Below are positions 1 through 64,000 of a DNA stretch of 64,000 nt, piece after piece (position 1 is the stretch's first letter; every line of letters begins with the position of its first letter). The stretch comes from Halococcus salsus. GTDB lineage: Archaea > Halobacteriota > Halobacteria > Halobacteriales > Halococcaceae. The position numbers and the translations under genes were made by a program. The DNA lies in contig NZ_JAAAJC010000001.1 in NCBI RefSeq assembly GCF_009900715.1, positions 1,291,216 through 1,355,215 on the forward strand, written 5' to 3'. The notes beneath the pieces are model-generated. The model saw only the letters and a list, made by a program, of their open reading frames with translations, did no database searches and was not told where the DNA came from.

Positions 1-41
1 CTACGTGCAATCATGATTGCCCTTATTTACTGAGAGGAGGG

Positions 42-263
42 TCATACCCGATTATCTTCATCTCTCTTTCCCCGGTCGTGCACCTCCTGAACACTCTCCC
101 CTCGGTCCGTCCCTTCGAAGGTTCCAAACCCCGCAAAGAGGTCTCGGTTCTCGGTCAGTAGTCGCTCAAGTACGTCGTTGAACGATTCTTCCTCACGACG
201 TCGGTTCTCTAATTCGGTTTTCACGACCGAACTGACCCTGGTCTGTTCGTCAGCAGTGCTCAT
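42..263 (-). CDS. Small VapB/antitoxin-like haloarchaeal protein (73 aa)
   Basis: The 73-residue product has the look of haloarchaeal VapB-type antitoxins: a polar start, a basic stretch with KTELENRRREEESFNDVLERLL, and an acidic, probably disordered tail. In such proteins the first half dimerises and binds DNA and the tail wraps a PIN toxin. A toxin would be expected downstream, at coordinates below 42 and so outside the window, so the pairing cannot be tested. It starts at ATG 263. The function is inferred only from size and residue pattern; it could also be a stand-alone regulator. Confidence 0.5.
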   Translation of the reverse strand: MSTADEQTRVSSVVKTELENRRREEESFNDVLERLLTENRDLFAGFGTFEGTDRGESVQEVHDRGKRDEDNRV

Positions 264-352
264 ATTGCGTTGCCATTCGTGTCGACGCGACTTGTGCCAT
301 CGGCTGAGATGAACGCTCCCATCCGGACCGACTTCGTGCGGACTACAACAGG

Positions 353-655
353 TCAGTGATACTCTCCGTGTGAGCGCCCAGAGCCGCTGGCTACGACGAA
401 CGACGAGGGCTGATTCCGGTGTTTCGATTTCGCCTCGCGAATGCCGCCATCGTCCCGGAGCATATCAGGACAACCAGGGCGGATCCGAACGGTAACCATC
501 CCAGTCGGTGCGAACACACGAACGTACTGCTGTGTGACGAGCGCACCGCAGTTATCACAGTTCGGCGTACTCAGCGCTGGCTTGTTCGACTTGCCTGACG
601 GTATCGGGTTCGAGGAGGATAGCGACTCTCGTTCGGGTATCACGTCGTGTGTCAC
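353..655 (-). CDS. Degenerate zinc-finger protein of the small haloarchaeal CxxC family
   Basis: The core CDNCGALVTQQYVRVFAP followed by GCPDMLRDDGGIREAK matches the small haloarchaeal zinc-finger family (about 50-60 aa) that normally has two CxxC pairs. Here the first pair (CDNC) is present, but in the second the first Cys reads Arg (codon CGC, one change from TGC), leaving RPGC. No ATG lies near the core. In-frame GTG codons at 655 or 643 would give 100 or 96 residues, with an unusual 30-residue extension at each end. Either it is a diverged family member or a decaying gene; the start is uncertain. Confidence 0.4.
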   Translation of the reverse strand: MTHDVIPERESLSSSNPIPSGKSNKPALSTPNCDNCGALVTQQYVRVFAPTGMVTVRIRPGCPDMLRDDGGIREAKSKHRNQPSSFVVASGSGRSHGEYH

Positions 656-701
656 GGCGTGCTGAGTGGGGTGTACGGGTGGAAGATCTGGATCGGACCG
701 A

Positions 702-1829
702 TCAGAACCTATCGACGGTGAACGGTTCGAGCGCGTCGGGCTCGTTACCGCACACCGCCTCCGCGACGAGTTTGCCCGAGTACGGCCCGAGCTGGAGGCC
801 CGAAGGGCCGTGGCCCGTCGCGACGAACGCGCCTTCGATCCCCGGTACCGGGCCGAGCGCCGGGAGGCCATCGGCCGAAACCGGGCGGAGACCGACCCGC
901 ACCTCCCGAAAGGACGCCTCGGCGAGTCCCGGCGCGACCCGCGTCGCCTCGTCGAGTACCTCCCGAAGCCCCGCGACGGTGGTGTGGGGCGCGAACCCGG
1001 TGCCGGTCTCGCGGGTCGCGCCGACCGCGACCCGGCCGTCGTCCCACGAGACGAGGTAGTGGCCGCGAAACGGGCTGACGATCGGCCAGTCGGTCGTGTT
1101 CGCGTCGACAGTGAGGTGGACGATCTGACCGCGCTGGGGTTCGATCGGGATCGAGATTCCGAGTTGGTCGCCGAACGCCGCCGACCACGCGCCGCCGGCG
1201 ACGACGACCCGCCCCGTCTCGATCCGGTCGCCGTCCACGACGACCGCCTCGATCGAATCGTTCTCGACTACGAGCCGCTCCGCGCTCGCATCCCTCGTTT
1301 CGAGCCCGTGCGTCTCGCCCGCCCGCCGGAGCGCGCCCTCGAACGTCCGTCCGTCGACCCGCGCGGCGTCGTCGTACCGAAACGCCCGCCGGACGTCGGC
1401 CAGCGGGGGAAACGCCGCGCGGGCTTCCTCGGTCGAGAGCTCGGCGATCGAACCCTCCGCTGGGGGACCCGCCGCCGCCTCGCGCCGACGGACCTCGGTG
1501 AGGGTCTCGTCGAATTCATCGATCTCCTCGTCGTCGACCGCGACCCGGAGGAGGTCGCGTTTCGCGTAGCCGTGCGGGCCGTTCTGGTCGGTTTCGAGCG
1601 CCGCCACGAGGTCGTCGTAGTAGGCTACCGCCTCGGCGGCGAACCCGAACCACGGTTCGCCGCGCGAACTCGTCGCCGCCGAGAGGATGCCTGCGCCGGC
1701 GTCGGTCGCCCGACCCTCGTCCCGACGGTCGACGAGCAACGTTTCGACCCCGTTCCGGACGAGGTGGTACGCCGTCGTGGAGCCGACGATGCCGCCGCCG
1801 ACCACCATCGCTTCGTAGCGCTCGTGCAT
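702..1829 (-). CDS. FAD-dependent amino-acid/glycine oxidase-like protein (DAO family)
   Basis: The 375-aa product is a DAO-type flavoprotein, related to glycine/D-amino-acid oxidases and DadA. The N-terminal FAD motif GGGIVG is at residues 11-16, followed by HLVRNGVETLLVDR, where the acidic end of the Rossmann fold binds ribose. The C-terminal family motif lies around VGLRPVSADGLPALGP and GHGPSGLQLGP. These enzymes oxidise a secondary or primary amine in the cytoplasm, passing electrons to O2 or a carrier. ATG 1829 was chosen because the GxGxxG motif then sits at the usual distance from the start. It is divergent from the formate-dehydrogenase-like operon; the substrate cannot be assigned. 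Confidence 0.85.
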   Translation of the reverse strand: MHERYEAMVVGGGIVGSTTAYHLVRNGVETLLVDRRDEGRATDAGAGILSAATSSRGEPWFGFAAEAVAYYDDLVAALETDQNGPHGYAKRDLLRVAVDDEEIDEFDETLTEVRRREAAAGPPAEGSIAELSTEEARAAFPPLADVRRAFRYDDAARVDGRTFEGALRRAGETHGLETRDASAERLVVENDSIEAVVVDGDRIETGRVVVAGGAWSAAFGDQLGISIPIEPQRGQIVHLTVDANTTDWPIVSPFRGHYLVSWDDGRVAVGATRETGTGFAPHTTVAGLREVLDEATRVAPGLAEASFREVRVGLRPVSADGLPALGPVPGIEGAFVATGHGPSGLQLGPYSGKLVAEAVCGNEPDALEPFTVDRF

Positions 1830-1888
1830 ATCCCCGGAGCGCGTGGTCGCCGACTCAACGTGTCGATCCCGGCGGCTGCTGCCGGTTT

Positions 1889-1900
1889 TCGGCCGGCCGA
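1889..1900. promoter_or_regulatory. Perfect 12-bp palindrome in a divergent promoter region
   Basis: TCGGCCGGCCGA reads the same on both strands. It sits in the 138-bp spacer between the divergent flavoprotein gene and the formate-dehydrogenase-like operon. It could be an operator shared by both promoters, though GC-rich palindromes of this size also arise by chance. Confidence 0.25.
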
Positions 1901-1940
1901 CCGGTCCCGATTTCGGGCCCCGAGGTTCGCAGGCGATACA

Positions 1941-1947
1941 TCTATAC
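1941..1947 (+). promoter_or_regulatory. TATA element of the formate-dehydrogenase-like operon
   Basis: TCTATAC is an AT-rich heptamer in otherwise GC-rich sequence, 21-27 nt before ATG 1968. This fits a leaderless haloarchaeal transcript starting at or beside the start codon. Confidence 0.45.
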
Positions 1948-1967
1948 GCGGCGAGGGACTCCATACC

Positions 1968-3500
1968 ATGATGGTTGATGATGGTGTCCGCGGGCGGGAC
2001 CCCGCCGTTCGCGTCGCCGGGGCGGGGAACGACTCGCGGAGCGACGAACTCCTCGCCGCCGGGCGCGACCCCGAGACGACCGTCGCAGTAGCGGCGGTCG
2101 GGTCGACCGGGATCGCCGGTCTCGAACCGCTCGTGTTGGCGACGCTCGATGGCGAGACTGCCTTCTTCTCCGGAATGGATACCGACGGCGTTCGAGCGCT
2201 CGTCGAGTCGCTCGACGAGGGAACGCTGCCGACCGACGACGCGATGGCGGTCGTCGAACACGACCCCGAAACGGCGTCACTCCCGCTCCCCGACGACGGA
2301 CCGCTCGCGGTCGGACGACGGGCCGCGCTCTCCGGGGTCGGATGGACGAACCCGACGAGCACCGACGACTACCGCGCCGGAGAGTTCCTCGCGTCCGAGA
2401 CGACCGACGACGCGATGGAGCGGCTCCGCGAGACGGGGCTTCGCGGGCGTGGCCGCGGCGATGTCGCCACTGATACGCCGGTGGTCGAGGAGTGGGCGAC
2501 CGTCGCCGAAACCGACGGCGACGCGGTGGTGGTCGTGAACGCCAACGAGGCCGACCCCGATGCCGAGGCCGATCGTCTGTTACTCGAAAGCGCGCCCTTC
2601 TCGGTGCTCGACCCGGCGTTCGCCGCCGCCCGCGCGGTGGACGCCACCGACCTCGTGGTCTACGTCAACGAACGCGAGCACCTGGCCCGCGAGCGGGCGA
2701 AGACGGCGGCGGAAGCCCTCGACGGGACCGTCGACGGGCTCTCGACCCGGATCGTCGCCGGCCCGGACGAGTACAAGGCCGGCGAACCCACGGTGGTCCT
2801 CGAAGCCATCGAGGGCAACCACCGGCTCGAAGCCCGGCGCACCCCGCCCGGCCCCAGCGAGTACGGTGTCGACGGCCGCCCCACGCTGGTCCACACGCCG
2901 CGGACGTTCGCCCAGGTCGGGCGCGCCCTCGCCGGCGAGGACCTCGGCGGCGTGGCTTCCGACCCCGGAACCCGACTGGTCACCGTCACGGGCGACGTCG
3001 CGTCCCCGGCGACGGTCGAGCTCTCGACGGACGACGGCCTCGATTCGGCGCTGTCGGCGGTCGAGGCGGGTGGCCGAAGTATGGCCTGCGTCGGCGGCGT
3101 CTTCGGCGGGTTGACGCGCACGCTCGACGTGCCCGCGAACGCGTCCGGGCTGACCGGCGCACAGCTCGGCACCAACGGCGTTGTCGAACTCCTCGACGAG
3201 TCGACCTGTCCGGTGGCGTTCGCGGGCGAGCGCGCGACGTTCGCGAAGGAGGAGAACTGCGGGCGGTGCGTCCCCGGTCGCGAGGGCTCGAAACAGCTGG
3301 TGAACCTCCTCCGGGACGTCTACGACGGCGAGTACAAGGAGGGGATGCTCCGCGAGCTCGCGCGGGTGATGCGCGAGACCAGCACCTGTGAGCTCGGGCG
3401 CGACGCACCCCGCCCCGTGACGACCGCGATGGACGGCTTCGGTGCGGAGTTCGCCGCCCACGCCCAGGGCCGCTGTCCGACCGGGGCCTGTGACCGATGA
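1968..3500 (+). CDS. NuoF/51-kDa-like subunit of a formate-dehydrogenase-like complex, with degenerate cofactor motifs
   Basis: The 510-aa product is related to the 51-kDa (NuoF/FdsB/HoxF) subunit that carries FMN, the NAD site and one 4Fe-4S cluster. The C-terminal half is recognisable by ENCGRCVPGREGS and STCELG. Three features are odd. The FMN loop GRGGAGFPTG is reduced to GLRGRGRGD (157-165). The NAD-site loop reads NANEADPDAEADR (191-203) instead of NGDEGEPGT-like sequence. The cluster motif CxxCxxC is C431-C434-G437, with Gly (GGT) where Cys (TGT) is expected; a further Cys is at 474. Two ATGs (1968, 1971) follow the TATA element. It lies 43 bp before the Fe-S subunit gene. Electron acceptance from something other than NAD is an inference. 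Confidence 0.7.
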   Translation: MMVDDGVRGRDPAVRVAGAGNDSRSDELLAAGRDPETTVAVAAVGSTGIAGLEPLVLATLDGETAFFSGMDTDGVRALVESLDEGTLPTDDAMAVVEHDPETASLPLPDDGPLAVGRRAALSGVGWTNPTSTDDYRAGEFLASETTDDAMERLRETGLRGRGRGDVATDTPVVEEWATVAETDGDAVVVVNANEADPDAEADRLLLESAPFSVLDPAFAAARAVDATDLVVYVNEREHLARERAKTAAEALDGTVDGLSTRIVAGPDEYKAGEPTVVLEAIEGNHRLEARRTPPGPSEYGVDGRPTLVHTPRTFAQVGRALAGEDLGGVASDPGTRLVTVTGDVASPATVELSTDDGLDSALSAVEAGGRSMACVGGVFGGLTRTLDVPANASGLTGAQLGTNGVVELLDESTCPVAFAGERATFAKEENCGRCVPGREGSKQLVNLLRDVYDGEYKEGMLRELARVMRETSTCELGRDAPRPVTTAMDGFGAEFAAHAQGRCPTGACDR

Positions 3501-3543
3501 CGACCGACGACCCGTTCGACACGACCGACGACGAGGACCTATC

Positions 3544-4473
3544 ATGAGTACGGACCCGATCTGGGAGAACTCCCACACGACCGGCCCCGACGTACCGTTC
3601 ACCGAGGACATCGCCCCGGGAACCGCCAACGACCCCGCGGCGGGCGCGACCGAGGCGGCGACGGTGACCGTCGACGGCGAACCAGTCGACGTCGAGGAGG
3701 GAGAGACTCTGCTCGACGCCTGCGAACGCGTCGAGACCGAGGGCGAGGTGCTCGCGCTCTGTTCGTACGACCTCGAAGAGGAGATCGGCCCGCGGAGCGA
3801 GTGCCGGACCTGTATGGTCGAGACCGAGGAGCACGGCGTCGTGCCCTCGTGTAGCTTCCCGCCGGAGGAGGGGATGAGCGTCACCACCGACACCGCCGCG
3901 GCGAGCGAGGCGCGCGACGTCAACCTCGACCTCCTGCTCTCGAACCACAACCTGCTCTGTACGACCTGCGGCCAGAACGGCCGGTGCGACCTCCAGGACG
4001 TCTCGATCCAGAACGAGGTCGAGGAGCCCAGATACGGCGTGATGCACGACCGGAGCCAACTCGAACCGCTCGACGATTCGTCCCCCTTCATCCAGATCGA
4101 CCGCAACAAGTGTATCCTCTGTAACCGCTGTGTCGAGGCCTGTAACGACGTCCAGGTCGAGGGCGTCCTCCGGATGGAGGGCTCGGGCGAGGACACCAGG
4201 ATAGGATTCCAGAACGGTGCGGAGACGATGATGGAGTCGACCTGTGTCTCCTGCGGGCACTGCGCGACGGTCTGCCCGACGGGCGCGCTGGTCGAACAGG
4301 GGCTCGTGGACTCCACGACGCTCCCGGTCCCCGGCTTCACGCACAAGAACTCCGCCGAGGAGATAGTCGGCGAGGAGTACGAGCACCAGCCGGGCCAGAT
4401 GACCCCGATGAAGCGCCAAGAGGAGACCGAGAACGAGCCGGCGGCTACCTTCGAATCCGTGGGGGACGACTGA
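3544..4473 (+). CDS. Fe-S subunit of formate-dehydrogenase-like complex (NuoG N-terminal/HoxU-like)
   Basis: The 309-aa protein carries a full electron wire. A plant-ferredoxin-type 2Fe-2S domain has Cys 73, 87, 90 and 103. A His-Cys3 4Fe-4S site lies at H135, C139, C142 and C148 (NLLCTTCGQNGRC). Two ferredoxin-type 4Fe-4S clusters follow at C190/193/196/200 and C234/237/240/244. This is the N-terminal module of NuoG and of NAD-linked formate dehydrogenase alpha subunits, here encoded separately. The acidic C-terminus is a haloarchaeal trait. ATG 3544 precedes the ferredoxin domain; in-frame codons further upstream would run into the preceding gene. Its stop is one base before the catalytic subunit's ATG, so the two are co-translated and presumably bind each other in the cytoplasm. 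Confidence 0.85.
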   Translation: MSTDPIWENSHTTGPDVPFTEDIAPGTANDPAAGATEAATVTVDGEPVDVEEGETLLDACERVETEGEVLALCSYDLEEEIGPRSECRTCMVETEEHGVVPSCSFPPEEGMSVTTDTAAASEARDVNLDLLLSNHNLLCTTCGQNGRCDLQDVSIQNEVEEPRYGVMHDRSQLEPLDDSSPFIQIDRNKCILCNRCVEACNDVQVEGVLRMEGSGEDTRIGFQNGAETMMESTCVSCGHCATVCPTGALVEQGLVDSTTLPVPGFTHKNSAEEIVGEEYEHQPGQMTPMKRQEETENEPAATFESVGDD

Positions 4474-4474
4474 G

Positions 4475-6829
4475 ATGAGCCAGGACACACCCGACACCGA
4501 GAACGAGGGCGTCGCGGGCTTCATGGCCCGCGCGAAGGCACAGGCGGGCGAACAGGCCAAGGAGACCGCGAACGACAAGGTCGTGCGACCGTTCGAGCAC
4601 GCGGTCTCGGGCTTCATGGGGAACGCGGTCTCCGAGGGGCGGCTGTTCTCGATCGCAGACGCGGTCGCCGACTACCAGGAGAACGACATCGACGTCACCG
4701 ACACGACCTGTGAGTACTGCGCGGTCGGCTGCCGGTTCGACGTCCTCACGAAGGACGGCGAGTTCCTCGGGACCAGACCCCGCCCGGAGAAAGCGCCGAT
4801 CAACGGGATCTCGACCTGTGTCAAGGGGAAATTCGCCCACGGCTACACCCACAGCGACGACCGGCTGACCCAGCCGCTCGTGAAGGAAGACGGCGAGTTC
4901 CGGGAGGCCTCGTGGGACGAAGCGCTGACGCGGGTTGCCGAGGGACTCGGCGGCATCAAGGAGGAGTACGGCCCCGACGCGCTGGGGTTCGTGGCCTCCT
5001 CGAAGGCCACCAACGAGGACAACTACGCGATGCAGCGGTTCGCACGCGAGGTCATCGGCACCAACAACATCGACAACTGCAACCGGCTCTGTCACTCCTC
5101 GACCGTCTCCGGCCTCTCCTCGACGTTCGGCTTCGGCGCGGCCTCCGTCGGGATGGAGGCGCTCGAAGAGACCGACTGCTACCTTCTCACTGGGTCGAAC
5201 ACCACCGAGGCCCACCCGGTGCTCGCGACGCGGATCAAGCAAAACGTCATGCACAACGACGCGGACCTCTTGGTGTTCGACCCGCGGAAGACCCAGATCG
5301 CGGAGTACGCCGACCAGTATTCCCAGATCAAGGCGGGCTACGACAACACCTGGCTCAACGGGCTCGTCAGGTACATCCTGAAGAACGACCTCGAAGACCG
5401 AGAGTTCATCGAGGAGCGGACCTCGGGGATCGAACAGGTCGAGGAGAGCGTCGAGAAGTTCACGCCGGAGTTCGTCGAGGAGCACGCCGGCGTCCCGCCC
5501 GAGGAGATCGCGAGCGCGGCCGAGACCATCACGGAGGCCGACTCCTGTGTGTTCGGCTGGACGCTCGGGATGACCGAGCACGCCAAGGGCACCGAGAACA
5601 TCTACGCCATCGCGAACCTCGCGCTGGTGACGGGCCACATCGGGAACCCGAAATCCGGTGTCTCGCCGTTCCGCGGTCAGAACAACGTTCAAGGTGGTGG
5701 CGGTGACATGGGGCCGCTCCCCAACAACTTCCCGGGCTACCAGCCGGTGACGAACGAGGAGAACCGGGAGAAGTTCGCCGAGGCCTACGGGATGAGTGTG
5801 GATGAAATGCCCGACAAGGAGGGCTACCGCCTCACGGATATGTTCCTCGCGGCCGCCGACGGCGACATCCGGGGGATGTTCATCCAGGGCGAGAACTCGC
5901 TGGTCTCGGAGCCGAACATCGCCCACGCCCGCGAGGTCCTCACCGAGGACATCGACTTCCTCGCGGTCCAGGACATCTTCCTGACCGAGACCGCCGAGCT
6001 CGCCGACGTGGTCCTGCCGGCGACCGCCTCGCTCGAGTCCAACGGCACGTACACCGCCTCGACACGTCACGTCCAGTTGGTGAAACGGGCGGTCGACCCC
6101 ATCGGCAACGCCAAACCCGACTGGCGGATCACGAAGGCGCTCGCGGCGAAGTTCGGCTACGAGTGGGAGTACGAGCACCCGAGCGACATCATGGACGAGA
6201 TCAGTGAGGTGGTTCCGATCTACGGGGGGATCAGCCACGAGCGGCTCGAAGCCCTCGAAGACGGCGACGGACTCCAGTGGCCGGTCTGGGACATGGACCA
6301 TCCCGGCACCCCCTACACCTACGAGGAGGAGTTCCAGACCAACGACGGCCTGGCGCACATGCATCCCGCCGATACCGTCGATCCGTCGGAGACGCCCGAC
6401 GACGACTACCCGCTGGTGATGACCTCGGGACGGGTCCTCTATCAGTACCACACCGGGACGATGACGTTCCGCGACGAGGGGATCATGTCCTACTCCGACA
6501 AGAGCTTCGTCGAGGTTCACCCCGAGACCGCCGAGGAGTACGGGATCGCGGACGAGGAGGTCGTCGAACTCACCTCCCGGCACGGCAAGACGGAGATGCT
6601 GGTGCAGATCACGACCCGTCCGAACCCCGGCGAGGTGTTCGTCCCGATGCACTACCTCGAAGGCGGCGCGAACAACCTCACGAAGGAGGACCCGCTCGAC
6701 GGTGCGGCACGCACACCCGAGTACAAGATCACCGACGTCCAGATCACGGTGACCGGGAAGGAGGTCGACGACCTCCAGGGGAGCGTGCCGCGTGGCGAGG
6801 CGGGACGACCCGCGAGCTCGGACGACTGA
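4475..6829 (+). CDS. Molybdopterin-dependent formate dehydrogenase-like catalytic subunit
   Basis: The 784-aa enzyme belongs to the DMSO-reductase superfamily, formate-dehydrogenase branch. After a polar 70-residue extension comes the 4Fe-4S site C79-x2-C82-x3-C86...C115. The motif NNIDNCNRLCHSS places the metal-ligating Cys206 next to His207, the pair that corresponds to Sec/Cys-His in formate dehydrogenases. Molybdopterin-binding blocks (FRGQNNVQGGGGDMG, TSGRVLYQYHTGTMTFR) follow, and the C-terminal aspartate-decarboxylase-like domain is intact. No Tat signal is visible, so the enzyme should be cytoplasmic, converting formate to CO2. It is the third gene of the operon, and moaA and mobA nearby could supply the cofactor. 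The physiological direction and partner are unknown. Confidence 0.85.
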   Translation: MSQDTPDTENEGVAGFMARAKAQAGEQAKETANDKVVRPFEHAVSGFMGNAVSEGRLFSIADAVADYQENDIDVTDTTCEYCAVGCRFDVLTKDGEFLGTRPRPEKAPINGISTCVKGKFAHGYTHSDDRLTQPLVKEDGEFREASWDEALTRVAEGLGGIKEEYGPDALGFVASSKATNEDNYAMQRFAREVIGTNNIDNCNRLCHSSTVSGLSSTFGFGAASVGMEALEETDCYLLTGSNTTEAHPVLATRIKQNVMHNDADLLVFDPRKTQIAEYADQYSQIKAGYDNTWLNGLVRYILKNDLEDREFIEERTSGIEQVEESVEKFTPEFVEEHAGVPPEEIASAAETITEADSCVFGWTLGMTEHAKGTENIYAIANLALVTGHIGNPKSGVSPFRGQNNVQGGGGDMGPLPNNFPGYQPVTNEENREKFAEAYGMSVDEMPDKEGYRLTDMFLAAADGDIRGMFIQGENSLVSEPNIAHAREVLTEDIDFLAVQDIFLTETAELADVVLPATASLESNGTYTASTRHVQLVKRAVDPIGNAKPDWRITKALAAKFGYEWEYEHPSDIMDEISEVVPIYGGISHERLEALEDGDGLQWPVWDMDHPGTPYTYEEEFQTNDGLAHMHPADTVDPSETPDDDYPLVMTSGRVLYQYHTGTMTFRDEGIMSYSDKSFVEVHPETAEEYGIADEEVVELTSRHGKTEMLVQITTRPNPGEVFVPMHYLEGGANNLTKEDPLDGAARTPEYKITDVQITVTGKEVDDLQGSVPRGEAGRPASSDD

Positions 6830-6880
6830 CGGCGCGGGCGGTGCCAACAGTTATTCTTCGCCGTCCCGAACGAAACGACC

Positions 6881-7210
6881 ATGGGAACGGTCACCGAGGA
6901 CGACATCGGCAAGCCAATCCTCACGGCGAAAGGGCGGAACATCGGCACGCTCGGCGGGGTCGACGGCCCCACGATGTACATCGACGTCGACGACGACATC
7001 GACCCCGGACTTCTGAGCGACATGAAGATCGCCGAGATCACGGGTATCAAGGTCGAGGGCGAGACCCTCGCTGGCGCGCCGCTGGCGTCGGTCGCCGACG
7101 TCACCGACGAGGAGATCCGGTTCTGGCCGTCCTACGCCGCCGAGTCCGAACACGAGTCGGTCTCCTACGAGGACATCCCCGAGGAAGAGAGCCACACCGA
7201 GGACTTCTGA
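6881..7210 (+). CDS. PRC-barrel domain protein
   Basis: The 109-aa acidic protein has a single PRC-barrel-like domain: ILTAKGRNIGTLGGVDGPTM is the typical strand-turn-strand start, and the C-terminus is an acidic tail. PRC-barrel proteins bind RNA or partner proteins; the best-known members are RimM and the photosynthetic H subunit. Stand-alone haloarchaeal copies have no assigned role. It begins 51 bp after the formate-dehydrogenase-like subunit and could belong to that transcript or be independent. Confidence 0.75.
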   Translation: MGTVTEDDIGKPILTAKGRNIGTLGGVDGPTMYIDVDDDIDPGLLSDMKIAEITGIKVEGETLAGAPLASVADVTDEEIRFWPSYAAESEHESVSYEDIPEEESHTEDF

Positions 7211-7268
7211 ACGCACGGACCCGCCGGCGCGGTCAACACCTAAGTGCTCGCGCACGAAACGTGACCCA

Positions 7269-7547
7269 ATGAGTTGGACCGTGAAAGCGAAGCGGCTGGT
7301 CGGCCTCGACCCGACGCCGACCGGCATCGGCAGCCACCAGCGAACCGTCCACGAGTGTACGGTCTGTGGGACCGAGTTCGACGTCGAGGGAACGACCTGT
7401 CCGAACTGCGAGAGTCACCTCCTGCGCGAGAAAACGACGACCCCCCGAGCGGGATTCAACCTCGCGTTCGCGGTCGTCACGGCCGGCCTCGCGGTGGCGT
7501 ACAACGTCCTGACGGGCAACTACCCGAAGGAAGGGCCGGGAGCCTAG
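7269..7547 (+). CDS. Zinc-ribbon protein with one C-terminal membrane segment
   Basis: The 92-residue protein has a zinc ribbon made of ECTVCGTEFD and TTCPNCES (two CxxC pairs 16 residues apart), followed by one hydrophobic stretch, FNLAFAVVTAGLAVAYNVL, near the C-terminus. It is therefore probably membrane-anchored with the ribbon in the cytoplasm. Many such proteins exist in haloarchaea without known function. The family is not named here with confidence. Confidence 0.65.
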   Translation: MSWTVKAKRLVGLDPTPTGIGSHQRTVHECTVCGTEFDVEGTTCPNCESHLLREKTTTPRAGFNLAFAVVTAGLAVAYNVLTGNYPKEGPGA

Positions 7548-7625
7548 CCAGCCCGTCGGGGTTCGGGAACGACAACGGAACGACCCCGCGGAGGGGTTTT
7601 GTCGTCTCACGACTTACCGGAGGCC

Positions 7626-8549
7626 ATGTCGCTTTTGCTCGGCACGCGGGACGGCGTCTTCCGGTCGGGCGAGTCGCTCGACGACGCGGAGCGCGTGGTC
7701 GATGCGGGGAACACGCTTCGGGTGCGGACGTTCGAGGCGAGCGCGTACGCCGCGACCACGAGCGGGCTCTACCGCTCGACCGACGGTGGGGCGGAGTGGG
7801 AGCGGCTCGACGTCCCGCGCGAGGAGGTCTACTCGGCCGTCACGAGCCCCGACGGCGAGCGCCTCTACGCGGGGACGCATCCCGCCCACCTCTACGTCTC
7901 GATGGATAGTGGCGAAACCTGGAACGAGTACGAGGGCTTCCAGGAGCTTCCGTCGCGCGACGAGTGGCACACCCCGCGCCACCGAAACGAGGCCCACGTC
8001 CGGAGTCTCGGAACCCATCCCGACGCGCCCGAGAGAGTGATCGCGGGTGTCGAGGTCGGCGGGGTCCACGTCAGCGACGACCGCGGCGAGACGTGGACCG
8101 AACGGCGCGAGGGGGTCCACGACGACGTCCACCACGTCCTCGTGCTCGGCGACGAGGAGTACGTCGCCTCGACCGGCGGTGGGCTCTACCGGACCCGCGA
8201 CACCGGGCGGTCGTGGACCAGAATCGACGAAGCCGTCGACCACAGCTACTTCCGGGAAGCGTTCGCGTTCGAGGGGACCCTCTACGTCGCCGCGGCGCGC
8301 GACCCGCCACCGACGTGGGGCGGGGAGAGCGGGGCCGACGCAGCGCTGTTCGAATCGCGGGACGGCGGCGACACGCTCGATTCGGTGTCGTATCCCGGCG
8401 ATCCCGAGGAGTTCGTGCTCGCGTGGACGGCGTGGGACGGTCGGGTGGTCGCCGGAACCACCGAAGGCCGGGTGCTGGCTCGCGAGCCCGACGGCTGGAC
8501 GACGGTCGGACACGTCCCGTCCGGGGTCCGCTCGCTCGCGGTCGTCTGA
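7626..8549 (+). CDS. BNR/WD-like beta-propeller repeat protein
   Basis: The 307-residue product contains repeated Asp-box (BNR) motifs of the S-x-D-x-G-x-x-W type: STDGGAEWERL, SMDSGETWNEY, SDDRGETWTER, TRDTGRSWTRI and a weaker ESRDGGDTL. These mark the turns of a beta-propeller as in sialidases and photosystem assembly factor Ycf48. No sialidase catalytic residues can be assigned. No signal peptide is seen, so it is probably cytoplasmic. ATG 7626 starts directly with MSLLLGTRDGVF, the first blade; an in-frame TTG 27 nt earlier is less likely. The function is unknown. Confidence 0.75.
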   Translation: MSLLLGTRDGVFRSGESLDDAERVVDAGNTLRVRTFEASAYAATTSGLYRSTDGGAEWERLDVPREEVYSAVTSPDGERLYAGTHPAHLYVSMDSGETWNEYEGFQELPSRDEWHTPRHRNEAHVRSLGTHPDAPERVIAGVEVGGVHVSDDRGETWTERREGVHDDVHHVLVLGDEEYVASTGGGLYRTRDTGRSWTRIDEAVDHSYFREAFAFEGTLYVAAARDPPPTWGGESGADAALFESRDGGDTLDSVSYPGDPEEFVLAWTAWDGRVVAGTTEGRVLAREPDGWTTVGHVPSGVRSLAVV

Positions 8550-8653
8550 GGGACCACGGGAGTGAGAGCTTCGGGGCGGTCGGCGTTCGGGGGACGGGTC
8601 GAACACGCGTGGTCAGCGCGCAGGTTTAACCGTCCGCGGGCCGAAGCCAACCC

Positions 8654-9664
8654 ATGCTCGTCGATGGGTTCGGACGGGAGGTCTCGGGGGTCCGGATCTC
8701 GCTGACCGACCGCTGCAACTTCGACTGCGTCTACTGCCACAACGAGGGGCTCGGCGACACCCGCGGCCCGATGGATCCCGCCGAGAGCGAGATGGGGACG
8801 GACGACGTAGTGCGGTTTCTGGAGGTCGCCCGCGAGTTCGGTGTCGAGAAGGCGAAGTTCACCGGGGGCGAGCCGATGCTCCGCGACGACCTAGAGGAGA
8901 TCGTTCGGCGCACGCCCGAGGGGATGGAGACCTCGCTCACCACCAACGGGACCTTCCTCCCGGGCCGGGCCGAGGCGCTCCGAGAGGCCGGACTGGACCG
9001 GGTCAACGTCTCCCAGGACGCCCTCGATAGAGACGACTTCGCCGCGATCACCGAATCGGGTGCCTACGACCAAGTCATCGAAGGGGTCGAGGCCGCGCTC
9101 GATGCGGGACTCGACCCGGTGAAGCTCAACATGGTGGTCTTCGAGGGCACCGTCGAGTACGTTCCCGAGATGGTCGACCACGTCGCGACGAACCCCGGAC
9201 TTCGGCTCCAGCTCATCGAGTACATGCCCGAGATCGCGGGCCATCCCGAGTGGGCGATCGACATCCAACGGATCCACGACTGGCTCGCCGAGCGAGCGAG
9301 TCGGATCGAACACCGCGAGATGCACGACCGACGGCGCTACTGGATGACCGGTGAGGACGACGCCCACGGTGCCCCCGACGACACCTCGGGGGGGATGATC
9401 GAGATCGTCGACCCCGTCGGCAACGAGACGTTCTGTGCGAACTGCCACCGGGTACGGGTCACCCACGAGGGCTACCTCAAGGGCTGTCTGAACCGCAACG
9501 ACGACCTCAAGTCGATGGGCGAGATGAACCGGGACGAGATCCGCGAGGCCTTCCGCGAGGTCGTCGACAGTCGAGTTCCCTACTACGGCGAGTACATGGT
9601 CCGGGACGGCAACGGCGGCTGGACGGTCAACGAGAAGTACCTCGAAGAACCGGTCAGCGCGTAG
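8654..9664 (+). CDS. moaA: GTP 3',8-cyclase (molybdenum cofactor biosynthesis protein A)
   Basis: A 336-aa radical-SAM enzyme catalysing the first step of molybdopterin synthesis, GTP to 3',8-cyclo-GTP. The SAM cluster motif C21-x3-C25-x2-C28 (CNFDCVYC) is near the N-terminus, FTGGEPMLR binds SAM, and the second, GTP-binding cluster is ligated by [19 protein letters not shown] (CxxC...C). MoaA-specific motifs and the length agree with the family. It lies between two molybdopterin oxidoreductases whose cofactor it helps build. Its last 11 bp overlap the 3' end of the convergent mobA. Confidence 0.95.
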
Positions 9665-10295
9665 CGCCGTCGCCCGATTCGGCCCCGGATCCGTTCTCGA
9701 ACATGCCCGTGACGCGCCGCAACTCCTCCCGCGTGTTGACGTTGGTGAACGTCCCCCCAGCACCGCGTTCGCGGGCGGTCGCTTCTCCGACGACGACGTG
9801 ATCCAGTGTCGAGAACGCCGATACCAGCCGCCGGTCGCCGTTCGCGAGCGCCCACGTGGCGGCCTCGACCATCGCGGCCCGCCGGTAGACCGCGTGCGTG
9901 GGTTGCAGCCGTCCCTCCCACCGAGGGACCGCGGCGTCGTGGCCCCGTGCGCGCTCGAACAGGAACGAGACGAATCCGGGGTCGACCAGCGGCATGTCCG
10001 CGGCGACGACCGCGGCGTACGTCGCGTCGGTCGCGGTCAGTCCCGTCCGGATCCCGGCGAGCGGTCCCTCGTCAGGGGTCGGATCCACCGCGAACTCGAC
10101 GGTCGTCCCCGAGAGCGCGCGCTCGATCCCGTCGACCTGCGCGGCCCGACAGTTCACCACGAGCTCGTCGACGACGCCGTCGAGCCGCGTCGCGACCCGT
10201 CGGACCATCGGCACGCCGGCGACGTCGGCCAGGACCTTGTCGGTCTCGCCGAAGCGCGTCGAGAAGCCGCCGGCGAGGATGACTCCGGCACGCAT
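9654..10295 (-). CDS. mobA: Molybdenum cofactor guanylyltransferase
   Basis: The 213-aa protein begins with the nucleotidyltransferase motif [16 protein letters not shown] (GGxSxRxG...DK), followed by [12 protein letters not shown] and AADMPL (the metal-binding Asp region). This fits MobA, which attaches GMP to Mo-molybdopterin to give the bis-MGD form used by DMSO-reductase-type enzymes, exactly the class encoded on both sides. It starts at ATG 10295, 46 bp after the minus-strand oxidoreductase gene and probably in the same transcript. The 3' end overlaps moaA by 11 bp. A CofC/FbiD-like role is less likely because of the GGxSxR motif. Confidence 0.9.
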
Positions 10296-10341
10296 CGTGG
10301 GTGGGTAGGTGGCCGTGAGGATGAGGGTTCCGCCCTCCGGC

Positions 10342-12333
10342 TCAGTCGTTCAGCGGCCGGTCGGCGGCGGTCGTGGCGGGGCGGAGTTCGACGTGCGTCT
10401 GCCCCTCCCCGACCAGCGGGTCGGCGGCGCGGGCGTGGAGGTAGACACACCCCTCGCGGACGCTCTCGGTACGTCGAACGGTCGTCTCGATGGCACCGTT
10501 CGCGTTCTCGACGACCGCCCGGTCGCCGTCCGCGAGCCCGTTCTCGTCCGCGTCCGCGGGATGGATCGCGAGCGTATCGTCGTGGCCGTCGCCGTCGCGT
10601 CCCATCGTGGTGTTGGTGGTGTCGCCGCTCCGGCCGCCGGTGAGGAGGACGAGTCCGTCGTCGCTCGCCTCGTCCGCGGTCGCGGCGGTCGGGACGAACG
10701 GCGCGCGCTGCTCGCCGGTCAGGAAGCGCTCGCGGTGGAGCACTGCCGTCCCCTCGTCCGCGCCCTCGGCGAACGGCCAGCGCTGGCCCCCGGTCCCGAC
10801 CCCTTCGTAGCTCATGCCGGCGTAGCGCGGGTTCACGGTGGTCATCTCCTCGAACACGCGTTCGGGGTCGTCGTCGAATGCGACGTCGGTGAGGCGCTTG
10901 CCGAGCGCGCAGAGGACGGCGAGGTCGTCTCGCGCCTCGCCCGGCGGGGATTCGAGGGTCCGCATACGCTGGACCTGTCGGTCGAGGTTGGTGACGGTGC
11001 CCGACTTCTCCGACCACGCGCTCGCCGGCAGCACCACGTCGGCGTGGGCGGTGGTCTCGGTGTGGGTCACGTCCTGAACCAACAGAAAATCGAGCGATTC
11101 GAGGCCGCGCGCGACGCGTTCGGTCCCGAGCTTCGTCACCGCCGGGTTCTCGCCGAGCACGAACGCCCCGCGGATCCCGTCGCCGAAGCCGCGCACGAGG
11201 TCCTGTTCGTTCAATCCGGGTTCGGTCGGGGGCTCGACGCCCCACGCTTCCGCGACCCGTTCCCGGACGTCGGGGTCGGTGACGGGCTGGCCGCCCGGCA
11301 GTCGGTGGGGGAGCGCGCCGACGTCGGAGGCACCCTGCTCGTTGTTGAGCCCGCGGAAGACGTTCATCCCGGTCCCGCGCTCGCCGAGGTTCCCCGTGAG
11401 CAGGAGGAGGTTCAACAGCGCCTCGGCGGTGTCGGGGCCGTCCTCGATACCGGTGCCGGTGACGACCGTCGCGCGGTCGGCGCGTCCGAACCCACGGGCG
11501 ACGTCCCGAACCGTCCCGAGGTCGACGCCGGCCCGGTCGGCGGTCGCCGCCGGGTCCTCGTCCGCGACCGACGCCGCGAACGCCTCGAATCCAGTCGTAC
11601 GGTCGGCGACGAACCCCTCGTCGACCAGCCCCTCGTCGAGGATCGTCCTCGCGAGCAGCGAGATCACCTGTGCGTCGGTTCCGGGGCGCGGCGCGAGGTG
11701 GTGGTCGGCGAGCCGTGTGGTGGCGTTCGCACGTGGGTCGACGTGGACGAGGGTCGCGCCGTCGTTGACCGCCGGCCGGACGAACGAGTCGAACGCCACC
11801 GGCTGCTGGTCGGCGGGGTTCGAACCCACGACCAGAAACACGTCGGCCTCCCTGATGTCCGCGAGCGAGTTGGTCATTCCGCCCGCGCCGAGGCGGGCCT
11901 CCATCGCCGAGACGCTCGCGTCGTGGCACAGCCGTGCCCGGTTGTCGACGTTGTTGGTTCCGAGGACGCGTGCGAGCTTCTGGAAGGTGTAGTTCTCCTC
12001 GTTGGTGCAGTGTGGTGCCCCGAGGAAGGCGAGCGCGTCGGGATCGTGGTCGTCGACGATCCGCTCGAAGGCCGTTTCGATCCGGTCGAGGGCGTCCGGC
12101 CACGTCGCAGGTTCGAGGTCGCCATCGCGCCGGACCAGGGGTTCGGTCAGCCGGTCGTCGGGGTCGAACACGTCGAACGCGCCGATGCCCTTCGGACAGA
12201 GTTCGCCCCGCCGGTTGACCGGCGCGCCGCTGACGCCGCGCGCGCGTCCGGCGTTCGCGTCGTATCGGAGTGAACAGCCGACCGAACACCGTGGACAGAC
12301 GCTCTGAACGCCGTCCGCTGGTTCCTGACTCAT
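10342..12333 (-). CDS. Second molybdopterin oxidoreductase, formate dehydrogenase/assimilatory nitrate reductase type
   Basis: The 663-aa enzyme is a second DMSO-reductase-family member without a long N-terminal extension. A 4Fe-4S site lies at C13-x2-C16-x3-C20...C46 and NNVDNRARLCHDAS gives the Mo ligand Cys136 with His137, the formate-dehydrogenase arrangement. The block FRGLNNEQGASDVGALP corresponds to the molybdopterin-binding region of the first enzyme, so the two are paralogues. The order NVDNRARLCH also fits the NasA-like clade, so formate or nitrate chemistry stays open. It lies between pstB and mobA on the same strand and has no dedicated Fe-S or flavin subunit next to it. Confidence 0.8.
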   Translation of the reverse strand: MSQEPADGVQSVCPRCSVGCSLRYDANAGRARGVSGAPVNRRGELCPKGIGAFDVFDPDDRLTEPLVRRDGDLEPATWPDALDRIETAFERIVDDHDPDALAFLGAPHCTNEENYTFQKLARVLGTNNVDNRARLCHDASVSAMEARLGAGGMTNSLADIREADVFLVVGSNPADQQPVAFDSFVRPAVNDGATLVHVDPRANATTRLADHHLAPRPGTDAQVISLLARTILDEGLVDEGFVADRTTGFEAFAASVADEDPAATADRAGVDLGTVRDVARGFGRADRATVVTGTGIEDGPDTAEALLNLLLLTGNLGERGTGMNVFRGLNNEQGASDVGALPHRLPGGQPVTDPDVRERVAEAWGVEPPTEPGLNEQDLVRGFGDGIRGAFVLGENPAVTKLGTERVARGLESLDFLLVQDVTHTETTAHADVVLPASAWSEKSGTVTNLDRQVQRMRTLESPPGEARDDLAVLCALGKRLTDVAFDDDPERVFEEMTTVNPRYAGMSYEGVGTGGQRWPFAEGADEGTAVLHRERFLTGEQRAPFVPTAATADEASDDGLVLLTGGRSGDTTNTTMGRDGDGHDDTLAIHPADADENGLADGDRAVVENANGAIETTVRRTESVREGCVYLHARAADPLVGEGQTHVELRPATTAADRPLND

Positions 12334-12381
12334 GATGAAACGAACCCGACCGTGGGGTCGACTCGGTACCGCCTTCGGTCG

Positions 12382-12397
12382 AGAAACACAAAAACCT
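12382..12397 (-). terminator. T-rich tract after pstB (possible terminator)
   Basis: On the minus strand the 96-bp spacer after pstB holds a T-rich run (GGTTTTTGTGTTTC) in GC-rich surroundings, about 33-48 nt past the stop codon. Archaeal termination often occurs at such U-tracts. It could separate the pst operon from the oxidoreductase gene downstream. Confidence 0.35.
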
Positions 12398-12429
12398 GTT
12401 CGCGCCGGGCGGGCCGTGACGAGCGCGGT

Positions 12430-13311
12430 CTACCCGAACTTCCCGGTGATGTAGTCCTCGACGCGCTGACTCTCGGGGTTCTCGAAGATCGCGTCGGTGT
12501 CGCCGTACTCGACGAGCTCCCCACCGGTGAGGAAGACCGCCGTCTGGTCCGAGATCCGGGCCGCTTGCTGCATGTTGTGGGTGACGACGACGACGGTGTA
12601 GTCCTTCGCGAGGTCCTCGATCAGGTCCTCGATCTTCGCGGTTGCGATCGGGTCGAGCGCCGATGCCGGCTCGTCCATCAGGATCACTTCGGGGCCGACG
12701 GCGAGACACCGGGCGATGCAGAGGCGCTGTTGCTGGCCGCCCGAGAGCCCGAGTGCGTTGTCGTCGAGTCGGTCCTTCACCTCCCCCCAGATCGCCGCCT
12801 GCCGAAGCGAGCGCTCGACCAGTTCGTCCTCCTTCTCCCCCGAACCCCGGTCGAAGAGTTTGGCGAGCAGGCCAGTCTTGATGTCACCGTGTTTCCGGGG
12901 GCCGTAGGCCACGTTGTCCCGGATCGACTTCGGGAACGGGTTCGGCTGCTGGAACACCATCCCAACTCGTTTTCGGAGCTCGACGAGGTTCGTCCCGTCG
13001 GCGTAGATGTCCTCGCCGTCGAGTTCGACCCGCCCGTCGACTCTCGCACTGCCGATCCGGTCGTTCATCCTGTTGAGACACCGCAGGAACGTGGACTTCC
13101 CACAGCCCGACGGCCCGATCAGCGCCGTCACGCTCTCCTCGGGGATGTCGAGGCTGATGTCGGTGAGCGCGTGGTCGTCGCCGTAGTGGACGTTCACGTC
13201 CTCGGCCCGGAGCTTCGTCGGGCCGTCGAAGTCGTACTCGGTCCAGGCGGGGTCGAGTCGTTCGTCCGTTTCGCCGGTCGTCCGTTCGGTGGTTGGTGGT
13301 GTCGTGGTCAT
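12430..13311 (-). CDS. pstB: Phosphate ABC transporter ATP-binding protein
   Basis: The 293-aa ATPase has Walker [10 protein letters not shown] (66-74), Q-loop [11 protein letters not shown] (the PstB-specific form), signature LSGGQQQR, Walker B VILMDEP and the switch His in VVTHNMQQA. It energises PstCA. The N-terminal 30 residues are an acidic extension. Start ATG 13311 overlaps the pstA stop as ATGA, indicating translational coupling; upstream in-frame codons lie inside pstA. No phoU follows: the next gene is a molybdopterin enzyme. Confidence 0.95.
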
Positions 13312-14951
13312 GAGTCGAGTTTCCGCTGGAAGTAGGACCGCGAGGCGATGCCGACGGCGTAGAAGGCGAAGACCACCAGCAGGAGCACCAACGCGGTGGC
13401 CCACTGGAAGCCGCCGGAGACGTTCTCGGCCCCCGCGGTTATCGTCGCGAACAGCTGATACGGGAGGGCGGTCGAGGGCTGGAGCAGTGCGTCGGGGCTG
13501 ACCACGCCGAGGCTCACGAACGGGAACGAGGAGGTGAACCCGAAGGAGACGTCGACGACGTCGGGACCGACCGCGGGGAACGGTTCGCCGGTCAGCACGA
13601 GGAGGATCGGTGCGGTCTCACCCGCGATCCGCCCCACCCCGAGGATCGTCCCGGTGATGACGCCCGGCATCGCGGCCGGCAACACCACCGTTTTGATCGT
13701 CTCCCACCGGCTCACCCCGAGCGCGACGCTGGCGTCGCGGTACTCGTCGGGCACGTTGAGCAACGCCTCCCGGCTCGTGATGATCACCAACGGGAGGAGC
13801 ATGAAGCCCAACACGATCATCCCTGAGAGGAGGCTGCTCTGGTTCGCGATCCGTGGGACGAGGAAGGCGAGCCCGAACAGGCCGTAGACGATGCTCGGGG
13901 TGCTCCAGAGACCGTTGGTGGCGACCTCGACGAGCGCGGTGAGCCGACCCTGCTCGGCGTACTCGGTGAGGAAGATGGCGGTCCCGACGCCGAGGGGGAC
14001 CGCCAGCAGGACCGCGCCGATCACCAGCCAGGCGGTGCCGACGATGGCGGGCGCGACGCCGTTCACGGGGTTGGTCATCGAGAAACCGACCATCGTGAAC
14101 GGCCAGTGGAACCAGACCACCGGCCCCTCGACGACCACGTACTGCCCCCAGAACGGCACCTGGAACCAGGTGAGCGGCTCCCAGAACAGCCCGTACTGGA
14201 TCCCGCGGAGCATCGGACCGACCCCGCGAACCGCGATGAACGAGACCAGCCCGACGAGCAGCGCGATCATCCCAGCGGCGTTCGCGCCGACGAGCAACGA
14301 CGCGCCGCGGGCCTTCCCCTGCGGGCCGAACCCCGCGCTGGCCTGGGCGGCGGTCCAGGCGAGCACGAGACCCGCGAGGGAACACACCAGCGGGACCGTC
14401 GTCGCCGACCGGAAGACCCCCGACAACCCCGCAGGTTGCCAGGTCCACCCCGGACCGAGGACGCCCGCGAGGACCAGCCCGGCGACGACCAGGCCGAACC
14501 CGCCGCCGGTCGCCGCGAGCGCGACGTCCTCGCGCGGGCCCAGCGCCACCCCGACTCCGACGGCCGCACCGACGAGCGCGCCGACCGGCCAGAGGGTCGA
14601 CAGACCGAGCATCTGGGCCGCGACGAGTCCCCCGGCGGCCAGACCGACGAGCCCGAAGACCACGCCGAGCAGGAGACCGGCGGTGCGGTCGGGCGTGGTC
14701 TCGAACGCGCCCGCCCGGGATCCGAGCCCGACCGCGACCATCCCGAGCGACCCGAGCCCGAGGGCGGTCGCGAGCCAATCGACCAGCGCGACGCCGGCGA
14801 CGGCCCCCGGGAGCACGTTCGCGAACCCGAGGAGCCCCGCGAGCACGACGGCGACGGCGAGAACCGCGATCCCGCTCCCGACGTACCGGAGGGTTTCGGC
14901 CGCGGTCCCGACGAGCGTGTTCGACCGCTCTGTCAACGAGTCCGTGCTCAT
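13308..14951 (-). CDS. pstA: Phosphate ABC transporter permease PstA with long N-terminal membrane extension
   Basis: The C-terminal 290 residues are a standard PstA permease domain: [28 protein letters not shown], and the EAA loop region [24 protein letters not shown], which docks on PstB. The protein has 547 residues, about 250 more than bacterial PstA. The extra N-terminal part contains roughly six hydrophobic segments rich in Ala, Gly, Leu and Val. It starts at ATG 14951 overlapping the pstC stop (ATGA). The extension may be a lineage trait; no function is assigned. Confidence 0.92.
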
Positions 14952-16000
14952 CGGTTCCCCCCGAACGTCCGTTCCATCCGGCGTTCGACGTATTGCGAAC
15001 CGAGACTGAGACCCAGCACGGTGACGAAGAGGATCACGCCGGCGGCGAACAGCGCGCTCATCTGGGTCCCGCTCGCGATACCGTACTGGCTCGCGATCAG
15101 GCTCGTCAGGGTGATGGTGTTGCCGAAGACGTCGTAGAGCGGGTCGGGAAGGGTCGTGACGTTCGCGAGGATCACCGTCGCCGCCATCGTCTCACCGACC
15201 GCCCGCCCGACGCCCAACAGGACGGCGGCCGAGACACCCGAGAAGGCCGCCGGGAGCGTGACGTCGGTCGTGGTCTGCCAGTCGGTCGCGCCGAGCGCGA
15301 GCGAGCCGTCCTTCATCGCGCCCGGGACGCTGTCGATCGCGTCCTCGGCGACCGAAACAACGGTGGGAAGCGCCATCGCGCCGATCACCGCCCCGACCAC
15401 GAGCAGGCTCCCGAGCGTCGGCAGCCCGAAGTTCGTCGACATGAACGGGCTGAGAAGCGTGAGCCCGATGAAGCCGTAGACGATCGAGGGCACGCCCGCG
15501 AGCCCTTCGACGGCGGGTTTGAGCAGGCCGCGTGCCCAGTCGGGGGCCATCTCCGCGATGAACACCGCGCCGGCGACCCCGAGGGGTGCGGCGACCAGGG
15601 TGGCGATCAGGGTCGTGACGACCGTGCCCCAGATCATCGGGACCAGCGAGAACAACCCCGAGTCCGGGTTCCAGAACGGTGCGCGCTTGAGGACGATCCC
15701 GGGACCCATCGTCCGGAACGCGGGGAGCGACTGGACGACGAGGTAGACCGTGATGAGCCCCAGAACGAGGACTGTGACGACCGTCGCCGCGAGCGCGAGC
15801 GCACGGACGGTCGTCGCCTGGTCGGCGAAGAGGCCATATCCCACGACCAGCACCGCCGCGACGAGGGGATAGCCGACCAGTCCGGGCGCGAGGAGGAAGG
15901 TCCCGGCCGCGACGAGCAGGACCGCGCCGACGAGCGCGCCGACGCGGCTGGGCGGGTCGAACCGGGCCAATCGACCACCGAAGCCGGCTCGCCCGCTCAT
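14948..16000 (-). CDS. pstC: Phosphate ABC transporter permease PstC
   Basis: The 350-aa integral membrane protein has the binding-protein-dependent permease fold: RAPFWNPDSGLFSLVPMIWG, APLGVAGAVFIAEMAP, AGVPSIVYGFIGL, and the EAA loop SLALGATDWQTTTDVTLPAA contacting PstB. It pairs with PstA to form the phosphate channel in the cytoplasmic membrane. Start ATG 16000 overlaps the pstS stop (ATGA). An N-terminal pair of extra hydrophobic segments precedes the conserved domain. Confidence 0.94.
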   Translation of the reverse strand: MSGRAGFGGRLARFDPPSRVGALVGAVLLVAAGTFLLAPGLVGYPLVAAVLVVGYGLFADQATTVRALALAATVVTVLVLGLITVYLVVQSLPAFRTMGPGIVLKRAPFWNPDSGLFSLVPMIWGTVVTTLIATLVAAPLGVAGAVFIAEMAPDWARGLLKPAVEGLAGVPSIVYGFIGLTLLSPFMSTNFGLPTLGSLLVVGAVIGAMALPTVVSVAEDAIDSVPGAMKDGSLALGATDWQTTTDVTLPAAFSGVSAAVLLGVGRAVGETMAATVILANVTTLPDPLYDVFGNTITLTSLIASQYGIASGTQMSALFAAGVILFVTVLGLSLGSQYVERRMERTFGGNR

Positions 16001-17061
16001 CGCGTCGGGGCCGGGAGTTTCCGGGTCTGGTTTCGACGGCGGTCGGTCGGGAGCACCGAGTAGCCCGCCGCCGCCACGAACGTCTCCTGGCCGTACTCGC
16101 TCAACAGCATCCGGAGGAGCGCCGCCTCCTTCTTCGAGGTGCCGTCGTAGGTGTAACAGTGGAGGTCGCGCGCGAGCGGGTAGCCCGCCTCCGCGAGGTT
16201 CTCGCCGGGCGTGTAGGTCGTTCCGCCCGCTTTGAGCGCGATCGACGGGACCGAGTCGTCGACGAACGCCAGCGCCATGTAGGCGATCGCGTTGTCCGAG
16301 CCGTTGACGATCTGTTTGACCTGCTGGTTCTCGCCCTTCCGGATGTCGACACCGGGGATGGGCGCGTTCGAGTTCCCGAAGAGGTTGCTCCGGAACGCGG
16401 TGTCGGTGCCCGAGCCCTCGGCGCGGCCGACCGCCTGGATCTCCTTTGGCGGTCCCGAGTAGCCGGGGACGTCGCGCCAGTTCTCTATCTCACCCTGGTA
16501 GATCGCCTTCAGGGTCTTCGCCGATATCTCCGTGACCCCGGCGTCGTAGATGGCCTGACTCACCACGATCGGCTGGGCGTCGACACCCACGACGTGGTCG
16601 GTGTACTTCTCGAGTTCCGACTGGCTGAGGTCGGGGAACTCGGCCTTCACCGGGGCGCTCGCGTTGCCCATATCGAGTCGGCCGCTCCGGAGCTTTTCGA
16701 GCCCGGTTCCGGAGTGACTCAGGCTCACGCGTATCGAGAAGGGCGGTGCGCCGCCGTCGGCGGGACCGAAACCGTACAGCCCCGCCCAGTAGTCCGCGAG
16801 ATGCTGTTGGGTCTCGATTCCGTAGACGTCGGGGTGCCAGTAGGGTTCGTTGGTACTCCAGTAGCCGGCGGCGGTGCTCACGATCGGATAGACCGTCGAG
16901 GAGCCGCCGGAACGGAGCACCGGTCCGGATGCTCCCTCGTCGGACCCCTCACTGGAGACGTTCGGTGGCGTCGCGCTCGTGCTGATACAACCGGCGAGCG
17001 CCGCACCGACCCCCACCCCGCTCGCGAGGACGGCACGTCGACTCACGGGCCTTCGCGTCAT
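15997..17061 (-). CDS. pstS: Phosphate-binding lipoprotein PstS (Tat-exported)
   Basis: The 354-aa protein starts with a Tat signal containing twin Arg (SRRAVLASG) and the lipobox ALAGC, with Cys25 as predicted lipid attachment. Mature motifs fit phosphate-binding proteins: RSGGSSTVYPIV near the start, GSGTDTAFRSNLF, and DNAIAYMALAFV. Outside the membrane it captures phosphate for PstCAB. It is the first gene of the overlapping operon pstS-C-A-B, and expression is expected to rise on phosphate limitation in haloarchaea. The residue spacing SGG/SGTDTAFR supports phosphate over sulfate or molybdate. Confidence 0.93.
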   Translation of the reverse strand: MTRRPVSRRAVLASGVGVGAALAGCISTSATPPNVSSEGSDEGASGPVLRSGGSSTVYPIVSTAAGYWSTNEPYWHPDVYGIETQQHLADYWAGLYGFGPADGGAPPFSIRVSLSHSGTGLEKLRSGRLDMGNASAPVKAEFPDLSQSELEKYTDHVVGVDAQPIVVSQAIYDAGVTEISAKTLKAIYQGEIENWRDVPGYSGPPKEIQAVGRAEGSGTDTAFRSNLFGNSNAPIPGVDIRKGENQQVKQIVNGSDNAIAYMALAFVDDSVPSIALKAGGTTYTPGENLAEAGYPLARDLHCYTYDGTSKKEAALLRMLLSEYGQETFVAAAGYSVLPTDRRRNQTRKLPAPTR

Positions 17062-17084
17062 CGGCTATTGATATCTCCGGAGCC

Positions 17085-17114
17085 GGTAAATACGCTACTA
17101 TGAAATCTATATAG
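17085..17114 (-). promoter_or_regulatory. pstS promoter region
   Basis: Read on the minus strand, GTATTTACC lies 24-32 nt before ATG 17061, right for a leaderless start. A second AT-rich block, CTATATAG (17107-17114), sits about 46-53 nt upstream. Phosphate-controlled haloarchaeal pst promoters carry a regulatory box next to TATA; whether the second block plays that role is a guess. Confidence 0.4.
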
Positions 17115-17196
17115 TCAACCGTTCACCAACCGACGGTCGCGACGGGAACGGCAGAAAAGCGAGCGGATCCGGGAGGATCGGGTCGAAAAACGGGTC

Positions 17197-17616
17197 TCAG
17201 GCGTCCTCGTCGTCGAAGTCGAGCGCGGCGGAGTTGATGCAGTAGCGTTTGCCCGTGGGGTCGGGGCCGTCGTCGAAGACGTGGCCGAGGTGACCCCCGC
17301 AGGTCGCACAGACGACCTCGGTTCGGACCATGCCGTGTGAGGTGTCCTTTCTGAGTTCGACCGAGTCCCCGACGGCGTCTGTGAAGCTCGGCCATCCGGT
17401 CTTGGAGTCGAACTTGGTCTCCGAGTCGAACAGCTCGGTGCCACAGCCCGCACAGACGAACGTGCCGTCGTCGTGCTGGTCGAGGAGGTCGCCCGAGAAC
17501 TTGGGTTCGGTCCCCTGCTCGCGCAGGATGGCGTACTCCTCCTCGGTCAGCACCTCGCGCCACTCCTCGTCGGTCTCCGGCAGGTCGGACCCGGTCGTCG
17601 TCTCTTGGTTCGACAT
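17197..17616 (-). CDS. msrB: Peptide-methionine (R)-S-oxide reductase
   Basis: The 139-aa protein has the full MsrB plan: zinc-binding C55xxC58 and C103xxC106, TGWPSFTDAV substrate-binding motif, HLGHVFDDGP, and the catalytic Cys126 in KRYCINSAAL. It repairs methionine-R-sulfoxide in proteins using a thioredoxin-type donor. It is cytoplasmic, as no signal is seen. It lies alone between pstS and a Nudix gene on the same strand, 71 bp downstream of the Nudix stop. Confidence 0.95.
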   Translation of the reverse strand: MSNQETTTGSDLPETDEEWREVLTEEEYAILREQGTEPKFSGDLLDQHDDGTFVCAGCGTELFDSETKFDSKTGWPSFTDAVGDSVELRKDTSHGMVRTEVVCATCGGHLGHVFDDGPDPTGKRYCINSAALDFDDEDA

Positions 17617-17687
17617 GGTTCGAAGAAGGCGACGAGCGCTTTTGTGTGTTGTGGCACGCGACCGGCGGGACCGAACGGCGAGCGGGC

Positions 17688-18287
17688 TCAGACCGGGAAC
17701 TCCGCGTCGGGGTCGACGACCCGGTCGGGTTCGGGGGGCATCCGCCAGTCGGTGGCGAGTTCGAGGAACTGGACGAGCATCTGGGCGGTCGCGCCCCAGA
17801 CGACGTAGCCGTCCACCCGGAAGAAGTGGAGCCGGGTCTCGCCGTAGTGGGGGTGGTCGCGCCGCTCGGAGTCGTAGTTCGCGAGGTCGGTGAGGTCGCC
17901 GATCGCGAGCACCGCGATCTCGGCGACCTCGCGTTCGTCGGGGACGTACTCGCGGTCGGGAACCCGCGCGACGAACGGCCGGATGGCGTACCCGGTGACG
18001 GTGCGGATGTCGTCAAGCCGACCCACCATCTCCGCGGTCGTCGGGTCGAGCCCGATCTCCTCGTCGGCCTCGCGAAGCGCGGTCGCGGCGAGGTCGTCGT
18101 CGGCCGGTTCGCGGCCGCCGCCGGGGAAGCTCATCTGGCCCGGATGCTCGCCGAGGTGGTCGGCGCGCTTCGTGAACAGCAGCGCCGGGCCGGTCTCGCG
18201 GGCGATGACCGGGACCAGCACCGCGGCGTCGCGTTCCCCGTCGGTGACCGCCACGGCGGACCGGTCGACAACCCGCGAGAGGTCCAT
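17688..18287 (-). CDS. Nudix hydrolase, CoA pyrophosphatase (NudL)-like
   Basis: The 199-aa protein has a complete Nudix box at about residues 57-79: GGG-R-E...ALREADEEIGL, with the catalytic READEE. The preceding HLGEHPGQMSFPGG matches the signature of the NudL/CoA-diphosphatase subgroup, which splits CoA into 4'-phosphopantetheine and 3',5'-ADP. The C-terminal WGATAQML is also characteristic of that group. Start ATG 18287. Substrate assignment is by subfamily motif only. Confidence 0.85.
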   Translation of the reverse strand: MDLSRVVDRSAVAVTDGERDAAVLVPVIARETGPALLFTKRADHLGEHPGQMSFPGGGREPADDDLAATALREADEEIGLDPTTAEMVGRLDDIRTVTGYAIRPFVARVPDREYVPDEREVAEIAVLAIGDLTDLANYDSERRDHPHYGETRLHFFRVDGYVVWGATAQMLVQFLELATDWRMPPEPDRVVDPDAEFPV

Positions 18288-18496
18288 ACACCGCCGAGGC
18301 GTTCGTGGGGTATAATTCGTGTGTTCGACCCACGAGGAGCCGGTCCATCGGATCGGTATCGGATGGTCGGACGGGGACGACTCAACCGGGTCGTCTCGGA
18401 GTCGGGTTTCACGCGACTTATGGAGCTCTCGGCCTTCGAACCGAGCGAATGGCTCGTGACACTGCGGCCGGTCGCCGATGGAGAGGGTGCCCGTAA

Positions 18497-19516
18497 GTGG
18501 CGGTCGAGTCCACGGACCTCATCGACCGGCGCTCGGTCGCGAAGATGGTCGTCGGCTTCGCCGTCGCCGCGGTGTTCGTCTACTTCCTCGGACGCGTCGT
18601 CGGCTGGAGCGAGATCCTCGCCGCGCTCGGGCGCGCGGACCCGCGGTGGGTCGTCGTCGGCTGCCTCGCCACGTGTGGCTACCTCCTCGCGTGGACGAAG
18701 ACGTGGCAGGTGGTGCTCGACGCCGGCGGGATACGGGTCGGCTACCGCCGGCTGGTGCCGACGTACCTCGCGGCGACGTTCGCCAACTACACCACCCCGT
18801 TCGGCCAGGCCGGCGGCGAACCCTTCATCGCGTACGTCCTCGCCGCCGACACCGACGCGAGCTACGAGGAGAGCCTCGCGAGCGTCTCGACTGCGGACCT
18901 CATGAACCTCCTCCCGTTCTTCACCTTCGCGGGGTTCGGGCTCGCCGCGCTCGCGGTCACCGGCACCGTCCCGCCCGGCGCGCGGTCGATCCTCGCCGGG
19001 CTGGCGGCGATCGCCATCGGGGTTCCGGGACTGGTCTACGCCGCCTGGCGACGGCGCGACCTCGTGACACGTCTCCTCATGGGGGTCGTCGGTCCGGTCG
19101 CGGCCCGTATCGACCGCATCGAGACGGCGGCGGTCAGGGCGCGGATCGACGGCTTCTACGACCACGTGGCGCGGATCGCCGACGAGCCACGCGACCTGGT
19201 CGTCGGCCTCGTGTTCTCGTACCTCGGCTGGGCCTGTTTCGCCGCCCCGCTCTACTTCGCTGGGCTCGCGCTCGGCTTCACGATCAGTCCATTGCTGGTG
19301 GTCTTCCTCGTGCCCGCGAGTTCGCTCGCCGGGGCCGTGCCGACGCCGGGCGGGCTGGGCGCGGTCTCGACGGCGCTCGTCGCGCTCCTCGTCGCGCTGA
19401 CGCCGATGGGAGCGGGTTCGGCGGCGGCGGTGGCGCTGCTCTATCGTGCGATGAGCTACGTCTTCGCGCTCCTCGTGGCCGGCCCGACCGCGCTCTACGT
19501 CACCGCTCGCGTCTGA
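18497..19516 (+). CDS. Multi-pass membrane protein, lysylphosphatidylglycerol-synthase-TM/UPF0104 family
   Basis: The 339-aa protein has about eight hydrophobic segments and family motifs GRVVGWSEILAALGRADP, FANYTTPFGQAGGEPF and PTPGGLGAVS. These belong to the UPF0104/YbhN-like family, the flippase-like half of bacterial MprF without the synthetase half. The family is thought to move lipids or lipid-linked compounds. Start GTG 18497 (with GCG GTC GAG) gives an acidic N-terminus before the first membrane helix. It faces the gene at 19530 convergently. Confidence 0.8.
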   Translation: MAVESTDLIDRRSVAKMVVGFAVAAVFVYFLGRVVGWSEILAALGRADPRWVVVGCLATCGYLLAWTKTWQVVLDAGGIRVGYRRLVPTYLAATFANYTTPFGQAGGEPFIAYVLAADTDASYEESLASVSTADLMNLLPFFTFAGFGLAALAVTGTVPPGARSILAGLAAIAIGVPGLVYAAWRRRDLVTRLLMGVVGPVAARIDRIETAAVRARIDGFYDHVARIADEPRDLVVGLVFSYLGWACFAAPLYFAGLALGFTISPLLVVFLVPASSLAGAVPTPGGLGAVSTALVALLVALTPMGAGSAAAVALLYRAMSYVFALLVAGPTALYVTARV

Positions 19517-19529
19517 GAACGGGGCCGGC

Positions 19530-20000
19530 TCAGTCGGCGGCGGCGTCCAGCCGGTCACGGATGTCGCCGAGGTCGACCGGTGCCCAGGTCTCGATGTCGT
19601 AGCTGGTGTCGAGGAGTCGGTCGATATCGCCCGTCCCGTCGCCGAGCGCGCGGGCCGCGTCCGTTCGGAAGCGCTCCTCCACGACGGTTCCGAGCGCCGC
19701 CCGGTCGGGCGTCACGGGCTCGCGGTCGAAGATGTGCGGGAGGTCCTCGGCCCCGTCGGGGAGCACCGGAAACGCGGCCGGGCCGGCGGCGAGCAGCGGT
19801 TCGTCGGCCCCCTCGACCACGCCGTCGTCGGGGCCGAAACGCACGAGGTGGTAGGTGGTCATCGCGTCGTCGATGTTGTCCCCGTCGAAGGTCGTGCCCC
19901 GTTTGTAGGCGAGTTCCTCGCCCGCACTGACCAGGTCCGCCGGCGGCAACGCCCCGAAGAGGTCGACCACGCCGGCGAGTTCGTCGCGGCTGAGTTCCAT
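19530..20000 (-). CDS. Conserved haloarchaeal protein of unknown function (156 aa)
   Basis: The 156-residue acidic soluble protein begins MELSRDELAGVVDLFGALP and contains FDREPVTPDRAALGTVVEER. No domain with known activity is recognised, and no Cys or membrane segment is present. The ATG at 20000 is the first start that does not run into the neighbouring gene. It lies 25 bp downstream of the glycosyltransferase gene on the same strand, so the two may be co-transcribed. Confidence 0.7.
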   Translation of the reverse strand: MELSRDELAGVVDLFGALPPADLVSAGEELAYKRGTTFDGDNIDDAMTTYHLVRFGPDDGVVEGADEPLLAAGPAAFPVLPDGAEDLPHIFDREPVTPDRAALGTVVEERFRTDAARALGDGTGDIDRLLDTSYDIETWAPVDLGDIRDRLDAAAD

Positions 20001-20025
20001 TGACGGCGGGTCGGGCGGGGCGGGT

Positions 20026-21123
20026 TTAACCCTTCGTCGCCGCGAGGTCGGCCGCCACGGCCTCCCGAACGTCGGCCGGGTCGAGCGGTGCGTCGACCCA
20101 CGCCGGGAGCCGGGTGTCCGCGTCGGGGGGAACGATCGCGTCGGCGTACGTCGCGACTTGGTCACGCTCTCCCGCCGGGTCGTAGTCGAGCCCGTTGTGG
20201 CGGGCGTCGGCGGCGTACTGGCGAACGAACCGGGCCGCCGTGCGTTCGTAGCGCGACGGCAGCACGTCGTAGTCGGGCCGCACGCCGTGTGCCTCCACGA
20301 TACGGAAGAGCGCCCGGCCGACCTCCCGGCTCATCGCCGCCAACCCCGCGCCTCCCGAAACCTCGCGGTGGTCGTGGACGTCGATCCCGAGGTCGACCTG
20401 AGCCGTCCGCTCGAATCCACCCTGTTCGAACGCCGACCCGAGGGTGTCGAGTTCGAGTCCCCAGCCGCGCGAGAGCCGGACGCGTTGCGCGAGGTCGCCC
20501 GTGAGCCCGACCTCGCCGGCGAGCGCGTAGCGAAACGCGCTCAGGTAGTCGAGCACGTCGGCGGCGTGGCGCTCGCGGAGGGTCGCGACCAGGGGTTCGT
20601 AGAACAGCCGGAACAGCCGGCCGAAGAGTCGATTTCGTTCGATGCGGGCGTAGTAGCCTTTCACGAACTCGAACTCGCCGTTGGCCAACGGCGCGCAGAG
20701 TCGTGGAACGTCCGCGGCCGAGTAGGAGATCGCGTCGGCGTCGTGGACCACGACGAACTCGTGGCGGCTCGCGAGGCCGAGCGCGAGCCAGACGTCACGA
20801 CCCTTGCCGGTCTCGCCCGCGAGACCGCGTTCGGCGAGCAGGGCGTCGAGCCGGGGGCCGTCACACCACAGGAGGTCGACGGGGAGGCCGAAGCCGTCGA
20901 GCCACGCCCGGACGTCGGCCACCCGTTCGGGGCCGGCCTGGAGCGCGACGACCACCCGTGCGGGGGCGACGCCTTCGAGCGTCGAGAAGACCCGTGTCGC
21001 GGCCGGCGTTCGGTACTCGCGGCCCGCCATCGGCACCACGACCGCGGTTCGGTCGATCGGGGCTTCGGGCGCGGCGTCGCGTACGCCGTGCAGCGTCGTG
21101 ATCCGTTCCTGTACGTATTCCAT
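20026..21123 (-). CDS. Glycosyltransferase resembling glucosyl-3-phosphoglycerate synthase (GT81-like)
   Basis: The 365-aa enzyme has a GT-A fold: RTAVVVPMAGREY at the nucleotide-sugar site, VVVHDADAISYS with the metal-binding DAD, and EFVKGYYARIERNRLFGRL then WGLELDTL further on, an order seen in GpgS/MpgS-type synthases. GpgS joins glucose from NDP-glucose to 3-phosphoglycerate, the first step to the compatible solute glucosylglycerate or related glycolipid precursors. ATG 21123 begins MEYVQERITTLHG. No phosphatase partner is adjacent; a different glycosyl acceptor is possible. Confidence 0.65.
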   Translation of the reverse strand: MEYVQERITTLHGVRDAAPEAPIDRTAVVVPMAGREYRTPAATRVFSTLEGVAPARVVVALQAGPERVADVRAWLDGFGLPVDLLWCDGPRLDALLAERGLAGETGKGRDVWLALGLASRHEFVVVHDADAISYSAADVPRLCAPLANGEFEFVKGYYARIERNRLFGRLFRLFYEPLVATLRERHAADVLDYLSAFRYALAGEVGLTGDLAQRVRLSRGWGLELDTLGSAFEQGGFERTAQVDLGIDVHDHREVSGGAGLAAMSREVGRALFRIVEAHGVRPDYDVLPSRYERTAARFVRQYAADARHNGLDYDPAGERDQVATYADAIVPPDADTRLPAWVDAPLDPADVREAVAADLAATKG

Positions 21124-21459
21124 CGTCGTCGCTATCGAACCTACTCGCCGTCGGGTCCCCTCGGGGTCAAGGCTTCCGAAAGCGGCACGCGACGCTCGGC
21201 GTCGAACGGTGAAAAGCACGGGACAATGCGGAATGATGCCAGGACAACGGACCGATGTCCCGTGCGGCGGAACCGATGGGTTCCATTCGTTGGGTGACCC
21301 CCCGGAAACCTATACTTACTCGCTGCACGGATCTCATTCCGTGACACACGTTTCAGGTCGTGACACATCCCGACCGTCCGGTCCCGGCGTCGGTCGCCCA
21401 CCCGGACGGGGTCGGTCCGTATCCAAACGTTAACGCCGGTCGATCCCGGATCGGCGGTA
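21124..21459. other. Divergent intergenic region with a direct repeat
   Basis: This 336-bp spacer separates the divergent glycosyltransferase gene and menA. It contains no convincing gene. The octamer GTGACACA occurs twice in the same orientation (21341-21348 and 21360-21367), about two helical turns apart, a spacing seen for operator half-sites. CTATACTTA at about 21310 is TATA-like but lies far from either start. Confidence 0.3.
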
Positions 21460-22404
21460 ATGGGAACACAGGCGGTCTCACGACGGCGAGCGTGGCTGAT
21501 GGCCGCACGTCCACAGACCCTCCCGGCGGCGGCCGCGCCGGTGGTCGTCGGCATCGGTCTCGCGCTCGGGACGAGGGTGTTCGCCCCGCTGCCGGCGCTC
21601 GCGGCGCTCGTCGGTGCGCTCCTCATCCAGGTGGGGACCAACTTCGCGAACGACTACTACGACGCCAAATCCGGCGTGGACTCCGACGACCGCGAGGGGT
21701 TCACGCGGGTCACCCAATCGGGGCTCATCGAACCCCCACAAGTCCGGTCGGCGATGATCGCGACGTTCGCGCTCGCGATCCTCGTCGGGGTCTATCTGGT
21801 GTACGTCGGTGGCGTGCCGATCGTCGTCATCGGTCTCGCCAGCGTCGCCGCCGGGGTCCTCTACGCCGGCGGGCCCTACCCGTTCGGCTCCTACGGACTG
21901 GGCGACCTCTTCGTCTTCGTCTTCTTCGGGCTCGTCGCCGTCACCGGCACCTACTACGTCCAGGCCGCCGCGCTCGCGACGGCCTTCCCGCTCTGGCTGC
22001 CCCCGGATACCCTGCCGCTCGCGGCGGTCGTCGCCAGCCTCCCCGCCGCGGCACTTTCGACTAACATCCTCGTGGTCAACAACCTCCGCGACCGCGAGAC
22101 CGATGAGGCGGCCGGCAAGCGCTCGCTCGCGGTCATCATCGGCTACCGCTGGAGCCGCGTCGAGTTCGTCCTCCTGCTCGGGATGGCGTACACGGTCCCC
22201 GTCGTCTTCTGGCTCACCGGCTTCTCGCTCCTCGTGCTCGCGCCGTTGCTCACGATCCCCTACGCCGTCCGCATCGCCGAGACGGTCGTCACCCACACCG
22301 ACGGCGACGTGCTGAACCCCGCGCTCTCGCAGGTCGGGAAACTCCTCGCGGCCCACTCGGTGCTGTTCGCGCTCGGCCTCGCCCTGCCGGGGGTCCTCGG
22401 GTGA
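21460..22404 (+). CDS. menA: 1,4-dihydroxy-2-naphthoate polyprenyltransferase
   Basis: The 314-aa UbiA-family membrane enzyme has the two Asp-rich motifs: NFANDYYDAKSGVD (first, N/DxxxD) and NNLRDRETDEAAGKRSL (second). The start MAARPQTLPAAAAPV is typical of MenA. It prenylates 1,4-dihydroxy-2-naphthoate with the archaeal isoprenoid chain, giving demethylmenaquinone. About nine membrane segments are visible. It is the first gene of menA-menC-menE; its TGA overlaps the GTG start of menC. Confidence 0.93.
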   Translation: MGTQAVSRRRAWLMAARPQTLPAAAAPVVVGIGLALGTRVFAPLPALAALVGALLIQVGTNFANDYYDAKSGVDSDDREGFTRVTQSGLIEPPQVRSAMIATFALAILVGVYLVYVGGVPIVVIGLASVAAGVLYAGGPYPFGSYGLGDLFVFVFFGLVAVTGTYYVQAAALATAFPLWLPPDTLPLAAVVASLPAAALSTNILVVNNLRDRETDEAAGKRSLAVIIGYRWSRVEFVLLLGMAYTVPVVFWLTGFSLLVLAPLLTIPYAVRIAETVVTHTDGDVLNPALSQVGKLLAAHSVLFALGLALPGVLG

Positions 22405-23426
22405 GGGTCGAGCGGTTCTCGTTGTCGCTTTCGACGCCGCTCTCGACCGCCCACGGCACCATCGACGCTCGCGAGGGATTCGTCGTGCGGGTCGAGGTCG
22501 GCGGTACCGGAGGGGTCGGCGAAGCGACGCCGCTTCCGGGCTGGACGGAGTCGCTCGACGCCTGCGAGGCGGCCCTCGAACGAGCTCGGCGCACGACCGA
22601 CGACGACTGGGACGCGGCGCTCGCCGACCTCGACGACGCGCCGGCCGCGCGTCACGGCCTCGCGCTCGCGCTCGCTGATGCCCGCTCACGTGCGGCCGAC
22701 GTCCCCCTCTATCGACACCTCGGCGGCGCTCCTTCGGACCGCGTCCCGGTGAACGCCACCATCGGCGACGGCTCGCCGGACGAAACCGTCGGGGAAGCCC
22801 GACGGGCGGTCGAGTCGGGCTTTCGAACCCTCAAGGTCAAGGTCGGCACGCGGGCCGTCGAGGCGGACGTCGAACGCCTCCGCGCGGTCCGGACGGCGGT
22901 GGGGCCCGACGTCGCCCTCCGAGCCGACGCCAACGCCGCGTGGGACCCGTCGGAAGCGCGCAGGGCACTCCCCGAGCTCGCCGACGTCGACCTCGCGTAC
23001 CTCGAACAGCCTCTCTCGTCGACCGACCTCGCGGGCCACGCCGCCCTCCGGGGGGACGTCCCCATCGCGCTCGACGAGTCGCTCGCGGCGCACTCGGTTG
23101 CGGCGGTCGTCGACGCCGGAGCGGCCGATCGAGTGGTACTGAAACCGATGGTGCTCGGCGGGCCGGACCGGGCTCGCGAGGCCGCGCTCGCCGCACGAGA
23201 GGCTGGGATCGACGCGGTGCTCTCGACCACCATCGACGGCGCGCTCGCGCGTGCCGGTGCGGTCCACGTCGCCGCGAGCCTCGCCGACCCGCCCGCCGCG
23301 GGTCTCGCGACCGCCGACCGCCTCGCGACGGACCTGATCCCCGACCCCGCACCCGTCGCCGATGGCCACGCACACGTCCCCAAGGGGGCTGGAAACGCAC
23401 CCGACCCGGGGGAGGACTCGACCTGA
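22401..23426 (+). CDS. menC: o-Succinylbenzoate synthase
   Basis: The 341-aa enolase-superfamily protein has the KVKV motif (FRTLKVKVGTRA, catalytic Lys), metal-binding Asp/Glu in LRADANAAWD and YLEQPL, ALDESL as third ligand, and VLKPMVLGG with the second Lys. It dehydrates SHCHC to o-succinylbenzoate in menaquinone synthesis. It starts at GTG 22401, whose GTGA overlaps the menA stop, and ends in TGATG with menE, so the three genes are translationally coupled. Dipeptide epimerases share the fold, but the operon settles the assignment. Confidence 0.9.
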   Translation: MRVERFSLSLSTPLSTAHGTIDAREGFVVRVEVGGTGGVGEATPLPGWTESLDACEAALERARRTTDDDWDAALADLDDAPAARHGLALALADARSRAADVPLYRHLGGAPSDRVPVNATIGDGSPDETVGEARRAVESGFRTLKVKVGTRAVEADVERLRAVRTAVGPDVALRADANAAWDPSEARRALPELADVDLAYLEQPLSSTDLAGHAALRGDVPIALDESLAAHSVAAVVDAGAADRVVLKPMVLGGPDRAREAALAAREAGIDAVLSTTIDGALARAGAVHVAASLADPPAAGLATADRLATDLIPDPAPVADGHAHVPKGAGNAPDPGEDST

Positions 23427-24901
23427 TGGACGTGCTCGGCCGGCGTGTCGAGACCTCGCCGACCGCGACCGCGCTCGTCGCGGGCGAGCACGAGTGGAGC
23501 TACACCGACCTCGACGCGACGGTCGAGCGGGTCGCGGGACGGCTCGCGGCCCTCGGGCTCGGACCCGGCGACCACCTCGGGGTCCTCACCGAGACCCGGC
23601 CCGCCGCGGTGGCGCTCGTCCACGCCGCGGCGCGCCTCGGCTGCGTGCTCGTCGCGTTCAACGCCCGGCTCACACCGACGGAACTCGGCTCGCAGGTCGA
23701 GCGCGCCGGCCTCGCGGCGCTCGTTTGCGAGGCCGACACCGAGGAGACGGCTATCGACGTTGCCGATGGCCTCCCGGTCGCGTCCGTCGACGGAACCACC
23801 ACGAACGATGCGACGGCACTCGACACCGTCGAGCCCGCCGCGTTCGAACCGTCCCCGCGACCCGCCGAGCAGCCCGCACTGTTGCTCGCGACGTCGGGCA
23901 CCACCGGCGAGCCGAAGCTCGTCGTGCTCACGGGCGAGAACCTCCGGTCGAGCGCGGTGGCCTCGGCGTTCCGACTCGGGCTCTCCCCCGACGACCGCTG
24001 GCTCGACCCGCTCTCGGTCTATCACATGGGCGGGTTCGCACCGGTCTTTCGCTCGGCGCTCTACGGCACGACCGTCGTGCTTCCCGAGGGAGGCTTCGAC
24101 CCCGAGACGACCCTGGCGGCGCTCGACGACCACGACTGCACCGGCGTCTCGCTCGTCCCGACCATGCTCCGCCGGCTGCTCGACGCCGGGTCGCTCCCCG
24201 ACTCGCTTCGCTTCGTCCTGCTCGGTGGTGCGCCGACCCCGCCCGAACTCGTCGACCGGTGCGCCCGCCGCGGGATCCCGGTCTGTCCGACCTACGGCAT
24301 GACCGAGACCGCCTCGCAGGTCGCCACCGCCCGGCCCGAGGAGGCGGTCGCCCACACCGGTACCGTCGGCCGGCCGCTGTTCGGCACCCGACTGTCGATG
24401 CTCGACGGCGCGGGAGACCCCGTGGAGACGGGCGAGACCGGCGAGATCGTCGTCTCGGGGCCGACGGTCTTCGAGGGATACTACGGCGACGACGACGCGA
24501 CCGCGTCCGCGTTCTCGGCGGCGGGTTTTCACACCGGTGACGTCGGCCACCGCGACGCCGCGGGTCGGCTCTGGGTCACGGGACGACTCGACGACCGGAT
24601 CCAGACCGGCGGCGAACTCGTCGACCCTCGGGAGGTCGCCGCGGTGCTCCGCGACCATCCCGCGGTCGAGGACGTCGCCGTCGTCGGGCTTCCCGACCCC
24701 GAGTGGGGCGAGCGCGTCGGTGCGGTGGTCGTCCGAAAGGACGTCGTCGACCGGGCGGAACTCGACACGCACTGTCGCGAACGGCTCGCGGGTTTCAAGC
24801 TCCCGCGAACGATGGCGTTCGCCGACTCGTTGCCGCGGACCGCCTCGGGAACCGTCGAGCGCGACGCGGTTCGTCGGCGGTTGCTCGACCACGGCGAGTA
24901 A
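23426..24901 (+). CDS. menE: o-Succinylbenzoate-CoA ligase, lacking the usual A10 lysine
   Basis: The 491-aa ANL-family ligase has the P-loop LLATSGTTGEPKLVVLT, the A5 motif YGMTETASQ, A7 FHTGDVGHRD and A8 GRLDDRIQTGGE. It activates o-succinylbenzoate with ATP and loads CoA. The A10 motif normally reads PRTxxGKxxR; here it is PRTASGTVERD, with Thr476 (ACC, 24851-24853) where the catalytic Lys is expected. That Lys serves the adenylation half-reaction, so this enzyme either uses another residue or is altered; the thioester half could persist. ATG 23426 shares bases with the menC stop. Confidence 0.88.
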   Translation: MDVLGRRVETSPTATALVAGEHEWSYTDLDATVERVAGRLAALGLGPGDHLGVLTETRPAAVALVHAAARLGCVLVAFNARLTPTELGSQVERAGLAALVCEADTEETAIDVADGLPVASVDGTTTNDATALDTVEPAAFEPSPRPAEQPALLLATSGTTGEPKLVVLTGENLRSSAVASAFRLGLSPDDRWLDPLSVYHMGGFAPVFRSALYGTTVVLPEGGFDPETTLAALDDHDCTGVSLVPTMLRRLLDAGSLPDSLRFVLLGGAPTPPELVDRCARRGIPVCPTYGMTETASQVATARPEEAVAHTGTVGRPLFGTRLSMLDGAGDPVETGETGEIVVSGPTVFEGYYGDDDATASAFSAAGFHTGDVGHRDAAGRLWVTGRLDDRIQTGGELVDPREVAAVLRDHPAVEDVAVVGLPDPEWGERVGAVVVRKDVVDRAELDTHCRERLAGFKLPRTMAFADSLPRTASGTVERDAVRRRLLDHGE

Positions 24902-24979
24902 GGGGATCCAGTGTTCGGACACTCGTCCCGCCGACTGACCAGCCGGGGGGTTTAGCCGCCTCGCCTCCTACCCCGAACC

Positions 24980-25729
24980 ATGTGCACGCTCGTGTTCGCG
25001 TGGAACGTTTTTCCGGATGTCCCGGTAGCCGTGGCGGCGAACCGTGACGAATCGATCGACCGACCCTCGAACCCGCCCGAGCGGGTCGCGACCGATCCGG
25101 GGGTCGTCGCGCCGACCGACACCGAGGCCGGCGGAACGTGGATCGGCTACAACGAGTTCGGGGTGTTCGTCGCCGTCACGAACCGCTGGACGGACGCCGA
25201 CCTCGCGGGCGAGCGCTCGCGCGGGCTGCTCGTCCGTGATTGCCTCGGCTGTGAGTCGGCCGAGGACGCGGCCCGACTCGCCGAGCGCGCGGTCGAGGCC
25301 GACGAGTACGAGGGCTTCAACCTCGTGGTCGCCGACGCGAACGCCGCGCTCCTCCTCGAATGGGCCGGGCAGCTACGAGTGCAGAACCTCGATCCTGGGG
25401 TCCACGTTGTGATGAACACCGGCGCGATCGGCGACGTCACGATCCCCGAATCCTGGCCCGAGCGGGGCGAACGCCAGGCCGCGAACGGCCGGCAGGTACG
25501 CGAGGCCCTCCAGCCCGAACCCGGCGAGACGGGTGAGGCGTGGCTTGCGCGCGGGGCCGAGGTCCTCTCGGACCACGACTACGGCGTCTGCGTCCACCAC
25601 GAGGAGTTCGGCTTCGGGACGCGGTCGTCGTCGCTGATCGCCATCGACGACGCGGGCGCGGCCACCTATCGGTTCGCGAACGGGCCGCCGTGTCGCACGC
25701 CGTTCGAACCGGTCGAAAGTCAGGTTTAA
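24980..25729 (+). CDS. NRDE (TANGO2) family protein
   Basis: The 249-aa protein starts MCTLVFAWN, has the name-giving NRDE in AANRDESIDRP, and then GGTWIGYNEFGVFVAVTNRW, all hallmarks of the NRDE/TANGO2 family. The Cys at position 2 is well placed to be an N-terminal nucleophile after Met removal, as in Ntn-hydrolases. The cellular role is unsettled (proposed in heme or acyl-CoA handling in eukaryotes). It is cytoplasmic and sits directly before a small helix-turn-helix gene. Confidence 0.88.
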   Translation: MCTLVFAWNVFPDVPVAVAANRDESIDRPSNPPERVATDPGVVAPTDTEAGGTWIGYNEFGVFVAVTNRWTDADLAGERSRGLLVRDCLGCESAEDAARLAERAVEADEYEGFNLVVADANAALLLEWAGQLRVQNLDPGVHVVMNTGAIGDVTIPESWPERGERQAANGRQVREALQPEPGETGEAWLARGAEVLSDHDYGVCVHHEEFGFGTRSSSLIAIDDAGAATYRFANGPPCRTPFEPVESQV

Positions 25730-25753
25730 CCCATCCGGCGGCGTTCGACCGGT

Positions 25754-26098
25754 ATGAGCACCACGGTCGAGGAGGAACTCTCGGAGGACGAACGCGCCGG
25801 TCTCGAACTCGTCCGCACGACGGGCGGGGTCCACCAGAGCGACTTCTGGAAGGAACTCGACGTCACCTCCCGGAAGGGCAGCCGGATCGCCGAATCGCTC
25901 GAGGACCGCGACCTCATCGAACGCGAGGACACCGTCTACGAGGGCCACAACACCTACTACCTCTCGCCGGTCGCCCGCGACCTGGATTTCTCGCTGCTGA
26001 TGGCGGGCAACAATCTCTCGCCGCTGGTCGGCGAGGAGGACGTCGAACCCGAGAGCGACGTCTTCTCCCAGTGGATCATGCAGCTCGCCTACGAGTAG
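25754..26098 (+). CDS. Winged helix-turn-helix transcriptional regulator (114 aa)
   Basis: The 114-aa acidic protein has a predicted winged helix: RAGLELVRTTGGVHQSDFWKELD (helices 1-2), SRKGSRIAESLEDRDLI (recognition helix) and EREDTVYEGHNTYYLSPV (wing). This is the pattern of haloarchaeal MarR/HVO-type single-domain regulators. The C-terminal DVFSQWIMQLAYE may aid dimer formation. Its targets are unknown; it lies 24 bp after the NRDE gene and might be in its transcript. Confidence 0.8.
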   Translation: MSTTVEEELSEDERAGLELVRTTGGVHQSDFWKELDVTSRKGSRIAESLEDRDLIEREDTVYEGHNTYYLSPVARDLDFSLLMAGNNLSPLVGEEDVEPESDVFSQWIMQLAYE

Positions 26099-26105
26099 GA
26101 TCCCG

Positions 26106-26158
26106 CTTTTTTAGACGGGGTCCTCCCTCGCGCTTCGCGCTCGGCCGAACCCCGTCCA
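26106..26158. terminator. Bidirectional-looking hairpin terminator after the helix-turn-helix gene
   Basis: A T-run (CTTTTTTA, 26106-26113) leads into GACGGGGT (26114-26121). ACCCCGTC (26149-26156) is its exact reverse complement and is followed by CAAAAA. With the flanking T and A tracts the stem reaches about 14 bp with one mismatch. It starts 8 bp after the stop codon. Confidence 0.6.
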
Positions 26159-26168
26159 AAAACCCGTT

Positions 26169-26214
26169 CTGTCGAGCGTAGCGAGACAGAGCTTGGAAGA
26201 GCGGAGCTCTTCCA
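26169..26214. repeat. Two small perfect hairpins
   Basis: CTGTC...GACAG (26169-26189) forms a 5-bp stem. TGGAAGAGC-GGA-GCTCTTCCA (26194-26214) is a perfect 9-bp stem with a three-base loop. Both stand in non-coding sequence directly after the terminator-like hairpin. Confidence 0.6.
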
Positions 26215-26551
26215 GTGGACTAAAAAGGCCGCTCACTCAGCCTTCGGCCTCGTTCGCGGTGCAATCGCTACCGACTCCGCAACCGCTCCGCACAGCACCG
26301 CAACCGCCGAAGCCCTCGCGCTCCTTCCAGTCGCGCTCGCCCTTCGTCCACCAGGCACCAGCTACGGCCCCGCAACCGTACCGCTGCACCGCCGCCCCGC
26401 GCCGCGGCCGCACCGCTGCGGCCGCGGTGCGTCCGACAACACATCTGCCAACCGCCCCAGGATCGCCTCAGAATCGCACTACGGCACCGCCCTGGAGACG
26501 TATCGAGGAGGATAAACACCGTTTTCACGGGAGCGAGCCCACATCGAACGA
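26215..26551. other. Non-coding spacer rich in CCGCAACCG-like words
   Basis: No supportable gene is present. Short words such as CCGCAACCG recur, and the product of the only open frame is low-complexity Pro/Arg/Ser/Thr. The spacer includes the 11-bp perfect inverted repeat at 26402-26427. Confidence 0.45.
26402..26427. repeat. Perfect 11-bp inverted repeat
   Basis: CCGCGGCCGCA (26402-26412) and TGCGGCCGCGG (26417-26427) are exact reverse complements separated by CCGC, giving a very stable GC hairpin in the spacer before the LysE gene. Confidence 0.75.
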
Positions 26552-27229
26552 ATGACGGTGCTCGGCACGGTGACGACGGCGCTCGCGGGCGTGGTGTTCG
26601 GTCTCTCGGTCGCCGCGCCGCCGGGTCCGATGAACGCGGTCATCGCGGAGGAGAGCGTGACGCGCGGCTGGACGGCGGGCTTCCGGGCTGGTCTCGGGGC
26701 GATGACCGCCGACGCCTGCTTTCTCGTGCTCGCGCTCGTCGGCGTCGTCGCGGTCGTCGAACGCGTGCCGGCGGTCCGCGGCGTCGCGTTCGCGGTCGGC
26801 GGCCTCCTCATGCTCTACTTCGCCGTCGGTGCGGCGCGCGACGCCACCGCCACCCACGAGGCACCCGCGGAGAGCCGCGGCTTCCGGAAGGCGTTCGTTC
26901 TCGCGATCACGAACCCGTTCCAGATCGCGTTCTGGCTCACGGTCGGTGTGGGCCTGCTCGAACCCGGCCGGATCGACGTGCTGGGTTCGCTTCCGGTTGG
27001 TGAACTCTCGGGCCTGCTGGTGGTCCGAACCGGGAGCCCGCTCCTCCTCGTCGGCTTCTTCGCCGGCATCCTGCTCTGGGTCGTCGGGTTCCCGGCGACG
27101 CTGGTCGCGGCCGAACGGCGCGCCTCGGGGGTCGGACTGGCGGTCGCCTACGCCAGCGCCATCGTGCTCGCCGGCTTCGGGGTCGTCTTCCTCGGCGAAG
27201 CGCTCACGATGGTCGGATCACTTGGGTGA
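26552..27229 (+). CDS. LysE-family transporter
   Basis: The 225-aa membrane protein has six hydrophobic segments and the family start VVFGLSVAAPPGPMNAVIAEESVTRG (Pro-Gly-Pro before the first loop). AITNPFQIAFWLTVG is the second conserved motif. Members export basic amino acids, homoserine or related small molecules across the cytoplasmic membrane. The substrate is unknown. Its 3' end overlaps the convergent HD-domain gene by 12 bp. Confidence 0.88.
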   Translation: MTVLGTVTTALAGVVFGLSVAAPPGPMNAVIAEESVTRGWTAGFRAGLGAMTADACFLVLALVGVVAVVERVPAVRGVAFAVGGLLMLYFAVGAARDATATHEAPAESRGFRKAFVLAITNPFQIAFWLTVGVGLLEPGRIDVLGSLPVGELSGLLVVRTGSPLLLVGFFAGILLWVVGFPATLVAAERRASGVGLAVAYASAIVLAGFGVVFLGEALTMVGSLG

Positions 27230-27922
27230 GCCGTCGTTCACCACCCCCTCGACGGTCATCCCCGCGACCTCGTCTTCGAGCCACTCGCGCAGCCACTTCA
27301 CCCGCTTGAGCCGCTGGTGGATGATGCTCCCGCCCCGGTCGGTCTCGATCCGGGTCTCGGCGTCGCGGCCGCGGTCGGCCACCCGCGAGACCATCTCGGC
27401 GGCGTCCATGTGCGTCCGTGACTCGTAGCCCATCCGAAGCAGGAGGAGTATCGAGCCGTTCGCGCCGATCTTGTCGAGGAGGTCGGCCTCGATGAGACAC
27501 TGCGTCTCCAGGGGGAGCTCCGTGAGCGGGCCCTGATAGGAGTGGTCGGTGACCGCCGAGCAGACCTCCGCGATGAACGAGGGCGGGTAGTCGCCGTGGG
27601 TTTCGAGGTACTGGCGGGCGACCCGCGCGCCGGCCTCGGCGTGGAGGTCCTGTTCGGCTTCGAGCTTCGAGACGTCGTGGAACACCGCGGCGACTCGGAC
27701 GACGTCGACGTTCGCACCTTCGTGCTCGGCGATGTCGGTGGCGATCGCCACCACGTTCTTGATGTGGTTGAACCGGTAGCTCGCCGAGTGCCAGGGGTAC
27801 CACCGCATCCGGCCGCCCTCGCCCTCGTTGTTGAGGCTGGCTTCGAGATAGCCACGGACGAACCGCTCCATCTCCTCGAACGCCTCGGCCGAGACCGGCG
27901 ATTCCCTCACCTCGACGCCCAC
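27218..27922 (-). CDS. HD-domain phosphohydrolase
   Basis: The 234-aa protein carries an HD metal site: RFNHIKNVVAIATDIAEHEG supplies the first His, VAAVFHDVSK the HD pair, and AVTDHSYQG plus IEADLLDKIGANG the downstream His and Asp. Such enzymes hydrolyse phosphomonoesters or nucleotides, with substrates rarely predictable. It starts at GTG 27922 (GTG GGC GTC GAG); no ATG lies upstream near it. The 3' end overlaps the convergent LysE gene. Confidence 0.85.
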   Translation of the reverse strand: MGVEVRESPVSAEAFEEMERFVRGYLEASLNNEGEGGRMRWYPWHSASYRFNHIKNVVAIATDIAEHEGANVDVVRVAAVFHDVSKLEAEQDLHAEAGARVARQYLETHGDYPPSFIAEVCSAVTDHSYQGPLTELPLETQCLIEADLLDKIGANGSILLLLRMGYESRTHMDAAEMVSRVADRGRDAETRIETDRGGSIIHQRLKRVKWLREWLEDEVAGMTVEGVVNDGSPK

Positions 27923-28063
27923 GCAGCAACCCCCCGAAATTCGCGATTCGTAGTCATGTTATCCCTATAAACGTTTGTTCATCTCTTTAGCGTTACGACA
28001 CTGTCATCAGCTATCCCATCCCGACCCGGCCCCGGGGCCGGCCGGGAGCACGCCGGCCGGGGG

Positions 28064-28070
28064 TTTATGC
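28064..28070 (+). promoter_or_regulatory. TATA element of the GNAT gene
   Basis: TTTATGC, 23-29 nt before ATG 28093, after a GC-rich palindromic stretch; consistent with a leaderless transcript. Confidence 0.4.
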
Positions 28071-28092
28071 TACTGACCCACAAACCGGTGGC

Positions 28093-28860
28093 ATGGAGAT
28101 ACGAGAGGCGACGATCGACGACGGCGACGCGATCCGGCGGATCGCGCGCGATTCGATGGAAGGCTCCTACTCGCTCAGCCCACGGGCGATCGACGGGGCG
28201 GTCACCCAGTGGTACGACGACGACCGCCTCGAACGCAAGCTGGGCGAGGACGACTACCTCTTCCTGGTCGTCGAGGACGACGAGGAGGTACGGGCGTTCT
28301 CCGAGTCAGACCTCGTGACCGAGGGCGGCAACGGCGACCTGCTCTGGCTCCACGTCGACCCCGCCTACCGCGGCGGGGGCATCGGGGCGGACCTCTTCGA
28401 GGAGACGCGCGACCACCTGGTCGGGATGGGCGCGGCCCAACTGCGCGCGAAAGTTCTCGAGGACAACGAGGAGGGCAACGAGTTCTACGAGTCGTTCGAC
28501 TTCGAGCGCGTCGACACCGACACCGTCGAGATCGACGACGAGCCCTACATCGAGAACATCTACATGAAGGCCGGCACGGCGGAGGCGACACCCGAGGAGG
28601 CCCCGAGCGGCTCCCCGGCGACCACCACCACCCCCGACGGCCGCGAGATGTACGTCAACAGCGAGGAGGTCGAACGCGGGGAGAAGGGCCCCTTCTTCAC
28701 CGCCTACACCGACCCGAGCATGAACGAGGAGGACAAGTACGGCTACTTCTGTGCCAACTGCGAGAGCCTCGACAACGCGATGGACACGATGGGCCGTGTG
28801 AAGTGTAACTCCTGTGGGAACCTCCGGAAAGCCACCCGCTGGGACGCGACCTACGGCTGA
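28093..28860 (+). CDS. GNAT acetyltransferase fused to a C-terminal zinc ribbon (DUF5816-like)
   Basis: Residues 1-155 form a GNAT fold: VDPAYRGGGIGADLF is motif A (the R/Q-x-x-G-x-G/A acetyl-CoA loop) and EDNEEGNEFYESFDFERV motif B. After an acidic linker, the C-terminal 75 residues hold a zinc ribbon, YFCANCESLDNAMDTMGRVKCNSCGN, in a domain typical of haloarchaea (DUF5816 as I recall it). The ribbon may recruit a nucleic acid or protein partner, so a protein or RNA acetylase is possible. ATG 28093 follows a TATA element at the right distance. Confidence 0.85.
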   Translation: MEIREATIDDGDAIRRIARDSMEGSYSLSPRAIDGAVTQWYDDDRLERKLGEDDYLFLVVEDDEEVRAFSESDLVTEGGNGDLLWLHVDPAYRGGGIGADLFEETRDHLVGMGAAQLRAKVLEDNEEGNEFYESFDFERVDTDTVEIDDEPYIENIYMKAGTAEATPEEAPSGSPATTTTPDGREMYVNSEEVERGEKGPFFTAYTDPSMNEEDKYGYFCANCESLDNAMDTMGRVKCNSCGNLRKATRWDATYG

Positions 28861-28906
28861 TCGAAACGGGTATTTCCGTTGCTCGTGTGTTCGGATAGAA
28901 CACACG

Positions 28907-29320
28907 ATGAGTGAGCGCTCGAAGTGGGAGCTTTACGGTGGGATCGCCGTGCTCTTTCTTGGAGTACTGTCGGCCGGGGTCGAACTCTTCTCGCTCATCG
29001 TGCTTGGAGAGCACACTGAATACTTCGATGGCGGGTGGCTGACGGCCCTTGAGCTCGTATTTGGTACGTTCTTGTTGGCTCGATACCGCTCCGACCGATT
29101 CCGAGAGTTTTCGAGAGTGATCGGCGAAAGTGTCTATTTCAGACTATCTTTGGCCCTACTCTATCTCGGATTCGGTATTCTCGGTGCGTATCTCGCGATT
29201 CAGGCGTACTCCGACATGGGAGAGGAGGGTGCGACTATCGTACTCGGTTTAGGAGCGCTGTTCGCTATCAGTGGGTTCGCCACCGCCGGAAAAATCGTTC
29301 TGGACAGTGAACTCGCATAA
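28907..29320 (+). CDS. Four-helix membrane protein of unknown function, AT-richer than its neighbours
   Basis: The 137-aa protein has four hydrophobic segments (ELYGGIAVLFLGVLSAGVEL, a middle one ending TFLLARYR, LSLALLYLGFGILGAYLA, LGLGALFAISGFATAG). No family is recognised. Codon use is unlike the neighbours: many T- or A-ending codons and clearly lower GC than the flanking GNAT and aroE genes, which suggests recent acquisition. ATG 28907 was chosen because it directly precedes the first helix. Confidence 0.65.
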   Translation: MSERSKWELYGGIAVLFLGVLSAGVELFSLIVLGEHTEYFDGGWLTALELVFGTFLLARYRSDRFREFSRVIGESVYFRLSLALLYLGFGILGAYLAIQAYSDMGEEGATIVLGLGALFAISGFATAGKIVLDSELA

Positions 29321-29366
29321 CATCTCCTTCGGTGCGTTTTAGCCGCACGTCGTTCTCGGGATTCCC

Positions 29367-30164
29367 ATGCAGGTGTTCGGCCTCCTCGGCAACCCCGTCT
29401 CGCACTCACTTTCGCCGCCGATGCACGAGGCGGCCTACGACGAACTCGGGATGGACGCCCGCTACGTCACGTTCGAGCCCGACGAGTCGGACCTCGAAAC
29501 GGCCATCGAGGGCGCGCGAGCGCTCGGTATCGAGGGGCTGAACGTCACCATCCCGTTCAAACAGCAGGTATTCGACCACTGCGACCCCGACGACCTCGCG
29601 ACCCGTATCGGGGCGGTCAACACCTTGGATTTCGGTGAGGAGGGGGTGACGGGTCACAACACCGACGCGATCGGGGTTACGCGCGCGTTCGAACACCACG
29701 ACGTCCCGCTCGACGGCCGTGCAGTGGTGGTTGGGGCGGGCGGTGCGGGGCGGGCGGCGGCGTTCGCGCTCGCCGACGAGGGGATCGAGGTCACCATCGC
29801 GAATCGAACCGTCGAGACGGCCCACGAACTCGCGGCGAACGTCGATGGCGCGTCGGGACACGGGCTCGACGAACTCGATGGATTGCTCGCAGATGCCGAC
29901 CTGCTGGTGAACGCGACCAGCGTCGGGATGGAGCGCGACGAGTCGCCGGTCCCCGGAGGCGCGCTCCACGGCGACCTCGCGGTGCTGGACGCGGTCTACT
30001 CGCCGATCGAGACCCGACTGTTGCGGGACGCGCGGGCGGCGGGCGCGACGACGGTCGACGGGGGCTGGATGCTGCTCTATCAGGGCGTCGCGGCGTTCGA
30101 ACGCTGGACCGGCCGCGAGGCACCCATCGGGGCAATGAACCGCGCGCTTCGGGCACGTATTTAA
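29367..30164 (+). CDS. aroE: Shikimate dehydrogenase
   Basis: The 265-aa enzyme reduces 3-dehydroshikimate with NADPH in aromatic amino-acid synthesis. Substrate-binding [12 protein letters not shown] is at the N-terminus, [10 protein letters not shown] contains the catalytic Lys, IGAVNTL follows, [16 protein letters not shown] is the Rossmann loop, and NATSVGM and [10 protein letters not shown] close the site. Length and motifs are standard. GTTTTAG-like sequence about 26-30 nt upstream of ATG 29367 could be the TATA element. The other shikimate gene here, the kinase, lies 3 kb downstream. Confidence 0.95.
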
Positions 30165-30189
30165 GTCTCGGGGGAGAGGATCAGGCAAC

Positions 30190-31236
30190 ATGGCGTTGAT
30201 CGACACGATCAAATCGTTGCTCGGGCTCGACGACGACGACCGCCGGTCGGACGGCGCGGACGACTGGTTCGACGACGACCGGTCGGCCGACCCGGAGACG
30301 AGCTCTGAAGCCGCGGTGAAGGGCACCGACGAAAGCGCCGAGGCGTCCGCGGCGGCCGAGAGCGACGCGGCGGGCTCGACGGGCTCGATGACAGAGGAGA
30401 CGAACGAATCGCCCTCCGCGGCCGAGGACGCCGAGGCCGCCGGACCGACCGACGGCGACGACGACGTCACGGCCGACCACGCCGAGACCGGCGCGGCCGA
30501 CGACGGATCGACGGCGGGCGTCGGGGGCGACGAGGACGAGTCCGCGGCCGCCGGCGGCGACGCGGCGGGCTCGACGGAGTCGATGGTCGACGAGTCCGCG
30601 GAGGGTGGAGCCGAACCCGGCGAGGTCACCGGATCGGCCGGGAGCGAGCCCGAATCGACGGACACGACCGACGCAGGGTCGAGCGACGAGAACGCGGAGG
30701 CGTCAGCGGCGGCCGAAGGCGACGCGGCTGGCTCGACGGGCTCGATGACAGAGGAGACGAACGAGTCGCCCTCCGCGGCCGAGGACGCCGAGGCCGCCGG
30801 GCCGGCCGACGGCGGCGATGACGACGACCTCGAACTCGATCACGACGGTGCGGAGACGAGCGACGACGACTCCTCGGGCGGGGGAGCGGTAGACGAGACG
30901 GTCGACGAAAGTAGCGAGGCGTCCGCGGCCGCCGGCGGCGACGCCGCCGGGTCGACGGGGTCGATAACCGAGGAGACGAACGAGTCGATCTCCGCGACCG
31001 AGGACGCCGAGGCGGCCGGACCGACCGACGCCGACCCCACCCAGGGGACCGAGGATGCCGACACCGACGCGCTCAAAGGTATCGGGCCGTCGTACTCCGA
31101 GACGCTCGCCGAGGCCGGCGTCGAGACCGTCGCCGACCTCGCGGACGCCGACCCCGCCGACCTCGCCGACGAGACCGGCATCTCCGAGAGCCGGGTCGAG
31201 CAGTGGACCGAGCGCGCGAAGGCTCGACGGCAGTAA
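30190..31236 (+). CDS. Acidic repeat protein with C-terminal helix-hairpin-helix domain
   Basis: The 348-aa protein starts MALIDTIKSLLGLDDDD and ends in a helix-hairpin-helix-type domain (about 291-348: LKGIGPSYSETLAEAGVETV...), a DNA- or protein-binding fold also seen at RNA polymerase alpha C-termini. Between them lies a highly acidic, presumably disordered region containing a 38-residue unit, EASAAAxxDAAGSTGSM/I-TEETNES..., at 51-88, 170-207 and 243-280, with a shortened copy at 118-137. The function is unknown. Unit number is likely to vary between strains by recombination. Confidence 0.8.
   Translation: MALIDTIKSLLGLDDDDRRSDGADDWFDDDRSADPETSSEAAVKGTDESAEASAAAESDAAGSTGSMTEETNESPSAAEDAEAAGPTDGDDDVTADHAETGAADDGSTAGVGGDEDESAAAGGDAAGSTESMVDESAEGGAEPGEVTGSAGSEPESTDTTDAGSSDENAEASAAAEGDAAGSTGSMTEETNESPSAAEDAEAAGPADGGDDDDLELDHDGAETSDDDSSGGGAVDETVDESSEASAAAGGDAAGSTGSITEETNESISATEDAEAAGPTDADPTQGTEDADTDALKGIGPSYSETLAEAGVETVADLADADPADLADETGISESRVEQWTERAKARRQ
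30340..31029 (+). repeat. Intragenic repeats of a 114-bp unit
   Basis: Three near-identical 114-bp units encode the 38-residue acidic motif at 30340-30453, 30697-30810 and 30916-31029; a partial unit starts near 30541. They lie inside the helix-hairpin-helix gene. Confidence 0.75.
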
Positions 31237-31314
31237 CGGCTCAGTCTCGCTCTTTTCGACCCGACGTTCCCTTGACCGGCAGCGTATTCCGCCCGGGACC
31301 CGACGGGTCGCCGT

Positions 31315-32115
31315 ATGCACGACGAACTCGAAGCGGTGGTCGTGGCGTTCGACGAGGACACCGGCGTCGCGACGCTGACGCTCGACCGACCGGACTCGTT
31401 GAACGCGCTGAACGCGCGGATGCGGGCGGACATCGTGTCGGGGCTCGACCGCCTCGCCGAGCGCGACGCGGACGCCGAGGGTGTCGCGGTTCGTGCGGTA
31501 GTCCTCGAGGGAGCTGGCGAGAAGGCCTTCTGTGCCGGCGCGGACATCAACGAGTTCTCGGGGAGCTCCCCGGGCGCGTTCGAACCCCACACCATGCGGG
31601 ATTCGGTCAGCGAGTTCCCCGCGCCCGTGGTCGCGAAGATCGACGGCTACTGTCTCGGCGGCGGGCTCGAACTCGCGCTGGCCTGTGATTTCCGGCTCGC
31701 GAGCGAGTCGAGCCGGCTGGGGTTCCCCGAGGTCGACCTCGGCATCCTGCCCGGGGCGGGCGGGGTCCAGTACGTCGCGCGGCTCGCGAACCCCGCGGTC
31801 GCGACGGAGCTCGCGACGACCGGCGAGCACATCACCGCCGAGCGCGCCGACGAGGTGGGGATCCTCAATCACGTCCACCCCGACGACGAGTTCGAGGCGG
31901 AGGTCACGGGGTTCGTCGAGACCATCGCGGAGAAACCGCCGCTCGCGGTGCGGGCGATAAAGGACTCGGGCAACGTGGCGGCCGAATCCGACCTCCACGA
32001 GGGCCGGAAGTACGACCGGCGGGTGTTCGCGACGCTGCTCGAAACCGACGACCACGCCGAGGGCGCACGGGCCTTCGCGGAGGACGATTACGACCCCGAG
32101 TTCACCGGCCGCTGA
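31315..32115 (+). CDS. Enoyl-CoA hydratase/isomerase family protein
   Basis: The 266-aa crotonase-fold protein has both oxyanion-hole segments, EKAFCAGADINEF and KIDGYCLGGGLELAL, and the Glu-containing GFPEVDLGILPGAGG. This fits enoyl-CoA hydratase, which adds water to a trans-2-enoyl-CoA; related isomerases or ketohydrolases share these motifs. Because men genes are encoded elsewhere in the window, MenB was considered, but the sequence lacks the long MenB insert and the operon is different. It is cytoplasmic and apparently monocistronic. Confidence 0.85.
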   Translation: MHDELEAVVVAFDEDTGVATLTLDRPDSLNALNARMRADIVSGLDRLAERDADAEGVAVRAVVLEGAGEKAFCAGADINEFSGSSPGAFEPHTMRDSVSEFPAPVVAKIDGYCLGGGLELALACDFRLASESSRLGFPEVDLGILPGAGGVQYVARLANPAVATELATTGEHITAERADEVGILNHVHPDDEFEAEVTGFVETIAEKPPLAVRAIKDSGNVAAESDLHEGRKYDRRVFATLLETDDHAEGARAFAEDDYDPEFTGR

Positions 32116-32187
32116 TACCCTCGGTCGGTGGTCGTGGGCCCACGGAAACCCGTACAGGGCGCAGGAGCTCCCCGAGCTGGCACAATG

Positions 32188-32195
32188 TTTAATTA
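32188..32195 (+). promoter_or_regulatory. TATA element of the amphi-Trp gene
   Basis: TTTAATTA, 26-33 nt before ATG 32221. A second AT-rich stretch (CTATATAATA) directly abuts the start codon and would be too close to act as TATA for it. Confidence 0.45.
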
Positions 32196-32220
32196 CCGAC
32201 CACCCCCTATATAATAGCTC

Positions 32221-32460
32221 ATGGTTGAGAAGAACATCACCGAGGACGAACTCGACCGTAGCGAGGCCGCCGACCGTCTCCGAACGATCGCCGACGACCT
32301 CGAATCCGGGGAGCAGTTCGACATCGACATCGACAACAAGACCATCACGCTCAGCCCGCCCGCCGCGGTCGGGTTCGAGGTCGGCGCACGCGAGAGCTCC
32401 TCGATCCTCCGGGGGAGTCGTGAGTCGGTGACGATCAAGATGGACTGGAGGCCGGAGTAA
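32221..32460 (+). CDS. Amphi-Trp domain protein (79 aa)
   Basis: This short acidic protein has the amphi-Trp domain signature: an N-terminal helix AADRLRTIADDLESG, a beta segment FDIDIDNKTITLSPPAAVGFEVG, and the closing KMDWRP with the conserved Trp. Such proteins are common in haloarchaea and bacteria, with no known activity. The stop overlaps the ATG of the next membrane protein (TAATG), so the two are probably coupled. Confidence 0.8.
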   Translation: MVEKNITEDELDRSEAADRLRTIADDLESGEQFDIDIDNKTITLSPPAAVGFEVGARESSSILRGSRESVTIKMDWRPE

Positions 32461-32822
32461 TGGCGCTCCTCGACACCATCGTCGTCTTCGTCGTCAGCCT
32501 GATCCTCGGTACGGTCGGTATCTACGCCGGCGTTCGCCTCGTGGCCGACCGCGACGTGGGGTTCGCCAACCCCGCGATCACGGCCCTGATCGGCTCGCTG
32601 GTCTGGGTGCTCTCGGGCGTCTTCATCGGCTGGATACCGCTGCTCGGCCCGCTCCTGATGCTCGTCATCTGGGTCGGCGTCATCAACTGGCGCTACCCGG
32701 GTGGCTGGATCACCGCTGCCGGGATCGGTCTCGTCGCGGTGGTCGTCGTCTACGCCGTCATCGTGGTGCTCGGCACGCTCGGGATCGTCACGCCCGACGC
32801 GCTCGGCGTCCCCGGCATCTAA
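32460..32822 (+). CDS. Small membrane protein (120 aa)
   Basis: The 120-aa protein has about four hydrophobic segments (TIVVFVVSLILGTVGIYAGV, ITALIGSLVWVLSGVFIG, LLGPLLMLVIWVGVI, IGLVAVVVVYAVIVVLGTLG). No functional motif is seen. The start overlaps the stop of the amphi-Trp gene. The stop codon directly abuts the convergent gene on the minus strand. Confidence 0.75.
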   Translation: MALLDTIVVFVVSLILGTVGIYAGVRLVADRDVGFANPAITALIGSLVWVLSGVFIGWIPLLGPLLMLVIWVGVINWRYPGGWITAAGIGLVAVVVVYAVIVVLGTLGIVTPDALGVPGI

Positions 32823-33248
32823 CTACTCGGCGACGACTTCGACGCTTCGTTCGCCCATCTCGTCCTCCTCGAAGACGAACACCCGCCCGCGAGCGACGTC
32901 CGGGTCGGCGTCGACGGTGACCCGATAGCTCCCGGCAGCCACGCTGACGCCGGGAAAGAGCGTGGTCTCCTCGCCGTCGTCGACGAAGACCCGCCCGACC
33001 CCGGTCCCCTCCATGATCTCGTCGGCGGTCGTCCGGTCGTTGACGTAGACGAGCACGCCCTCCGTCTCCGTCGGGTCGGTCACGAGGACGTGGACTTCCT
33101 TTCCCGGGGCGGTGGTGTGGCTCCCCTCGACTTTCGCGGGGACGCCGTGGTAGAACACCTCGCGGCCGTCGGTGTACTCGACCGCGATGCCGGCCTCGGT
33201 GAGGGCTACGGAGATGGTGTCCGGCGAGAGTTCGCTGTGCTGGCTCAT
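32823..33248 (-). CDS. Conserved haloarchaeal protein (DUF5796-like, 141 aa)
   Basis: The 141-aa protein begins MSQHSELSPDTISVALTEAG and contains YTDGREVFYHGVP, PGKEVHVLVTDPTETEGV and YVNDRTTADEIMEGTGVGRV, a pattern I associate with the haloarchaeal DUF5796 family. It has no membrane segment or metal site and its function is unknown. ATG 33248 was chosen because the conserved part starts directly after it. It is divergent from the shikimate kinase gene, 78 bp away. Confidence 0.75.
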   Translation of the reverse strand: MSQHSELSPDTISVALTEAGIAVEYTDGREVFYHGVPAKVEGSHTTAPGKEVHVLVTDPTETEGVLVYVNDRTTADEIMEGTGVGRVFVDDGEETTLFPGVSVAAGSYRVTVDADPDVARGRVFVFEEDEMGERSVEVVAE

Positions 33249-33326
33249 GACGGGAACAGGGACGGACGACCCAAAAGCGCCGCGTCCGACCGCCAGCGGT
33301 AAGTGTGGCCGCACGGATGCCGGGGC

Positions 33327-34175
33327 ATGGAAGGGCACGCGAGCGCGCCGGGGGCGGGAACCATCCTGAACGCGCTCGCCACCGGCACGGGCGGTGCGTT
33401 CGCCATCGACCGCGAGACGACTTCGACTGTGGAGCTCACCGACGACGACGACACGATAACGGGCGAGATCGAGGGCGCGCCCGATGCCGACACCTACCTC
33501 ATCGAGCGGTGCGTCGAGCTCGTGGTCGACGCACACGGCGACGGCGAGGGTGGACGGGTGAGAACCGCGAGCGAGGTACCGATGGCGGCGGGGCTGAAGA
33601 GTTCGAGCGCGGCGGCGAACGCGGTGGTGCTGGCGACGCTCGACGCGCTGGGTCGCGAGATCCCGCGCGAGGAAGCCCTCAACCTCGGGATCCAGGCGGC
33701 GAAGGACGCTGGGATCACGATCACTGGTTGTGCCGCCGGCGCGCGTGCGAGCATGTTCGGTGGCGCGGTGGTGGCGGACAACACGACGAACGAGCTCCTT
33801 CACGCCGACGACGTCGACTGGGACGTGCTGATCTGGATGCCGGACGAGCGGGCGTTCAGCGCCGATGCGGACATCGAACGGTGTGAGCGCGTCGCGCCGC
33901 TGGCCGACCTCGTGGCCGACCTCGCGTTCGAGGGGGCCTACGAGCGCGCGATGATGGTGAACGGGTTCGCCTTCTGTGCGGCGCTCGACTTCCCGACCGA
34001 CCCGCTACTTGACGCGCTCCCCCACGCCGCTGGTACGTCCCTCTCGGGAAGCGGGTCGAGCTACACCGCGGTCGGCGAGCGCGAAGCACTAGAGAAAGTA
34101 CAAGAGGCGTGGGACGACTACGAGGGAGACACATGGCTGACGACGACCCGGACCGACGGCGCACGGATGGGATGA
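33327..34175 (+). CDS. aroK: Archaeal-type shikimate kinase (GHMP family)
   Basis: The 282-aa GHMP-fold kinase phosphorylates shikimate at C3 with ATP, replacing the bacterial P-loop AroK. Motifs: GHASAPGAGTILNAL near the start, the ATP loop VPMAAGLKSSSAAANA, and the C-terminal GTSLSGSGSSYTAVGE. The AGLKSSSAAA sequence and length are typical of the archaeal shikimate kinase rather than homoserine or mevalonate kinase. ATG 33327 gives the standard N-terminus. It is followed by and overlaps the chorismate mutase gene, another step of the same pathway. Confidence 0.93.
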   Translation: MEGHASAPGAGTILNALATGTGGAFAIDRETTSTVELTDDDDTITGEIEGAPDADTYLIERCVELVVDAHGDGEGGRVRTASEVPMAAGLKSSSAAANAVVLATLDALGREIPREEALNLGIQAAKDAGITITGCAAGARASMFGGAVVADNTTNELLHADDVDWDVLIWMPDERAFSADADIERCERVAPLADLVADLAFEGAYERAMMVNGFAFCAALDFPTDPLLDALPHAAGTSLSGSGSSYTAVGEREALEKVQEAWDDYEGDTWLTTTRTDGARMG

Positions 34176-34438
34176 ACCTCGACGAACTCCGCGAGGAGAT
34201 CGAGACCATCGACCGCGAGATCGTCGAGCACATCGCCCAGCGAACCTACGTCGCCGAGACCATCGCGAACGTCAAGCGCGACCAGGGACTGCCGACCACC
34301 GACGAGTCCCAGGAACAGCGCGTGATGGACCGCGCCGGCGAGAACGCCCAGCGGTTCGACGTCGACGATAATTTGGTGAAAGCGATGTTTCGACTACTGA
34401 TCGAACTGAACAAGGTCGAACAGCGCGAATCGCGGTAG
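34133..34438 (+). CDS. Chorismate mutase (AroQ type)
   Basis: The 101-aa all-helical protein has the AroQ pattern: MNLDELREEIETIDREIVEHIAQR (helix 1 with the active-site Arg), TYVAETIANVKRDQGLP (Lys in the active site) and VKAMFRLLIELNKVEQ. It converts chorismate to prephenate for Phe/Tyr. Two starts are possible: ATG 34133, overlapping aroK by 43 bp, or ATG 34172, whose ATGA exactly overlaps the aroK stop (88 aa). The second would be ideal for coupling but leaves only three residues before the helix. Confidence 0.9.
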   Translation: MADDDPDRRRTDGMNLDELREEIETIDREIVEHIAQRTYVAETIANVKRDQGLPTTDESQEQRVMDRAGENAQRFDVDDNLVKAMFRLLIELNKVEQRESR

Positions 34439-34571
34439 GTCGGGTTTCGAGCGATCGTCCGCCCTCGACGCCACCGGCCGCCGCAGTGAGCGGTCGACGT
34501 TCGTGGAGAGACCGTCGACGACTGGCTCGACGACCGGACGCGTCCCACGGAGACTGGCTGTTGTGCGCCGG

Positions 34572-36215
34572 TTAGAACTCTCCGAGACGGTGCTGACTCC
34601 CTCCGTCCGACCGCTCGTTCGTCGTATTCTCACTCGTGGCTTCGCCGTTCATGCGCTGGCGACGGTCCCGGGAAAGCGACGCGCGTCGACGAACGTCGGG
34701 ATCGTCGAGCGCCGCCCGTGCTCGGTCGGCGAGTTGGCCGAACTGTTCGCGAGCGATGGTCGCCTCGCGTTCGAAGTCGACGACCGGGTAGGGGTAATCG
34801 GCATCCGGTTCGTCGCCGATCGTGGTGTCGCACTCGTGCTGGACGTGGACCGGCGCTCGCTCGGGACGGGCGAGGAATTCGGTCGGGAGGTCACGAAGCT
34901 CGGGGACGTACGTCCGAACGAACTCCCCATCCGGGTCGTTCTCGCGAGCCTGTTTTCGTGGGTTGTAAACCCGGTTCGGGTGACAGCCGACGAGCCCACA
35001 CTGCATCTGCCACTGGGCGTAGTTGATCGCCGGGTCGGCGTCGACGAGGTGGTAGTACATGAAATCCGCGCCGATACGCCACCACTGTTTGAGGATGTAG
35101 CCGAAGAAGGAGGCGACCATCGCCCGCATCCGGAAGTTCAACCAGCCGGTCTCGGTGAGCGCCCGCATCGAGGCGTCGACCATCGGGAAGCCGGTTCGAC
35201 CCGCCTTCCACGCCGCGACGAGCGCCGGGTCGTGTTCGTCGTCGTCCGTGTAGAGTCCGCGGAGCACGGGATTGACGGCTTCCCGGGTGAGTGTCGGGTT
35301 GTCGGCGAGCTTCTGGCGGAAGTGGCGGTTCCAGTACAGGCGCGATTCGAAGAGGTCGCGTGCACGCTCGGCCCCACCGCGTTCGACACCGGCCTGATAG
35401 ACTTGTCGAGCCGAGAGGAGACCGAATCGAAGATACGGCGAGAGTCGCGAGGTTCGCCGTTCGGCTTCGGCTGGGGGCGAGATCCCACCGGGATACTGGT
35501 CGATGGTCTTCGCACGGGTGAACCAATCGAGGCGACGGTGAGCCGCACGATGGGTCCCACGAGGGACGTCCCGTTTCACGGCGTCGACCCCGTACTGCGC
35601 CTCGATCTCCTCGATAGTCTCATCGCCTGCGGGGGCGTTCGTCTCGGACACGAGCACGTCCGAGTCGGGCGGTGGGTGGTACTCTCCACGCAGATATTCC
35701 TCACACTGCTCGGCCCACCCTTCGCGCGAGTCGATGCCTCGCTCCTGCGCGTCGAAGACTATCGCCCCCTCGGGGACTGCTTCGATATTAGTTCGAGAGT
35801 GTTGGGAATCCCCGGCCTCACCTCCACCGCCGATGCGAGACTCGAGCCCGTCATCGCGTCGAGCACCGTAGCGGGCGGTCGGATGGCGGGTGTAGCAGAG
35901 GTGTGAGTACCGGGTGTTCGTCGTATCGAGGAGCGCGCCGAATCGCTCGGCGGGCTCGCCGTGAAGGAACATGAGTTCCGCACCACGTTCACGATACTGC
36001 TCACGGAGACTGGAGAGACACTCGTGGAGGAAGGCGATCCGACCGTCACAAGCGAGCGAGCGCGAGCCGTAGAACCGCGGATCGAAAACGAAGACGGGCT
36101 GAATCGTGGCTTCGCTTTCGCGAGCGAGCGCGGCGGCTCGGTCGAGCGCGGGATTGTCCCGAACCCGGAGGTCCGTGCGGTGCCAGACCAGGATCGTCCC
36201 GTCGTCCGTCGTCAC
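34572..36215 (-). CDS. phr: Deoxyribodipyrimidine photolyase (cryptochrome/photolyase family)
   Basis: The 547-aa flavoprotein repairs UV-induced cyclobutane dimers with light. The N-terminal alpha/beta domain begins VTTDDGTILVWHRTDLRVRDNPAL. The C-terminal FAD domain contains SRLSPYLRFGLLSARQVY, ESRLYWNRHFRQKL, GRTGFPMVDASMRAL, TGWLNFRMRAMVASFF and DADPAINYAQWQMQCGLVG. The only plausible start is GTG 36215; in-frame ATGs upstream are too far. That GTG shares bases (GTGA) with the stop of a short upstream ORF. A variable insert around 150-185 and the Arg/Gln-rich C-terminus are extra to the family. Confidence 0.9.
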   Translation of the reverse strand: MTTDDGTILVWHRTDLRVRDNPALDRAAALARESEATIQPVFVFDPRFYGSRSLACDGRIAFLHECLSSLREQYRERGAELMFLHGEPAERFGALLDTTNTRYSHLCYTRHPTARYGARRDDGLESRIGGGGEAGDSQHSRTNIEAVPEGAIVFDAQERGIDSREGWAEQCEEYLRGEYHPPPDSDVLVSETNAPAGDETIEEIEAQYGVDAVKRDVPRGTHRAAHRRLDWFTRAKTIDQYPGGISPPAEAERRTSRLSPYLRFGLLSARQVYQAGVERGGAERARDLFESRLYWNRHFRQKLADNPTLTREAVNPVLRGLYTDDDEHDPALVAAWKAGRTGFPMVDASMRALTETGWLNFRMRAMVASFFGYILKQWWRIGADFMYYHLVDADPAINYAQWQMQCGLVGCHPNRVYNPRKQARENDPDGEFVRTYVPELRDLPTEFLARPERAPVHVQHECDTTIGDEPDADYPYPVVDFEREATIAREQFGQLADRARAALDDPDVRRRASLSRDRRQRMNGEATSENTTNERSDGGSQHRLGEF

Positions 36216-36325
36216 GATGACCGGGGGATGCTTGCCTCGAATCGACCCGGACCGTGCCGGACGTGGACGGGTTCGGTGGACGAGGGGAATTCCGGGATGC
36301 GCTCCGAGGCTCCTGGTCGCTCCAT
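36212..36325 (-). CDS. Short upstream ORF (37 aa) overlapping the photolyase start
   Basis: From ATG 36325 a 37-codon frame runs to a TGA that overlaps the photolyase GTG (GTGA). A TATA element lies 25-31 nt before this ATG, the normal spacing for a leaderless haloarchaeal transcript, so the mRNA would begin at or next to this ORF. The peptide (MERPGASERIPEF...) has no recognised domain. It may act by passing ribosomes to the photolyase start. Its expression is inferred from signal spacing. Confidence 0.4.
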   Translation of the reverse strand: MERPGASERIPEFPSSTEPVHVRHGPGRFEASIPRSS

Positions 36326-36349
36326 GTGACGAGGGACGGACCCTCGGAG

Positions 36350-36356
36350 TATAAAT
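36350..36356 (-). promoter_or_regulatory. TATA element of the photolyase transcript
   Basis: On the minus strand ATTTATA, 25-31 nt before ATG 36325 of the upstream ORF and about 135 nt before the photolyase GTG. Confidence 0.5.
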
Positions 36357-36560
36357 CGAGGTAAACAGCACCGTGAAAATGAAACTGTTTCCTCCACGAG
36401 ACGGCCGATATCGACCGATAGTAGCCCCGATCCGAGCGTTGGTGACACGTTCATTGGGCTCCCTCCGGGGCTGGGACGGGGCGGATGGGGTCGCCGTCAG
36501 CGCGACCGCGGTCGTCAGCGGTATCTCTGTGAGGGTTCCTAAAGACGGTGGCACGTACTG

Positions 36561-37427
36561 ATGACGCAAACGATACTCGTGACCGGCGCGACGGGCACCG
36601 TCGGTTCCATCGTCGTCGAGTCCCTCGTCCGTCGCGGGGCACGGGTACGGGTCGCCACCCGGGGGAGTGACACGGCTGGGAAACACCTCGGCGGGGACAA
36701 CGCTGGCGTCGTCTTCGATTTCACTCATCCCGAAACGTGGGGGGACGCGTTGGCGGGTGTCGATCGGATCTTCCTCGTTCGCCCGCCGGCGGTAGACGTC
36801 GCGCGTATCCGGGAGTTCGTCGACGCTGCCGCCCGCGTCGGTGTCGAGCACGTCGTCTACCTCTCGATTCTCGGTGCCAACCGGAATCCGTGGCTTCCGC
36901 ATCGACGGATCGAACGCCACGTCGAAGCGGCCGACCTCGCGTATACCTTCCTTCGAGCGTCGTTCTTCATGCAGAACCTCAGCGGGGTTCACCGACCCGA
37001 GATCGTCGACCACGACGAGATCGTCGTCCCCGCCGGGAAGGGGAGGACGAGCTTCGTCGACGCCCGGGACGTCGCTGCGGCCGCGGCGGTCGTGCTCACC
37101 GAGGGCGGCCACGAGAACCGAGCGTACGACGTCACCGGACCGGAGGCGTTGAACTACGACGAGGTAGCCCGTATCTTCACCAACGGCTTGGGCCGCCCCA
37201 TCGACTACGCGAACCCGTCGGCGCTGACGTTCGTTCGTCGGATGACGGCTCGGGGCCACCCCGTGCCTTTCGTTCTGGTCATGCTCGGTATCTACACCAC
37301 CGTTCGGTTGGGACTCTCCGCTCGCGTGAGTGGAGACATCGAAACGCTTCTCGAACGGAGGCCGATCGGTATGCGGCAGTTCGTTGCGGACCATGCGCAT
37401 GTGTTTGAGAATACAGTAGAGGACTGA
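36561..37427 (+). CDS. NmrA/NAD(P)-binding family oxidoreductase
   Basis: The 288-aa protein has a Rossmann start TILVTGATGTVGSIVVESLV, then TWGDALAGVDRIFLVRPP and VEHVVYLSILGANRNPWLPH, a pattern of the NmrA-like/quinone-reductase-like atypical SDRs. The usual Tyr-x3-Lys catalytic pair is absent, as in NmrA-type redox sensors and QorB-like reductases. It is cytoplasmic. It is divergent from the photolyase, with which it shares a 235-bp spacer, so joint stress regulation is possible but not shown. Confidence 0.8.
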   Translation: MTQTILVTGATGTVGSIVVESLVRRGARVRVATRGSDTAGKHLGGDNAGVVFDFTHPETWGDALAGVDRIFLVRPPAVDVARIREFVDAAARVGVEHVVYLSILGANRNPWLPHRRIERHVEAADLAYTFLRASFFMQNLSGVHRPEIVDHDEIVVPAGKGRTSFVDARDVAAAAAVVLTEGGHENRAYDVTGPEALNYDEVARIFTNGLGRPIDYANPSALTFVRRMTARGHPVPFVLVMLGIYTTVRLGLSARVSGDIETLLERRPIGMRQFVADHAHVFENTVED

Positions 37428-37770
37428 TCCTCAGCTGCCACTATCACGAACCCCTGGCTCGGTTGTCGAACGGCGCGACGAAACCACTGAGAGCTAGTCT
37501 ACTTCGAACACGGTTGGTGCTTTCTCGGGCGTTCAGTTCGAAGCGGACTGTATCGGGTGAAGGGCTCTGAACGACCGCCTTGAACGTCTCGGCACGCACG
37601 CGGTCGGCACTGACGGCGACAGACTGCAGGCGGTAGCCGGTATAAACTGAGTCTAAGAACCGATAGCGTACTTGAGATCGGGGAGACGAACGCTAGCGAG
37701 ACAGCGGATCCGTCTTGTGGCTTTTCCAGAAGTGCTATCAGACCAGCACTGCCAAGTGGTGCGAAGTTCA
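37428..37770. other. Intergenic region upstream of the asparaginase gene
   Basis: No supportable gene is present. TATAAAC at 37641-37647 is the best promoter-like word, about 125 nt before the asparaginase ATG, which would give a long 5' leader. No repeats stand out. Confidence 0.35.
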
Positions 37771-38757
37771 ATGTCCGTGCCACTCACCGTTCTCAGTACT
37801 GGAGGAACGATCGCAAGTACGTCCGGCGAAACCGGCGCGACGCCGAGCAAGAGCGGTGACGACCTCGTTGCGGCCGTTCCGGAACTCGCCTCGTATGCGG
37901 ACATCGAGGTGGTGGAAGTGGTACAGACACCCAGCTTCGACATGGACCTCGGGTCCCTCGCGACGATCGCAAAGCGGATTCGAACGGCCGTCGAGAACGG
38001 CGCGGAAGGGGCCATCGTCACTCACGGGACCGATACGATGGAGGAGTCCGCGTACTACCTCGACCTCGTGCTCGATCTCGACGCGCCAGTCGTTCTGACA
38101 GGGGCGCAGCGGCGGCCGGACGAGGTGAGCCCCGATGGACCGAGCAATCTCCTTACCGCAGTGCGGATGGCGAGTCACGAGCGATTTCGTGGAACGGGTG
38201 GTGTCTATATCGCCTTCGACGAGGAACTCCACGCTGCCCGTGACGTGACGAAACAGCACACGAGCAAGCTCTCGGCGTTCGTCTCACCCGAGAAGTGCCC
38301 GATCGCGCGCTCGACCCGCGAGGGGATCCGAGTTCACCGTGAGCCGGGAAGCCGATCGATCTCGATCGATGCGCTCGCGTCGACGGCTACCGTGCCGATG
38401 GTGAAAACCGGGGTCGGTGTCGGTGCACAGCAGGTGACCGACGCTCTCGGGATGGATGCCGACGGTATCGTCGTCGAAGGAACCGGTCTCGGCAACACGA
38501 CGAGCGCACTCGGCGATGCCATCGCCGACGCCATCGAAAGGGGTGTTCCCGTTGTGATAACCTCCCGGTGTCAGGCTGGCGTCGTCGCCCCGGTCTACGG
38601 AACCGCTGGCGGCGGCGAGACGCTTCGCGCACACGGAGTCATCGAGGGTGGTGATCTCCCGGCACACAAAGCACGCCTGAAGCTCCTGTTGCTCATCGAA
38701 GCCCTCGGAACCGGCGATATGGGTGCTCTCCGCGAGGCTTTCGAGGGAGAGGTTTGA
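37771..38757 (+). CDS. L-asparaginase
   Basis: The 328-aa enzyme hydrolyses Asn to Asp and ammonia. Both nucleophile-site motifs are intact: TVLSTGGTIASTSG at the N-terminus and IVTHGTDTMEESAYYL (Thr-Asp pair), then VVLTGAQRRPDEVSPDGPSNL and QAGVVAPVYG. No signal peptide is visible, so it is cytoplasmic. The ATG 37771 places the first motif at the correct distance. GatD-like amidotransferase subunits share these motifs but carry an extra N-terminal domain, absent here. The next gene, 93 bp on, is an amide/imide-bond-active family. Confidence 0.93.
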   Translation: MSVPLTVLSTGGTIASTSGETGATPSKSGDDLVAAVPELASYADIEVVEVVQTPSFDMDLGSLATIAKRIRTAVENGAEGAIVTHGTDTMEESAYYLDLVLDLDAPVVLTGAQRRPDEVSPDGPSNLLTAVRMASHERFRGTGGVYIAFDEELHAARDVTKQHTSKLSAFVSPEKCPIARSTREGIRVHREPGSRSISIDALASTATVPMVKTGVGVGAQQVTDALGMDADGIVVEGTGLGNTTSALGDAIADAIERGVPVVITSRCQAGVVAPVYGTAGGGETLRAHGVIEGGDLPAHKARLKLLLLIEALGTGDMGALREAFEGEV

Positions 38758-38850
38758 CCAGACGGCGTACCACCAGATCGAGTGCTTAGATACCAGCAAC
38801 GTTTGCGACGACGACCACGGCTATCGGCTCCGCCCGCGAGAGGGAACACG

Positions 38851-39750
38851 ATGGGTGACATTGACGTAGCGATCGGCGTCGACGCGGACTGTGTCGCTGG
38901 CTGGCTCGGCTCGTACGGCGGTGCGGATTCGCCCGCGGACCTCTCGCGCGGGCTCTCGGCCGGGAACGAAGGCATCCCACGGATGCTCCAGCTCTTCGAA
39001 GACGAGGACATCGACACCTCGTGGTACGTTCCTGGCCACACTATCGAGACGTTTCGAGAAGAGATCCAAGCGGTCGCGGACGCCGGTCACGAGATCGGTG
39101 TCCACGGCTACTCCCACGAGAACCCGACCGACCTCTCGCGCGAGCAGGAGGACGAGATCCTCCAGCTCTCGATCGATCTCGTCGAGGAGGTGACCGGTGA
39201 GAAACCGGTCGGTCACCGAGCGAGCTGGTGGGAGTTCAGCGAGAACACGCCGGAACTCGTCGAGAAGTACGACTTCCTCTACGACAGTAGCCTCATGGAA
39301 CGGGAGTTCGAGCCGGGCTACATGCGGAAGGGCGACAGCTGGGAGAAGATCAAGTACGACCAGGACCCCGATTCGTGGACGACACCGTACGAGTATGGCG
39401 AAGAAACGGACGTCGTGGAGATACCGATCAGCTGGTATCGCGACGACATCCCGGCGATGCTCTTCATCAAACAGCCGCTCTATCACGCTGGGTACAAGGA
39501 CCCCGAGATGATGTACGAACAGTACTACAAGCGGCAGTTCGACTATCTCTACAACCGCCGGGGTGCCGGAGTCTACACGTTCACGATCCACCCCGATCTG
39601 CACGGACTGCCCCACATGATCCCGCACCTCGAAGACTTCATCACCTACGTCAAGAGCCACGAGAACGCCGACTTCGTCACCCTGGAGGAGGTTGCCCGAA
39701 AATACGACGACGACCCGTCCGTCTACGAAGCACACGGCGAGTACATCTAA
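38851..39750 (+). CDS. Polysaccharide deacetylase family protein, HP0310/PgdA-type
   Basis: The 299-aa protein begins DVAIGVDADCVAGWLGSYGG and contains GIPRMLQLFEDEDIDTSWYVPGHTIETF, GHEIGVHGYSHENP (metal His pair), VGHRASWWEFSENT and YTFTIHPDLHGLP. This is the NodB-fold subgroup of Helicobacter HP0310, which also contains cyclic-imide hydrolases. Archaea of this type lack peptidoglycan, so a classical peptidoglycan deacetylase role is unlikely; an imide, amide or N-acetyl-sugar substrate is possible. The metal-binding Asp and His motifs look intact. It follows asparaginase on the same strand, which favours an amide/imide role. Confidence 0.82.
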   Translation: MGDIDVAIGVDADCVAGWLGSYGGADSPADLSRGLSAGNEGIPRMLQLFEDEDIDTSWYVPGHTIETFREEIQAVADAGHEIGVHGYSHENPTDLSREQEDEILQLSIDLVEEVTGEKPVGHRASWWEFSENTPELVEKYDFLYDSSLMEREFEPGYMRKGDSWEKIKYDQDPDSWTTPYEYGEETDVVEIPISWYRDDIPAMLFIKQPLYHAGYKDPEMMYEQYYKRQFDYLYNRRGAGVYTFTIHPDLHGLPHMIPHLEDFITYVKSHENADFVTLEEVARKYDDDPSVYEAHGEYI

Positions 39751-39780
39751 ACGACGGTCGACTCCCTCGGAGGGAGACCG

Positions 39781-40512
39781 TCACCGAAACTGCGTTCCAC
39801 CGTTGACGTTGAGTATCTCGCCTTGGAGGTACTCGTTCTCCAGTACGTACCTGACGGTGTGAGCGACGTCTTCCGGTTTGCACGCATACTGAGGGAGATG
39901 GGTGTCGAGGTTCTCGTGCCCACGGAATTCTATCGCCTCTAGATGCTCCAGGATGGCATCGTTGAGACTGGTTTCGACGGGGCCAGGTGCGACGGCGTTG
40001 ACTTGGAGGCCGTCTCCACCGTATTCGCGAGCCAACGACCGGGTGAGACCGTGCAGACCGGCCTTGCTCGCTGCATAGCTCGCGTCGACCGTCCCACCGG
40101 TGCCCCCGATGCTGGAGAGAAACACGATGTCCCCGTCGGGCTCGAGGTGTGGGATCGCGGCCCGTGCAACGTAGAACGCCCCCGAGAGGTTCGTTTCGAG
40201 GACACGGTTCCACTGCTCGTCGTCGATGTCGGTTGCGAGGTCCGGGTCGACGATACCGGCGTTGTTGACGACCGCGTCGAGTTCACCGAACTCATCGACG
40301 ACGGTCGCGACCATGGATTCGACGTCCGCCGAGTCGCCGACGTCGGCCCTCACTGCGATCGCGTCTCCTCCATCGCTTTCGATGTCGTCGACGACGTCAG
40401 CAGCGGCATCTTCGGCGGTCCGATAGTTGACCGCGATGTCGTGGTCCGGCGCGAGTGAACACGCTATCGAGCGTCCGATACCACGGCTTGCACCGGTGAT
40501 GAGTACAGCCAT
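39781..40512 (-). CDS. SDR-family oxidoreductase, FabG-like
   Basis: The 243-aa classical SDR has the cofactor loop ITGASRGIGRSIA, NNAGIVD, the catalytic Ser in FLSSIGGTGG, and the Tyr-x3-Lys pair in SYAASKAGLHGL. The C-terminal LQGEILNVNGGTQ is typical of beta-ketoacyl reductases and acetoacetyl-CoA reductases. It uses NADPH or NADH on an acyl or sugar-type carbonyl; the substrate is unknown. It is convergent with the preceding gene, 30 bp apart. Confidence 0.9.
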   Translation of the reverse strand: MAVLITGASRGIGRSIACSLAPDHDIAVNYRTAEDAAADVVDDIESDGGDAIAVRADVGDSADVESMVATVVDEFGELDAVVNNAGIVDPDLATDIDDEQWNRVLETNLSGAFYVARAAIPHLEPDGDIVFLSSIGGTGGTVDASYAASKAGLHGLTRSLAREYGGDGLQVNAVAPGPVETSLNDAILEHLEAIEFRGHENLDTHLPQYACKPEDVAHTVRYVLENEYLQGEILNVNGGTQFR

Positions 40513-40658
40513 CTAACATCCCATTGTACTACCCGATGGTTAAGCGATTCGCGATCGCTCTCCGGCGGATCGGTTAGAAGAAAAAAGCGGACCGATCAGG
40601 CGTGGTTCCCGTTCATCGTCGGCGAACGGTTATCACACTCCGCCGCCTCTCGGAAGCG

Positions 40659-40850
40659 ATGAGGGACGTGTTCAGAAAGCTCGGTCGTCAGGCCGAGCGG
40701 TTCAAACGGAACATGGACGGGGGGATGGAGGAGAACGCGGACTACGAGTGCAAAGCGTGTGAGGCGCGGTTCGCGACGAACAGGGAGCGCTGCCCGAACT
40801 GCGGGTCGGAGGCGGTCGCACCGACGAGAAACGAAGCAGGATCCGGCTGA
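40659..40850 (+). CDS. Small zinc-ribbon protein (63 aa)
   Basis: The 63-residue protein begins with a basic helix ([20 protein letters not shown]) and ends in a zinc ribbon, [25 protein letters not shown], with two CxxC pairs. The architecture suggests a nucleic-acid or protein adaptor. ATG 40659 was chosen over an upstream GTG (40602) because the helix starts there. No family name can be assigned safely. Confidence 0.65.
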
Positions 40851-41118
40851 TCCCGTTCTCACCACCTCCACGACGGAGACGACTCACCCCGAGAACCGCT
40901 CTGCAACTGTGCTCGCCGAAGAGCAGTCTACGACGGCCGAGACCCTCGAATCGATAGTCGGTCCCGCGAGTTCCTCGTCCGTTCGGATCCCGGTCCCAAC
41001 TGCTAATACGAGGTGGGGTCAATGCGGAAGCAAATGGTTCACGTCCCGAATCCCACAGCCACGAGAACGGTCGCCCGGTCGACACCCAGCACGACCTCCA
41101 GCAACGGGTGAGTTGAGT

Positions 41119-42375
41119 GTGAACCCCCGCTCTCTGCTCGTCGTTCTGGTGGTCGCGTCGATGCTGCTGGCCGGCTGTAGCTTCCTCTCCCAGGCACCCG
41201 AGGACACCTCGACGGCGGTCCCGGCGACGAACAACACGAGTACGGTGTCGACTGGCTCCACGGCTTCCACTACGGGGACACCACCCTCGACATCAGTAGC
41301 AACGTCCACTTCCACGTCGACGTCGATCAGCACGGCAACTCCGGCGCCGAACGGTACGTCGGCGCTCACACCTCCATCGACCGAGACGGAAACGGACACG
41401 GCCCTTCCGACAACCGAAACGGCGACGTCGACGGATACGGCGACCCCAACTGAGACGGCAACGCCAACCCCCACCGAAACACCGACACCGACCCAAACAG
41501 CAACACCGACACCGACCGAAACGGCGACACCAATACTGACACAAACAGCAACACCGACCCAAACAGCAACCCCGACACCGACCCAAACAGCAACTGAAAC
41601 GGCAACGCCGACTCCGACACCAACTGAAACAGCGACGCCAACGTCGACACCGACGCCGACCCCGACACGGATGGAGACGGCAGCGGAGACGGACTCGTCC
41701 CGCGAAGGCTGGTACAACGTGACCATCGTCGCGGATGGGTCGGGTGGCTCGTACTACCGAATGTACGGGGGTACTGGCCCGGACATCGAGCTGGGGGCGG
41801 AAGCCGATACCGATGACTCGGCCAGTTACGAGGACCGAGTGGTCCTCGACGACCCCTACTACGCCGAAGGGTTCGTCGGGGACAACGGGGTCGATAGCTA
41901 CCAGTACAGACCGACCATCGCGGGCGACCCTTCCCTCGGCTTCGTCAACGACGGTGACGTCCCGCTCGAAGTGTACCTGAACGGCGAGCTGTACGAGACG
42001 GTCGAACCGGGCCAAGGAACGGACGGCGAGCGCGTCGACCCCGACGCCCCGTCGAACGGTGAGAACTTCATCACGGTCGAGGCGGTCGGCGATGGGGCCT
42101 CGAACTACACGCTCATGGCTGGAGAAGCTGGCACGATGCCGTTCTACTACGAAAGCGAGGCGAACCCGGGAACCACGGCCGAGAACCCCGATTACACGGG
42201 GAGGGTGTCAGGGGCGTACGGGTTCGTCGGCGCTGGTGGCGTCGATACGTACTCGACTGACGGTACACTCTACAGCATCGAAAACGAGGGGTCGGCAACG
42301 CTGAAAGTCTCCCAAAACGGCGAGGTGTGGGCCACCGTCCAACCGGGGGAGACGATAGAGCCCTCGTACGAATAG
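41119..42375 (+). CDS. Lipoprotein with Thr/Pro/Ser-rich stalk and duplicated C-terminal domain
   Basis: GTG 41119 opens a 418-aa protein with a hydrophobic signal ([15 protein letters not shown]) and a lipobox Cys at residue 20. Residues about 28-195 are almost only Thr, Ser, Pro and Ala in TPT/TAT units, a stalk likely to be O-glycosylated and to hold the protein off the membrane. The C-terminal 220 residues contain two related domains: one with [10 protein letters not shown]...[11 protein letters not shown]...[14 protein letters not shown], and one with YYESEANPG...[13 protein letters not shown]...[14 protein letters not shown]. It is cell-surface exposed; the function is unknown. No RR pair is present, so Sec export is expected. 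Confidence 0.75.
41435..41670 (+). repeat. Low-complexity repeat encoding the TPT stalk
   Basis: The sequence is built of ACACCGACACCGACC/ACCGAAACGGC-like words, giving Thr-Pro-Thr and Thr-Ala-Thr tracts. Such DNA expands and contracts readily by slippage. Confidence 0.8.
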
Positions 42376-42403
42376 GGGCCACTCGATAGCTTCCAATCGA
42401 GGG

Positions 42404-43801
42404 TCAGAGCGCGTTCTCGATCGTGGTCGCGACCTCGCGAGCCGTCTCCGCGAGCGGCTCGGAAACGTGGCCCGCCGAAACAGCACTGTCGAGCTCGGCA
42501 TCGTCCACACGCTCGATCCGGCCGTCGGCGTGCTTCACGACGTCCACGTGGAGGTCGACGTAGCGAGCGGCGGTCGGGAAGACCTCGACCGGCGTACAGA
42601 TGTTGACGTAGGTCCCTCGACGCTCTCCATTCGCATCCCGATAGACGGTCGGATACCACCACTTCCCCTCGGTGAACTTCGTCGTCGCTGTATCGCCAGC
42701 ACGGCGCTCGGTTCCCAGTGCATCGTAGGTTCCCCCAGGCGTCATCTCCCGCCGAACGGTGACACTCGACTCGTCGCGGTCGGTCACGAGGCCCTCACCC
42801 AACGTGATTCGACGGCCATCCGGCTTCCCGTGGACGATCTTCACGTCGTCGTCCTCGTCCGGCCCGAACTGCCGGGCGATCGTCGCGAACGGAAACTCGG
42901 ATTCCGCGCTGTCGTCCAGATCGCACACCGCCTCTACGAGTTCGACAGCAGCGCTCGCGTCCGTACTCCCGGCTTTGATACGGTGGTGGCCGGCCATCGT
43001 CGGGCAGACGGCCCGGCGAGCGTCGTCGAGCGCAAAGCGCGACGCACGGCCGAACCAGATCCAGGTCGTCGCGCACTCGTTCCAGACGACGCCGGGTTCG
43101 TCCTGACTCTCGGGTGCGTCGGAGAGCGCCGCATCGATAGCCGTGGCTCGGTCGCTCGCGGACGCGAGGGCGTCCGAAAGCGCGGCGAACTCCGCGTCGT
43201 CGCTCGCGTCCATCCAGCGTGCTCGCCAACCGTCCGGTGGATCGTTCGGGAGGAGGTCAGTGAGATCCGCGGCCATACCCGGTCGTGCCGACGTCTCTCC
43301 GGACCCATCGTGCACGAGTTGGACCAAACGGCCACCCGCTTCGAGGTGCGTATCGAGCACTGGACGGTCGTCGCTCCACGGCGGCACAGGGTCGACGACC
43401 TGCACGCTGAGTCGGTCGTCCTCCTCGATCTGGTGGTCCGTGTTCGAATCCGGAAGGAATCCCGAACGACTGCCACAGTCCACAACAGCACCGCCCTTGA
43501 CCGTCTCGGTGACCTGCCCCGTGAACACCGCCTCACGCGGCATCTCCACGAACCAGCTGAAGGTATCCGTTTCGAGGCTAGCGAGATGGGTCGCTGCGGC
43601 GTTCACCGCCGTGGAGTCACCGTGGATGCCGATGCCCTGTCGGTCATCGGTCGTCTCGATCGTGACGTCGGATCCCTCGACGGCGAACCCACCGTCGAAG
43701 CGCTCCTGGATAGTGGGGGATGCCTGCACGACCGTGTGACCGGCCTCGCGGAAGAGGTGGGTCAGTGCAGTGGCGTAGATGCCACGAATTCGAGCCTTCA
43801 T
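42404..43801 (-). CDS. Ribonuclease FAU-1 family protein (RNase E/G-like AU-binding)
   Basis: The 465-aa protein starts MKARIRGIYATALTHLFREAGHTVVQASPTIQERF, the FAU-1 hallmark, has an S1-type segment GQVTETVKGGAVVDCGSRSGFLP, and ends in a DUF402-type domain (TKFTEGKWWYPTVYRDANGERRGTYVNICTPVEVFPTAARYVDLHVDVV). The family binds AU-rich RNA and trims the 5' end of pre-5S rRNA in archaea. It is a cytoplasmic housekeeping enzyme. Internal residues 200-300 include RAVCPTMAGHHRIKAG, also conserved. It is the most divergent-looking of the core genes in this region but all blocks are present. Confidence 0.88.
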   Translation of the reverse strand: MKARIRGIYATALTHLFREAGHTVVQASPTIQERFDGGFAVEGSDVTIETTDDRQGIGIHGDSTAVNAAATHLASLETDTFSWFVEMPREAVFTGQVTETVKGGAVVDCGSRSGFLPDSNTDHQIEEDDRLSVQVVDPVPPWSDDRPVLDTHLEAGGRLVQLVHDGSGETSARPGMAADLTDLLPNDPPDGWRARWMDASDDAEFAALSDALASASDRATAIDAALSDAPESQDEPGVVWNECATTWIWFGRASRFALDDARRAVCPTMAGHHRIKAGSTDASAAVELVEAVCDLDDSAESEFPFATIARQFGPDEDDDVKIVHGKPDGRRITLGEGLVTDRDESSVTVRREMTPGGTYDALGTERRAGDTATTKFTEGKWWYPTVYRDANGERRGTYVNICTPVEVFPTAARYVDLHVDVVKHADGRIERVDDAELDSAVSAGHVSEPLAETAREVATTIENAL

Positions 43802-44323
43802 AGCGCGTCGGACACGCTAACACGCTGATGAGGGGGCCTATCGGGGAACCGGTTTTCGAGAACCGTGGGAGCTTCGTCTTCACTCATATGTGGTGTGGAG
43901 CCGCCTCGTCCCCAGCAACGTTTCGATTGGGCGACCGAGCAGCATGGACCGAAGGTTGAATTCGAAGAAAACGGTTCGACTCGCACCCGTAGTCGGCGAT
44001 TCCGGCTTGTCCAGAGTGCGTAGCGCCGAATCACGACCGCAGCGCTACGACGATGAGCGCAGCGAGGAAGAGCGGGAGCGATCGCAGGTGACGCAAAGAA
44101 CGCGATTCGAACTCGAAAACACGGCGGAGTCCCTTGGAGAGCCGCTTCCAGATCGAGACCATACACTCCATGCTGGAAGCGACGCAAGTCGATACGTCGT
44201 CCGGTTCGCCTTTCAACCGAGTCGAGCCGGTGGAGCGGAACGGATCCATGGTGATCGAGTGTGATGCCCGAAGAGAATATTACCGTGCCGTTTAATGCTC
44301 TTCAGTAATTGTGTTCGGCGTAG
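43802..44323. other. 522-bp intergenic region
   Basis: This is the spacer between the divergent FAU-1 and NhaC-type antiporter genes. Short open frames exist on both strands (for example 44031-44249 minus, with a hydrophobic tail), but none has homology I recognise or a well-placed start. The NhaC promoter lies at its right end. Confidence 0.4.
44291..44297 (+). promoter_or_regulatory. TATA element of the NhaC-type antiporter gene
   Basis: TTTAATG, 27-33 nt before ATG 44324; consistent with a leaderless start. Confidence 0.4.
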
Positions 44324-45775
44324 ATGGGTTCGTTCGACGCAGACTTCCCGACTGATGGGTCCCGTTTCGGCGGACAGCAGCCGTCGGTCCTCCAGGCACT
44401 CGCTCCACTGCTCGGTATCGTCATCTTCCTCGGCGTCGGCTCCGGTATACTGGGGCTCGCCCCACACGGACCACTGCTCTGGAGCATCGTTCTGACCGGG
44501 TTGGTCGGTCGGTACTGGATGGACCTTTCGTTCGAGGAGCTTTACGACGGTGTCGAGGACAGTCTTGAGATGGGACTGCAGGCGGTCCTGATCATTCTCG
44601 TCATCTACGCCCTCATCGCCACCTGGGTGAGCGCGGGGACGATTCCGGGGATGATGTACTACGGGCTCTCGGTACTCACGCCGACCGTGTTCCTCCCGAC
44701 GACGGTCCTCCTCTCGGCTGTCGTTGCGTTCTCTATCGGGTCCTCGTGGACGACTGCGGGCACGCTCGGTATCGCCTTCGTCGGCATCGGTTCCGGACTC
44801 GGGATCCCAGCGCCGATGACCGCGGGAGCCATTCTCTCTGGGGCGTACGCAGGCGACAAGCAGTCACCCCTCTCGGACACGACGAACCTCGCGGCGGGCG
44901 TGACGAACACCGACCTCTACGACCACATTCGAGCGATGCGCCTCGGGACAGCCCTCGCCCTCGGGGTCTCGGTCGTCATCTTCGCCTACCTCGGGCTGCG
45001 GACGACCGGGACCATCCCGGCTGGACGCGTCGACGAAATTCGAGGGACGCTCGTCGGTACGTACGACCTCTCGGTGCTCGTGTTCTTCCCGCTGCTCGTG
45101 ACGTTCGGGTTCGCGTTGTACGGCTATCCGGCGCTCTCGTCGCTCATCGCCGGTGTTTTCGCGGGGGTTGGAACGACTATCCTGCTTCAAGAGCCATCGT
45201 TTACTGCTGCGTGGGAGGTGTTCCTGAACGGCACGACCCCCGAGACGGGGAGCGAAGCGGTGAACTCGTTGCTCGCGAGCGGGGGACTCACCGGTTCCGC
45301 GTGGACGGTCGCCGTCGTGGTCGCCGCACTCTCGCTCGGCGGACTTCTAGAACGAACTGGCATCCTCGCGGTACTCGCACGTTCGCTCGAACGTTCGATT
45401 CGGGGCGCAAGCAGCCTCGTCGCCGCCACTGGTGTCTCGGCTATCGTCGTGAATCTCTTCTCGGCCCAACAGTACATGAGCATCGCCGTGCCCGGCATGA
45501 GCCTCCGAAATCTCTACACGGAGTACGGACTCGACAGTTCGGCACTCTCACAAGCCATCGAGTCCGCCGGCACGCCGACCGGCGCGCTGATCCCGTGGCA
45601 CGCCGGTGGTGTATACATGGCGAGCGTACTCGGTGTGGCGACGCTCCAGTACGCGCCGTACTACTTCTTCGGCTATCTCTCGCCGCTCATCCTCTTCGTG
45701 ATGGCGATAACCGGGCGTGGGATAGCGACCGAAGACGGCGAATCGCTCGACACCGTCCCAACAGCGAACGATTGA
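44324..45775 (+). CDS. Na+/H+ antiporter, NhaC family
   Basis: The 483-aa membrane protein has about 12 hydrophobic segments and NhaC motifs: VLLSAVVAFSIGSSWTTAGTLGIAFVGIG, AGAILSGAYAGDKQSPLSDTTNLA (charged, ion-binding loop), and ATGVSAIVVNLFSAQQYMSIAVPGM. It exchanges cytoplasmic Na+ for H+ across the membrane, important in a halophile. Malate/lactate variants of the family exist. ATG 44324 follows a TATA element. A CPA1-type antiporter is encoded 2.3 kb further on. Confidence 0.9.
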   Translation: MGSFDADFPTDGSRFGGQQPSVLQALAPLLGIVIFLGVGSGILGLAPHGPLLWSIVLTGLVGRYWMDLSFEELYDGVEDSLEMGLQAVLIILVIYALIATWVSAGTIPGMMYYGLSVLTPTVFLPTTVLLSAVVAFSIGSSWTTAGTLGIAFVGIGSGLGIPAPMTAGAILSGAYAGDKQSPLSDTTNLAAGVTNTDLYDHIRAMRLGTALALGVSVVIFAYLGLRTTGTIPAGRVDEIRGTLVGTYDLSVLVFFPLLVTFGFALYGYPALSSLIAGVFAGVGTTILLQEPSFTAAWEVFLNGTTPETGSEAVNSLLASGGLTGSAWTVAVVVAALSLGGLLERTGILAVLARSLERSIRGASSLVAATGVSAIVVNLFSAQQYMSIAVPGMSLRNLYTEYGLDSSALSQAIESAGTPTGALIPWHAGGVYMASVLGVATLQYAPYYFFGYLSPLILFVMAITGRGIATEDGESLDTVPTAND

Positions 45776-45892
45776 GGAACTCGGTATCGTACGCTACGGG
45801 ACCCTCCTCGGCGGCGCATGAGGTGTTTCGGGACACAACACCTGACGATGGCTTCTTGAAGGTGGATGAGCCTGCATCCAGCGGTAGAGAAA

Positions 45893-46957
45893 TCATCCCG
45901 CCGGACCGACCGGGTCCCGGTACTCGGCGAAGATCTCGATGAGAACGATGAGGAGGCCGAGGACGACCGGACCGAAGAAGACGCCCATGAACCCGAACAC
46001 CGCGAGGCCCCCGAAGATCCCGACGATGAACACGCCGGGATTGAGTTGTGCTTCGCGTCCCCCGATAACCGGGCGCAGATAGTTGTCGGAGAGGCTCACG
46101 ACGAGCGTGCCGTAGGCGAACAACACCACGGCGATCACAGGTCGATCGACCACGAAGAGGTACCCGACGGCGGGGATCCAGACGATGAACGCACCGATAA
46201 CCGGCAACAGCGACAGTACGGCCGTCACCACCGTCCAGAAGATCGCGTTCGGGACCCCGAGGACGGCGAAGCCGATTCCGATGAGCACGCCTTGGACGAT
46301 ACCGACCAGGAGGTTCCCGAACAGCACCGCGTACATGAGCCGGTCGATCCAGTCATAGAGCCGGTCGAACGTCGATACCCGGAGCGGCGAAACGGCCCGT
46401 AGCCACGACACCAGGGCCGAACCATCCAAAAGCAGGTAGTAGAGAACGAACAGGAGAACCATGAGACCGATGCCGATGTCCGTCACCCTTCCAAAGACGC
46501 TCACGAGATTGCTGACGACTCGTGTCGCGTTGTTGAGGAGCGCCGTGGTGTTTCCCCCACTGGAGCCGCCGAGTGCGGTCGAGGCGTCGAGACCGGACCG
46601 CAACAGTAGCTGTCGGAGATCGACCGAGACACCGACTTGCTGACCCAGGAAGTTCTCGAGCGCCCCCACGCCGACATCCCCGCGGTTGATGGCCGTGAGG
46701 ATCGATATCGCTTGCCGGACGGCGACCCGAGCGAACACCCCGAGCGGAACGACCACCGCGAGGAACACACCGACAATGAGGAGGCCTGCCGAGACCCGTG
46801 GCCCGACGGAGCGCCGGAGGCGACGCTGAAGCGGATGGAGCAAATACGCGAGGAGAACCGCAAGCAACAGATACTGCTCGTAGGGAAGAACCATGAGCGT
46901 GGCCAGCGCGCCGGAAAGAGCGATCGCGACGAGGAGCACCCGTTGTTCGGTGGACAT
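45893..46957 (-). CDS. AI-2E family membrane protein
   Basis: The 354-aa protein has eight hydrophobic segments and the family regions LLAVLLAYLLHPLQRRL, RLMYAVLFGNLLVGIVQGVLIGIGFAVLGVPNAIFWTVVTAVLSLLPVIGAFIVWIPA and DNYLRPVIGG. Family members include the E. coli autoinducer-2 exporter TqsA and Na+(Li+)/H+ antiporters of extremophiles, so an ion-exchange role is as plausible as signal export. A TATA-like CTTATGG lies about 25 nt before ATG 46957. Confidence 0.88.
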   Translation of the reverse strand: MSTEQRVLLVAIALSGALATLMVLPYEQYLLLAVLLAYLLHPLQRRLRRSVGPRVSAGLLIVGVFLAVVVPLGVFARVAVRQAISILTAINRGDVGVGALENFLGQQVGVSVDLRQLLLRSGLDASTALGGSSGGNTTALLNNATRVVSNLVSVFGRVTDIGIGLMVLLFVLYYLLLDGSALVSWLRAVSPLRVSTFDRLYDWIDRLMYAVLFGNLLVGIVQGVLIGIGFAVLGVPNAIFWTVVTAVLSLLPVIGAFIVWIPAVGYLFVVDRPVIAVVLFAYGTLVVSLSDNYLRPVIGGREAQLNPGVFIVGIFGGLAVFGFMGVFFGPVVLGLLIVLIEIFAEYRDPVGPAG

Positions 46958-47343
46958 GTGCCTCGCACGATTGGAATGTCCATAAGCGATCAGATACCCC
47001 GAAAACGGGCCGCAGTCCGGTCGGAGCTTCGTCTCCGCTCCGAATCAATCGAGAGATGAGTATTTTTTATTGACGCTATCGTACCGAGACGGATAGTCGG
47101 GACCTGTGCACTCCGGGTTGGTGCTGAGGGCAGTCGGCTCCTACAACCACCACGAAGGAGAATACGAGTGTAGTGGTCGACCGCGGGACACCAGGTGCAG
47201 GCTTCGTACGGGAGACCACGAAAACATGGGGGTATCTCGCGATGAATCAGCTCGGCATTAGGCTTTCCTCGCTCGGTCTCGGTTGGGTCGGTGAACCGAT
47301 AGTGGCAGTACCCACCGAAGCGATCCTCGGCGAGCTACTCGAC
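46958..47343. other. 386-bp intergenic region
   Basis: No supportable gene is seen. A T-run TATTTTTTAT lies at 47061-47070. A plus-strand open frame spans from here into the lipoprotein gene but is its antisense shadow for most of its length. Confidence 0.35.
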
Positions 47344-47946
47344 TCAGGAGCTCGGGGCGGGTTTGACCTTCGGAGAATCACGTTTCGATGTGATCGAACT
47401 TGCCACGAGTTCCCCGTACTCCGCAGCCGAGTACTCACCGGCATTGTACCGCGCTGCGTACTCACTCGAGATCTCGACGAAACCGACCGTCGAGGACCGT
47501 GCGTTGGTGATCGTGACGTCGAGCGCTGTCGTGGTTCGATCCGCCGAGACGAGTGCCGCGTACGCCCCGGCGACCAGTCCGAGTTCGTGAAGGACACCCC
47601 TGTTTCGACGTGTCTGGTTTCTGTATTCTAATTTCAGTACGTCGTATCGCTCACTAAATGAACCGACCTCGATACCCGCCGCTTCGATTTCCGCCGTGAA
47701 CTCATCGTTGGTGGTGAGATCTTCGCCGGCGAGTTCGGTGATGCCGGTCTCGAGCACCGTCGTCCGCTTCTTGACGGGGACCTCCGGAACGACTTCGGAG
47801 AGCGGGACCTTCTCGTTCGACGGGAACTCACGACCGATCTCCTCGGTACAGCCGGCGAGGGCCGACACACCGAGAACGGCCCCCCACCGAAGCAGCGCTC
47901 GCCGGGAAGCCGGTCGTATACCGTCCGACGATCGCGAGCCTTCCAT
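47344..47946 (-). CDS. Tat-dependent lipoprotein of unknown function (200 aa)
   Basis: The 200-aa protein has a Tat signal with twin Arg at 15-16 (ASRRALLRWGAVLGVSALAGC) and a lipobox with Cys33. The mature part is soluble and acidic, with LEYRNQTRRNRGVLHELGLVAGAYAALV resembling haloarchaeal lipoproteins of unknown role. It should be anchored at the outer face of the membrane. No enzymatic motif is seen. Confidence 0.75.
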   Translation of the reverse strand: MEGSRSSDGIRPASRRALLRWGAVLGVSALAGCTEEIGREFPSNEKVPLSEVVPEVPVKKRTTVLETGITELAGEDLTTNDEFTAEIEAAGIEVGSFSERYDVLKLEYRNQTRRNRGVLHELGLVAGAYAALVSADRTTTALDVTITNARSSTVGFVEISSEYAARYNAGEYSAAEYGELVASSITSKRDSPKVKPAPSS

Positions 47947-48033
47947 ACTGTGTCTGCGGATTCACCGACTATAGATGTTCGACTGGCACTCTCCGGGGTC
48001 ACGCTTTTTCAACCTCCTCTCGATTCGTGAAGA

Positions 48034-49290
48034 GTGGTCGTAGAACTCTACACTGTTGGGCTGGTCGCGGTCGGTCTCACGTTGCTCGGTGTCGGCGTCC
48101 TGCCTCGTTTCATCGGCGATCGGGCGGTCTCGATGCCGATCTTCTTCGTCGGGTTCGGGGTCGTCCTCTTCTCGCTTCCGTTCGTGCCGTTCGTGCCCGA
48201 CCCGCTCGAACAGGGCGAGAGCGCCGAGCACCTCGCCGAGTTCGGCGTCATCATCGCTTTGATGGCGCTCGGTCTGAAGATCGACCGCCGACCCGGGATC
48301 GCCGAGTGGTCGGTGGTGTGGCGACTCCTCGCGGTCACGATGCCGCTCTCGATCGCCGGTGCCGCGCTGTTGGGCTGGTGGACGCTCGGATTGGTGGTCC
48401 CGACCGCAGTGCTTCTGGGGGCGGTCATCGCACCGACCGATCCGGTGTTGGCGTCGGAAGCACAAGTGGGCGAACCGGGAAAGGGATTCGCCGAGGACCA
48501 CGACCGACCGGAGGATCACGAGAAGGAGGTCCGTTTTGCGCTCTCGACGGAGGCAGGACTGAACGATGGACTGGCCTTCCCGTTCACCAATCTGGCCATC
48601 GCGCTCGCGCTGGTCGGTCTCGCCCCGAGCAACTGGCTGGGCGAGTGGTTGCTGGTCGACGTGGTCTACAAGATCGCCGTCGGAACGCTCGCCGGCATCG
48701 TCCTCGGGTGGATACTGGCCCGGATCATCTTCATCACCGTTCCGGAGACCCAGGTCGCCAATTCCGTTCAGGGGATCGAAGCGCTCGCGGGCACGCTCAT
48801 CGCCTACGGGGCGACGGAGGTCGTGGGTGGATACGGGTTCATCGCGGTGTTCGTCGCCGCGACGATGGTCCGGAACTACGAGCGAACCCACGAGTACAAC
48901 GACTCCCTCCACGACGTCACGGAGTTCACCGAACAGGCGGTGATGGCCCTCATCATGGTGCTGTTCGGCGGGGCACTCGTCGGCGGCCTCCTTGAACCGT
49001 TGACGACCGAGGCGATCGTGGTCGCCCTCGTGATCGTTTTCGTCCTCAGACCGCTCGCCGGCTTCGTCGGGTTGCTCGGCTCCGGACACGACCGAGCGGA
49101 GACGGCCGCGATAGCCTTCTTCGGCATCCGTGGTCTCGGGTCCTTCTATTACCTCTCGTACGGGCTGAACCACGGGGTGTTCCCGGATGCCGACATGCTC
49201 TGGGCCCTCGTCGGCGTGATCGTCCTCATCTCGGTCGTCGTCCACGGGATCAGCGCGACACCGGTCATGTCCCTGGTCGAATCCGAGTGA
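48034..49290 (+). CDS. Cation:proton antiporter, CPA1/NhaP type
   Basis: The 418-aa protein has about 12 hydrophobic segments. The ion-binding motif is VIAPTDPVLASEAQVG; STEAGLNDGLAFPFTNLAIA gives the family N-D pair, and FGIRGLGSFYYLSYG is the conserved Arg-containing late helix. This matches NhaP-type Na+(K+)/H+ antiporters. It starts at GTG 48034 (GTG GTC GTA GAA). Together with the NhaC and AI-2E genes it forms a group of ion-handling membrane proteins, though not one operon. Confidence 0.9.
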   Translation: MVVELYTVGLVAVGLTLLGVGVLPRFIGDRAVSMPIFFVGFGVVLFSLPFVPFVPDPLEQGESAEHLAEFGVIIALMALGLKIDRRPGIAEWSVVWRLLAVTMPLSIAGAALLGWWTLGLVVPTAVLLGAVIAPTDPVLASEAQVGEPGKGFAEDHDRPEDHEKEVRFALSTEAGLNDGLAFPFTNLAIALALVGLAPSNWLGEWLLVDVVYKIAVGTLAGIVLGWILARIIFITVPETQVANSVQGIEALAGTLIAYGATEVVGGYGFIAVFVAATMVRNYERTHEYNDSLHDVTEFTEQAVMALIMVLFGGALVGGLLEPLTTEAIVVALVIVFVLRPLAGFVGLLGSGHDRAETAAIAFFGIRGLGSFYYLSYGLNHGVFPDADMLWALVGVIVLISVVVHGISATPVMSLVESE

Positions 49291-49487
49291 CGAGCCATCT
49301 CGGCCCTTTCCAGCAGGGTTGCGCTGCGTGTCGGTGACGGAGGGTATCACCCGACGACTACGCTACTGGTCGGACCGAACGAGTACAACTCGAACGTGAC
49401 CGCCTCACCTGAAGAAAGAACGACAACGACTTCTCGGACGTCCTTCGAGGAGGACGGGTCGCTCTCGTCTCGTTACTGAGGCCGAAG

Positions 49488-50024
49488 TCAGGAACTCCGC
49501 TCGTCCTCGACGTCGTACATATCCTCGTCGAGGTCGTAGTAACTCTCGTCCGTGGTGGTCTCTCGGGTCCGACCCTGTCCCTCGAAACCGGTGTCACTCC
49601 GTGTGTTGCCGAGGGTGCCGCCGACCTGGACGTTGAGGGAGCCATCCCGGAGTTTCTCGCGGACGGACGGGGTGATCACCCAGCGTTTGAGCGCAACCCG
49701 CAGGGGAGCACGCGTGAAGGGAATCACGAACAGGAACCCGGTGAGGTCGGTCAACAGCCCCGGCGTGATGAGGAAGCCGCCGCCGAGGATGATGAGCACA
49801 CCGTCCAGGAGCTCGTCGGTCGGGGCCTCGAAGTTCTGGAGCCGTCGTTGGAGCCGCTGGAGCGTGGCGCGGCCCTCGCTGCGCACCAGCAACGACCCGA
49901 CGAGGGCGGTCAGCACGACGAGACCGATGGTCAGGAGCGCGCCGATCTGCCCCGCCACGATGAGCAGAACGAACGCGTCGGCCAACGCGAGTATGAGAGC
50001 CACAAGCAGCAACCGGCCAAACAT
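49488..50024 (-). CDS. FxsA family membrane protein
   Basis: The 178-aa protein starts with the FxsA domain: three to four hydrophobic segments, IGALLTIGLVVLTALVGSLLVRSEG and DGVLIILGGGFLITPGLLTDLTGFLFVIPFTRAPLR, which are the family signature. FxsA suppresses phage T7 exclusion in E. coli when overproduced; the normal role is unknown. The C-terminal 50 residues are an acidic, Tyr/Asp-rich cytoplasmic tail. Confidence 0.88.
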   Translation of the reverse strand: MFGRLLLVALILALADAFVLLIVAGQIGALLTIGLVVLTALVGSLLVRSEGRATLQRLQRRLQNFEAPTDELLDGVLIILGGGFLITPGLLTDLTGFLFVIPFTRAPLRVALKRWVITPSVREKLRDGSLNVQVGGTLGNTRSDTGFEGQGRTRETTTDESYYDLDEDMYDVEDERSS

Positions 50025-50144
50025 ACCCGGTGTAGATACCAGGCGTGGAAAACGATTGCCCCTACCGCCGAACCGGTCGTCGTGATGGGTGCTACGAGAG
50101 CGGTCACGACTAACCTCGCTTTCGGTGGTGATCCCGATCTCCTC

Positions 50145-50723
50145 TTACAATCCGGTCAGGACGGGAAGAAGGACGTTCGAGAGGGCATGCATCACCCAAC
50201 CGGGGAGGATGCTCTCCGAGCGGTAACGAAGCCAGCCGAGAAGCCAGCCGACGAGTACCTGAACCACGACGAGCGCTCCAAGACGCCGGTCGACCAGCAC
50301 GAGCGGCGAATGAAACAAACCAAAGACGAGGGCTTGCACGGTGTTTCCAACCACGAACCGATAACGGCGCAGCAGGAACCCACCGAGGTATCCTCTGAAG
50401 AACAGTTCTTCGGGGAAGGTCACGAGAACGACTTGATACAACACGGTAGACGAGACCGCGGCCAGACTCAGATGTGTGGTGCTCGACAGAGCAACACTCA
50501 CGTTGGGGTCTCGTATGACCGCTGGCGGTACGAACTGCACGGCTCCCCAGAACAGCACGGTGAACGGGACCAGTAGTCCAAGACTCCACCCGAGATACTG
50601 CCGCGAACAAACCCGCAACCCGAGTTCGTCAAGCGCTTTCCCCGCGTCGCCGTTTCGCCATCGACGAAGGAGATGTCCAAGCGGAAGCAGGCCAAACAGG
50701 ACCGGTGCAAGGGGAATATTCAT
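50145..50723 (-). CDS. CPBP-family intramembrane metalloprotease
   Basis: The 192-aa membrane protein has the CPBP (CAAX protease/bacteriocin-processing) motifs: EE pair in FPEELFFRGYLGGFLLRRY, FGLFHSPL with the first metal His, and MHALSNVLLP with the second. These enzymes cleave membrane peptides or process bacteriocin-like products. The substrate is unknown. It is flanked by other small membrane proteins with no obvious processing target. Confidence 0.85.
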   Translation of the reverse strand: MNIPLAPVLFGLLPLGHLLRRWRNGDAGKALDELGLRVCSRQYLGWSLGLLVPFTVLFWGAVQFVPPAVIRDPNVSVALSSTTHLSLAAVSSTVLYQVVLVTFPEELFFRGYLGGFLLRRYRFVVGNTVQALVFGLFHSPLVLVDRRLGALVVVQVLVGWLLGWLRYRSESILPGWVMHALSNVLLPVLTGL

Positions 50724-50900
50724 CGTTCGAAAACGGGGTACCCTGTGTGGTGGGGTTACCGCTATGGAGTAAGTACGTTGCTATCCGATCGTCACAACGC
50801 AGTTACCGCCGACGATAGCGTACTGGCCGTTCACCGCCGTCGTTTCGCGAGGTGAGTGCTGTTTCGCCCGCAAGTGAGTGCCTTGGCGGGCTGTACCGCT

Positions 50901-51068
50901 TCAACCCACCAGACGAGACAGGAGTATCGCCAAGATGCTGACGCTGATACCCACGAGTACCACGAAGGTGTCGCCGCTCGTGCCCAAGAGCCCGACCAGT
51001 GTGAACTGCATTCCGAGGAGCGTTCCCGCAACCATCGTTCCCGCACGCTGGACGGCCTTCGCTGACAT
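50901..51068 (-). CDS. Small two-helix membrane protein (55 aa)
   Basis: The 55-residue product begins MSAKAVQRAGTMVAGTLLG and has two hydrophobic segments, the second QFTLVG...TFVVLVGISVSILAILLSRLVG. An in-frame ATG at 51092 would add eight basic residues. Its size and composition resemble small haloarchaeal membrane proteins, but no homology can be named. Confidence 0.45.
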   Translation of the reverse strand: MSAKAVQRAGTMVAGTLLGMQFTLVGLLGTSGDTFVVLVGISVSILAILLSRLVG

Positions 51069-51234
51069 ATCCTGAAGGCTACGTCGTCTCACCTATAGAG
51101 CTTGCTTTCAGTCCGCTGCTGTCGTGCTGAGTGCGATGCACGCTGCTAGCGAAGGGGAGTTCGAGTGGCGGGGCTGATCGTCCTCTTACGAGTTCGAACC
51201 GACGTCGAGCACGGCACCGACTCGGAATCGCTCG

Positions 51235-52473
51235 TCACGTCGCGAGGGAGACCAACGTCTCCGCGAGTGCCTGCGTTGCTACCGAGCAATCGTTCCAGTC
51301 CGTCCACTCCCGGGGACTGTGTGAGACCCCGTCTCGGGAGGGCGCGAACAACAGCCCCCCATCGGTTACGCTCGCGACGTGCATCGTGTCGTGGAAGGCC
51401 CCGGAGTGCATCTCCAACGTCTCTATCCCCGCCGCTTCACACGCCGAGTGGGCGACCTCGCGACACCGCTCGTCCATCGACACCGGCCGAACGTCGAACT
51501 CGCGCTCGAACCCCGTGGTGACGCTTCGCTCGGTGGCGATCCGATCGAGGCTTCGTCGGGCCCGGTCGACCATCTCGTCGATCGAATCGTACTCGATGCT
51601 ACGGATGTCGAGGCTCATCTCGACCCGCCCGGGAACGATGTTCGTCGCGTTCGGTTCGGCGTTTATCGTTCCGACCGTTCCGACCGCGGTACCCTCCGCC
51701 GAACTCCGCTCCCGGGCGATCCGCTCGAACTCGACGATGAACTCCCCGGCGGCGCTCAAGGCGTCGGCTCGCTCGTCCATCGCGGTCGTCCCAGCGTGGT
51801 TCGCCTCGCCATCGATGGTCACCTCGCAGTGGGTTATGCCGGTGATCGTGGTAACGACGCCGACCGGAACGTCCGCCGTTTCGAGGCGCTCGCCCTGCTC
51901 GATGTGAAGTTCGACCCACGCGTCCCACGCCGCCGCATCGACTCGGTCGGTACCGTTGTAGCCTATCTCCGAGAGTGCCGTCTCGAGCGTGATACCGGTG
52001 TCGTCGGTCAGTTGGAGCGCGCTCTCCACCGATCGGCTCCCGGCAGCGACCGACGACCCCAGCGTTCCCCCGGCGAACCGCTGACCCTCCTCTTCGGTGA
52101 AACAGACGACTTCGAGGGGATGGGTCGGTTCGATTTCCGCGTTCTGTATCGTTCGAACGGCTTCGAGCGCTCCGTAGACGCCCAGTGGTCCATCGAAGAT
52201 ACCACCTTCCGGTACCGAGTCGAGATGGCTCCCCGTCGCGATCGGTTTCCCGTCGGCACCGGGTGGTGACCAGCGCCCGGCGATGTTGCCGACCGGGTCG
52301 ACGCGGACGTCGAGGCCGGCTTGCTCCAACCGCTCGACGAACCGATCGCGCGCTCGTCGGTTCGGCTCGGTCCCCGCGAACACGGTTCGGCCCTGCCCTT
52401 CTTCGACGTCAATCCCCCCGAAGGACGCGTTCGCCTCGATATCCTCCCGGAGACGTTCGCCATCGACGTTCAT
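51235..52473 (-). CDS. M20-family amidohydrolase (carbamoylase/allantoate amidohydrolase type)
   Basis: The 412-aa enzyme belongs to the hydantoinase/carbamoylase subgroup of M20 metallopeptidases. Metal and active-site motifs: GSHLDSVPEGGIFDGPLGVYGALEAV, CFTEEEGQRFAGGTLGS, VELHIEQGERLE, ANHAGTTAMDERADAL and MHSGAFHDTMHVA. It hydrolyses an N-carbamoyl amino acid, allantoate or beta-ureidopropionate, releasing ammonia and CO2. The starts and motifs do not discriminate the substrate. It lies on the same strand as the BCCT transporter gene, 574 bp downstream of it. A TATA element (52497-52504) indicates its own leaderless promoter. Confidence 0.88.
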   Translation of the reverse strand: MNVDGERLREDIEANASFGGIDVEEGQGRTVFAGTEPNRRARDRFVERLEQAGLDVRVDPVGNIAGRWSPPGADGKPIATGSHLDSVPEGGIFDGPLGVYGALEAVRTIQNAEIEPTHPLEVVCFTEEEGQRFAGGTLGSSVAAGSRSVESALQLTDDTGITLETALSEIGYNGTDRVDAAAWDAWVELHIEQGERLETADVPVGVVTTITGITHCEVTIDGEANHAGTTAMDERADALSAAGEFIVEFERIARERSSAEGTAVGTVGTINAEPNATNIVPGRVEMSLDIRSIEYDSIDEMVDRARRSLDRIATERSVTTGFEREFDVRPVSMDERCREVAHSACEAAGIETLEMHSGAFHDTMHVASVTDGGLLFAPSRDGVSHSPREWTDWNDCSVATQALAETLVSLAT

Positions 52474-53047
52474 GTGGAACCTTCAGCCGCTTGGGGTATT
52501 ATACGCTACTGTTTCAGCAGGCGCTAATACCACAGTCTCCAGGCTGTGGATACAGCGCCGTAAGCTCTCTTTCACTTTCAGTCCGCACACCGACCGCTTA
52601 ACCCTTTGACCGCCCAATGTAGAGGTATCGGAGGCGGTCCATCCGCCACCCAATAAGACAGTATCCGACAACCCACCGAACACGGCGAACGACCTTCGCC
52701 GGGAGTTCCGTGGGCCGGTCAAAAAGGTACTCCCGAATCCGCCGACGAACGCTCCGAAGCCCGACGGAAACGCCGGGGACGGACGTTCCGAGGATAAGGA
52801 TAACGGCTGCTTGGCACAGCCAGCGGTTGTCCGCTCCGCGATGGGTTCAATCCCCGACAAGGACGGTCCACCCGCGAACCTGAAACTCCCAAACCAGCGC
52901 GGTGCGGTGCGGTGCGGTGTGGGCGTGGGATTCCACGTCGTTCACGGCGTGGAGGATGTCAATCTTCTGTCGGCACTCGCGTCACGTTCGAAGCCGGTCG
53001 AATCGGCGATCCGACGTGAGCCGAGCGAAGGACCATCGAACCCCCTC
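52474..53047. other. 574-bp intergenic region with a short tandem repeat
   Basis: No gene is supported. It holds the amidohydrolase promoter at its left end. At 52901-52920 the pentamer GGTGC occurs three times in a row and then GGTGT. A tRNA-like T-loop word (GGTTCAATCCC) lies at about 52844-52854, but no complementary acceptor or other arms are seen. Confidence 0.45.
52497..52504 (-). promoter_or_regulatory. TATA element of the amidohydrolase gene
   Basis: On the minus strand GTATAATA, 24-31 nt before ATG 52473, so the transcript is predicted to be leaderless. Confidence 0.55.
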
Positions 53048-54772
53048 TCAATCGTCGGTCGTCGCGCTCTCGTCCGAGACGTCGGTGACGACGTCGTCAC
53101 CGGAGGAGGTCACGGCTATGTCCTCGTCGTCGCGGATCTCCTCGATGTAGTCCCGGAACGCCTCCGATTCGAGGATCTCGTACTCGTTCTTGAGCCCGAG
53201 ATAAACCGTATAGCACATCACGAGGAGGACCACGGCGAACGGAAGCCCGGTCGTGACCGCGGCGGTCTGGAGCGCACCGAGACCGCCGGCGTAGAGCAAC
53301 ACCGCCGCGACGAGCCCCTCGGTGAGCGCCCAGAAGATCCGCTGTACCTTCGGGACGTCGTGCTTCCCGCCGGAGGTGAGGTGGTCGATGACCAACGAAC
53401 CCGAATCCGAGGACGTGACGAAGAAGGTGACCACAAGGAGCGTGGCGAGAACCGATGCGGCCGCCCCGAACGGGTACTGGGAGAGCATCGAGAACATCGC
53501 GATGGCCTGCCCCTGGTTCGAGAGCGCGGCCAGGATGCCGCCGCCACCGAGTTGGGCGAACAGCGCGCTCCCGCCGAACGCCGAGAGCCAGAGGAACGAG
53601 AACAGCGAGGGCAACACGAGCACCCCGGCGACGAACTCACGGACCGTCCGCCCCTTCGAGATCCGCGCGATGAACATCCCCACGAACGGCGACCAGGAGA
53701 TCCACCAGCCCCAGTAGAAGATCGTCCACGACCCAAGGAAGTCCTGTGCGGACTGGCCCGCGAACGCTCCTGTGTAGAGGCTCAATCCAGGTAGGTTGAC
53801 GAAGTAGGTACCGAGACCGTTGACGAGCCCCTTGAAGATGTAGAGCGTCGGCCCGACGACGATGAGGAAACCCAGCATGAGGAGCATGAGATAGAGGTTG
53901 ACCGTGCTCAGGCGTCTGACACCGTCGTCGAGCCCGGCGGCGACCGACGCGGTCGCGATCAGCGTTATCACGGCGATGAGCACGATCTGTGAGGTGGTCC
54001 CGGTCGGCACGCCGGCACCGAACAGCGACCCCGCCACGACGTCGAGCCCCTGGTTCACTTGGGCGACGCCCAGCCCGAGCGAGGTCGAGAGCCCGAAGAG
54101 GGTCGCGAACACCGAGAGAAGGTCGATGACGTGACCCGGCCAGCCGTAGATCCGCTCGCCCAGCACCGGCCAGAAGATCGACCGAAACGTGAGTGGCAGC
54201 CCCCGATTGAACGAGAAGAACGCGAGGCCGAGCCCCACGAGCGCGTAGATCCCCCACGGGTGGAGCCCCCAGTGGAAGAAGGTCTGGGCGAGCGCGGGGC
54301 CCCCGGCAGCGGCGGTACCGGCCTGGGCGCTCCCCGCGAAGAAGGGTGGGATCCCATCGAAGAAGTACATCGGTTCGGCGACGCTGTAGAACATCAGCCC
54401 GATCCCCATGCCGGCGCTGAACAGCATCGCCATCCACGAGAACCGGCTGAACTCGGGTTCGGCCTCAACGCCACCGATCCGGATCTGGCCGTACTTGCTC
54501 ACCGCGAAGTACCCCACGACGAGGATGAACAGGGTGACGAGCAGGATGTAGAGCCAACCGAAGTAGGCGTTGATCCCGTTGAAGAGCCACTCGTAGGCCG
54601 CCGATGCCTGGCCGCCGAGCAGTATCGTCGCCGCCACGAACACCACGATGACCGCCAGCGCGACGGGGAACACCACCGGATGAACGTCGAAGCCGAAGCC
54701 CTGATAGTTGGTGTCGCCGGGTTCGCGGTCCGAATCGGGATGGAAGAGCTCCACTTGGAGCCCCTCGGACAT
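53048..54772 (-). CDS. BCCT-family transporter (glycine betaine/choline type)
   Basis: The 574-aa protein has 12 hydrophobic segments and the BCCT signature GWWISWSPFVGMFIARISKGRTVREF (tryptophan box). FSAGMGIGLMFYSVAEP carries GMGIG, the motif of the Na+-coupled betaine transporters such as BetP. It imports quaternary ammonium compounds or other zwitterionic osmolytes. ATG 54772 was preferred; an in-frame TTG at 54874 would add 34 residues. Acidic termini are typical of halophiles. It lies beside the IS element and the demethylation-type genes that follow. Confidence 0.9.
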   Translation of the reverse strand: MSEGLQVELFHPDSDREPGDTNYQGFGFDVHPVVFPVALAVIVVFVAATILLGGQASAAYEWLFNGINAYFGWLYILLVTLFILVVGYFAVSKYGQIRIGGVEAEPEFSRFSWMAMLFSAGMGIGLMFYSVAEPMYFFDGIPPFFAGSAQAGTAAAGGPALAQTFFHWGLHPWGIYALVGLGLAFFSFNRGLPLTFRSIFWPVLGERIYGWPGHVIDLLSVFATLFGLSTSLGLGVAQVNQGLDVVAGSLFGAGVPTGTTSQIVLIAVITLIATASVAAGLDDGVRRLSTVNLYLMLLMLGFLIVVGPTLYIFKGLVNGLGTYFVNLPGLSLYTGAFAGQSAQDFLGSWTIFYWGWWISWSPFVGMFIARISKGRTVREFVAGVLVLPSLFSFLWLSAFGGSALFAQLGGGGILAALSNQGQAIAMFSMLSQYPFGAAASVLATLLVVTFFVTSSDSGSLVIDHLTSGGKHDVPKVQRIFWALTEGLVAAVLLYAGGLGALQTAAVTTGLPFAVVLLVMCYTVYLGLKNEYEILESEAFRDYIEEIRDDEDIAVTSSGDDVVTDVSDESATTDD

Positions 54773-55203
54773 CTCACCGCTCGTCTCGCCCCGTTCAGCG
54801 TCGGCCACGTTCCTGCTCCAGATACGCTCTATTTCCTGTTCGATGCGACCTGTCCTTGAACGATGGGTGTCCAAAACTCGATTTGTGTATCATTGCTTTG
54901 TTTGATGACAACATCTTGCCCAGCTCAGAACCTCGGTTTCTCCCCAGGTATCCTAGTTGTGGGGATGCATCGATTGATGATTATACTCGTGATCCCGGTT
55001 CGCACAGCACGTTATAAAAATTGCTGACAATATCCGGCGGTGTTTAAATGGGAATAGGCCAAGTTCCCTCCCTCAAGGAACGAGCGCAGTGCGGAAGCGA
55101 GCGAGTAGGGAGGGGATACAGCCGTAGGCTGCTTCGCTTGGCCCGAATTTCGAGCGACGGCGCAACTATTATGCAATTGGGTATCCCCATATAGATAAGC
55201 CAA
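54773..55203. other. Spacer holding the BCCT upstream region and the IS left end
   Basis: This 431-bp region is non-coding. The left part is AT-rich and probably contains the BCCT promoter; no TATA element is placed at an ideal distance. The right part (from about 55040) belongs to the IS200/IS605 element. Confidence 0.4.
55066..55114. repeat. Subterminal hairpin in the IS left end
   Basis: CCCTCCCT (55066-55073) and AGGGAGGG (55107-55114) are exact reverse complements enclosing a 33-base loop. TnpA of this family recognises such imperfect hairpins. Confidence 0.65.
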
Positions 55204-55602
55204 ATGGAGTACGACCTCGATTCGGGAGCACATTCGGTGTATGCCCTGCACTATCACCTGATACTGGTGACGAAGTACAGGCAAAACACCTTCACACCCG
55301 AACGGGCAGACTTCATGCGGCGCGTGGTCGAAGGGTTCGCCGACAACTACGGCGTCGAAATCAAGAACTTCGAGGGCGACCGCGACCACGTTCATATGCT
55401 CTTCAAGGCGAAGCCGACCACGGACCTCGTTCGGTTCGTGAACACTCTCAAAGGGTCGTCAGCGCGGCGAATCAAAAACGAGTTCGACCTTGACCGCGAA
55501 CTGTGGGGCGACTCGTTTTGGACCGATTCGTACTGCCTGCTTTCAACGGGACAGGTATCGCTCGACGCCCTCAAACAGTACGTGGAGGACCAGCGCCGAT
55601 GA
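55204..55602 (+). CDS. tnpA: IS200/IS605 transposase, Y1 HUH type
   Basis: The 132-aa HUH endonuclease has the metal-binding motif DHVHML (His62, His64) and the catalytic Tyr126 in LKQYVEDQ. NFEGDRDHVH and PTTDLVRFVNTLKGSSAR are family motifs. It cuts and joins single-stranded ends of the element. All key residues are present and the length is standard, so the enzyme could be active. It overlaps tnpB. Confidence 0.95.
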   Translation: MEYDLDSGAHSVYALHYHLILVTKYRQNTFTPERADFMRRVVEGFADNYGVEIKNFEGDRDHVHMLFKAKPTTDLVRFVNTLKGSSARRIKNEFDLDRELWGDSFWTDSYCLLSTGQVSLDALKQYVEDQRR

Positions 55603-56837
55603 ACTACAACTATCGGTATCGGATTCGACCGCCCGACGACGTGGCCAACGAACTCCGTCGCCACATCGACACCTGCCGACAGTTGTACAACCACTGCCTG
55701 TACGTGCTGAACGAGAGCGACGACATTCCCGCCCGCTACGAGGTGCAGGGGACGCTCCCCGACCTCAAACAGCGGTGGGGTGGTCTGAAGAACGTTCACT
55801 CGAAAGTGCTTCAGATGGTCGTCAAGCGGTTGTACGACAATCTCTCGACGCTCCGTGAACGAAAGAAGCGTGGATACCGCGTCGGACATCTTCGGTGGAA
55901 GCCGCCACGGGAGTACCGTTCGTTGACCTACAATCAGACTGGCTTCAAGCTCGAAAACAAGAGCGGCCAGCCGACGTTGTGGCTCTCGAAAATCGGTGAC
56001 ATTCCCATCGTACTCCACCGCGAGATACCCGACAACGCGACGGTGAAGCAGGTATCCATCAAGCGTGAACCGACGGGGGAGTGGTACGCCGTCCTCGGTC
56101 TCGATACCGAGGACGAAGCGCCACCGAAGCCTGACAATCCCGAAAAGGCAGTCGGTATCGACGTGGGGATACTCAAGTACACCCACGACACCGACGGTCT
56201 TTCGGTGGGTTCGCTTGACCTGTCGGACGAACGTGAGCGGCTTGAGCGCGAACAGCGTGCGCTCTCACGAAAGGACCACGGTTCGGCCAATTACCACAAG
56301 CAACGCCGGAAGGTGGCCGAATGTCACGCCGACCTGAAACGGAAGCGTCGGGACTTTCTGCACAAGCTCTCGACGTGGTACGCGAAGGAATACGATTTCG
56401 TGGCCGTCGAAGCCCTGAACGCGAAGGGACTCATGGAGCTGCCGTCGAACTCTCGCAATCGAGCATCCGCCGCGTGGGGAACTTTTCTACGGATGCTCGA
56501 ATACAAATGCGAGCGCGAAGGTGCGTACTTTGTGGACGTTCGACCGCATGGGACCACCAAAGAGTGTTCTCAGTGCGGCGTTTCGACTGACAAACCGCTA
56601 TGGGTTCGGCAACACTCGTGTCCTGCTTGTGGATTCGAGTGCGACCGTGACGCGAACGCCGCTCACAACGTGCTGAACCGTGCTATTGAGAAATCGGATA
56701 TAGGGATGGGCCAGCCCGAATCAACGCCTGTGGAGACTGGAGCCGCTACGGACACCGAAATTCCCTCGGTGTCTGCACGCACCGTCGTAGAAGCAGGAAG
56801 CCCCATCCTCAACGAAGCCGCGTCAGCGGCGGAGTAG
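55599..56837 (+). CDS. tnpB: TnpB RNA-guided nuclease of the IS element
   Basis: The 412-aa protein has the RuvC-like active site split as in TnpB: D188 (GIDVGILKYTHD), E271 (VAVEALNAKGL) and D351 (CDRDANAAHN), plus the zinc finger C323xxC326...C341xxC344 (CSQCGVSTD...CPACGF). TnpB proteins use an RNA made from the element's right end to cut DNA next to a short motif, which helps the element to persist. All catalytic residues are intact. ATG 55599 overlaps the tnpA stop. Confidence 0.93.
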   Translation: MNYNYRYRIRPPDDVANELRRHIDTCRQLYNHCLYVLNESDDIPARYEVQGTLPDLKQRWGGLKNVHSKVLQMVVKRLYDNLSTLRERKKRGYRVGHLRWKPPREYRSLTYNQTGFKLENKSGQPTLWLSKIGDIPIVLHREIPDNATVKQVSIKREPTGEWYAVLGLDTEDEAPPKPDNPEKAVGIDVGILKYTHDTDGLSVGSLDLSDERERLEREQRALSRKDHGSANYHKQRRKVAECHADLKRKRRDFLHKLSTWYAKEYDFVAVEALNAKGLMELPSNSRNRASAAWGTFLRMLEYKCEREGAYFVDVRPHGTTKECSQCGVSTDKPLWVRQHSCPACGFECDRDANAAHNVLNRAIEKSDIGMGQPESTPVETGAATDTEIPSVSARTVVEAGSPILNEAASAAE

Positions 56838-56874
56838 GGTGGGGAGGAGGTCACATGGGAACGGCTGGCTACGT
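56700..56874 (+). ncRNA. Predicted omega (right-end) RNA with guide
   Basis: The tnpB 3' end folds into nested hairpins: GCCGC-GTCA-GCGGC (inner, perfect) inside CCCCATCCTC...GAGTAGGGTGGGG (outer, with G-U pairs and mismatches). It ends at GGAGGAGGTCAC (through 56854), after which the flanking host sequence would serve as guide. Sense-overlapping RNAs are known from tnpB genes of haloarchaea. The 5' end here is approximate. Confidence 0.5.
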
Positions 56875-57059
56875 GTCTAGAAAAACAGGGACGATCGCGG
56901 GGTTCCAGACGACGCTGCGGATACGAGGACACAAGTTAGGGAGACAACTGAAACGCGGGCGCGACGCAGAAATCCGGGCACGTGGGTCCCCGGAGTGTGT
57001 ACCTCGGGCGGGCGAGAAGGGTGGATGTGGAAGCGTCGGAGCGCTTCGTCGTTCGCTTC

Positions 57060-59561
57060 CTATCGCATTCGCTCCATGTCCGGGTCAAACAGCGGCTCGT
57101 TCTCGACCGTCGCGCGATACCGTTCGTTTTCGTAGCTCACTTCGACCGACGTCCCCGGCTCTGCGTACTCGGTCGGCAGGTACGCATACACGATTCCGGC
57201 GTCGATGGTGTAGCCGTAGTCGGCACGGCATCCGTAGCCGAGAACCTCCTCACCGTCGAAGATCGGATGCCCCGAGTCGACGACCACCCCCGTCTCGTCG
57301 AGCGTGAGGGGGACGAGTTGCTGGTCGATACCCTCCTCCCGTGCCTCGAGGATCGCCTCTCGGCCGATGAACTCGGTGTCGGTATCGACGGCGAAGCCGA
57401 TGTTGGCCTCGTAGGGGTTGTACTCGGGAGTGACGTCGCTTCCCCAGAGCCGGTAGCCCTTCTCCAGACTCGTGGAATCGAGCGCCTCCCAGCCCATCGG
57501 GACGATATCGTACTCCTGGCCCGATTCCCAGACGATATCCCAGAGTCGTGCGCCGTACTCCGTCGGTGTGTAGATCTCCCACCCGAGCTCGCCAGCGTAC
57601 GACAGCCGAAGCATCGTCACGGGGATATCCTCGAGATACGTCTCGCGCACCGAGTAGAACGGGAACCCGTCGTTGGAGAGGTCCGTTTCGACGAGCGGTT
57701 CGAGGAGGTCTCGCGACCTCGGTCCCCAGACACCGATACCCGACCGGCTCGAATCGTGGACCGTGACCGAGACGTCCTCGGGTGCGTGGTCCCTTATCCA
57801 CCGCGAGTGGATCGTCGCGGAGTTGCCACCGCCCGTCGTCAGGAGATACCGGTCCGAGTCGAGCCGTGCAGCGGTTATGTCCGCGAGGATCCCGCCGTCC
57901 TCGTTCAGCATCGCCGCATAGCGCATTCGACCGACCGAGACGTCCATGTCGTTGGTGAGGAGGCCCTGCAGGAATTCCATCGCTCCCTCGCCGGTGACCT
58001 CGATACCGGTGAAGGTGGTCATGTCGAACATCGCCACCCGGTCACGGACCGCTTGGTGTTCGACCCCCTGGGCCTTCGACCAGTTCCGGCCGATCCAGCC
58101 CGACCGGTCGGGAACGTCGTACTCGTCGAGGAGCGACTCGTTCGTCTCGTACCACTGCGGGACTTCCCACCCGTTTGTGTCGTAGAACTCGGCACCCAGC
58201 TCGTCCTGTCGGTCATAGAACGGGCTCCGTCGGAGCGTGCGTTGGTCCGTCGGTTGCTCACGGGGATGGATGAGCTGGTAGACCTCTCGATACTGTTGGG
58301 CCCCCCGACCGTACGTGAACTCCCGACTCCCCGCGTGGGGCTGGAATCGGCTGATGTGAGCGGGGGTGGCGTCGATCCGGTCGCCGTCGAGCCGTGGAAC
58401 ACCGTTCTCCATCCACTCGGCGACGACGCTCCCCGCGCCGCCGGACTGCGTTACCCAGATGGCGAGCGACCACCAGAGTCCCTCGGTGCCCTCGTCGGGA
58501 CCGAGGATCGGCATCCCGTCCGGCGTGAAGCAGAACATACCGTTGATCTGTTTCTCCCAGTCACAGTCGTCGAACGCCGGCACGAGTTCGCGAGCGGCAT
58601 CGTACGCGGATTTCTCGTGGTCGGGATGGGTGTTCTCGTAGAAGTGCTCGGCCGTGAACTCCCGAAGGGAGGGATATTCGAGCCCGAGGTCGTCGAGCTT
58701 CTCCGGTCCGTAGATGTCCGCCGGATCCACGAGCAGCGGTTCGTGGTTGTACGACCCGACACCGTACGATTCGCCGTGCTGGCGGAAGTACTCGGAGAAG
58801 TCCTGATGTCGGAGGAGTGGCTGTTCGATCTCCCGTTCGGCCCCGGCGAGCTCCTCCAACGGCTCGCTCACGAGGTACTGGTGTGAGCAGGGGACGAGCG
58901 GGATATCGGTATCGACCATCTCGCCGAACAGGGGCCCCCAGATGTTCGTGGCCACCAGGACCTCGTCGCAGTCGATCGGACCGTCCTCGGTGACGACCGC
59001 CTCGACCGCCCCGTTTTCGGTCTCGATGCCGGTGACGAGCGTGTTCCCGTAGAACTCGTGCCCGGCGTCGCGAGCGCGTTCGGCCATCTCCCGGGAGGCA
59101 TCGACGGCGTGCGCTTTCCCGTCCGTCGGGAGGTAGTACCCGCCGTGAATGACCTCCTCGTCTATCTGCGGAACGCGCTCGGCTATCTCGGCTGGCGAGA
59201 GGAGTTCGCCACCGTCGAACCCGTAGGACTGGCCCCACTCGCGTTTTCGCTTCAGGTGGTCCCACCGGTCCTCGGTGTACGCGACTTCGATCCCACCCGA
59301 CATGCGATAGCTGTCGAGGTCGTAGTAGAGGTCACGCGTGTACGCAGCCATGTGGCTCATCATCTTCCCGCCGGAGGTCTGATACACCAATCCCGGTGCG
59401 TGCGAGGTCGAGCCGCCGGTCTCGAACAGTGGCCCCTGATCCACCACGACCACGTCCTCCCGACCCTGCTCGGCGAGGTGATACGCCGCCGAACAGCCGA
59501 CACAGCCCGCTCCCACAACGACGGTTCCAGCCCGCTCGGGTACGGTATCGTCTCTACCCAT
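57060..59561 (-). CDS. Dimethylglycine/sarcosine dehydrogenase-like FAD oxidoreductase fused to a GcvT domain
   Basis: The 833-aa protein has an N-terminal DAO-type FAD domain (GAGCVG at 17-22; GGSTSHAPGL with His54 where related sarcosine/dimethylglycine dehydrogenases bind FAD covalently). A spacer follows, with DDCDWEKQINGMFCFTPDGMPILGP. The C-terminal half (about 440-833) is GcvT-like, with MFDMTTFTGIEVTGEG and LLTNDMDVSVGRMRYAAMLNEDGGI. Such enzymes oxidatively demethylate N-methyl amines and give the one-carbon unit to tetrahydrofolate. The substrate is inferred from the fold order. It has its own leaderless promoter and is divergent from metF. Confidence 0.85.
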   Translation of the reverse strand: MGRDDTVPERAGTVVVGAGCVGCSAAYHLAEQGREDVVVVDQGPLFETGGSTSHAPGLVYQTSGGKMMSHMAAYTRDLYYDLDSYRMSGGIEVAYTEDRWDHLKRKREWGQSYGFDGGELLSPAEIAERVPQIDEEVIHGGYYLPTDGKAHAVDASREMAERARDAGHEFYGNTLVTGIETENGAVEAVVTEDGPIDCDEVLVATNIWGPLFGEMVDTDIPLVPCSHQYLVSEPLEELAGAEREIEQPLLRHQDFSEYFRQHGESYGVGSYNHEPLLVDPADIYGPEKLDDLGLEYPSLREFTAEHFYENTHPDHEKSAYDAARELVPAFDDCDWEKQINGMFCFTPDGMPILGPDEGTEGLWWSLAIWVTQSGGAGSVVAEWMENGVPRLDGDRIDATPAHISRFQPHAGSREFTYGRGAQQYREVYQLIHPREQPTDQRTLRRSPFYDRQDELGAEFYDTNGWEVPQWYETNESLLDEYDVPDRSGWIGRNWSKAQGVEHQAVRDRVAMFDMTTFTGIEVTGEGAMEFLQGLLTNDMDVSVGRMRYAAMLNEDGGILADITAARLDSDRYLLTTGGGNSATIHSRWIRDHAPEDVSVTVHDSSRSGIGVWGPRSRDLLEPLVETDLSNDGFPFYSVRETYLEDIPVTMLRLSYAGELGWEIYTPTEYGARLWDIVWESGQEYDIVPMGWEALDSTSLEKGYRLWGSDVTPEYNPYEANIGFAVDTDTEFIGREAILEAREEGIDQQLVPLTLDETGVVVDSGHPIFDGEEVLGYGCRADYGYTIDAGIVYAYLPTEYAEPGTSVEVSYENERYRATVENEPLFDPDMERMR

Positions 59562-59585
59562 ACTTCGTTATCGCTCCGCCGTCTA

Positions 59586-59593
59586 TGATAAAC
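59586..59593 (-). promoter_or_regulatory. TATA element of the dehydrogenase-like gene
   Basis: On the minus strand GTTTATCA, 25-32 nt before ATG 59561. Confidence 0.5.
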
Positions 59594-59877
59594 AACCGGG
59601 TGAGTTATTGGAGCCGTTTAGTAGACGGGGGTGGTCGATGCCCGAAGCGAGTACAGTAGTGGTGGAGAAAGTTCGGAATTACACAATACGACGAAGCGAC
59701 GACCCAACAGCATGAGCCGGCATCGGTACCGAAGGGATGCTGTGAGACGACCGAGTCTGACTTATAGGGGTTCGGTTATGGCGACGAACTACTAACCGAC
59801 GGCAAAGATAATGGACTTCCCATGTTCGCCGCTCGGACAGCGCAAAACGGAGACGAGACGGGACCCTCCACGACAGC

Positions 59878-59887
59878 GGAGGAGGGG
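59878..59887 (+). promoter_or_regulatory. Strong Shine-Dalgarno site of metF
   Basis: GGAGGAGGGG, six bases before ATG 59894, a good match to the archaeal 16S rRNA 3' end. It indicates a leadered mRNA, unlike the leaderless neighbours. Confidence 0.55.
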
Positions 59888-59893
59888 TGAACG

Positions 59894-60754
59894 ATGTCCG
59901 TCGAAAGCCACTCCAGGACGGCGGCCGAGGTGACCGACGAGTTGCTCACCGGTCCTCGATTCGAGTTGATGCCCTTCGAGAGCTTCGAAGGACAGCTAGA
60001 ACACCTGCCGGAAGGGGCGACCATCGCCATCACCACGTCGCCGCAGCTCGGTCTCGACGCGACGGTCGAGCAGGCCGAGATGGCCGCTGCGCGTGGGTTC
60101 GACGTGAGTCCGCACATCGCCGCGCGGTACGTGCGGGACGAGGACCACCTGACCGAGATCGCTCGCCGTCTCACCGAGGCTGGCGTCACGGACATCTTCG
60201 TTCCGGGTGGCGACCGTGAGGAACCGGCGGGGGAGTTCGACTCAGCATACGAACTCCTGACCACGCTCTCAGACATCGAGTACTCGTTCGAAGAGGTGGG
60301 GATCACCGGCTATCCGGAGGGCCACGACTTCCTCTCGGATCGGGTCCTGGCCGAAGCGATGGAGAAGAAGGCACCGTTCGCGACGTACATCGTGACCCAG
60401 CTCTGCTACGACCCCGACGCCGTCATCGAGTGGATAGAGGAAGTTCGAGGTCGTGGCGTCGACCTCCCCATCGAGGTCGGCATACCGGGGGTCATGAAGT
60501 ACCAACGGTTGCTGAGCATCTCACAGAAGGTCGGCGTCGGCGATTCCGTCCGCTTTCTGAAGAAGACGACCGGTATCGTCGGATTCGTTCGGCAACTCGT
60601 CGGGTCACGCGGCAAGTACACCCCCGACGACCTCATCGAAGGGCTCACACCGTACGCTACCGACCCCGAGTACGGTATCCGGGGCGTCCACATCTACACC
60701 TTCAATCAGACGTCCGACACCGAGTCCTGGCGATGGGGGGCTTTGAGCCAGTAA
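59894..60754 (+). CDS. metF: Methylenetetrahydrofolate reductase
   Basis: The 286-aa flavoprotein has the MetF TIM-barrel pattern: FELMPFESFEGQ, ATIAITTSPQLGLDATVEQAEMAAARG, VTDIFVPGGDREEPAGEF, GITGYPEGH, AEAMEKKAPFATYIVTQLCYDP, IPIEVGIPGV-type LPIEVGIPGVMKYQ and GVHIYTFNQT. It interconverts 5,10-methylene- and 5-methyl-tetrahydrofolate. It stands upstream of the DmdA-like gene; in such a pair it would oxidise the methyl-folate made by the demethylase rather than feed methionine synthesis. That direction is inferred from context. Confidence 0.9.
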   Translation: MSVESHSRTAAEVTDELLTGPRFELMPFESFEGQLEHLPEGATIAITTSPQLGLDATVEQAEMAAARGFDVSPHIAARYVRDEDHLTEIARRLTEAGVTDIFVPGGDREEPAGEFDSAYELLTTLSDIEYSFEEVGITGYPEGHDFLSDRVLAEAMEKKAPFATYIVTQLCYDPDAVIEWIEEVRGRGVDLPIEVGIPGVMKYQRLLSISQKVGVGDSVRFLKKTTGIVGFVRQLVGSRGKYTPDDLIEGLTPYATDPEYGIRGVHIYTFNQTSDTESWRWGALSQ

Positions 60755-60952
60755 TCAGTACGAGAGCCTCGGTAGAAAGCCCAAAGGGTTCGGTTACGAT
60801 CCGTTTCCACCGTCGAATCGAATTTCAATTCAGGAGGGAACATCCCCTCGAATCGTATACGTTTCGGGTGTGGATCGACGATTCCGTAGATCGTCTACCT
60901 ATCCGCGCGGCGGGGGGCAGGTGATAAAGGGGTGTCTTCTTTAACTATTGAT

Positions 60953-60959
60953 CTTATGC
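60953..60959 (+). promoter_or_regulatory. TATA element of the DmdA-like gene
   Basis: CTTATGC, 25-31 nt before ATG 60984. A second AT-rich block (TTTAACTATT, about 60940-60950) lies just upstream. Confidence 0.4.
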
Positions 60960-60983
60960 TCCGTGCAGCGGGATTCACAGGCG

Positions 60984-62360
60984 ATGTCGGAGAACCAACC
61001 GGCGAGTAGGGAAGGCGAATCGCATCCGAACCATCCGAACGTCGACCAATCGGACCGAACCGTCCCGCGGAACCTGCGTCAGTCAGGCGACCCGGGCATC
61101 GAGATGCTGGTCTCGACCCGTGTGCGAAAGTCGCCGTTCTTCCACAAGTCCTTCGGCGAGGAGGGCGCGTGGCGCGCGACGGTCTACAACCGCATCTACC
61201 ACCCGCGTGGCTACGTCGAACCCGAAGAGGGCGGTACCAGCGTCGAACATGACGCCCTCGTCAACCGTGTGACCCTCTGGGACGTCGCCGTCGAGCGCCA
61301 GATCCGCGTGAAGGGTCCCGACGCCGAAGCCTTCGTCAACTACGTCATCACGCGCGACGCGACCGAGATCGACGTGATGGCCGGCAAGTACGTCATCCTC
61401 TGCAACGAGGACGGTGGCGTTCTGAACGACCCGGTGCTCCTTCGCCCTGAGGAGGACGAGTTCTGGTTTTCGATCTCGGATTCCACCCTGATGCAGTGGC
61501 TCCAGGGCGTCAACGTCGGCGAGGACTACGACGTTGAGATCGACGAGATCGACGTCGCCCCGATGCAGATCCAGGGGCCCCTCTCCGAGGACGTGATGCG
61601 GGAGCTCGTCGGCGACGCCGTGAGCGACGTGCCCTACTACGGCCTGATGGCGGCCGAAGTCAACGGCTGTGATATCCTGATCAGCCAGACCGGGTTCTCG
61701 GGCGAGAAGGGCTACGAGATCTACGTTACGGAAGCGATGAAGAACGCGGACGCCGTTTGGGACCCGGTCGCCGAGACGGTGAAGGACCACGACGGCATGG
61801 TGATCGCGCCGGGCCACCAGCGCCGCATCGCCGCGGGCATCCTCTCGTGGGGCCAAGACTTGGACCACGAGACCTCGCCGTTCCAGGTCAACCTCGAATA
61901 CCAAGTCCCGGACGACAAGGACGCCGATTACGTCGGGAAGGAGGAACTCGAACGCCAACAGGAGATGGTCGAGAACGGCGAGTACCCCTTCACACAGAAG
62001 ATGGTGGGGCTCAAACTCGGTGGTGAACCGATCCGGGACTACCCCTCGGACTTCTGGCTGGTCTCGGATCCCGAGACGGGCGAGGAGTGTGGCTACGTCA
62101 CGTCGGCGTGGTACAACCCCGAACTCGAAACCAACATCGCGCTGGCGCACGTCCCGGCCGAAAAGCTCGACGGTGACATCCGGGAAGTCTACGATGGCGA
62201 GATCGACACCGAGTTCGAGGTCCACCTCCCCGACGAGTACGCCGAAGCGCCGGGCGAACCGGTGTTCGCCATGGTCGCGGAAGTGCCGTTCAAGGAGTCG
62301 GTGAACCTGAGCGCGCGCGAGCAGGCCAAGCTCAGTGCCAAACAGGAAGCGAGCGAGTAA
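60984..62360 (+). CDS. DmdA-like tetrahydrofolate-dependent methyltransferase (GcvT superfamily)
   Basis: The 458-aa protein has the GcvT fold with features of dimethylsulfoniopropionate demethylase DmdA: RVRKSPFFHKSFGEEG and TVYNRIYHPRG at the start, LWDVAVERQIRVKGPDAEAFV, NEDGGVLNDPVLLRPEEDEFWFSISDST, GFSGEKGYEIYVTE, and AAGILSWGQDLDHETSPFQVNLEYQV. DmdA moves a methyl group from DMSP to tetrahydrofolate. A glycine-cleavage T protein is less likely, as it shares fewer motifs and no gcvH or gcvP is nearby. ATG 60984 leaves an N-terminal extension of about 45 residues, and the C-terminus is also longer than in DmdA. The substrate is open (sulfonium, N-methyl or O-methyl). Confidence 0.8.
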   Translation: MSENQPASREGESHPNHPNVDQSDRTVPRNLRQSGDPGIEMLVSTRVRKSPFFHKSFGEEGAWRATVYNRIYHPRGYVEPEEGGTSVEHDALVNRVTLWDVAVERQIRVKGPDAEAFVNYVITRDATEIDVMAGKYVILCNEDGGVLNDPVLLRPEEDEFWFSISDSTLMQWLQGVNVGEDYDVEIDEIDVAPMQIQGPLSEDVMRELVGDAVSDVPYYGLMAAEVNGCDILISQTGFSGEKGYEIYVTEAMKNADAVWDPVAETVKDHDGMVIAPGHQRRIAAGILSWGQDLDHETSPFQVNLEYQVPDDKDADYVGKEELERQQEMVENGEYPFTQKMVGLKLGGEPIRDYPSDFWLVSDPETGEECGYVTSAWYNPELETNIALAHVPAEKLDGDIREVYDGEIDTEFEVHLPDEYAEAPGEPVFAMVAEVPFKESVNLSAREQAKLSAKQEASE

Positions 62361-62503
62361 CGTCCGCCCGCGAGTAACCCCGCTTCCCCGCACCGCAAGC
62401 GGGTTCGACGATTCTTTCGTGGTCTCGGATCCCCCGGAAGTGCAAGGGCGATGGAGCTTCAAACCCGAACAGAGGACTCTCCTTTTCTAGTAGGGAGGAA
62501 CCG

Positions 62504-64000
62504 TCAGTCCGTCCGTAACGTGTCTTCCGCGGTGGCGATGGCAGCGGCGTTCTCGGCCACCTCGTGGACACGGACGATGTCGACACCACGGTCGACCGCC
62601 AGCGCCGTCGCAGCGACGGTCGGCATGAGGCGGTCGTCGGGATCGGTTCCCGCAGGTTCGAACATCGACTTCTGGGAGTGGCCGATCATGAGGGGGGTCC
62701 CCAATGCCCGGAACTCGTCCAGTCGGTCAAGTAGGGCAAAGCTTTCGGCTCTACTCTTCCCGAAGCCGAGCCCGGGGTCGACGATGAGATTCGAACGGTC
62801 GATACCCGCCCGCTCGGCAAGCAGAACGCGTTCGGTGAGGGCTTCCAGTACGTCGTGTACCACGTCGTCGTATGCGTACCGATGGTCGGGGTCGACGGGT
62901 GCCGAGAGGCTGTGCATCAGCACGGCTGGGACGTCGAAGTCGGCGACCACGCGACGCATCGCGGCGTCTTCGAGCCCGGTCACGTCGTTCACCAGGTCCG
63001 CGCCGGCCTCCAACGCCGCCTCGGCGACCGGTGGCTTCCGCGTATCGATCGATATCAACGCATTGAGGTCGTCGAGTCGCTCGATGACCGGGAGGACACG
63101 GTCGCGTTCCCTGGCGGCCGAAACCGGCTCGGCCCCCGGTCGAGTGGACTCCCCACCGACGTCCACGATCCCCGCCCCGGCCGCGACCATCCCCTCGGCC
63201 CGGTCGACCGCGGACTGAACGGCTCGATAGTCGCCACCGTCGTGAAACGAATCCGGTGTCACGTTCAGGATCCCCATGACCGTGGTTTCCTCGTCCCAGG
63301 GGTATCCGCTGGCGGTTCCCGCGGTATCCCCTCCGACCCCGGAATCGAGTTCGAGGGCCCCGCTCAACTCCGCAGCGAGAGCTCCCTCGCCTCGGTCACG
63401 CAGTCGCTGAACGAGCCTCCGGAAGTGACTGCGACTCCCCGAGAGAACCACACTGATCTGTTCGTGGTCGAGAACGCCGGAGACGGCACACGAACCGCCG
63501 ATCGAGAGCATGACCTTCTCGAGGGTAGCGGCCTCCTCGCGCCGGACCTGTATTCGAAGGGTACGATGGACGAGTCGGTCGACGTGTTCGTCCCGCTCTT
63601 TCGTCGGTACGTCCGAATTTCTCAGTGCCGACCGAGCGCGCCTCGTCGAACTCGTCGAGAGCGGCGTCGTCGTTCGCGTCCACCGGTCACGGGCCTCGGC
63701 GACGGCGTACAACGAACCCGTCGTCACGACGCAATCGTCGGGACCGGCAGCGTGGATGGCCGAATCGAGTGCAGCCCGGATCGAATCCCGCTTCACGACG
63801 TCCGCGTCGGTCTCGCGTCGGAAGACGCCGGCGAGGGTGTCCAGTCCCTGCGAGCGGTCGACGGCGGGTTCGGCGAGGAACGCTCGGTCCGTCGAGGGGA
63901 GGGAGCGACAGACGCGTCGATGGTCCTTGTCCCGCATCGCCCCGAACACCAGGTACAGGTCGTCGTACTCGAACCGGTCTAGGAGGGTCGCGAGCTTTTC
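62504..64000 (-). CDS. Folate synthesis fusion, FolC C-terminal part + dihydropteroate synthase (5' part outside window)
   Basis: The open frame runs off the window at 64000, so the N-terminus is missing. The C-terminal 260 residues are a complete dihydropteroate synthase: MGILNVTPDSFHDGGDY, DVGGESTRPGAEPVS, DLVNDVTGLED, NLIVDPGLGFGKS and MIGHSQKSMF. Before it, LVFGAMRDKDHRRVCRSLP and FLAEPAVDRSQGLDTLAGVFRRE are typical of the C-terminal domain of FolC (dihydrofolate/folylpolyglutamate synthase). FolC-FolP fusions are known from halophilic archaea. It would make the folate cofactor used by the neighbouring genes. Confidence 0.9.
   Translation of the reverse strand, partial: EKLATLLDRFEYDDLYLVFGAMRDKDHRRVCRSLPSTDRAFLAEPAVDRSQGLDTLAGVFRRETDADVVKRDSIRAALDSAIHAAGPDDCVVTTGSLYAVAEARDRWTRTTTPLSTSSTRRARSALRNSDVPTKERDEHVDRLVHRTLRIQVRREEAATLEKVMLSIGGSCAVSGVLDHEQISVVLSGSRSHFRRLVQRLRDRGEGALAAELSGALELDSGVGGDTAGTASGYPWDEETTVMGILNVTPDSFHDGGDYRAVQSAVDRAEGMVAAGAGIVDVGGESTRPGAEPVSAARERDRVLPVIERLDDLNALISIDTRKPPVAEAALEAGADLVNDVTGLEDAAMRRVVADFDVPAVLMHSLSAPVDPDHRYAYDDVVHDVLEALTERVLLAERAGIDRSNLIVDPGLGFGKSRAESFALLDRLDEFRALGTPLMIGHSQKSMFEPAGTDPDDRLMPTVAATALAVDRGVDIVRVHEVAENAAAIATAEDTLRTD

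Follow-up and report, generated by a model that had tools for sequence, protein, structure and literature searches.

A haloarchaeal formate dehydrogenase operon with an altered NuoF-like subunit and electron transfer that probably bypasses NAD

The operon and its cofactor ligands

The window analysed here, a stretch of 64,000 nucleotides from Halococcus salsus, carries on its forward strand an operon of three genes that, judged from sequence, is a Mo/W formate dehydrogenase. The first gene (1968..3500, from the start ATG at 1968 to the stop at 3500) encodes a NuoF-like (pseudo-NuoF or HydB-type) subunit of 509-510 amino acids with Complex1_51K and NADH_4Fe-4S domains. It is followed by the gene of a 309-residue electron-transfer subunit resembling the N-terminal part of NuoG (NuoG-N; 3544..4473) with Fer2_4, NADH-G_4Fe-4S_3 and Fer4 domains, and by that of the 784-residue catalytic subunit FdhA (4475..6829) with Molybdopterin, Molydop_binding and Fe4S4 domains (domains assigned with Pfam). 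FdhA scores above the curated cut-off of TIGR01591 (Fdh-alpha; 781.5 versus 666.25 bits), while the NuoF-like protein lies far below that of TIGR01959 (NuoF; 128.7 versus 558.65 bits). The operon and its coordinates, as given in the original prediction, are thus borne out by gene calls, Pfam and TIGR01591. On the same strand, and as in other loci of the window's own subtype, FdhA is followed by a small conserved protein of 109 amino acids (6881..7210), which looks PRC-barrel-like by eye and returned no match in the Pfam search, and by a 92-residue zinc-ribbon protein (7269..7547) with four cysteines and one hydrophobic C-terminal helix.

The homologues compared were 73 haloarchaeal NuoF-like, 70 NuoG-N and 68 FdhA sequences. 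The electron wire predicted for the second subunit is complete: the ligands of one 2Fe-2S cluster (C73/C87/C90/C103) and three 4Fe-4S clusters (H135/C139/C142/C148; C190/193/196/200; C234/237/240/244) are all present and invariant across the 70 homologues. Likewise, the catalytic residues C206, H207 and R400 and the [4Fe-4S] ligands C79/C82/C86/C115 of FdhA are invariant in 68 homologues, all of which have a Cys-His active site rather than the Cys-Gln motif of the ForCE type.

The NuoF-like subunit

Both loops that the original prediction described as having lost canonical residues are confirmed in the window. In what follows, residue 1 of the NuoF-like protein corresponds to position 1971. 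The FMN loop GLRGRGRGD (residues 156-164; 2436..2462, forward strand) carries R162 and D164 in place of two canonical glycines, and the NAD loop NANEADPDAEADR (residues 190-202; 2538..2576, forward strand) is altered as well. Further along, HTPR (residues 308-311; 2892..2903, forward strand) replaces the canonical NNVE. The motifs of NAD-dependent formate dehydrogenases and NuoEFG diaphorases (GRGGxGF, DExxPG, NN.E and the Lys177 of the HydB FMN site) are absent from the window protein, whereas GRG, N190, E193 and E272 are retained, N190 and E193 being two FMN contacts in HydB.

Aligning the haloarchaeal homologues, the check proposed with the original prediction, showed that none of the 73 keeps the canonical loops. 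The FMN loop is altered in all 73 (R/W162 in 71/73, D164 in 72/73), its new state being GRGRGD or GRGWGD, and the NAD loop is altered or deleted throughout. The exchange of NN.E for HT.R is nearly invariant (H308 in 71/73, T309 in 70/73, R311 in 73/73), and no homologue has an equivalent of Lys177. In HydB positions, the family shows G169 changed to R/W, G171 changed to D and loss of the AFM motif. The term 'degenerate' chosen for this subunit is therefore only half right, since the canonical residues are lost but their replacements are themselves conserved.

The N3 [4Fe-4S] site, with the motif CGRCVPGREG (residues 430-439; 3258..3287, forward strand), reads C430, C433, G436 and C473 in the window, so that the CxxCxxC...C ligand set is broken at its third cysteine (Gly436, codon GGT). 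N3 is intact in 53 of the 73 homologues; the ligand was lost at least four times in the family, the window included, always by Cys436 to Gly, and C433 and C473 are invariant even where N3 is broken. The zinc/B2 site C413/H497/C502/C507, three cysteines and a histidine as in bifurcating HydB/NfnB, is invariant in 73/73. The protein stops after this site and lacks a C-terminal 2x[4Fe-4S] (ferredoxin) domain, and cluster cysteines in the thioredoxin-like N-domain were found in none of the 73 homologues. The HT.R exchange, Gly436, the cluster-free thioredoxin-like domain and the retained zinc/B2 site had all been overlooked in the original prediction.

The predicted structure nevertheless has an intact fold (pLDDT 94; TM 0.88 to NfnB). 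Most likely the subunit persists in folded form but has been stripped of its flavin- and NAD-binding parts, and FMN binding appears unlikely.

Distribution and gene neighbourhood

The altered subunits form one clade, confined in this survey to Halobacteriales and present in 72 of the 196 sampled genomes (~37%). The predicted lack of a 24-kDa (NuoE) subunit extends to the whole genome of the window, where a profile search with PF01257 found none. The six genomes of the order that have a canonical NuoF (G003, G075, G109, G120, G143 and G195) are also precisely those with full-length NuoE, which is present in 0 of the ~72 with the altered form. Half-length PF01257 matches in 84 genomes of the order, absent even as such from the window genome, were rejected as a hidden NuoE; the example at L195 resembles a CbiX-type chelatase that carries a [2Fe-2S] domain at its C-terminus. 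Between the window and its nearest relative, dN (~0.046) is well below dS (~0.24), which indicates that the locus is under constraint.

A few loci appear broken. An apparent NuoF-NuoG-FdhA single-chain fusion at L120 was rejected because the NuoF part changes frame in a proline-rich stretch, and an apparent fusion of NuoF with a second FdhA at L125 looks like a deletion.

In the GRGWGD subclade, in which the NAD loop is deleted, a DUF1641 gene directly follows FdhA in 14/14 loci. The remaining altered loci have no DUF1641, and the window genome and the 18 genomes sampled from its family lack it altogether, so that it was rejected as a universal partner. The zinc-ribbon membrane protein is conserved beside formate dehydrogenases of the window type, including three loci without NuoF, and the majority of loci (those with a fused NuoGN-FdhA) have neither partner. 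Aldehyde:ferredoxin oxidoreductase-like genes, recognised by eye, adjoin several loci.

Where the electrons may go

Read from sequence, the operon, the loss of NuoE, the conserved replacement of FMN/NAD residues, the repeated loss of N3 and the intact FdhA and NuoG-N ligands are firm. The suggestion that the complex uses an acceptor other than NAD, for example ferredoxin or a membrane quinone reductase, is supported by the loss of NuoE, of the Lys177 equivalent and, repeatedly, of N3, and we put its probability at roughly 0.85; as to which acceptor, both candidates remain. Most likely electrons leave through NuoG-N, with menaquinone favoured and ferredoxin close behind, although menaquinone taken singly falls a little short of even odds.

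On this view, the complex would be a Mo/W formate dehydrogenase of the cytoplasm with a dismantled NAD-reducing module. Formate would be oxidised at the FdhA cofactor (Cys206/His207/Arg400) and electrons would travel through the [4Fe-4S] cluster of FdhA to the NuoG-N chain, from whose outer clusters they may reach the membrane menaquinone pool. The HydB/NuoF-type subunit, keeping its fold and zinc/B2-type site but presumably no NAD-reactive FMN, would have a structural or docking role. A DUF1641 (ForE-like) subunit may supply the quinone site in one subclade, and in the window's subtype the complex may be tethered by the zinc-ribbon membrane protein conserved there. This reading is favoured by residues altered in 73/73 homologues and exchanged for fixed new ones, by NuoE occurring only with canonical NuoF, by the constraint on the locus and by N3 loss beside invariant NuoG-N and FdhA ligands. 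The DUF1641 gene of the NAD-loop-deleted subclade favours menaquinone there, given that in Bacillus subtilis ForE couples an FdsA-like formate dehydrogenase to menaquinone in a system that has no flavin subunit (PMC8808070), and the zinc-ribbon protein is conserved even without NuoF. Against it stand the absence of DUF1641 from the window's family, the intact N3 of 53/73 homologues, which would be unexpected were NuoF outside the electron path in every lineage, the invariance of C433/C473 where N3 is broken, and the retained N190 and E193.

Ferredoxin as acceptor is somewhat less probable than menaquinone. With the flavin module dismantled, NuoG-N, or N3 where it persists, would deliver electrons to a soluble haloarchaeal 2Fe-2S ferredoxin, which may feed a Nuo complex without NuoEFG. 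In haloarchaea, ferredoxin is the carrier for oxidative decarboxylation, its potential lies close to that of NAD/NADH, and a Nuo complex devoid of NuoEFG has been proposed to oxidise it (PMC8305020); transfer from formate would then be downhill without bifurcation. The window genome encodes a NuoD homologue, most loci lack both DUF1641 and the zinc-ribbon protein, and the neighbouring aldehyde:ferredoxin oxidoreductase-like genes fit as well. However, the C-terminal 2x[4Fe-4S] domain, the proposed ferredoxin binder of bifurcating HydB, is absent, and the DUF1641 subclade points to quinone.

That the enzyme still reduces NAD, with FMN in a pocket remodelled around R162, D164, H308, T309 and R311, is improbable. 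The intact fold, the retained GRG, N190, E193 and E272, the fixation of the replacement residues, as in a working site, and the persistence in most homologues of N3, the donor to FMN, would agree with it, but Lys177, both glycines, the AFM motif and NuoE are gone, one subclade has deleted the NAD loop, and at least four lineages, among them the window's, have lost N3 ligands.

NuoG itself consists of NuoG-N plus an FdhA-like protein, which lends some appeal to the still less probable idea that the complex docks on haloarchaeal Nuo in place of the missing NuoEFG (PMC8305020) as a formate-driven input module. The NuoD of the window genome and the proposed coupling of the HoxEFU diaphorase to NDH-1 lacking NuoEFG (PMC9414918) are consistent with it, but nothing ties the operon to nuo genes, and alternative routes are available through DUF1641 and the zinc-ribbon protein. 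It is a similarly long shot that the electron-bifurcating HydB scaffold was reused as a flavin-free docking subunit, giving an exchangeable formate-driven input for such a Nuo, and that its remodelled pocket (R162/D164/H308/T309/R311) now recognises a different partner or ligand. Faulty sequencing or gene decay, which the frameshift at L120 and the deletion at L125 might suggest, is rejected for the family, since 73 sequences from many genera share the same changes in open frames at low dN/dS. It is very improbable for the window too, where a relative at 92% identity has even the Cys to Gly change.

Should the flavin site indeed be lost, more than a third of the sampled genomes (72/196) would channel electrons from formate into another pool. 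The family also offers a handle on the input to the haloarchaeal Nuo complex. It forms a graded series of losses in one protein (thioredoxin cluster, NuoE, FMN/NAD residues, NAD loop, N3), which makes testable what part of a NuoF-type subunit is still needed once NAD handling has gone. In Haloarcula hispanica and Halocatena, the altered subunit is publicly annotated as 'NADH-ubiquinone oxidoreductase-F iron-sulfur binding region domain-containing', beside 'formate dehydrogenase subunit alpha'. Such labels invite NAD-linked models, and the databases probably misname the subunit as NAD-linked.

Comparison with known systems

The HydB/NfnB, FdsABG and ForCE systems are known; the haloarchaeal variant with its altered flavin subunit appears to be new, and no description of it was found in the open-access literature, which is weak evidence of absence. 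The best sequence and fold matches to the NuoF-like subunit are HydB/NfnB of the bifurcating HydABC, HydABCSL and NfnABC (7t2r, 7p8n, 9n5u, 9bov), and in the alignment C413, H497, C502 and C507 of the window correspond to the B2/zinc ligands C438, H525, C531 and C536 in HydB of A. mobile. Unlike these, the haloarchaeal subunit lacks the thioredoxin-domain Cys pair, the C-terminal 2x[4Fe-4S] domain and a NuoE/HydC partner, its FMN/NAD signature is replaced, and in the window an N3 ligand is lost.

The architecture of a NuoF-like subunit with NuoG-N/FdhA and the cluster chain are those of the NAD-dependent FdsABG of Rhodobacter and Cupriavidus (6tg9, 6vw7; fold TM ~0.80 to the window subunit), and the thioredoxin-like N-domain of Microvirga FdsB likewise lacks cluster cysteines. 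The window differs in having no FdsG (NuoE), in its altered FMN/NAD loops, in encoding NuoG-N as a gene of its own and in its zinc/B2 site. With ForCE of B. subtilis (PMC8808070) it shares the chain of NuoG-N and FdhA with no working flavin/NAD subunit, and one haloarchaeal subclade also shares the DUF1641 partner; in contrast to ForCE, the haloarchaeal active site is Cys-His, the pseudo-NuoF is kept and the window has no DUF1641.

A further known system is the haloarchaeal HydABCSL-like hydrogenase (L126), which comes from the same order, Halobacteriales, and has a homologous NuoF-type subunit. Its canonical NuoE-HydB pair is common to the six canonical-NuoF genomes, of which the hydrogenase genes were read at L126 only. 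It differs in its canonical FMN/NAD loops, its NuoE and its C-terminal ferredoxin domain, and its partner is a NiFe hydrogenase rather than FdhA.

The formate dehydrogenase operon

The operon comprises genes for a NuoF-like protein (P0001, 1968-3500), a NuoG N-terminal-like subunit (NuoG-N, 3544-4473) and the catalytic subunit FdhA (4475-6829), all on the same strand, with FdhA passing a curated formate dehydrogenase alpha model. The original prediction that these three genes lack a NuoE companion is borne out, as a genome-wide profile search of this haloarchaeal host found no match to PF01257 (NuoE); the genome encodes one NuoF-like gene and a NuoD homologue. An ORF of 16 codons (MTTDDPFDTTDDEDLS) lies at 3497-3547, its TGA overlapping the NuoG-N ATG. 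A second, shorter FdhA-like protein of 663 aa (10342-12333, minus strand; TIGR01591 520 bits, below the cut-off) is adjoined by MobA and MoaA, and a similar second FdhA follows subtype A and C loci (described below).

A rebuilt FMN/NAD pocket

In a residue comparison of 73 altered haloarchaeal NuoF-like proteins with 11 canonical ones that retain the usual loops (A. mobile HydB numbering), G169 is replaced by Arg or Trp in 71/73 of the altered proteins, G171 by Asp in 72/73, N321 by His in 71/73, N322 by Thr in 70/73 and E324 by Arg in all 73. Lys is found at position 177 in none of them, E287 is retained by three and the AFM motif is lost. Of the HydB residues reported to bind FMN, K177, N194 and E197 (PMC8880783), the latter two are mostly retained (70/73 and 47/73). 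The loss of canonical loop residues first noticed in P0001 thus recurs in all 73 homologues, and since the replacement residues are fixed across the family, the alignment argues that the pocket is rebuilt and that random decay is not the pattern.

Of 196 Halobacteriales genomes from 66 genera, 78 (29 genera) encode relatives of P0001; six of the 78 carry a distant canonical group and the remainder the altered family. In trees, the altered proteins form a single, fully supported group on a long branch, because of which its exact sister is not fixed. Among 394 genomes of the phylum, scores above 600 bits are confined to Halobacteriales, matches elsewhere reach at most 268 bits, and all 16 loci read from the latter have essentially canonical loops; both surveys are samples of genomes. 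Two orphan altered paralogues, L121 (3006-4496, RGFVDS) and L122 (8882-10360, RGQADD), stand in fetched stretches free of FDH genes. NuoF of L120 has a frameshift in a proline-rich stretch, and at L125 an apparent deletion fuses the NuoF N-terminus in frame with the second FdhA.

Losses in NuoF and the electron route

The thioredoxin-domain Cys pair is absent from all 73 altered proteins. At the [4Fe-4S] cluster N3 (C430, C433, residue 436, C473), the ligands read CCCC in 53, CCGC in 5 (including the window) and SCGC in 15. In a tree built without these columns, intact N3 was lost at least four times (window with L051; L057; L084 with L096; a 15-member clade), the losses hitting the first and third ligands and never the second or fourth. 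C433 (3267-3269) and C473 (3387-3389) are invariant even in the 15 proteins devoid of the other two, where they could possibly form a disulfide or hold another cluster.

All NuoG-N cluster ligands are invariant (70/70), consistent with the complete electron wire predicted for this subunit; in FdhA, the residues of the catalytic site and of the cluster likewise do not vary (68/68). An intact FdhA/NuoG-N chain, together with a rebuilt NuoF that has no NuoE and in places no N3, implies that electrons would run through this chain without ending on NAD. The suggestion of a partner other than NAD, for example ferredoxin or a membrane quinone reductase, is thereby supported in its first part; the choice between ferredoxin and menaquinone is inferred from precedent and locus type.

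Locus subtypes and candidate acceptors

Neighbouring genes were called by length and acidity, which includes some shadow ORFs, and identities outside annotated records come from similarity or by-eye reading. Subtype A, that of the window, has NuoF, NuoG-N and FdhA, in many cases trailed by a conserved small protein; next come a zinc-ribbon protein that has a single hydrophobic helix and, often, a second FdhA. Subtype B, the majority, pairs NuoF with a fused NuoG-N/FdhA. Subtype C combines a GRGWGD NuoF whose NAD loop is deleted with NuoG-N, FdhA, DUF1641 and, in most cases, a second FdhA; within the stretches read, all 14 subtype C loci encode DUF1641 and none of the other altered loci does. 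In three genomes (L191-L193) a stretch without NuoF holds A-type genes for NuoG-N, FdhA, the zinc-ribbon protein and a second FdhA, an altered NuoF lying elsewhere in the genome, and NuoF may there act in trans or be dispensable.

In B. subtilis ForCE, an FdsA-like FDH with a DUF1641 subunit and no flavin subunit was shown experimentally to pass electrons to menaquinone (PMC8808070). Because of this precedent menaquinone is the likely acceptor for subtype C; for subtype A, in which the zinc-ribbon protein might tether the complex, it is a reasonable guess. Ferredoxin would be nearly as likely, above all for subtype B (PMC8305020). A glutathione-independent formaldehyde dehydrogenase adjoins the FDH locus in Halocatena salina and a methylenetetrahydrofolate dehydrogenase that in Haloarcula hispanica, which fits a role in one-carbon oxidation.

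Relation to bifurcating enzymes

P0001 is closest in sequence to the bifurcating NfnB/HydB subunits, and its confident AlphaFold model (pLDDT 94.1, pTM 0.93) matches 9n5u_B (TM 0.88) and 9bov_B (0.86), with FdsB, the flavin subunit of NAD-dependent FDH, at about 0.80. Its C413, H497, C502 and C507, invariant in 73/73 altered proteins, align with the HydB B2/zinc ligands C438, H525, C531 and C536 (PMC8880783), a type of site assigned as zinc (PMC9499530); these ligands are common to HydB and the altered family, in contrast to the NuoF and FdsB references, which lack them.

In the Halobacteriales survey, full-length NuoE (E below 1e-45) was found in exactly the six canonical-NuoF genomes (G003, G075, G109, G120, G143, G195) and in none with altered NuoF. 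The one canonical locus that was read, L126 of G075 (8291-15314), includes a maturation protease gene. Outside the order, L178 combines NuoE, a HydB with canonical-type loops and FDH at one locus, so the loss does not follow simply from having FDH as a partner. With genes in the order NuoE, HydB (ending in a ferredoxin domain), NuoG-like HydA, and the small (HydS) and large (HydL) subunits of a NiFe hydrogenase (read by eye), the haloarchaeal locus L126 resembles the bifurcating NiFe HydABCSL hydrogenase.
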